Positions 1 to 22,954 of a stretch of DNA of 22,954 bases are shown piece by piece (the stretch's first letter is position 1; the number at the start of each line of letters is the position of its first letter). The notes under the pieces were generated by a model that was not told the DNA's origin, searched no databases, and saw only the letters and a program-made list of their open reading frames with translations. Origin of the DNA: a virus; the IMG/VR virus record IMGVR_UViG_3300025294_000146, positions 1 to 22,954 of that record. One strand, given 5' to 3'. Made by a program: the position numbers and the translations under genes.

Positions 1-131
1 TAGAAATGATCGTATGTTTGTTTCTAGTATCCCTGTTCTTTTTACTTTTACCGAGTCTTCATTTTATCGGAATGGAGAATAAACACTTAAAAGGATTAAA
101 TGAGTGGGAGTGGGATGTGTTTTTAGGATAA
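1..131 (+). CDS. C-terminal end of a probable host membrane protein (partial)
   Basis: An open frame enters the window at base 3 and stops with TAA at 129-131. The visible residues include a hydrophobic run (VCLFLVSLFFLLLPSL), then a short polar tail rich in Trp and Glu (NEWEWDVFLG). This looks like the last transmembrane helix and cytoplasmic tail of a membrane protein. A hairpin terminator follows about 50 bases later and the prophage integrase comes next, so this is most likely the bacterial gene bordering the left attachment site. An ATG at 6 could instead make it a 41-aa peptide, but no upstream ribosome site is visible. The family cannot be named from so little sequence. Confidence 0.4.
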   Translation, partial: EMIVCLFLVSLFFLLLPSLHFIGMENKHLKGLNEWEWDVFLG

Positions 132-178
132 ATACATTTAGTGTTTTTGTGTGCTTTTAATTTATTCCTGTGAAATAC

Positions 179-217
179 GAAACCCGTTGTTATATAAGGG
201 TTTAACGGGTTTCTTTT
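179..217 (+). terminator. Intrinsic terminator after the host gene
   Basis: GAAACCCGTT (179-188) pairs perfectly with AACGGGTTTC (204-213) across a 15-nt loop and is followed by TTTT. It sits about 50 bases after the stop of the preceding gene. The stem may also be part of, or next to, the phage attachment site, because it lies between the host gene and the integrase. Confidence 0.6.
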
Positions 218-258
218 GGTTTCTTAAGAGGATGGTATTTGTGTGAAAAATCAGAAAC

Positions 259-280
259 GCCCCGCTTTTGCCCCGCTTTT
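259..280. repeat. Tandem 11-bp direct repeat beside int; candidate attL or integrase-binding site
   Basis: GCCCCGCTTTT occurs twice back to back (259-269 and 270-280), followed by more T residues, 3 bases before the integrase stop codon. A third GCCCCGCTTT is found at 1429-1438, inside the 5' end of int. The position between a host gene and int is where attL core and arm sites usually lie. The att role is inferred from position only; the right end of the prophage is outside the window. Confidence 0.5.
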
Positions 281-282
281 TT

Positions 283-1452
283 CTAGAAAATAAATTCTTG
301 CCCCACGTAAGCTTCATATTTGCTTTGTTCATTTTCTATTACTTTAGGTGTGACATGTGAATAAATATCAGAAGTAATTTCGATACTTTTATGTCCTAAT
401 CTTTCTTGTATATATTTCATTTCAACCCCAGCTTCTAAAAGAAGTACAGCATGAGTATGCCTTAATCCATGAACACTAATTTGATGCAGTTCAGCATTTT
501 TTAGGATGCGATCTAAAACATTTTTTAATGTTGATTTTGTTAGTGGTTTACCTGAAGTCGTGAATGCAAAATCGAAAGTTTTATCATACTTAGCGCCTAA
601 TTTTAATTTGCACTCATTCTGATACTTTTTAAATGTTTTAAGCACAGAGACCAGTCTATCTGAAATAGTAATAGAACGCACAGAATCATAGGTTTTAGTT
701 TTACCTATTAAATCTTTATTGTTCTTCTGTCCTGTAGGAGTATAAGCGTGATAATTTATAGTTCTATCAATATGAATCATTTTATTATCTAAATCAATAT
801 TTATATCCCACTCTAATGCCGTTGCTTCACCTTTACGCATACCAGTCTCTACTAAGGTATAAAAGTATGCATAATAAATCATTTTATCTTTATGAGCCAC
901 ATTCAATAATTTTGATACTTGTTCCTTTGTTAGATAATTTTCTTTTTTAGAATGCTGATTGAAACGATCTGCAGCAATTAGAATTTTGTTCGTGAAATCT
1001 TTGTAAATCATTTCTAAATCTATAGCACGTTTTATGGAGTTAGACATTGTTGAATGAATAATTTTGACTGTACGTTTTGAATAACCTTTGTTAATAAGGT
1101 GATTAATAAATTTTTGGTATTCAAGTTTATTTATATCAGCCAATTTGATGTTTTGAAAATACGGAACGATGTGCTTATTGATATTATTCTTATGAAGAAT
1201 ATAAGTGCTTTGACCGACTTTCCCTTTTTTGTACGTCTCTAGCCATTCTATTAAATACTCACTTAATAGCGTTTTTTTGCTATTCGCATCCATTCCATGG
1301 AATAATTGACGTTCTCGTTCATTGGCATGAAAGGTAGCTTCTTTTTTAGAATCAAATCCACTTTTACTTATTTCTCTTTTTTTTCCAGTAGTTTTATCGA
1401 CATATCGGAGTCGATATTCCCATTTTTTGCCCCGCTTTCTGAAAGTTGCCAT
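283..1452 (-). CDS. int: Phage tyrosine integrase
   Basis: This 389-aa site-specific recombinase inserts and excises the phage DNA at att sites. Residues 1-55 form a basic, AP2-like arm-binding domain (FRKRGKKW...). About 60-155 is the SAM-like core-binding domain and about 170-375 the catalytic domain. The catalytic set is complete: Arg206 in TGMRKGE, His328 and Arg331 in HGLRH, His354 in LGHKS and the nucleophile Tyr364 in SDIYSH. The start at 1452 is chosen over the longer frame (1485) because AAAGGAGGATATCATATG gives a strong ribosome site 7 bases upstream. It has its own promoter and is separated from the repressor gene by a terminator. Length and organisation match Tn916/phage-type integrases. 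Confidence 0.95.
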   Translation of the reverse strand: MATFRKRGKKWEYRLRYVDKTTGKKREISKSGFDSKKEATFHANERERQLFHGMDANSKKTLLSEYLIEWLETYKKGKVGQSTYILHKNNINKHIVPYFQNIKLADINKLEYQKFINHLINKGYSKRTVKIIHSTMSNSIKRAIDLEMIYKDFTNKILIAADRFNQHSKKENYLTKEQVSKLLNVAHKDKMIYYAYFYTLVETGMRKGEATALEWDINIDLDNKMIHIDRTINYHAYTPTGQKNNKDLIGKTKTYDSVRSITISDRLVSVLKTFKKYQNECKLKLGAKYDKTFDFAFTTSGKPLTKSTLKNVLDRILKNAELHQISVHGLRHTHAVLLLEAGVEMKYIQERLGHKSIEITSDIYSHVTPKVIENEQSKYEAYVGQEFIF

Positions 1453-1473
1453 ATGATATCCTCCTTTGTATTT

Positions 1474-1504
1474 GTGACATAGCACCTGATATGGGATATG
1501 TCAC
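1474..1504. promoter_or_regulatory. Inverted repeat in the int leader
   Basis: GTGACATA (1474-1481) and TATGTCAC (1497-1504) are perfect 8-bp arms around a 15-nt spacer. The repeat lies between the predicted int promoter and the int ribosome site, so it could be an operator or a leader hairpin. No further evidence separates these. Confidence 0.5.
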
Positions 1505-1521
1505 TGCCGAACTTAATTAGA

Positions 1522-1551
1522 ATAATACCATGACAACCTAATTACTGTAAA
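1522..1551 (-). promoter_or_regulatory. Predicted sigma-A promoter of int
   Basis: On the minus strand TTTACA, an 18-base spacer and TATTAT give 5/6 and 4/6-5/6 matches to consensus, about 70 bases upstream of the int start. It lies just inside the terminator that ends the repressor transcript, so int is likely transcribed independently. Confidence 0.5.
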
Positions 1552-1593
1552 AATAAAAGAAGAGAGGGATCGATGCCCTCTCTTCTTTATTTT
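1551..1593 (-). terminator. Bidirectional terminator between repressor and int
   Basis: AAAGAAGAGAGGG (1556-1568) pairs perfectly with CCCTCTCTTCTTT (1576-1588) around a 7-nt loop. The flank is T-rich on both strands. It would end the minus-strand repressor transcript and keep it out of int. Confidence 0.85.
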
Positions 1594-1650
1594 GTAAAAG
1601 AAAGAAAATTTTACAATTTGAATTTGGAAATGATTTCTTCTAAAATCAAA

Positions 1651-2004
1651 TCATAACAATTCGTCAGTCTCGGCTAAGACTTTAGAATAAAATACGAGTT
1701 GTTTGCAAAAACGCTCTCGTTTAGGTTCTTCTAACGCCGCATACGTTTGTTGAACTTCTTCGAGAGTGTTACGCAACACTACGTCATTTGTATTGTTATA
1801 ACTATTACATAGTAAGTCTAACGATACATTGAAAAACGAACTGATTTGAAGAAGTGTTTCCATGCTCGGTTCAAACATTGCATTCTCGTAATTATTTATC
1901 TGATTTCGACTGAGGTTTAGTTGTTCACCGAGTTGTTCTTGTGTTAAATCCTTAGACTTTCTAAGCTTCTTTAAATTTTGACCAAACAATTCTAACGCTT
2001 TCAT
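1651..2004 (-). CDS. XRE-family (Cro/CI-type) transcriptional repressor
   Basis: This 117-aa DNA-binding regulator has an N-terminal helix-turn-helix over residues 8-62 (LKKLRKSKDLTQEQLGEQLN, then SRNQINNYENA) and a C-terminal helical tail of about 50 residues. It lies next to int and diverges from the aimR region, which suggests control of integrase-side or arbitrium-side transcription. No Shine-Dalgarno is visible before ATG (2004); instead a TATACT lies 6 bases upstream, so the mRNA may be leaderless, as for lambda cI from PRM. A perfect inverted repeat at 2044-2060 is a likely operator. Its target is not shown by the sequence. It is one of three XRE-type proteins in the first 5 kb. Confidence 0.88.
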   Translation of the reverse strand: MKALELFGQNLKKLRKSKDLTQEQLGEQLNLSRNQINNYENAMFEPSMETLLQISSFFNVSLDLLCNSYNNTNDVVLRNTLEEVQQTYAALEEPKRERFCKQLVFYSKVLAETDELL

Positions 2005-2010
2005 AATTCG

Positions 2011-2039
2011 AGTATAGTCTTTAAGTATTAAACATACTA
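2011..2039 (-). promoter_or_regulatory. Possible leaderless promoter of the XRE repressor
   Basis: TATACT on the minus strand (plus-strand 2011-2016) is 5/6 of a -10 box and ends 6 bases before the ATG, so the start codon would lie at about +1. The -35 (TAGTAT at 2034-2039) is poor, as expected for an activated or weak maintenance promoter. Inferred from spacing. Confidence 0.4.
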
Positions 2040-2043
2040 TAAT

Positions 2044-2060
2044 TGATTGTAAAACAATCA
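2044..2060. promoter_or_regulatory. Candidate operator, perfect 7-bp inverted repeat
   Basis: TGATTGT-AAA-ACAATCA is a perfect palindrome with a 3-base centre. It is 40 bases upstream of the XRE repressor start and just upstream of its predicted promoter. Autoregulation by the adjacent repressor is the simplest reading. No second exact copy is visible nearby. Confidence 0.5.
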
Positions 2061-2194
2061 GTTTTTTGTATTTTGATTGGTTTTTTAAAAATAACCACCC
2101 AAAAATAAGAACTTGTGTTCTGTTTTTAGCTGATTAGTGGTAATATATGCATATGGGGCTTTAATACATGAAATGCAAAATTGCATATACAACT

Positions 2195-2235
2195 AAATGT
2201 TGATTTATAGCGATAAAAAAAGTTTCTCAACATTT
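2195..2235. repeat. 9-bp inverted repeat in the repressor-aimR intergenic region
   Basis: AAATGTTGA (2195-2203) and TCAACATTT (2227-2235) are perfect arms with a 23-nt spacer. The role is unknown: it could be a regulator-binding site or a hairpin. The same gap also has an ATGCAA-AA-TTGCAT repeat near 2172-2185. Confidence 0.45.
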
Positions 2236-2295
2236 GATTAATAATTGTTTTGTTAAAATTGTAAAAATTCGTGATAGTATTAAATTAACTATAAC

Positions 2296-2398
2296 GAACG
2301 AAAAAGACCCATATGAGCGTGTTCAAGAGGGACTCTCACACCGCCTCTTAAACCGTTCCCTAACTACGACTTAGGAAACACTTGCCACATACGAGTCA
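2296..2398 (-). ncRNA. Candidate small structured RNA (three-way junction) divergent from aimR
   Basis: Read on the minus strand, 2397-2388 (GACTCGTATG) pairs with 2315-2306 (CATATGGGTC) as a 10-bp closing stem, followed at once by TTTTTCG. Inside are a 9-bp hairpin (2379-2371 with 2363-2355, 7-nt loop) and a second 9-bp hairpin (2352-2344 with 2330-2322, 13-nt loop). Four pairs are G-U on the minus strand but would be A-C mismatches on the plus strand, which indicates minus-strand transcription. An extended -10 (TG-T-TATACT, 2413-2405) puts the start at the first base of the closing stem. The result is a compact RNA of about 100 nt with its own promoter and terminator-like end. I recognise no family. 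It could act in trans, or be a leader of the repressor transcript about 300 bases downstream. Confidence 0.6.
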
Positions 2399-2404
2399 CA
2401 TCCA

Positions 2405-2413
2405 AGTATAACA
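2405..2413 (-). promoter_or_regulatory. Extended -10 promoter of the candidate minus-strand RNA
   Basis: The minus strand reads TGTTATACT, an extended -10 (TG-N) with a 5/6 -10 box. No good -35 is seen 17 bases upstream, which is common for extended -10 promoters. Its start site would coincide with the 5' base of the RNA closing stem. Confidence 0.5.
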
Positions 2414-2445
2414 CAAAATTAAGATATTCCCTTCTCGTATTTTCG

Positions 2446-2473
2446 TTTCCAACTTGAAAAATATTGTTAGAAT
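2446..2473 (+). promoter_or_regulatory. Predicted promoter of aimR
   Basis: TTTCCA, a 16-base spacer and TAGAAT preceded by TGT (extended -10). Transcription would begin near 2480, giving a leader of about 30 nt that includes the small hairpin TCCTG-TGTT-CAGGA. It diverges from the minus-strand RNA promoter about 55 bases away. Confidence 0.45.
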
Positions 2474-2509
2474 GGCGTCCTGTGTTCAGGAAAGGGAAGT
2501 GTTTTTATT

Positions 2510-3649
2510 TTGGAAGAGTTAATGAAACGTATTAAAAAACAATCTGAGAGAAGGGAATTAACATTCCCAGATATCGAACGGAAAACTGGAGTAGATCGCG
2601 TAGTAATAACGGATGCAGTAAGTGGTAAAACTTCAGAAATGAAATTTGATAATTTTTTACCTGTAGCTTCAATTCTTTTTGAAGATATGGAGGAACGAAA
2701 AGAGATTCTTAATGAATTTATCATGCTGTGTTCGGGAGATTTAAACATTCGCAAAGCATTATGTTATTGTCAAGGAATTGGTGAGTATGAGGTTATAGAT
2801 AAGCTTATAGAGAAACATCAAAAAAATATTCATTTAAGGAAATACTTTAAAATCTACAAGTTATTTAATTGCAGAAATCAAAATGTTAAACGAGGACAAT
2901 CTTTAATTGATGACATGGATAAAGTTATGTTTGCAAATGATCCAGAAGTTCAAGTCCTAGTAAATATGTTATACAGTTTTTCGATGTACGATATTTTTAA
3001 CTACAGAGCTATTCTTCCTTATTCAGATAAAGTAGAGAAAAACTTAATAACTATAAAGAATGCATTTATACAATCTTGTCATGAGATACATTACAATGTT
3101 CGAAGTGCCTACATAAATTTGTTTAACGAAGATTTAGAAACATGCAGAATTAAATGTGATGCAATATTAAAATCTGAATTAGAAGCACCTATCATAAAGG
3201 CAACGGCTTTATGTGGGCTCGGAGAGAGTTATCTGTTTTCTGATGTTTTGAAGGCAGAAAAATATTTATTAAAAAGTCTAAAATATTTAATCGAAAATGG
3301 GATTTCGAAAGATAGTAGAAAGTATAAGTCTTTTCAATCTACACTTGCTTTTCTGTATATCGATAACGGGTTTAATTTAGATAAAATAGATTTTTCTTGT
3401 ATTGATTTATCTGAAGTTGCATATTATGAAGGCTTATATGGAGATAAGAATAAAGCGCTAAAAATGTTTGAAGAATTAGCTAGGGAAAGAAAACTGGATT
3501 CTCCGTTCACAATGTACTATATTTCCAGAATTAACAATGATATACTGGGATTAAGAGAGTCTTTGAAGCGCTTTGAAAGGGTAGGAAACTATCACTATGC
3601 TAATGCTGTAAAGCGTGTGTTAGCATCATTAGAAAAGAAAGTGGGATGA
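2510..3649 (+). CDS. aimR: AimR-like arbitrium peptide receptor and transcriptional activator
   Basis: The 379-aa protein has an N-terminal helix-turn-helix (about residues 5-50; TFPDIERKTGVDRVVITDAV) followed by TPR-like helical repeats to the end. The segment GLGESYLFSDVLKAEKYLL closely resembles the TPR core of SPbeta AimR, and the length fits AimR (about 380 aa). In known systems AimR activates aimX to favour lysis until the AimP-derived peptide binds and switches it off. The identification is supported by a secreted-peptide gene starting 2 bases after its stop. The start is TTG 2510 (GGGAAG about 10 bases upstream) or ATG 2522 (GGAAG 5 bases upstream). Related RRNPP proteins (PlcR, NprR, Rap) are the alternative, but the phage setting and aimP favour AimR. 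Confidence 0.88.
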   Translation: MEELMKRIKKQSERRELTFPDIERKTGVDRVVITDAVSGKTSEMKFDNFLPVASILFEDMEERKEILNEFIMLCSGDLNIRKALCYCQGIGEYEVIDKLIEKHQKNIHLRKYFKIYKLFNCRNQNVKRGQSLIDDMDKVMFANDPEVQVLVNMLYSFSMYDIFNYRAILPYSDKVEKNLITIKNAFIQSCHEIHYNVRSAYINLFNEDLETCRIKCDAILKSELEAPIIKATALCGLGESYLFSDVLKAEKYLLKSLKYLIENGISKDSRKYKSFQSTLAFLYIDNGFNLDKIDFSCIDLSEVAYYEGLYGDKNKALKMFEELARERKLDSPFTMYYISRINNDILGLRESLKRFERVGNYHYANAVKRVLASLEKKVG

Positions 3650-3651
3650 GG

Positions 3652-3795
3652 ATGAAAAAAATTAGTCTAACAATTTTATGTATTATGAGTGCTTTAACTC
3701 TATCATTGAATGTAGGGGCAGCAACTAATGAAAGTAAAGAACAACCAGTTAAACAACAAGTACAATATATGATGTCTGAGCCTGGTGGGCTTTAA
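3652..3795 (+). CDS. aimP: AimP-like arbitrium signal-peptide precursor
   Basis: A 47-aa ORF starts 2 bases after the aimR stop. It begins MKKISLTILCIMSALTLSL, a Sec signal peptide (KK, hydrophobic core, cleavage probably after NVGA), then a polar linker rich in Glu, Lys and Gln, and ends MSEPGGL. Arbitrium precursors are 40-50 aa, are secreted and processed, and release a C-terminal peptide of about six residues that re-enters the cell and binds AimR. By that rule the mature signal would be SEPGGL; the exact cut is an inference. Translation is probably coupled to aimR (GGGATGAGG overlaps the aimR stop). A strong terminator follows directly, as expected between aimP and aimX. Confidence 0.85.
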   Translation: MKKISLTILCIMSALTLSLNVGAATNESKEQPVKQQVQYMMSEPGGL

Positions 3796-3825
3796 TAATA
3801 AAAATAAAATAGTTAATAAAAAGTT

Positions 3826-3858
3826 AGAGGTTGCGATTTCGCAGCCTCTTTCGTAATT
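3826..3858 (+). terminator. Terminator after aimP
   Basis: AGAGGTTGCG (3826-3835) pairs with CGCAGCCTCT (3840-3849), 10 bp with one G-U, loop ATTT, followed by a T-rich tail. It separates aimR-aimP from the next ORF, so the latter needs read-through or its own promoter. Confidence 0.8.
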
Positions 3859-3937
3859 TTCAAGATGTGTTGGGTTTTAGTTGAATGGCAAAAAATCGAC
3901 ACCTAATTATTACCAATTGATAAGGGAGGAAATTATT

Positions 3938-4123
3938 GTGATGAATAAAGGGGTAGAAATACAGGTTAAACAAATGATACAAGTATTATTGGGGAGCGAA
4001 AATGTGAATGTAGATGTAATTTATATGTTGGAAGAATTACGTAAGCAAGGATTACTAAATGAGGTTGAATTGCAATCATTTCAAAAAAATCTCCAACTAA
4101 AAAAAGGAATAGCATCTTGCTAA
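3938..4123 (+). CDS. Small ORF in the aimX position
   Basis: A 61-aa acidic/basic helical protein with no signal peptide or membrane segment. GTG 3938 is preferred because GGAGG (3925-3929) lies 8 bases upstream; ATG 3941 is the next codon. The longer frame from 3881 has no ribosome site. It lies directly after the aimP terminator, where AimR-activated aimX lies in SPbeta-type arbitrium loci. A weak promoter can be drawn (TTGAAT at 3881, 17-base spacer, TAATTA at 3904). Its residues (EELRKQGLLNEVELQSF) could also resemble SHOCT-type or Spo0E-like short helical proteins. The aimX role is therefore positional only. Its stop overlaps a strong convergent terminator. Confidence 0.65.
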   Translation: MMNKGVEIQVKQMIQVLLGSENVNVDVIYMLEELRKQGLLNEVELQSFQKNLQLKKGIASC

Positions 4124-4131
4124 TCCTTTTT
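4101..4131. terminator. Bidirectional terminator between the aimX-position ORF and the second repressor
   Basis: Bases 4101-4114 pair with 4118-4131 (14 positions, one A-A mismatch, loop TCT). The stem has an A tract on the left and a T tract on the right, so it can end transcripts from both converging genes. It includes the last codons of the plus-strand ORF. Confidence 0.85.
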
Positions 4132-4133
4132 CT

Positions 4134-4481
4134 TTATTTAAGCATTCGCTTGACCGCAACTTCTAATAAATCTTTAAGGCTCTCTACATCATCTTCAGAT
4201 AATTCTTTTCCGTCCCAATGCAATTTTTGATTATCAAAGAAATCCTTAATATTAGAAGATGTTGTTTTTTCTAATGTTGGATCATCAGTCTTACATAAAA
4301 TATAATCAGTTGTTGTATTATGCAAGTCAGCTAATTTACAGATCATTTCAGCGTCTGGCTTTCTATAATTAGTTTCGTATCCGCTATAGGTTGAGTCTCC
4401 TATTCCTAATTTGGAAGAAATATCTTTCATAGTCCATTTTTGTTTGTTTCTTAAATATTTTAAACGTTCCCCTATGTTCAT
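4134..4481 (-). CDS. XRE-family phage repressor (CI-like)
   Basis: The 115-aa protein has an N-terminal helix-turn-helix (residues 5-60: LKYLRNKQKWTMKDISSKLG, then DSTYSGYETNYRKP) and a C-terminal acidic helical region of about 50 residues, probably for dimerisation. AAGGGAGG lies 8 bases before ATG 4481. It diverges from the Cro-like gene at 4644, with two TTCGCG-N3-CGCGAA-type operators between them, which is the classical lysogeny switch arrangement. No LexA/CI autoprotease Ser-Lys domain is present, so induction must come from another factor, perhaps the Rha-type protein or the arbitrium output. It should keep the early operon off in the lysogen. Confidence 0.9.
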   Translation of the reverse strand: MNIGERLKYLRNKQKWTMKDISSKLGIGDSTYSGYETNYRKPDAEMICKLADLHNTTTDYILCKTDDPTLEKTTSSNIKDFFDNQKLHWDGKELSEDDVESLKDLLEVAVKRMLK

Positions 4482-4538
4482 ATATAAAACCTCCCTTTAA
4501 TTAAAGATAACATTTCACAGAACAAAATCAATATTTTT

Positions 4539-4553
4539 TTCGCGCTACGCGAA
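4539..4553. promoter_or_regulatory. Operator O1 of the repressor/Cro switch
   Basis: TTCGCG-CTA-CGCGAA is a perfect inverted repeat about 60 bases upstream of the minus-strand repressor gene. It stands out as a GC-rich island in AT-rich sequence and shares its arms with O2. Confidence 0.85.
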
Positions 4554-4584
4554 TTTATTTTATTTCAAAAAAAACAAAAAAACG

Positions 4585-4613
4585 TTTACTTATTCGCGAA
4601 ACGCGAGTATACT
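4585..4613 (+). promoter_or_regulatory. Early rightward promoter (PR-like)
   Basis: TTTACT (4585-4590), a 17-base spacer and TATACT (4608-4613) make a good sigma-A promoter 30 bases upstream of the Cro-like gene. Operator O2 fills the spacer exactly, so repressor binding would directly block RNA polymerase. Confidence 0.8.
4593..4607. promoter_or_regulatory. Operator O2, inside the PR-like promoter
   Basis: TTCGCG-AAA-CGCGAG, one base from perfect symmetry, with the symmetry extending outward (TA on the left, TA on the right). It occupies the spacer between -35 and -10 of the early promoter. Confidence 0.85.
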
Positions 4614-4643
4614 AAAATCAAACATACGACATCGGAGGTAAAC

Positions 4644-4916
4644 ATGAAAAGAGAATGGTTAATCAAATTGCGCGAAGATAAAGGTCTCAAGCAATTAGAA
4701 GTAGCTAAAATTCTAGATATTTCTTCTAACTATTATTGTGAAATTGAAAAAGGAAAGAAGAATCCAAGATGGAATATAGCTATGCGAATTGCGGAGTTCT
4801 TTGATGTATCGGTAGATAATTTTTTTTATAATCCCACTCGCGTTTCGAGAGTGAATGGGGGGATGGAGGAAAAAGAAAATGAATCAATTACAAACATTGC
4901 AATATCCAGTAAGTGA
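4644..4916 (+). CDS. Cro-like XRE-family regulator
   Basis: The 90-aa protein is nearly all helix-turn-helix (residues 5-62: LIKLREDKGLKQLEVAKILD, then SNYYCEIEKGKKNP). It starts at ATG 4644 after GGAGGTAAAC. It is the first gene of the early rightward operon and diverges from the CI-like repressor, so it is the natural Cro: it should bind the same TTCGCG operators and shut off the repressor during lytic growth. The C-terminal 25 residues are acidic and probably disordered. A third operator copy lies inside this gene near its 3' end, and the last 38 bases overlap the next gene. Confidence 0.88.
   Translation: MKREWLIKLREDKGLKQLEVAKILDISSNYYCEIEKGKKNPRWNIAMRIAEFFDVSVDNFFYNPTRVSRVNGGMEEKENESITNIAISSK
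4836..4852. promoter_or_regulatory. Operator O3, intragenic
   Basis: ACTCGCGTTTCGAGAGT. Its reverse complement matches O2 and its flanks at 15 of 17 positions, sharing CGAAACGCGAGT. It lies inside the Cro-like gene, about 30 bases before the start of the Rha-type gene. It may act as a roadblock or a local control of that gene. Confidence 0.6.
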
Positions 4917-5610
4917 GTTTGTTTTTATGGAAAGAAATCAGGTGGTTACGGATAGTTTGACAATGGCTCAAATGTTTGGAAAAGAACATAAAAACGTAAT
5001 GCGTGATATCGAGGTCCAACTAGAAAAGTTAATTGAGGCGAATGAAACAGAATGGAGTCAGCTCAACATTGAGCGTACCCAATATAAGCATTATCAAAAT
5101 AAACAATGGTATCCAAAATTTAATCTTACAGAAGACGCATTCGCGATTGTTGCAATGAGCTACATAACACCAGAAGCAATGAAGATGAAAATTAAGTTTT
5201 TACAAGAGTTCAAGAAAATGAAAGAGCATATCCAAAAGTTACAGCAAAAACCGCAAAGTGTTGAAGATGCAATTATTTATAGTATGACTGAACTAAAACA
5301 AATAAAATCACGTCAAGATCATACAGAAGAAGAAATGAACAAAATGAAAATTCTAGTAGAAAATGAATTATGGCTGACTGAACAACACAAAGGATCTGTG
5401 CAACGTAAAGTAAAACAGCGTGTTTTTGAACTTAAAAAAGAAGGTTACAATAATGCATCGTATCAAGGAATTTATGGTGCACTGAAAAGACATTTCGGTG
5501 TAGCTAAATACGATAAAATCCCAAGAAAATATTATCAAAATGCTATGCGATTTATCGCAGGATGGTATCCACCAGAAAGACCTAGTTCATTAGATGATTA
5601 TGTTTCTTAA
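4879..5610 (+). CDS. Rha-family phage regulatory protein / antirepressor with ORF6C-like C-terminus
   Basis: The 243-aa protein has an N-terminal Rha domain (about residues 10-110: DSLTMAQMFGKEHKNVMRDI, then LTEDAFAIVAMSY and KIKFLQEFKKM) and a C-terminal ORF6C-like domain (about 150-240). Such proteins sit beside phage switches and act as antirepressors or growth-interfering regulators. ATG 4879 is chosen because GGAGG lies 9 bases upstream; the frame extension to 4855 lacks one. It overlaps the Cro-like gene by 38 bases and so may be translationally coupled. A coiled-coil region (about 105-150) links the domains. The family assignment is firm; the antirepressor role is from family knowledge. 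Confidence 0.85.
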   Translation: MNQLQTLQYPVSEFVFMERNQVVTDSLTMAQMFGKEHKNVMRDIEVQLEKLIEANETEWSQLNIERTQYKHYQNKQWYPKFNLTEDAFAIVAMSYITPEAMKMKIKFLQEFKKMKEHIQKLQQKPQSVEDAIIYSMTELKQIKSRQDHTEEEMNKMKILVENELWLTEQHKGSVQRKVKQRVFELKKEGYNNASYQGIYGALKRHFGVAKYDKIPRKYYQNAMRFIAGWYPPERPSSLDDYVS

Positions 5611-5649
5611 TAGATAAAATTAAATTTTATAGAACAGGAGAGGCGGAAA

Positions 5650-5910
5650 ATGATTAGTGTTCAAGTTGATGAAAAAGAAGTAAGAAATCTTTATCTAGCA
5701 AAAGTCGAAGAAAAGGTTAAAGAAATCGATGCTGAGCTAGTGTATTGGGACTCTAACGAATTGAAGCGAAGAACTTGTATGGGATGGAATACAATTCAAA
5801 AAGAATTCTTCTTTGATCCTAGATTTCCAAAGCACAAAGTAGGAGGGAAATGGTATTTTCCAGCTCAACAAGTAAAAGCGTTTTTATTGCAATGGTTATC
5901 AGAACATTAA
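5650..5910 (+). CDS. DUF771-family phage DNA-binding protein
   Basis: An 86-aa protein with the DUF771 signature (ELVYWDSNELKRRTCMGWNT, then HKVGGKWYFPAQQVKAFL). This resembles the winged-helix fold of MerR/excisionase-type proteins: a helix-turn-helix picks the site and KVGGKWYF forms the wing. GGAGAGGCGGAAA precedes the ATG. In related phages it follows the antirepressor in the early operon. It could be the excisionase partner of the integrase, but this is not established from sequence. Confidence 0.75.
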   Translation: MISVQVDEKEVRNLYLAKVEEKVKEIDAELVYWDSNELKRRTCMGWNTIQKEFFFDPRFPKHKVGGKWYFPAQQVKAFLLQWLSEH

Positions 5911-5922
5911 GGAGGTGATTTA

Positions 5923-6078
5923 GTGGAAGACACAACATCATTAGTTATATTCGCAATGTTAATCACATGTGGTTCATGGATACTTTACATCACATACGAG
6001 CCAATTAAACGATGGGCTTGGAGTGATGTAGAAAAAAATAAAAGACCCACGGCAATGGGTCCTTTTGAAAAAAAATAG
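5923..6078 (+). CDS. Small single-span membrane protein
   Basis: A 51-aa ORF (GTG 5923) after AAGGAGGTGAT, which is fully complementary to the 16S rRNA 3' end. Residues 6-25 (SLVIFAMLITCGSWILYITY) form one transmembrane helix; the C-terminal half is basic, Trp-rich and then polar. It begins 12 bases after the DUF771 gene and is surely in the same operon. Its 3' end contains a terminator-like hairpin. Function unknown. Confidence 0.7.
   Translation: MEDTTSLVIFAMLITCGSWILYITYEPIKRWAWSDVEKNKRPTAMGPFEKK
6040..6066 (+). terminator. Terminator-like hairpin inside the small membrane-protein gene
   Basis: AAAAG-ACCCA (6040-6049) pairs with TGGGT-(C)-CTTTT (6056-6066), loop of 6. It falls within codons of the 51-aa gene, so it may attenuate transcription between the regulatory genes and the replication genes. 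Confidence 0.5.
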
Positions 6079-6116
6079 TTGTTATAAGTATACCACGGGA
6101 AGTAGGGAAATAGCAC

Positions 6117-6293
6117 ATGGACTTAATTGAATATCAAGTGCTATTACCTAATAAATTCTGGGACTTAGCCAAAAGCAAAGATGAATTAAAACAAATGATT
6201 GATCAATACTTCATTGTTGGTTATCCGCATTATGAAATTCAACGGATTGTAAAAAGCAGACAAGCATATGTGGCAGTTTGTACAAGGGGGTAA
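6117..6293 (+). CDS. Small hypothetical phage protein
   Basis: A 58-aa ORF starting MDLIEYQVLLPNKFWDLAKS. It is amphipathic with no membrane segment or metal motif. The ribosome site is weak (AGGG about 10 bases upstream). The stop codon TAA (6291-6293) lies 5 bases before the GTG of the replisome organizer, and its last codons carry that gene's AAGGGGG ribosome site, so the two are tightly linked. Function not recognised. Confidence 0.65.
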   Translation: MDLIEYQVLLPNKFWDLAKSKDELKQMIDQYFIVGYPHYEIQRIVKSRQAYVAVCTRG

Positions 6294-6298
6294 TTACA

Positions 6299-7162
6299 GT
6301 GTCAGAAGTTAAATGGATAAAGCTTTCAACTAGTATGTTTGAAGATGAAAAAATACGTTTAATCGAAAGCATGCCTGAAGCTGATACCTTACTAATTATA
6401 TGGATTAGATTATTAGCTCAAGCCGGAAAAACAAATGCGAGTGGGTATATTTTTCTGAGTAAAAACATTCCTTACTCAGATGAAATGCTTGCAACTCTAT
6501 TCAATAGACCAATTACAACAGTGAGATTAGCACTTCAAACATTTCAACAATTTGGAATGATTGAGATAACAAATGATCAGTACATTTGTATTTCGAATTG
6601 GGAAAAACATCAAAACGTTGATGGGTTAGAAAAAATACGAGAGCAAAACCGATTACGCAAACAAAAACAGAGGGAAAAACTTAAATTGGAGATGTCACGT
6701 GACAGTCACGAGACAATCACGCAAAGTCACGCAACAGATATAGAAGAAGATAAAGAATTAGATAAAGATAAAGAATTAGAAATAATTAATACATCTTCTT
6801 CTGACGAATCAGATACAAAAGTATCAATTCCTTATCAAGAAATCCTAAGTTACTTAAATGAAAAAGCGGATAAGAACTTTAATCATAAAGCCGAGAGTCA
6901 CAAAAAATTAATTAAAGCTAGATGGAATGAAGGTTATACAGTTGAGAATTTTAAAACAGTCATTGATAACAAAGTATCTCAATGGTTTGGGAAGTTTGAT
7001 AGAGAAGGGAAACCTCTTGATCAATATTTAAGACCAAGTACATTATTTGCGCAGAAACATTTTGATAACTATTTAAATGAAACAGTAAAAGGAGCGAAAA
7101 ATAATGATCCAATTGCAAGCAACGGAGCAGTTTACTACAACGAAACTGAATTTGACTTCTAA
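6299..7162 (+). CDS. Phage replisome organizer / replication initiation protein
   Basis: The 287-aa protein has an N-terminal replisome-organizer winged-helix domain (residues 1-115: VKWIKLSTSMFEDEKIRLIE and similar), a charged, Lys/Glu-rich linker (about 120-175) and a C-terminal conserved phage domain (about 185-270; LNEKADKNFNHKAESHKKLI, then YLRPSTLFAQKHFDNYL) that recruits the helicase loader or helicase. It is expected to bind the phage origin. GTG 6299 follows AAGGGGG with 8-base spacing; the frame extension to 6278 (TTG) has no ribosome site. It overlaps the DnaC-like loader by 59 bases, the usual initiator-loader pair. The origin may lie within this gene, but no clear iterons were seen. 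Confidence 0.88.
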   Translation: MSEVKWIKLSTSMFEDEKIRLIESMPEADTLLIIWIRLLAQAGKTNASGYIFLSKNIPYSDEMLATLFNRPITTVRLALQTFQQFGMIEITNDQYICISNWEKHQNVDGLEKIREQNRLRKQKQREKLKLEMSRDSHETITQSHATDIEEDKELDKDKELEIINTSSSDESDTKVSIPYQEILSYLNEKADKNFNHKAESHKKLIKARWNEGYTVENFKTVIDNKVSQWFGKFDREGKPLDQYLRPSTLFAQKHFDNYLNETVKGAKNNDPIASNGAVYYNETEFDF

Positions 7163-7979
7163 TCTATGTGAAGTGTGTAAAGAAAAAGGAATTAAGCAAC
7201 GAACAATGATATTTCAAGGCGAGGAAGTTTGCCCTAAATGTTATTTACAAAAGGACCACGATAGATTGTATACAGAATGCAACAAGTATTACAAGGGTGA
7301 AGAGGAACGGAGAAGAAAAGCTTATTTCCATAATCACAGTTTAATCAGTGACCCAACAATCATGAATGCAACATTTGAAAATTTCATACCTGATTGTGAT
7401 GAAGAAGTGAGCAATAGAGCTCAAGCTGTAACACATGCCCATAACTTTATAAGCGATATGAAATATACATTAGTAGCTTCTGGAGATGCTGGAAGAGGAA
7501 AAAGTCATTTAATGCATGCTATAGCTGAAGAAATTAATGATAACGGAACGCAAAACGTGTTGTTTATAAGCGAAAGTGTTTTATTCAAAAAGTTAAAAGC
7601 TACATTCAAAAGAGATTCTGAGTTATCTGAAGATGATTATTTACAAAAAATAATTGATGCAGATGTAGTGATATTTGATGATTTTGGTTCAACGTTAGGT
7701 GATTACAGAGATATCAACTTGAAAGCACTAGAATTCCACAATAAAAAAGGGGAAGGGAATATCACTGATCTCCAAAGAGCGACAAAATATATGAATGATA
7801 CTTATATGACCGTTTTTGATGGTAGACAAGGAAAGGCTAATGGAATTGCTACAAATTTAGTAGGTGCAGCAATCACGTATTGTTATGACCAGCGAATCAC
7901 ATCTAGGATACTTGGTTGCAAATCAGCCATGACATTTAAAAATACACCTGATAGACGTAAGAAAGCTTTACCTTTTTGA
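7104..7979 (+). CDS. DnaC-like AAA+ helicase loader
   Basis: This 291-aa ATPase loads the replicative helicase at the phage origin. An N-terminal zinc ribbon is seen (C22, C25, C43, C46), then a linker and the AAA+ domain: Walker A GDAGRGKS (127-134), Walker B VVIFDDFG (188-195) and Arg268 in RITSRIL as the probable arginine finger. The 59-base overlap with the replisome organizer shows they are co-translated. The length and N-terminal Zn motif fit phage DnaC/DnaI proteins rather than IstB of IS21, and no transposase gene is nearby. Residues 210-250 (KKGEGNITDL and after) are an unusually long insertion between Walker B and the C-terminal helices. Confidence 0.88.
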   Translation: MIQLQATEQFTTTKLNLTSNLCEVCKEKGIKQRTMIFQGEEVCPKCYLQKDHDRLYTECNKYYKGEEERRRKAYFHNHSLISDPTIMNATFENFIPDCDEEVSNRAQAVTHAHNFISDMKYTLVASGDAGRGKSHLMHAIAEEINDNGTQNVLFISESVLFKKLKATFKRDSELSEDDYLQKIIDADVVIFDDFGSTLGDYRDINLKALEFHNKKGEGNITDLQRATKYMNDTYMTVFDGRQGKANGIATNLVGAAITYCYDQRITSRILGCKSAMTFKNTPDRRKKALPF

Positions 7980-8013
7980 TAAGTAGGTCCATTTGAAACA
8001 AGGAGGAATAATC

Positions 8014-8208
8014 ATGTGTATATTATGTCGTAATACAGGAATTATTCGTAAAGAAATTTATTCAGGTGTGACTCTAACAGAAGGTTGTAATTGTGACGTA
8101 GCAAAGCAACAGCAACAAGAAAACGATAAGCGCTGGGAAGCATGGTTAATAAAATTCGAGTCAATGAAACAAGAATTACAACGGAATCAACAACAAAAAG
8201 TAAGTTAA
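8014..8208 (+). CDS. Small Cys-rich, probable zinc-binding protein
   Basis: A 64-aa protein with CxxC near the N-terminus (CILCRNTG) and a second CxC (EGCNCD) that together can bind one zinc, as in half of a DnaJ-type finger, followed by a Gln/Lys/Glu-rich helix. ATG 8014 follows AAGGAGGAATAATC; the TTG-initiated extension at 7993 has no ribosome site. It follows the helicase loader in the same operon. Function unknown. Confidence 0.7.
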   Translation: MCILCRNTGIIRKEIYSGVTLTEGCNCDVAKQQQQENDKRWEAWLIKFESMKQELQRNQQQKVS

Positions 8209-8224
8209 CAAGGGGGAGCAAGTT

Positions 8225-8503
8225 ATGAAAAACACAGGTGTTGCAAGAAAAGTGGACGAGCTAGGACGTGTAGTAATTCCGGTAGAGTTACGCAGAACTT
8301 TAGGGATTGCTGAAGGTACAGCATTAGGCTTTCATGTTGAAGGGGAAAACATCGTTTTAAGAAAACATGAAAAGTCATGCTTAGTAACGGGTAAAGTTTC
8401 CGAATCAAACATAGAATTGCTGGATGGCCGAATGGTTTTGAGCAGGGAAGGCGCAAGGGAATTGCTGGACATTCTTCAAAAGAGTGAGAAAGCTCATGCC
8501 TAA
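8225..8503 (+). CDS. AbrB/SpoVT-type swapped-hairpin transcription regulator
   Basis: The 92-aa protein has an N-terminal AbrB-like DNA-binding domain (residues 1-50: TGVARKVDELGRVVIPVELR, a hallmark) and a C-terminal dimerisation segment resembling the AbrB C-domain. AbrB, in the host, is a transition-state regulator of sporulation and secondary metabolism. A phage copy may adjust host gene expression or phage early-to-late timing. AGGGGGAGC precedes the ATG. The gene overlaps the next by 8 bases. The family is very clear; the targets are not. Confidence 0.88.
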   Translation: MKNTGVARKVDELGRVVIPVELRRTLGIAEGTALGFHVEGENIVLRKHEKSCLVTGKVSESNIELLDGRMVLSREGARELLDILQKSEKAHA

Positions 8504-8855
8504 ACAATTGAACATTTTCGATGTAGAGCCAGCAATTTGTGAGTTCGATGTAATGAAAGCAAATGTAAAGAAAGGAACTGGACGCGTCACATTTGCAGAT
8601 GTACGTGTCCAAGTTCCAAGAAATGCAAAGGGTACAGATGAATTACCACGCACAACTAAACAAGATGATCGCTATGACATCTTTGAAGAATATGTAATGG
8701 CAATTTGGAGATTTCAAAGAGCTGTAGATAAGCTTTTTAATTGGGCAACAGCGGAAGAATTGTGTAAGGCAGCAAGGGATAAAAAAGAAATAATTCCAGT
8801 ACGGATTTATTTAGGAAGTGGATTTAAACCTGATGTTGTCGAGTACATGCGGTAG
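8496..8855 (+). CDS. Hypothetical phage protein of the replication region
   Basis: A 119-aa protein overlapping the abrB-like gene by 8 bases and probably translationally coupled to it. The N-terminal part (to about residue 55) is beta-rich and basic (MKANVKKGTGRVTFADVRVQ); the C-terminal part is helical with aromatic residues (AIWRFQRAVDKLFNWATAEE). ATG 8496 is preferred over GTG 8484, though neither has a strong ribosome site. No known domain is recognised. Its place between AbrB and dUTPase suggests an accessory early gene. Confidence 0.65.
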   Translation: MPKQLNIFDVEPAICEFDVMKANVKKGTGRVTFADVRVQVPRNAKGTDELPRTTKQDDRYDIFEEYVMAIWRFQRAVDKLFNWATAEELCKAARDKKEIIPVRIYLGSGFKPDVVEYMR

Positions 8856-8873
8856 TAAAAGGGAGATGGGCAT

Positions 8874-9041
8874 ATGAAAAAAATAGAAATTGATGTTAGT
8901 AGCAACAAACTTTTAATAGTGAAGGACGGAAATGTAACAGCAGTAAATCCACCAATGAGCGGATTTGGTGAGCAAGTCGCAATTTGGGTAAACGGTAAAG
9001 TTGATCGTGTGGATACTAAGTTTACTGAAAAAATAAAATAA
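8874..9041 (+). CDS. DUF3954-like small phage protein
   Basis: A 55-aa protein, mostly beta strands. The pattern VKDGNVTAVNPPMSGFGEQV followed by WVNGKVDRV recalls the DUF3954 family, found only in Firmicute phages. GGGAGATGGGCAT provides the ribosome site. No function is known for the family. The assignment is from memory of the pattern. Confidence 0.7.
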   Translation: MKKIEIDVSSNKLLIVKDGNVTAVNPPMSGFGEQVAIWVNGKVDRVDTKFTEKIK

Positions 9042-9064
9042 TTTTTTAGAAAGTAGGTTCACTT

Positions 9065-9316
9065 ATGAGTGTAGCAACAAATCATGAAGCGATGAAAGAA
9101 TCGCGTTTAAAAATATACATCGCTTTAGAAGAAGCTAACTTCATTTGAGATGAAAGAGATGTAATTCGTTTTCGTGAAATGTGGAATCAAGGTATGAGTT
9201 TACCAGAGGTGGCAGAAGCACTAAGGAGACACCATGCTGAGGTTGCGCTCCTTGTAATAGATCAGGCTGATAAGTATTTAATTGAAAATCGTCCGATAGG
9301 ATTAGGAATTTGCTAA
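9065..9316 (+). pseudogene. Small phage gene interrupted by an in-frame TGA
   Basis: ATG 9065 follows a good initiation region (AGAAAGTAGGTTCACTT). The frame codes 27 residues, hits TGA at 9146-9148, then stays open for another 55 residues to TAA at 9314-9316. The downstream part reads like a real protein (FREMWNQGMSLPEVAEALRR, a helix-turn-helix-like segment, then AEVALLVIDQ). The whole would be an 83-aa phage regulator-like protein. The simplest reading is a nonsense mutation (CGA or TGG to TGA). Recoding, or re-initiation at the ATG of MWNQGMS, are alternatives. Confidence 0.7.
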
Positions 9317-9335
9317 ATAGGAAGGGGAAAACAAA

Positions 9336-9845
9336 ATGAATTTAACTAAAATATTTGAAATGCAAAAGGTGTTAGATACAAGAGTCGTCAAGGAACATGG
9401 ATTGGAAGGTCAAAATTTATTTTACAATATGATCCTTGCTTTACAGGTTGAAATTGGAGAACTTGCAAATGAAACAAGATGCTTTAAGCATTGGAGCAAT
9501 AAAAGCCCTAGTGAAAGAGAAGTCATTTTAATGGAATATGTAGACGGGTTGCATTTTATAGCATCATTAGGAAATGGTATTGGATTGAAACCTGAAAAAT
9601 ATAACTTAGCAATGTTGGAGCTTAAGTCAAGAGTTTACGCATCGAATTCGCTAGTCAATCAATTTAATAATGTATATGAAGCTGTATCGGAATTTCGTGC
9701 AACTCAAGATATTGAGCTGTATGAAGAGTTACTATACTCATTCTTAGGATTAGGTAGGAAATTAGGATTCACATTTGAAGAAATTGAACAAGGATATTGC
9801 AAGAAGAACGAAGTGAATCATCAACGCCAGAATAACGGGTATTAA
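9336..9845 (+). CDS. Dimeric dUTPase (MazG-like superfamily)
   Basis: A 169-aa all-alpha dUTP/dUDP pyrophosphatase of the dimeric type (dUTPase_2), which keeps uracil out of phage DNA. Metal-binding signatures are present: EIGELANETRCFKHW (about residues 36-50) and the second acidic motif EYVDGLHF (about 67-74). The tail-end helices fit the all-alpha NTP-pyrophosphatase fold. GGAAGGGG lies before the ATG. In staphylococcal phages this family also derepresses SaPI islands, but nothing here shows that role. Confidence 0.85.
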   Translation: MNLTKIFEMQKVLDTRVVKEHGLEGQNLFYNMILALQVEIGELANETRCFKHWSNKSPSEREVILMEYVDGLHFIASLGNGIGLKPEKYNLAMLELKSRVYASNSLVNQFNNVYEAVSEFRATQDIELYEELLYSFLGLGRKLGFTFEEIEQGYCKKNEVNHQRQNNGY

Positions 9846-9884
9846 GACCAAGTTTGAATTTTATTAAGAAATGGGGAACGAGAA

Positions 9885-10139
9885 ATGGCTATCGAAGCAC
9901 ATAAATGTAACGTTAAAGGATGTAATGGTCTTGTAGTTTTTGAAAATGCTGATTTTAATTTGCAAAATCCTGACACAATTAAAGGAGTTTATGCACTTGA
10001 TGATCCTACTTGTAACGTTTGCGGAAAAGAATTTTTAGTAGTACCTAGCTATTCTGTCATTGATCTTGATGTAGAAACACAAGAATTTGAAGAAATTGAA
10101 CCAGCTTGTATTACTGAATGGCAGAATCAAAGATTTTAA
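9885..10139 (+). CDS. Hypothetical protein with a zinc-ribbon-like motif
   Basis: An 84-aa acidic protein with two Cys pairs, CNVKGC (residues 8-13) and CNVCGKEF (about 43-50), spaced as in a zinc ribbon, and an acidic C-terminal half (LDVETQEFEEIEPACITEW). It could bind one zinc ion and nucleic acid or protein. GGGGAACGAG precedes the ATG. It is the last gene before the hairpin-repeat array. Function not recognised. Confidence 0.65.
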   Translation: MAIEAHKCNVKGCNGLVVFENADFNLQNPDTIKGVYALDDPTCNVCGKEFLVVPSYSVIDLDVETQEFEEIEPACITEWQNQRF

Positions 10140-10160
10140 CCAAAGCGTTAATTGAAAACA

Positions 10161-10806
10161 AAATAGAGCGTACAAATGAGTAGGCTCTTAAAAAGATAGG
10201 TTTTATGAGTATTGGATTACCATATACTTTATGTTTTTTTGCATAATCGTGTAAACAAAATTAAATAAAAGAGCACATATTAAAATGTGCTCCTTTAAAA
10301 GGTGACAGCTTACAAGGCCTAATTTGTAAGCTGAATACATGTGCAGCCAATATTAATATATGTATTTTCTTATGAAGTGTGAAAAGAGAGCACCTTTTCA
10401 AAGTACTCTTAGTAAGGAGATTACTATAAGTGAAAAATTTTCATATCAATACTATATGCTTGTCTTATCAAAAGGTGAAAGCTTTTATAAAAATGTTGTT
10501 ATTTCATAGTGAAAAATCTAAGAGCACGCAGATAACAATGCTCTTAGATTGGAAAGGTAGATTTCTATGCCTGGAGGGTCTCCATACAATAACTTATGCT
10601 TGTCCGTTAAAAATGTGAAAGGATTTAACAAAATAGTTATTTTATAACGAATAAAGGAAAGAACCCTTTTTGATAAAAGGATTCTTTCCTCAAGGTCTGC
10701 AAGAAATTCAAGGTAACTGGACCAGAGAAACCTGTGAATTTCTTTGTGATAATACTGTATGCAAAGGAATCAATAAAGTTAATGAATTTTAAACAAAATT
10801 CTTATT
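10161..10806. repeat. Tandem hairpin-repeat array, block A (five units)
   Basis: Five diverged units begin with hairpins at 10165-10188 (AGAGC-G-TAC arms, one mismatch), 10271-10292 (GAGCACAT, 8 bp), 10387-10409 (AGAG-C-AC, one mismatch), 10515-10550 (AATCTAAGAGCA, 12 bp) and 10656-10689 (GGAAAGAA plus CCTTTT, one mismatch). Unit starts are 106-141 bases apart. After each hairpin comes a loosely shared tail: AAAGGTAG-TTCTATG, CCATACAATAAC-TATGCTTGTCC, then GTGAAAGG-TTTT-AATAAAAT-GTTATTT. Units 2 and 5 have a second 10-bp hairpin (10306-10333; 10701-10744). Stem sequences differ but pairing is kept. On the minus strand most stems are followed by T runs, as in terminators. No conserved reading frame spans the units. 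Confidence 0.8.
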
Positions 10807-10821
10807 TTGGAGGGGAACGGA

Positions 10822-11220
10822 ATGGAAATTAAAGTGAACGAGCAAGCTCAACGTTTTTATCTAGCGTTTGATGAATGGGTACCTGCAGTTGGTCATGAAA
10901 TTAAAGTGGGACAATATCGTTTTTGCGCTATTCCATTAAGTGAATCTATTAATATTTTGGAAGTGACATCTGGTGTACATGCTATAACCATTCCAATTGA
11001 TATGAGGATTTGGATGGCAACAAGCACTAAGGAAGATACAATGAGGTTTTTAGAAAAAGCTGGTGAAGGTTTAAAGCGAATCCTTGAGAGACAAAGTAAT
11101 TTAGATGAATTACTTGCAAAAAATATAAAGATAGCATTTGATCGTTTGGGAGAAATGCCGCCAATTGAAGATGTGGATACGGATTGGATAACTGCTGATA
11201 TCAGTGACGTGATTCATTAA
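10822..11220 (+). CDS. Hypothetical phage protein lying inside the repeat array
   Basis: A 132-aa protein starting at ATG 10822 after GGAGGGGAACGGA. The N-terminal half is beta-rich (VNEQAQRFYLAFDEWVPAVG, then INILEVTSGVHAITIPIDM), the C-terminal half helical and acidic (LKRILERQSNLDELLAKNI; ending DWITADISDVIH). No catalytic or binding motif is recognised. It separates the two blocks of hairpin repeats and runs in the same direction as the early operon. Confidence 0.75.
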   Translation: MEIKVNEQAQRFYLAFDEWVPAVGHEIKVGQYRFCAIPLSESINILEVTSGVHAITIPIDMRIWMATSTKEDTMRFLEKAGEGLKRILERQSNLDELLAKNIKIAFDRLGEMPPIEDVDTDWITADISDVIH

Positions 11221-11883
11221 GTAATACAAAATCCTTATTTAGACATAAAAAAAGAGCACAATATATGTGCTCTTAGACAAGAAAGGTAGATTCTTATGAG
11301 TGGATGCCTCCATACAATAACATATGCTTGTCCATTTAAAAGGTGAAAGGTTTTAATAAAATCGTTATTTAGTAAAAAAGAACACTGTTCAACAGTGTTC
11401 AATATGTAACACGAATCTTATGAGGATGAATAGAACCGGTGGATTCAGTTCTTAGTACATTATATTTAATCCTTTCGAAAAAAATGCTTGTTAATAAAAA
11501 AAGAGCACATATATAACGTGCTCTTGGACAAGAAAGTTAGGTTCCTATGAGGAGAGTTTCCCCATACAATAACATATGCTTGTCCAGTTAAAAGGTGAAA
11601 AGTATATTTCGAAACCAGCAAAAAATGAATAGAGCGTCTTGGGAGAAAGACGCTCTAAAGGTGAATGTACTGTAGAGAGTATTCGGTTTAGTATATGCAA
11701 TTCATTTAGGAAATGTTTTTAATGAAAACGCTATTTGATACTAAAAATTAAAAGTGAAAAGAGCACTATGAATAAGTGCTCTTTTCAAGAGTGAGTGTAA
11801 ATTCCTATCATTCTATATTAGTATATGCTGACAGTAATAAATTGTGAAAAAACTGGACAAAACTGTATTTGATAAAAATATAA
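11221..11883. repeat. Tandem hairpin-repeat array, block B (five units)
   Basis: Five more units with perfect hairpins: 11252-11274 (AAGAGCACA, 9 bp), 11380-11400 (GAACACTG, 8 bp), 11501-11525 (AAGAGCAC, 8 bp), 11630-11657 (TAGAGCGTCTT, 11 bp) and 11756-11786 (GAAAAGAGCACT, 12 bp). Starts are 128, 121, 129 and 126 bases apart. The first and third units are the most alike (CCATACAATAACATATGCTT shared). In the third unit a second helix GGACAAG (11526) with CTTGTCC (11579) brackets the middle. On the minus strand the first three stems are followed by TTTTTT and so look like intrinsic terminators. No gene is seen in this stretch. Confidence 0.8.
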
Positions 11884-12171
11884 CTAAGTTACAATAAATT
11901 CCACGATAATTGGAGTTGCTCCATCAAGTACATCTCCACCAGGAATGGTAATAGAAGAAGGACCGACAGTGATAGTTGAAGTGTCAGCAGTTTGAAGAAC
12001 ACCATTAATGTAGAGATTGTAATAAGCGTAAGCAGCTGGAAATGCTGTATTTGTTCCTGTATCATTTGTGAAAGCTGTTGCAACAATTGCAAATGTAGCA
12101 CCAGTACCTGTTCCAGAGGATGCTACGCCGGTGAATTTTCTACCAGCAACAAAAGGGTGAACGATAGCCAT
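11884..12171 (-). CDS. DUF4183-domain protein
   Basis: A 95-aa protein with the DUF4183 pattern: a beta-sandwich-like, Thr/Ala/Gly-rich sequence with AFPAAYAYYNLYINGVLQTA and ITIPGGDVLDGATPIIVEF. Such proteins are common in the Bacillus cereus group, often beside exosporium, collagen-like or phage genes. The role is structural or unknown. It is transcribed against the early operon, so it may be a lysogenic-conversion gene expressed from the prophage, perhaps during sporulation. GAAAGGAGCGAATTTCA before ATG 12171 is a strong ribosome site. No signal peptide. Its transcript would run into the hairpin array, whose minus-strand terminators would end it. Confidence 0.85.
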   Translation of the reverse strand: MAIVHPFVAGRKFTGVASSGTGTGATFAIVATAFTNDTGTNTAFPAAYAYYNLYINGVLQTADTSTITVGPSSITIPGGDVLDGATPIIVEFIVT

Positions 12172-12229
12172 TGAAATTCGCTCCTTTCTAAAATTAACTT
12201 GGACAAATTTTTAGAAAGCTTGGTCCTGT

Positions 12230-12257
12230 ATTATATTTTATGATTTACTTTTCAAAA
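12230..12257 (-). promoter_or_regulatory. Possible promoter of the DUF4183 gene
   Basis: On the minus strand TTTTGA, a 16-base spacer and a perfect TATAAT, about 60 bases upstream of the gene. The -35 is only moderate. A sporulation sigma factor was considered but no clear match was found. Confidence 0.4.
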
Positions 12258-12642
12258 AGAAAACGGCTGGTGTATTAGTAAATAAGTGGAATTTTCATAA
12301 GTATATATATATAATTATTGAGAATTATTGATTTTAGTTCGTTTTATGGTGAAGGGATTAGTAGGTTTTTTACATAAAAATTTTATTTTATAGAAATAAA
12401 AACCCTAGTTCCCTAGGGTAATGGTATAACAGCCAAATATATTTTATTCGTTTATATCGTAACTTAATATTGCGTTAAAAACATCAGGTAAGTGTAACCA
12501 ATTGCAGAAAATATAAGAACAGCCAGCAAAAGCTAACTGCTCGGTTCTCCAAGGGGGAAGAAGGAGAAAGTAACTTAATGGGTTGTCTGTATAATTGACG
12601 GAATATTGAGTTTTATTCAGGGGAGTAATCATAATTTATAAA
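12258..12642. other. Gene-poor stretch with one doubtful minus-strand ORF
   Basis: No convincing gene. A 62-aa minus-strand frame (12632-12444) exists and ends 25 bases before a minus-strand terminator (12402-12419). It lacks a ribosome site; its ATG is only 10 bases after the stop of the upstream membrane-protein gene. The plus strand at 12509-12551 can form AGAAC...GTTCT with an inner AGCA-TGCT pairing. The stretch could be a 3' UTR, a small non-coding element or a remnant of mobile DNA; none of these can be settled here. Confidence 0.4.
12393..12419 (-). terminator. Terminator for the minus-strand membrane-protein transcript
   Basis: On the minus strand ACCCTAG-GGAA-CTAGGGT (12419-12402, 7 perfect bp) is followed by TTTTTATTTC. 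It lies downstream of the minus-strand gene at 12643-12807. Confidence 0.75.
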
Positions 12643-12807
12643 TTAGATTATAATATTCGCTATTACCCATATCGCCCAGAAAAGAACTAAAAATTCAATT
12701 GTAATCCAAAGTGCTTTTTTCTCAGGTTTTTTAAACTCTTTTATTAAAGAGAAAACAGCACTAATTGCTATAAGGATGAAAAGAACGAGTCTTATTGTAT
12801 CTGGCAT
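12643..12807 (-). CDS. Small two-span membrane protein
   Basis: A 54-aa protein starting MPDTIRLVLFILIAISAVFS. Two hydrophobic helices (about residues 5-21 and 34-54) are separated by a basic loop (KEFKKPEKKA), so both ends should face the same side of the membrane. ATG 12807 is preferred over the longer frame (12963) because TAGGAGTGG lies 7 bases upstream. It is an isolated minus-strand gene among plus-strand phage genes, typical of prophage cargo. It could be a holin-like or superinfection-exclusion protein, but nothing specific supports either. Confidence 0.7.
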   Translation of the reverse strand: MPDTIRLVLFILIAISAVFSLIKEFKKPEKKALWITIEFLVLFWAIWVIANIII

Positions 12808-12953
12808 TTTAACCACTCCTAATTTCAAATTAAATTCATTATATAACAATTTTAAAATTTTTAGATAATTACTGGTGAGAATTAAGCAAAATTTAAACAA
12901 AATAATCCTTTTAAAGTGAAAGCAAACTGAATATAGTCCGGCTAGAAAACTAG

Positions 12954-13012
12954 AGGACACCAATTCATTAAAGCTGCAATTAAAGCTGTTTTAGGAATAG
13001 GTGTCCTTTTTA
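12954..13012 (+). terminator. Terminator-like long-loop hairpin
   Basis: AGGACACC (12954-12961) pairs perfectly with GGTGTCCT (13000-13007), followed by TTTTATTTTT. The 38-nt loop contains a direct repeat TTAAAGCTG (two copies 12 bases apart). The loop is long for a plain terminator, so a regulated attenuator is possible before the late-regulator genes. Confidence 0.6.
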
Positions 13013-13035
13013 TTTTTGAAAAGGGAGATGGGGAA

Positions 13036-13206
13036 ATGAAGGCGCTAAAAGATCAGTTACGCGAATGGAAAAAGCAATAAAAACAAGCTAAGAAAAAAAA
13101 TAAGAAAAAACGAAAAGAGAAATTAAGCACTCGTGAAATTGAGAATTTGATGGGGATGCATAGACCTTTCTATGAGCGGAGACGTGGAGCAGTAAGACAA
13201 AAGTAA
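13036..13206 (+). pseudogene. Small basic phage gene interrupted by an in-frame TAA
   Basis: ATG 13036 has GGGAGATGGGGAA upstream. The frame codes 14 residues (MKALKDQLREWKKQ), then TAA at 13078-13080, then stays open for 41 more residues to TAA at 13204. The second part is Lys/Arg-rich, then ordered-looking (LSTREIENLMGMHRPFYERR). An intact 56-aa protein of this kind, just before arpU, is usual in related phages as far as I recall. This copy therefore looks like a nonsense mutant. Re-initiation further in is possible. Confidence 0.7.
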
Positions 13207-13232
13207 TAAAAAATAAAAAGGAGTGGTCTTAC

Positions 13233-13715
13233 ATGACTATACAATTATCTTTCTTACCAAAAATCGATAGATCAGCAACGCAGAAAAAATTAGAAGGTGT
13301 TCTTGAAAATGTACGTTTATATAGACAGTTTGGAATGATGCGTGAAGAAATGAAAGTCACTCCTTCTTATGAAATTAGATATCACGGACCTACAAATGAT
13401 GTAGGAAAGCCATTAGAAGATGTAGCGATGGCTAATATACAACAAAGTAAACGAGAAGAGTGGATTAAGAAAACATCAGTTCGTATCGATCAATTCCTAA
13501 ATCGTTTGGGTAGTGGGCGTGCAGGAGAAGATCAAAGAAATATTATCATTAAACGTTATTTAGAAGATGAAGATGTATGTGATTATATGGTTTATAACGA
13601 AATTGGTATGAGTGAGCGTACGTATCGACGTGTTAAGGCTAGGGTGTTTTATAAACTTGCTTTTGCTCTTAGATTAGAAGTTTACGAGACAGAAAAAACT
13701 GGAGGGATTGAATAA
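13233..13715 (+). CDS. arpU: ArpU-family late-gene transcriptional regulator
   Basis: A 160-aa protein of the ArpU/RinA-like group of Gram-positive phages, which activate packaging and structural genes. The C-terminal half has a sigma-70-region-4-like helix-turn-helix (about residues 105-145: IIIKRYLEDEDVCDYMVYNE, then MSERTYRRVKARVFYKLAFA). The N-terminal half is helical. GGAGTGGTCTTAC precedes the ATG. Its stop codon overlaps the next ATG (TAATG). Late genes start about 3 kb downstream, after an accessory island. The family match is clear. Confidence 0.88.
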   Translation: MTIQLSFLPKIDRSATQKKLEGVLENVRLYRQFGMMREEMKVTPSYEIRYHGPTNDVGKPLEDVAMANIQQSKREEWIKKTSVRIDQFLNRLGSGRAGEDQRNIIIKRYLEDEDVCDYMVYNEIGMSERTYRRVKARVFYKLAFALRLEVYETEKTGGIE

Positions 13716-14257
13716 TGAATTTTGTTCAGCCAATACGTGATCCAGAGCAAATACAACAAATTAAAGAGTATTTAAAAGAAAAGAGTGAGCGTAATTATAT
13801 CTTGTTTGTAATGGGAATTAATACAGGCCTACGTATTAGTGACATTCTAAAACTGAAGATTGGAGATTTAAAGGGAAGCCATATTTCAATGCGTGAAATG
13901 AAGACAGGTAAACAGAAACGAATTCAGATTACTGCAGCATTAAGAAGAGAATTGAAATGGTATATAGAAGAGATGGAAGATCATGAATATCTAATCAAGA
14001 GCAGACAAGGAAAGAATCGACCAATAGGAAGAAGTATGGCATATAAAATTCTTAGTACCACAGCAGCAGAATTTGGTTTAGATGAGGTTGGGACACATAC
14101 ACTTCGTAAGACATTCGGATATCATATGTACATGCAGACAAAAAATATAGCTTTGCTGATGGAGATATTCAATCATTCGTCTGAAAGGGTTACGTTAAGA
14201 TATATAGGTGTAAATCAAGATGCGATGGATAAGGCAATGACTAAGTTTAGAATTTAA
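13715..14257 (+). CDS. Tyrosine recombinase, catalytic domain only
   Basis: A 180-aa recombinase with the full active site: Arg40 (GLRISD), Lys63 or Lys66 (EMKTGKQK), His128/Arg131 (HTLRK), His154 (FNHSS) and Tyr163 (LRYIGV). It has no N-terminal arm-binding or core-binding domain, so it is half the usual integrase size. It is coupled to arpU by a TAATG overlap, a pairing often seen before the terminase genes of Bacillus and Listeria phages. It may resolve concatemers or multimers, or have a regulatory role. It is distinct from the true integrase at 283-1452. Confidence 0.88.
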   Translation: MNFVQPIRDPEQIQQIKEYLKEKSERNYILFVMGINTGLRISDILKLKIGDLKGSHISMREMKTGKQKRIQITAALRRELKWYIEEMEDHEYLIKSRQGKNRPIGRSMAYKILSTTAAEFGLDEVGTHTLRKTFGYHMYMQTKNIALLMEIFNHSSERVTLRYIGVNQDAMDKAMTKFRI

Positions 14258-14348
14258 TATATAATCTACGATGTAGTTACATTTATTTAGAAAAATATGG
14301 AATAATATGGTTGTTAATTTAATTTATTCAATGTAAGGATGGATTTAG

Positions 14349-15260
14349 GTGAAAAAAAATGCGGTTAAAACAATAAGCACGAAAAAAGAAATATTTAGTA
14401 AGAAATGGAATGATATTTTAGAAGAAATTGCACTCTTTAGAAGAGAATCAATGTCAAATTGGATATGGTTTAGAGGGCATAGTAAGGAAGAATATAAGTT
14501 GGATTCAGGCCTCTTTCGAACTTTAGACAAGAATAAAAAATTAAAATTGATGCAGTACATAATTCTTGAAGATCACTTGAAAATAAATTTTAAGCAGCAA
14601 GCGTCAACTTTTATTAGAGAAGATGATATTGATTTACAATTTCATATGCAACATCATGGATTAAAAACAAGATTATTAGACTGGACAGATTCGTTTGGTA
14701 CAGCTTTATATTTTGCTTTTGAAGGATGGGATTATGATAAGGAAAATAATGCTTGTATATGGTTGTTAGATCCATATGCTTTACATTGTAATCTCCAAGA
14801 AGAATATCCTACTATCAAAACTACAGATTCGATTAGAAATATGAATGAAAAACTTGTTAAAGGTAAAATTGAAAGTTTATCAGATATCTTTAATAATGAA
14901 CATATGGAGTATACGTTTCCAATGTATCCGTCAAAAAATAATGCAAGATTATTGGTGCAGAATGGGTATTTTACAGTTCAAAGTAATAGGCTAGAAGATT
15001 TAGAAGTTGAATTAGAACAAGCTTGTCCAGAAAATAAAGAAAAAATATTAAAAAAAATAATTTTATCACCAGATTTATTAGAATGTATATATGAGTATTT
15101 GACTTTAAATGGAATTAACCATTTCACGGTTTATAATGATGTCGATGCATTGTCTAAGTATTTAAATAAAGAACTTACTGAAAATGCGTTTGATGAAAAA
15201 ATAAAACGTATAGCTAAGTTTAGCAGTCTTAATTATATAGAAAATAATATGGATATTTAA
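14349..15260 (+). CDS. FRG-domain protein (candidate phage-borne defence gene)
   Basis: A 303-aa protein (GTG 14349; AAGGA 9 bases upstream). The FRG domain covers about residues 30-125: NWIWFRGHSKEEYKLDSGLF, then LQFHMQHHGLKTRLLDWTDS and FGTALYFAFEG, matching the family hallmarks FRG, QHHG-TRLLDW and ALYFA. FRG proteins are widespread in mobile elements and have been tied to anti-phage islands; the biochemical role is not settled. It is AT-richer than the late genes and has its own terminator. With the following DUF2971 gene it forms an accessory island inserted between the arpU/recombinase pair and the methyltransferase. Superinfection exclusion is a plausible role, by inference only. Confidence 0.85.
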   Translation: MKKNAVKTISTKKEIFSKKWNDILEEIALFRRESMSNWIWFRGHSKEEYKLDSGLFRTLDKNKKLKLMQYIILEDHLKINFKQQASTFIREDDIDLQFHMQHHGLKTRLLDWTDSFGTALYFAFEGWDYDKENNACIWLLDPYALHCNLQEEYPTIKTTDSIRNMNEKLVKGKIESLSDIFNNEHMEYTFPMYPSKNNARLLVQNGYFTVQSNRLEDLEVELEQACPENKEKILKKIILSPDLLECIYEYLTLNGINHFTVYNDVDALSKYLNKELTENAFDEKIKRIAKFSSLNYIENNMDI

Positions 15261-15267
15261 AAATCAT

Positions 15268-15292
15268 GGCGGCCTTTGGTCTGCCTTTTTTT
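15268..15292 (+). terminator. Terminator after the FRG gene
   Basis: GGCGGCC-TTT-GGTCTGCC pairs as seven base pairs with one G-U and one bulged T, followed by seven T residues. It lies 8 bases after the FRG stop, so the FRG and DUF2971 genes are probably separate transcripts. Confidence 0.75.
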
Positions 15293-15347
15293 ATGAGGTG
15301 ATTTTTTTAAGTCCTAATAGCTTATAGTTAGCTAAAATTTTCGTACT

Positions 15348-15417
15348 GTGTAACTCAAAAAGAAAATTCTAATTAAATCAATGATATCAAGGGATTCGGA
15401 GTTTGGCCTAGTTACAC
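15348..15417. repeat. 8-bp inverted repeat upstream of the DUF2971 gene
   Basis: GTGTAACT (15348-15355) and AGTTACAC (15410-15417) are perfect complements 54 bases apart, in the 230-base gap between the FRG terminator and the DUF2971 gene. It could be a leader helix or a regulator site. Nothing else is recognised in the gap except an AT-rich promoter-like stretch near 15453-15460. Confidence 0.4.
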
Positions 15418-15490
15418 AAAATAGAACATATGGATAACTGAGTAATGACATGTAATAATGTAAATTAACTAGTAATTAGGGGGAATATAT

Positions 15491-16246
15491 ATGTTTGTAG
15501 AATATCCGAATTTTATTATGCCTCGTCATGATACTAAGATATGGAGGTACATGGACTTTACTAAATTTGTTAGCCTGTTAGATACGGAAGCTATTTTTTT
15601 TACTAGGTCAGATAAATTTACTGATGTATTTGAAGGGACGTATCCAAAGGCAAACAATGATTTAAGAGGTTTTAAATATCCGAACTTTGAAAAAGAGGAT
15701 ACTAGGATCTTGAAGAGTATTTTAGAACCGTTAAGTAAGACGCTAAGAAAATTTGTATTAATAAATTGTTGGCATATGAATGACTATGAATCAGCAGCGA
15801 TGTGGGACTTATATTTGAAAAGCAGTGAAGGAATTGCTATTCAATCAACTGTTGGTAATTTAATAAAAAGTTTTGATAATACTGAAGAGCATATTCATAT
15901 AAGTAAAGTAAATTATATAGATTTTAAGAGAGAATGGATGCCTGAACATGATCCGTTACTTCCTTATATTTATAAAAGAAAATCATTTGAACATGAACGT
16001 GAGCTAAGGCTCTTACATACTTTAAAATTTCCAACTGATGAGAAAGGTATAATAGATTACGATGGAGAACCACCGGTTGAATATGGGGGGAATATTAGAT
16101 GTAATATTGGAAATTTAGTTGAGAAGGTGTATATTGCTCCTTCAGCGCCAGAGTGGTTTGCGGATTTGGTAATGTCTACTTGTAACAAATTTAATCTCAA
16201 CAACGTTGAGATAGTTAAGTCAGAATTAAGTGAAGTTCCTTACTAA
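15491..16246 (+). CDS. DUF2971-domain protein
   Basis: A 251-aa soluble protein starting after AGGGGGAATATAT. The DUF2971 pattern is plain: an N-terminal WRYMDFTKFVSLLDTEAIFF with FTRSDKFTDVFEGT, the central FVLINCWHMNDYESAAMWDL with YLKSSEGIAIQST, and FEHERELRLL further on. The family is common in phages, genomic islands and near toxin or defence genes, and is of unknown biochemistry. It follows the FRG gene and precedes a structured gene-free stretch, so the two form a cargo pair. Abortive infection or superinfection exclusion is possible, but not shown by the sequence. Confidence 0.85.
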   Translation: MFVEYPNFIMPRHDTKIWRYMDFTKFVSLLDTEAIFFTRSDKFTDVFEGTYPKANNDLRGFKYPNFEKEDTRILKSILEPLSKTLRKFVLINCWHMNDYESAAMWDLYLKSSEGIAIQSTVGNLIKSFDNTEEHIHISKVNYIDFKREWMPEHDPLLPYIYKRKSFEHERELRLLHTLKFPTDEKGIIDYDGEPPVEYGGNIRCNIGNLVEKVYIAPSAPEWFADLVMSTCNKFNLNNVEIVKSELSEVPY

Positions 16247-16624
16247 AATAAAATTGCTGGCAGATTCGTGACCGCTTTTTGGCAGGAAATGTGCCGGTTG
16301 TTTTGAAATTAACGTGATATATTTGTATTGTGAGAAGTGGCGGAAAACACAACTCATGAAGTTCCTTTATAGTATGTTGTCTAAATGGTTTCATAATGAC
16401 GGCACATGAAATCCGAAACCAGCCGAATGGTACTGATTGAATGCTACCGTTATTAAGGAGAGCTTTTGCTCTTCTTCCAGTTACTTAATATTGTTGGAGC
16501 AGATCAGCGTAGCAACATTAGGTGATTGGAAGAAGGATAAAACTTCACGTACCACATTCTATTGTTCAAATGATTTCTAATGCTTTCATGAAATTAAAAA
16601 CAATAGGAAAAGGTGAGATAACAG
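16247..16624 (+). ncRNA. Gene-free stretch with multi-helix RNA potential upstream of the methyltransferase
   Basis: No ORF, but many helices on the plus strand: 16289-16296 with 16400-16407 (8 bp, long range); 16387-16392 with 16415-16420 (6 bp), whose loop holds the previous partner, so a pseudoknot is possible; 16426-16432 with 16445-16451 (7 bp, one G-U); 16455-16463 with 16468-16476 (9 bp, one G-U, TTTT loop); 16471-16489 with 16517-16535 (19 bp, three G-U); and 16559-16566 with 16599-16606 (8 bp), just before the next ribosome site. The five G-U pairs would be mismatches on the other strand. The 9-bp and 19-bp helices share 16471-16476, so they could be alternative states. I recognise no known RNA class. 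Confidence 0.55.
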
Positions 16625-17371
16625 ATGTTGAATCAAGTATTTAATATGGATTGTTTAGAAGGTATGAAGCTGATTCCAGATAAGAGTGTAGATATGATTT
16701 TATGCGATCTACCTTATGGGACGACAGCATGTAAGTGGGATAGTATTATTCCTTTTGATTTATTGTGGCAGCAGTACGAAAGAATTATTAAAGATAACGG
16801 GGCTATTCTCTTGACAGCAAGTCAACCATTTACAACAAAGCTGATCGCTTCAAATATGAAGTTATTTCGTTATGAATGGATTTGGAAAAAAGGGAATCAT
16901 GTAACAGGGTTTCCAAATGCAAATAGAATGCCGCTAAAGAATCATGAAAATGTTCTGGTATTCTATAAAAAATTACCTAAGTATTGTCCGCAAGATTTGA
17001 TCTTATTGGATAAGCCAATCCAAAAGAAACAAATAAGAAAGATGAAGGTATTCGGCACAAGAAATAATGAATCTTTAAATAATGTATATGTAAAGAAATA
17101 TACTAACTATCCAAAGTCGATTATTGATTTTCCACGTGAGAGTAAAACGTTTCATCCTACACAAAAGCCAGTCGCTCTTTTTGAATATCTAATCAAGACA
17201 TATACAAAAGAAGGGGATACAGTCCTTGATAATTGTATGGGTAGTTTTACAACTGCTATAGCATGTATTAATACTAAGCGTAATTACATTGGTTTTGAGA
17301 TGGAAGAAGAGTATTGGAAACTAGGTAATGAAAGAGTTAATAAACATATTGAATCATTAAAGCACTCATAA
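16625..17371 (+). CDS. Phage DNA methyltransferase (N6-adenine or N4-cytosine type)
   Basis: A 248-aa SAM-dependent enzyme that modifies phage (or host) DNA, perhaps against restriction. Motif order is the beta class: the catalytic motif comes first, DLPYGT (residues 28-33), with the target-recognition region in the middle (about 90-170) and the SAM-binding motif I late, LDNCMGSFTTA (201-211), after HPTQKP (177-182). Motif I usually reads GSGTT; here Phe208 replaces the Gly. AAAAGGTGAG lies 8 bases before the ATG. It follows a structured leader-like stretch and is ended by its own terminator. Target sequence cannot be inferred. Confidence 0.88.
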   Translation: MLNQVFNMDCLEGMKLIPDKSVDMILCDLPYGTTACKWDSIIPFDLLWQQYERIIKDNGAILLTASQPFTTKLIASNMKLFRYEWIWKKGNHVTGFPNANRMPLKNHENVLVFYKKLPKYCPQDLILLDKPIQKKQIRKMKVFGTRNNESLNNVYVKKYTNYPKSIIDFPRESKTFHPTQKPVALFEYLIKTYTKEGDTVLDNCMGSFTTAIACINTKRNYIGFEMEEEYWKLGNERVNKHIESLKHS

Positions 17372-17386
17372 TGGGTGCTTTTTATT
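17359..17386 (+). terminator. Terminator overlapping the methyltransferase stop
   Basis: AAAGCACTCA (17359-17368) pairs with TGGGTGCTTT (17372-17381), 10 bp with one G-U, followed by TTTATTTT. The 3-nt loop is the stop codon TAA itself. Confidence 0.8.
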
Positions 17387-17413
17387 TTGAATAAAGATAG
17401 GGAGTGAAGAAAG

Positions 17414-17635
17414 ATGCAATTAACTAAACTTGAGAAGGCAATAGCTATTAGCACAATACTTTCAGGTATAAAAGCGGAGGAGTTTAAAGAGTATGTTGAT
17501 GTAGAAAGGTTACCACATGTAATAAAAGAAGTGGAAGCATTGGCTGATAACACAACACGGAAGGTAAAGAAGGAAGCTGATATAAGTTTAATTAGTAAGC
17601 TTATCGATTCATTCTTAGAAGACGGTAAGGAGTGA
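17414..17635 (+). CDS. Small helical hypothetical protein
   Basis: A 73-aa, mostly helical, charged protein (LEKAIAISTILSGIKAEEFK, then IKEVEALADNTTRKVKKEAD). No membrane segment or motif. AGGGAGTGAAGAAAG precedes the ATG. It is the first gene after the methyltransferase terminator and so may open the late operon that leads to HNH and terminase. Function not recognised. Confidence 0.7.
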   Translation: MQLTKLEKAIAISTILSGIKAEEFKEYVDVERLPHVIKEVEALADNTTRKVKKEADISLISKLIDSFLEDGKE

Positions 17636-17641
17636 TGATAT

Positions 17642-17905
17642 ATGGATAGCGTTTTAAACGGTAAGATTGCTGCACTTGGTCTTATACCTATTGATAAGAA
17701 AGCATACATCAAATACCTTAAGCCACATGAGAAAGCGTATAAGAAGGCTGGAATTGATGTTAATCGATTCAAGTATTACAAACTGTATGGAGAGAAACAC
17801 ATGCTTTACTCAATGGAATATCTAGAACAAACATCAATAAAAGAATTATTAGAAAGAGATAGAGGGAATCAAAAGCGTTTGGTAAAGACAAATGAAAGAG
17901 TATAA
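17642..17905 (+). CDS. Small basic hypothetical protein
   Basis: An 87-aa, Lys/Tyr-rich protein (AYIKYLKPHEKAYKKAGIDV, then RFKYYKLYGEKHMLY). It starts 7 bases after the preceding stop (GGAGTGATGATAT) and overlaps the HNH gene by 14 bases. The tight packing with the HNH-terminase cluster suggests a packaging-region accessory gene. No family recognised. Confidence 0.7.
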   Translation: MDSVLNGKIAALGLIPIDKKAYIKYLKPHEKAYKKAGIDVNRFKYYKLYGEKHMLYSMEYLEQTSIKELLERDRGNQKRLVKTNERV

Positions 17906-18227
17906 AACCAAACAACAGAAGCGTAAGTTCTATGACAGTGGTGAGTGGAAGAGTGCACGCGAACAAGTAAAGATGCGTGACAACTATGAGTGCCAGGAAT
18001 GTAAACGTAACGGCCGAGTACAAACAGATACCAATGAATACAGTGAGAGTGCAAAGCGTAAGAAAATACAACTTGTTGTCCATCATATAAAAGAACTAGA
18101 ACATCATCCTGATCTTGCATTAGACATAGATAACCTTGAAACAGTCTGTGTGAATTGTCATAACAAAGAACATGGAAGAGTTTATGAAAAGAAACAAAAT
18201 AAATGGGAACATGATGAGAAATGGTGA
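17892..18227 (+). CDS. HNH endonuclease of the packaging module
   Basis: A 111-aa HNH nuclease. Two CxxC zinc knuckles (C34/C37 and C86/C89) flank the HNH core: His64-His65 (VVHHIKEL), Asn81 (DIDNLETVC) and His90-Asn91...His94 (CHNKEH). In cos-type phages an HNH protein encoded directly before the small terminase takes part in cos cleavage with the terminase and portal. The order HNH, terS, terL, portal, protease, capsid here is exactly that module. It could instead be a free-standing homing nuclease, but the position argues against it. Confidence 0.9.
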   Translation: MKEYKTKQQKRKFYDSGEWKSAREQVKMRDNYECQECKRNGRVQTDTNEYSESAKRKKIQLVVHHIKELEHHPDLALDIDNLETVCVNCHNKEHGRVYEKKQNKWEHDEKW

Positions 18228-18351
18228 AAATACAACAAAAATAACACCCCCCCTTAAAATATTTCGTTAAAAATTCGTCTTAGGGGCACCGGAGGAGGGG
18301 GTTAACTGTCAGGTTTTTTTCGATTTTACGCACGTAAGGGGGGGTGGGTAG
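18228..18351. other. Probable cos/packaging region with a 12-bp inverted repeat
   Basis: The only non-coding gap between HNH and terS. It has the perfect inverted repeat CACCCCCCCTTA (18245-18256) and TAAGGGGGGGTG (18335-18346), and between them a GC-rich purine-rich core (GGGGCACCGGAGGAGGGGG, 18283-18301). Such GC-rich islands next to HNH-terS are the usual site of cohesive ends. The right arm is also the ribosome-binding region of terS. The cos role is inferred from position and composition. Confidence 0.6.
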
Positions 18352-18663
18352 ATGGCTGTTAGTATTGTGAGGTTAAAAGAACAGCTCATGAATAGTATTG
18401 ATATCACAGATTTAGTCGAAGTTGAAAAAGTAGAAAGATACATTGATCTGGTCAAAGCATTTAGAAAAATAAATAAAACCATTAATAAAGAAGGCGAATC
18501 TGTAACAGTAAAAAATGGTTCTCAAGTTTTTGTTAAAGCCCACCCTCTTATAAGTGAGAGGAACAAAATTAACAGTTCTTTAATTGCTTTAGGAAGAGAT
18601 ATAAAATTCGTTCCTAAAGTGGGTGCTTCTAATACGGGATACAGTCCAAGTGATTTAATATGA
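18352..18663 (+). CDS. terS: Terminase small subunit (P27 family)
   Basis: A 103-aa DNA-recognition subunit of the packaging motor, of the phage P27/HK97 type. It is helical with a motif similar to other members (VEKVERYIDLVKAFRKINKT), then a beta turn (VTVKNGSQVFVKAHPLISER), typical of the family C-terminal half. The ribosome site is the G-rich right arm of the upstream inverted repeat (AAGGGGGGGTGGGTAG before ATG). Stop and start overlap with terL by 4 bases. Confidence 0.85.
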   Translation: MAVSIVRLKEQLMNSIDITDLVEVEKVERYIDLVKAFRKINKTINKEGESVTVKNGSQVFVKAHPLISERNKINSSLIALGRDIKFVPKVGASNTGYSPSDLI

Positions 18664-20327
18664 TCAGGCAAAAGTATGTAGAGGAATATATTGAGCTTTA
18701 TAGGAGTGGGAAAATAAAGTTCAACAAAGAAAGAGAACTGTTAATTGACTATCTAGAAAAATATGTTTTGAACAGAGACGATTTGTATTTTGATGATGAA
18801 ATGATTGAGAAGTGTATCCGTTTTGGAGAGAAATGGTACTTCCCGTTACAAGCATTTCAGAAATTCTTAATAGCATTCGTTTTTTTGTTTTATAAGAAAA
18901 ATGGCCGCGTGTTTTACCGGAAATTTTTGTGGATGCTAGGACGTGGTGGCGGTAAAAACGGATTAATATCAGTCATCATTCATTTTTTAATTAGTGAAAT
19001 GCATGGTATCACGGAGTATAACATTTCCGTTGTTGCAAACAGTGAAGAGCAGGCGAAAACCAGTCCAGATGAAGTTCATAAATGCGTCAAACGAAATGAA
19101 ATATTGCAACGAGCATTTAAAACCACATTAACCCAAACTGTCTCTAAAGCAACAGGAAGTATATTGAAGTTTAGAACGTCTAATGGAGATACAAAAGATG
19201 GTTTGCGTGATGGCGCGGTTGTATTTGATGAAATACATCAATATGAAAGCAATAAAGATGTTCGAGTCCACATTAGTGGTTTAGGGAAAAAGAAAAACCC
19301 ACGTGAATTTTACATTGGTACAGACGGGTATGTACGAGACGGATTTCTAGATAAGCAAAAAGAAAAAGCAATGAAAGTTTTAAATGGTGAAGCCCGTCCA
19401 AATGCTATCTTTCCGTTCATTTGTAAATTAAATGATGAAAAAGAAGTCGATGATATCGATAATTGGGAAATGGCGAATCCGATGTTATCTCATCCTTTAA
19501 GTGAGTATGCTGAGGGATTACTTGAAACGATAAAAGAAGAATATGAGGATTTAGAGGATGATCCAAGCAACCGAGAGGAGTTCATGACAAAACGAATGAA
19601 CTTGCCAGTTACAAATTTGGAGCGATCTGTTGCGAAATGGTCAGAAATTCTTGCTACAAATCGTCCATTTCCTGATTTATATGCTCAAGAATGCATAGGG
19701 GCATTAGACTTTGCAAGTATTCGAGACTTTGCAGCATGTGGTCTTTTATTTAGAAAAAATGGTGAATACATTTTTAAAACTCATTCCTTTGTTCGAAAAG
19801 AATTTGTTGATATCTATTACGGTTATTCTAAAAAAGCGGGTGAATTTAAAAAGCAGAAATTTGCTCCTATAAAAGATTGGGAAGAGCAAGGTTTACTAAC
19901 AGTTGTGGATGAACCAACTATTAATCCTCAACACATTGTTGATTGGTTTGTAGAAATGAGAGAACAATATGGGGTTAAAAAGATTATAGCTGATAACTTC
20001 AGAATGGAAGCAATAAGGCCATTATTAGTAGCAGAGGGGTTTGAAATAGAAGTTATACGAAACCCAAAAGCAATTCATAGTTTATTAGCTCCACGTATTG
20101 AAATGGCATTTGCAAATAAACAAATTGTTTTTGATGATAATCCGCTAATGCGTTGGTATACGCAAAATGTGTTGGTTGTTATCAAAGGTGATGGAAATAA
20201 AATATATGAAAAGAAAGAACCTGTACGTAGAAAAACAGATGGGTTTCAGTGTTTTGTTCATGCTCTTTATCGTGCGGATGAGATACAAGAAGCAACTGAT
20301 TTTGTTATAGGTAACATTAAATTCTAA
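18660..20327 (+). CDS. terL: Terminase large subunit
   Basis: A 555-aa packaging ATPase and nuclease. ATPase domain: Walker A variant GRGGGKNG (residues 94-101) and Walker B AVVFDEIHQ (186-194) with catalytic Glu191. Nuclease domain: first acidic motif ALDFASIRDFAA (348-359; Asp350, Asp356) and further acidic residues near VVDEPTINPQHI (about 410-425). This matches the HK97/phage P27-type Terminase_1 family in length and motifs. It starts 4 bases before the terS stop. No frameshift or truncation is visible. Confidence 0.95.
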   Translation: MIRQKYVEEYIELYRSGKIKFNKERELLIDYLEKYVLNRDDLYFDDEMIEKCIRFGEKWYFPLQAFQKFLIAFVFLFYKKNGRVFYRKFLWMLGRGGGKNGLISVIIHFLISEMHGITEYNISVVANSEEQAKTSPDEVHKCVKRNEILQRAFKTTLTQTVSKATGSILKFRTSNGDTKDGLRDGAVVFDEIHQYESNKDVRVHISGLGKKKNPREFYIGTDGYVRDGFLDKQKEKAMKVLNGEARPNAIFPFICKLNDEKEVDDIDNWEMANPMLSHPLSEYAEGLLETIKEEYEDLEDDPSNREEFMTKRMNLPVTNLERSVAKWSEILATNRPFPDLYAQECIGALDFASIRDFAACGLLFRKNGEYIFKTHSFVRKEFVDIYYGYSKKAGEFKKQKFAPIKDWEEQGLLTVVDEPTINPQHIVDWFVEMREQYGVKKIIADNFRMEAIRPLLVAEGFEIEVIRNPKAIHSLLAPRIEMAFANKQIVFDDNPLMRWYTQNVLVVIKGDGNKIYEKKEPVRRKTDGFQCFVHALYRADEIQEATDFVIGNIKF

Positions 20328-20336
20328 TAAAGGGGG

Positions 20337-21500
20337 GTGATAACCATTGGATGGTTAGGTTCAGTATTTAAAAGAAATAAAGAACTAGAATTTATGCTAG
20401 ATCTGGATTTGATTGCTGATACAGCAAATAGGCTTCACATGAAACGATTAGCACTTGATACATGCGTATCTTTTCTAGGAAGAACGATTAGTCAATCTGA
20501 ATTCAGGGTAAGAAACGGTAAAACATTTGAGAAGAATGAGCTGTATTATCGACTAAACGTTAGACCGAATAAGAATATGACCGCAAGTACCTTCTGGGAA
20601 AGATTTATTCGTAAACTTACTTATAATAATGAATGCTTAGTCATACAAGCTGATGATGGTGATTTACTTATTGCCGATGGATTTCAGCATAACGAATATG
20701 CTGTATATGAAGATGCTTTCACAGATGTAACAGTAAAAGATTATACATTTAAGAGAAGTTTTAAACAAAGCGAAGTAATTCACTTAAAGTATCGAAATGA
20801 TAAATTATCTCCACTTATCGATGGATTATTTGCGGATTACGGAGATTTATTTGGTAGGATATTAAACTCACAGAAGCGTAAAAATCAAGTTCGTGGCACG
20901 GTTGATATGGATATGATTGGTGCTAAAACAGAAGAACAAGTAGCGAAGTTACAAGAGTTTATAGACAACATGTATAAGTCGATTGGCTCAAAAGATATAG
21001 CTATTGTCCCACAACAAAAGGGTATTAATTATAACGAGATATACAACGGTGTTGCGAATGGCCCAAGTGTGGAAGAAATCAATAAAGTAACAAATGGTTT
21101 CTTAAATCAAGTAGCTATGGCATTTGGTATCCCAACAGCTCTGATATATGGGGAAATGGCTGATGTAGAAAAGCAAACAAAAAATTATATGCTTTTTACA
21201 GTACGGCCATTATTAAAAAAGCTATCTGATGAAGCGAACGTTAAATTCTTTGAAATGAGTGAATATCTTTTGGGACGAAGAATTGAGGTTAAGGCTGTTT
21301 CCTATCAAAGTATATTTGATCTTGCGACAAGTATTGATAAACTCATTTCTTCAAGTGCATTTACAGGAAATGAGATTCGATCAGAAGTAGATTATGAAGA
21401 TTCTGATGATCCAAACCTAAATATCCACCATATTACGAAGAACTACACAAAATTAAATGAATCTGAAGGAGGGGAGAAAGAAAATGACGGTGAAAATTGA
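20337..21500 (+). CDS. Portal protein (HK97 family)
   Basis: A 387-aa portal that forms the dodecameric ring for DNA entry and head-tail connection. Family signs include DTCVSFLGRTISQSEFRVRN, the central NKVTNGFLNQVAMAFGIPTA and LIYGEMADVEKQTKNYM. GTG 20337 is the only standard start upstream of the conserved sequence, but AAGGGGGGTGAT overlaps it. With usual spacing the ribosome site better serves ATT at 20346, giving GWLGSVF as the N-terminus. Sits 9 bases after terL. The C-terminal tail is acidic and probably disordered, and overlaps the protease ribosome site. Confidence 0.93.
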   Translation: MITIGWLGSVFKRNKELEFMLDLDLIADTANRLHMKRLALDTCVSFLGRTISQSEFRVRNGKTFEKNELYYRLNVRPNKNMTASTFWERFIRKLTYNNECLVIQADDGDLLIADGFQHNEYAVYEDAFTDVTVKDYTFKRSFKQSEVIHLKYRNDKLSPLIDGLFADYGDLFGRILNSQKRKNQVRGTVDMDMIGAKTEEQVAKLQEFIDNMYKSIGSKDIAIVPQQKGINYNEIYNGVANGPSVEEINKVTNGFLNQVAMAFGIPTALIYGEMADVEKQTKNYMLFTVRPLLKKLSDEANVKFFEMSEYLLGRRIEVKAVSYQSIFDLATSIDKLISSSAFTGNEIRSEVDYEDSDDPNLNIHHITKNYTKLNESEGGEKENDGEN

Positions 21501-22266
21501 CGTGAAAGGACCAATTATTTCTAATGATGAAGCTTGGATTTATGATTGGTTTGAAATGGATGCTACAAGCCCAAGTAAGATTTCAAAAGAACTTGAAAAT
21601 GCAAATGGCGAGGAATTAGTTGTATCAATAAATAGTCCTGGTGGTTATGTAAATGAAGGTTCAGAGATTTACACGGCATTAAAAAATTATCCTGGTCATG
21701 TAGAAGTTCAAATTGTTGGTTTAGCAGCAAGTGCAGCATCATTTATTGCAATGGCTGCCGATAAAGTCCGCATTTCTCCAACAGCACAAATCATGATTCA
21801 CAATGCTTCTATGTGGAATGGTGGTGATCATCGTGACATGGAAAAGGCGGCTGAGATGTTAAAAATAACAGATCGAGCAATTGTAAACGCCTATGTCATT
21901 AAAAGTGGTAAGTCAGAAGAAGAACTACTTAATATGATGGCTGAAGAAACTTGGATGGGTCCACAACAAGCATTAGAAAATAATTTTGTAGATGAAATCA
22001 TGTTCATGGAGAATCCAGTTAAAATGACAGCTTCAAGTGCCTCTTCTACTATGATCCCGCAGAAAGTAATTGATGGTTTTAGAAATGGAACAATGGGCAA
22101 AGGTCAAGGAATTACAAAAGAAGATTTAAATACAGCATTATCAGGTTTAAAAAGCGAAATCCTGAATGATTTACAAACGAATACAAATCCAAAAGAGCTT
22201 ATTCCAGAACCTGTTAATACAAAACAGAATCTGAGTAAGCTCTTTTTAACTTTAGGAGGAAAATAA
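21484..22266 (+). CDS. ClpP-like prohead protease (S14 family)
   Basis: A 260-aa serine protease that matures the prohead by cleaving scaffold or capsid N-termini. ClpP-like fold residues: SINSPGGYVNEG (48-59; oxyanion loop), catalytic Ser83 in VGLAASAASF and His106 in QIMIHNASMW. The third-residue position, Asp in ClpP, lies in EETWMGPQQA (154-163) and is not Asp here. The C-terminal 70 residues are polar, as a linker or scaffold segment. ATG 21484 follows GGAGGGG; the frame extension to 21457 has no ribosome site. Overlaps the portal gene by 17 bases. Confidence 0.9.
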   Translation: MTVKIDVKGPIISNDEAWIYDWFEMDATSPSKISKELENANGEELVVSINSPGGYVNEGSEIYTALKNYPGHVEVQIVGLAASAASFIAMAADKVRISPTAQIMIHNASMWNGGDHRDMEKAAEMLKITDRAIVNAYVIKSGKSEEELLNMMAEETWMGPQQALENNFVDEIMFMENPVKMTASSASSTMIPQKVIDGFRNGTMGKGQGITKEDLNTALSGLKSEILNDLQTNTNPKELIPEPVNTKQNLSKLFLTLGGK

Positions 22267-22269
22267 AAT

Positions 22270-22954
22270 ATGGTTATTAAATTCAATAATTTTGAAGAAA
22301 AGAAATCAGCATTTGCGAAAGCAACACAAGAGGGAACGGCAGAAGAACAATCAGCAGCGTTAAATTCCATGATTGAAGCACTTGCTACAGATGTTCGTTC
22401 AGATATCTTAAATCAAGTGAATGAATCAATGGTAGATCGTTCTATTATGCAATCTCGCGGCGCTAATGTATTAACAAGCGAGGAAATGAAGTTCTTTAAT
22501 GCAGTTGTGGAAGAAGGTGGCTTTAAGTCTACTGAAACTTTACCTAAAACAACTCAAGAACGAATCTTTGATGATTTAGTTGAAGATCATCCTTTCTTAC
22601 AACATATTGGTTTAGAAAATTTAGGGGCTGTAACAGAATTCATTTACGGCGATCCAGAAGGTGCAGCAGTATGGGGACCGTTATTTGATGGTATTAAAGG
22701 GCAACTAAATGCTACATTCCGTAAAGATAGCATTTCACAACTTAAATTAACAGCGTTTATTCCATTAGCAAACGACATGTTGAAACTTGGACCAGTATGG
22801 GTAGAACGTTATGTTCGTACAATGATTACAGAGGCAATGAAAGTGGGTTTAGAACGTGGATTTGTAGCTGGTACAGGTAAAAATGAACCTATCGGGTTAT
22901 TAAAAGATCCAAGTGGAAGTGTTGTGAATGGAGTATATCCAGATAAGAAGCCGG
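22270..22954 (+). CDS. Major capsid protein, HK97 family (partial, 3' end beyond window)
   Basis: The first 228 residues are present. ATG 22270 follows AGGAGG by 9 bases, 3 bases after the protease stop. The N-terminal 85 residues are helical and charged (the delta/scaffold-like domain). The HK97 fold begins near residue 95 (ERIFDDLVEDHPFLQHIGLE) with hallmark stretches DSISQLKLTAFIPLANDMLK and MKVGLERGFVAGTGKNEPIG. The upstream protease fits cleavage of the N-terminal domain. The gene runs off the window end. Confidence 0.92.
   Translation, partial: MVIKFNNFEEKKSAFAKATQEGTAEEQSAALNSMIEALATDVRSDILNQVNESMVDRSIMQSRGANVLTSEEMKFFNAVVEEGGFKSTETLPKTTQERIFDDLVEDHPFLQHIGLENLGAVTEFIYGDPEGAAVWGPLFDGIKGQLNATFRKDSISQLKLTAFIPLANDMLKLGPVWVERYVRTMITEAMKVGLERGFVAGTGKNEPIGLLKDPSGSVVNGVYPDKKP

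Follow-up and report, generated by a model that had tools for sequence, protein, structure and literature searches.

SigK is a sporulation factor whose activity is confined to the mother cell at a late stage, and its consensus comprises AC in the -35 element and CATA...TA in the -10 element, 16 nt apart. Small RNAs assigned to this factor have been described in B. subtilis, namely SurC and others (Silvaggi et al., as cited in PMC9147052). They are small noncoding RNAs of the mother cell encoded by single chromosomal genes, whereas the locus presented here carries a multi-gene, hypervariable prophage set. The LhrC1-5 RNAs of Listeria monocytogenes (PMC5880928) likewise come from several sRNA genes with their own promoters, and their CU-rich stretches pair with Shine-Dalgarno regions; however, the LhrC copies are close homologues controlled by LisR, while the units described below are highly divergent, phage-borne and preceded by SigK-type promoters. 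In B. thuringiensis HD73, the mapped SigK-dependent promoter of the exosporium gene bclA reads CAC-N16-CATATGTTA (PMC4750369). The -35 and -10 elements and the spacing of units 6 and 8 of our array are identical to it; SigK dependence is known for the bclA elements and is a prediction from sequence for the units, and bclA encodes a protein, whereas the predicted array transcript stops after ~65 nt. Regarding prophages, sprB of SPbeta (PMC4191935) is a gene that uses the host sigma-E/K during sporulation through a mother-cell promoter, but it drives prophage excision, unlike an sRNA cluster located beside spore-surface genes. DicF-type phage-derived RNAs (review PMC12197685) are also prophage-encoded regulatory sRNAs, and this 2025 review of phage sRNAs contains neither the word Bacillus nor the word sporulation and describes no sporulation-timed array type. 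There are precedents for SigK-driven sRNAs, for tandem sibling sRNAs and for prophage morons taken singly; the literature searched here contained no description of SigK-controlled prophage sRNA arrays, nor of a large, reshuffling, sporulation-timed sRNA repertoire in a prophage beside spore-appendage or germination genes.

The stretch analyzed here (the window) is an IMG/VR virus record of 22,954 bp with the gene order of a temperate siphophage, i.e., integrase, XRE regulators, DnaD/DnaC-like replication genes, dUTPase, late activator, terminase, portal, protease, and capsid, with the name read off the translation wherever a gene was not searched. The noncoding array of ten units is situated between the dUTPase region and the late activator, and phage SpaA1/BceA1 has two units at the place matching it. 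Because of this relation and the presence of an F-ENA gene, we infer that the host, or the prophage, is of the Bacillus cereus-group type. Further along, between the late activator and a DNA methyltransferase-like gene, a gene on the plus strand (14349-15260) encodes an FRG-domain protein, possibly an anti-phage or accessory function. Ten stem-bearing units about 125 bp apart had been described at this place by a sequence-only reading, and the stem coordinates bear this out: stems start near 10161, 10266, 10384, 10515, and 10654 and, after the gene at 10822-11220, near 11252, 11380, 11501, 11630, and 11755, with a spacing of 104-136 bp and five stems on either side of the gene, in agreement with the two flanking blocks of that reading. 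The array reaches position 11848, at the -35 element of unit 10. Units 4, 6, and 8 (type A) share 77-86% identity, and the remainder 59-71%. The features are listed below, with transcription starts set by rule at ~7 nt past the -10 element and related loci designated by L numbers.

10155..10252, minus strand: putative sRNA gene, unit 1; promoter ACACGATTATGCAAAAAAACATAAAGTA 10252-10225, AC-N17-CATANNNTA; predicted RNA ~10218-10155 with a weak terminator hairpin 10196-10161; relatives in L051 (96%), L087, L076, and L125
10260..10380, minus strand: putative sRNA gene, unit 2; promoter AC-N16-CATATATTA 10380-10354; predicted RNA ~10347-10260 with a 10-bp 5' hairpin and terminator 10297-10266; copies (93-98%) in L051, L087, L125, and L076
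10378..10476, minus strand: putative sRNA gene, unit 3; promoter CAC-N16-CATATAGTA 10476-10450; predicted RNA ~10443-10378 with terminator 10415-10384 and anti-SD TCTCCTTA inside
10509..10616, minus strand: putative sRNA gene, unit 4 (type A); promoter CAC-N16-CATAAGTTA 10616-10590; predicted RNA ~10583-10509 with a perfect 12-bp terminator stem
10648..10779, minus strand: putative sRNA gene, unit 5; promoter AC-N16-CATACAGTA 10779-10753; predicted RNA ~10746-10648 with a long 5' hairpin and terminator 10691-10654; 25 distinct homologues
10822..11220, plus strand: phage gene phrog_5780, function unassigned; splits the array; the L051 version lacks this gene and units 6-9
11246..11344, minus strand: putative sRNA gene, unit 6 (type A); promoter CAC-N16-CATATGTTA 11344-11318; predicted RNA ~11311-11246 with a 5' hairpin, a CTCATA..CTACCTTTCTT linker, and terminator 11274-11252
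11374..11475, minus strand: sRNA-like unit 7; 9-bp terminator stem plus T6 tail, 11400-11380; degenerate promoter ATATAATGTA without AC-N16-CATANNNTA
11495..11596, minus strand: putative sRNA gene, unit 8 (type A); promoter CAC-N16-CATATGTTA 11596-11570; predicted RNA ~11563-11495 with terminator 11525-11501
11624..11716, minus strand: putative sRNA gene, unit 9; promoter AC-N17-CATATACTA 11716-11689; predicted RNA ~11682-11624 with an 11-bp terminator stem 11657-11630; copies in L087, L110, L030, and L017
11749..11845, minus strand: putative sRNA gene, unit 10; promoter CAC-N16-CATATACTA 11845-11819; predicted RNA ~11812-11749 with a 13-bp terminator stem 11787-11755; just behind the DUF4183 gene
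11884..12171, minus strand: DUF4183 protein of 95 aa, homologous to the subunit of the F-ENA endospore appendage (E 8.9e-30 to PDB 9hze)

Considering their anatomy, strand, promoter class, terminators, covariation and recurrence, the units are likely to be ten minus-strand small-RNA genes, nine of them with a SigK-type promoter, carried by a prophage. A family of small RNAs was among the options of the sequence-only reading, and it is the one that the units now favor, as each reads on the minus strand as promoter, RNA, and terminator; nine of the ten are complete, having a promoter and an intrinsic terminator, and unit 7 retains the terminator only. That the units are noncoding was also upheld: the longest reading frames inside the RNAs of the window span 0-27 codons (frame conservation assessed by eye only), and protein products were rejected, as short plus-strand frames such as MSGESPYNN... 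and MNGKLPYNN... shift frame between copies.

The assignment of the RNA to the minus strand is based on the terminators, the promoters, and the asymmetry of wobble pairs. A generic terminator scan of the array identified seven terminator-like hairpins, all seven on the minus strand, where shuffled sequences lead one to expect 0.7; the A-rich run preceding the stem seen earlier corresponds, on the minus strand, to a U-tract behind a stable hairpin, i.e., an intrinsic terminator. Pairing is kept while the sequence changes, as had been claimed, and homologues from other prophages support this. In type A (38 units), each of the five covariation measures was higher than in 499 or more of 500 shuffles, and in the unit-5 type (25 sequences) covariation is clear in the terminator, with double changes at 5 of 12 pairs, and weak in the 5' hairpin (double changes 0). 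Non-Watson-Crick pairs, counted as G-U in the 25 unit-5-type and 38 type-A sequences, favor the minus over the plus strand in each comparison (33:12, 28:3, 20:13, and 33:5), for a total of 114:33, and this asymmetry together with the covariation supports a minus-strand RNA. Folding energy alone, an unbiased comparison of the strands, gave 28:16 (p 0.10) and is suggestive only. We have high confidence in the predicted gene anatomy and in the minus strand. In B. anthracis, strand-specific RNA-seq reported nine phage-related genes as 'flipped' in all four samples, and these genes belong to three or more of the four prophages of this species (PMC3425587). Read as antisense over sense, 'flipped' is compatible with the array, yet it is specific neither to these elements nor to sporulation.

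Regarding the promoters, the exact motif AC-N16/17-CATANNNTA occurs on the minus strand in 9 of the 10 window units and nowhere on the plus strand of the array, against an expectation of 0.10. These nine units thus combine the -10 element CATANNNTA with AC at -35, 16-17 nt upstream of CATA, and unit 7 lacks the combination. The shared 'TATGCTTGTCC' tail of the sequence-only reading is this -10 region read on the wrong strand. Among 45 distinct type-A-like units found with a profile in which the promoter was not a criterion, 38 carry the SigK motif, compared with 0.67% of random segments. In the -35 element of type A, AC is invariant and the preceding TT variable, as expected for SigK and not for sigma-A. 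Over 119 loci, the distance from AC to CATANNNTA peaks at 16 (263 vs. 83 in reversed sequence); in the unit-5 type, 12 of 25 homologues lack the exact AC or the C of the motif. A sigma-A reading of the boxes (TTCACN-17-TATNNT) was abandoned because the invariant positions are AC and CATA...TA. The consensus argues strongly that SigK would control the units.

The genes in the vicinity point to the same stage of the host. Along the direction of transcription, the DUF4183 gene comes immediately before unit 10, on the sRNA strand, and is itself preceded by a perfect -10 element, CATAAAATA, without AC at -35; phages apparently carry spore appendage genes. Unit 10 is also found near a DUF4183 gene in L051, L087, L032, L060, L093, and L113. 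Likewise, germination proteins of the gerPA/gerPF type are encoded in six loci (L106 6527-6742, L125 7903-8118, L015 5528-5743, L017 2980-3195, L073 3422-3637, and L098 10538-10753), identified by Pfam for the L106 copy and by eye for the others, and they have a SigK-type promoter, in several variants, 34-35 nt upstream of the start codon. In L044, a collagen-like protein (1002-1730, minus strand) has a SigK-type promoter 76 nt upstream, and its N-terminus contains VIGPTLPPIPPFTLPTGPTG, which we take to resemble the BclA exosporium leader. The gerPA/gerPF and collagen promoters serve as internal controls for the SigK motif in phage loci. Genes flanking the units across the loci occur in both orientations, and in loci such as L087, as in the window, the region also contains accessory genes on the sRNA strand. 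We read the region as an accessory module that would be active in sporulation. In the same accessory region of L087, a sulfotransferase-family gene (7003-7791, plus strand) is situated behind a SigK-type promoter, and L075 bears a group II intron (10059-10831, minus strand) in its prophage accessory region.

Similar units are present in other phages, where over 100 prophage loci were found. A pattern built from the best units retrieved 38 stretches in viral contigs, additional patterns raised this to 119 loci, and a profile search together with a structure-based detector gave hundreds of units; counts across the loci draw in part on phages related to one another and on contig pieces that overlap. 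With the combined promoter-terminator score set at 30, 241 calls were obtained, compared with 7 for reversed sequence, and 73 promoter regions are distinct; units of the same loci, excluding the window, had served to train the promoter weights, and the detector was tuned on this sRNA family, so that these counts indicate abundance and are no proof of function. Unit types recur in other phages in different company and order, and L051 carries units 1-5 and 10 with the DUF4183 gene at 77-98% identity and lacks gene 10822 and units 6-9. Copy number therefore does vary among related phages, as had been anticipated, and the recurrence in other orders together with the L051 version suggests a cassette cluster that grows and shrinks rather than a simple amplification; the earlier picture of one multiplied unit does not hold for distinct types with identities down to 59-71%. 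These are extra genes with their own promoter and terminator set into the lytic gene order, and we regard the array as putative accessory 'moron' genes of the prophage, which would be expressed in the lysogen and dispensable for phage growth. In Rfam, the window (E<=1) gave no match to an sRNA family, with only a sub-threshold L20 leader at 3752-3862, 13 related loci matched no sRNA family, and LhrC was found in neither scan. Other elements were noted in these loci. L112, L121, and L025 share a further recurrent RNA-like element (GTAACTTAAAGTTACA...GGGCCTAATTTT...) with two hairpins and a terminator, unlike the types described here. The plus-strand motif AACAAAATNGTTATTTT, located at 10627 and 10792 of the window and at many sites in related loci, precedes both lytic-strand genes and sRNA units and looks like a start-associated or module-boundary sequence. 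Finally, L006 (4001-4164, Klebsiella grimontii plasmid pNY3A) contains a copy of unit 7 and its surroundings (78%) within a Bacillus-like stretch, possibly a foreign insert or an assembly contamination.

The transcribed 5' parts are highly diverse. In type A, a covarying 5' hairpin precedes CTCATAGAAATCTACCTTTCTTGTC, which is complementary to a ribosome-binding site together with a start codon, and a CTCATA motif is conserved, while other types contain CTCCTT, CCTCC, or ACCTTTT. Of 52 distinct linkers, which are partly related by descent, 27 contain anti-SD 5-mers, versus 16.1 +/- 2.9 in shuffles. This hypervariability and enrichment suggest that the 5' parts could bind ribosome-binding sites, which would recall the pairing of LhrC with Shine-Dalgarno regions (PMC5880928). 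The target search in the phage loci found none. The type-A seed had no match in phage start regions outside the units, the sites beyond the known units at which 13-mers of 81 linkers matched exactly were, among the matches listed, further units and no targets, a duplex scan against 2,122 start regions gave only long gapped pairings without meaning, and pairing with the start regions of prophage spore genes remained at background level (mean percentile 0.53). The type-A seed was also considered as antisense to a phage gene start and rejected: among 28 IMG/VR stretches, the Bacillus-like ones were all units and the others unrelated.

In the mechanism we propose, each unit would give rise to an RNA of ~60-100 nt that runs to an intrinsic terminator of its own, which is the stem of the sequence-only reading. 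As SigK acts only in the late-sporulation mother cell, production would be timed to sporulation, and the lysogen would make the whole RNA set while the spore coat and exosporium assemble, along with the products of the prophage spore-part genes. A single-stranded anti-SD stretch, often in the variable 5' part, could then pair with the ribosome-binding sites of mother-cell mRNAs, with repression of their translation as the most likely action and GAAAGGTAGATTTCTATGAG-like start regions in SigK-regulon genes as candidate host targets. We advance such repression of mother-cell mRNAs as a tentative hypothesis.

Other explanations were weighed against this proposal. The same minus-strand sRNA genes might be transcribed by another sigma factor (sigma-A, sigma-E, or a phage sigma) and provide immunity RNAs in lysogeny that pair with the complementary early transcript of a superinfecting relative. 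The units oppose the plus-strand lytic operon, so that a read-through transcript of a related phage would hold perfect target sites, and the hexamers can also be read as the weak sigma-A boxes given above. However, the sigma-A promoter TTGAC..TANNNT matches 1 of the 45 type-A-like units against 38 for the SigK consensus, the conservation of the -35 element is SigK-like, and the adjacent prophage genes sharing this promoter are spore genes, which makes this explanation quite improbable. It is likewise unlikely that the units are transcription boundary elements, that is, promoter-terminator pairs insulating accessory genes and yielding a short RNA without a role. Although unit 10 is directly behind the F-ENA gene and could be its terminator, the ten units follow one another with hardly any genes between them, and the covarying 5' hairpin of type A, its conserved CTCATA, and an anti-SD content above shuffles do not fit this explanation.

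The remaining alternatives appear very improbable. A structured plus-strand RNA, protein decoys, or packaging or replication signals had been put forward in the sequence-only reading, and the stems can indeed pair on both strands; however, the minus strand holds every terminator and every SigK-type promoter of the array, along with the excess of wobble pairs, and some of what looks like plus-strand pairing (GGACAAG/CTTGTCC) draws on the promoter spacer, which is not transcribed, and is not retained in relatives. Plus-strand structures thus give way to a minus-strand RNA, and nothing points toward packaging or replication signals or decoys. A MITE-like repeat spreading by transposition, to which we give as little credence, would account for copies scattered over many positions in related phages, but the copies retain promoter and terminator while the middle diverges completely, no terminal inverted repeats bounding the unit were noticed in a repeat scan, and the mapped copies remain in the same phage region.

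Under the preferred reading, that of SigK-controlled minus-strand sRNA genes, the formation of a spore is probably the time at which a resident virus turns on its set of small regulatory RNAs. It is possible, and we suggest it with caution, that prophages of the B. cereus group carry an exchangeable, hypervariable set of mother-cell sRNAs in which the SigK promoter and terminator stay constant and the seeds vary, and that this set, together with phage-borne spore-surface genes, allows each prophage to reprogram the coat, exosporium, or germination proteins of the very spore in which it will be carried. The dozens of natural sRNA variants with a fixed promoter and terminator could be used for finding targets in late sporulation. 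If the proposal is true, temperate phages would tune the dormant stage of their host via RNA.
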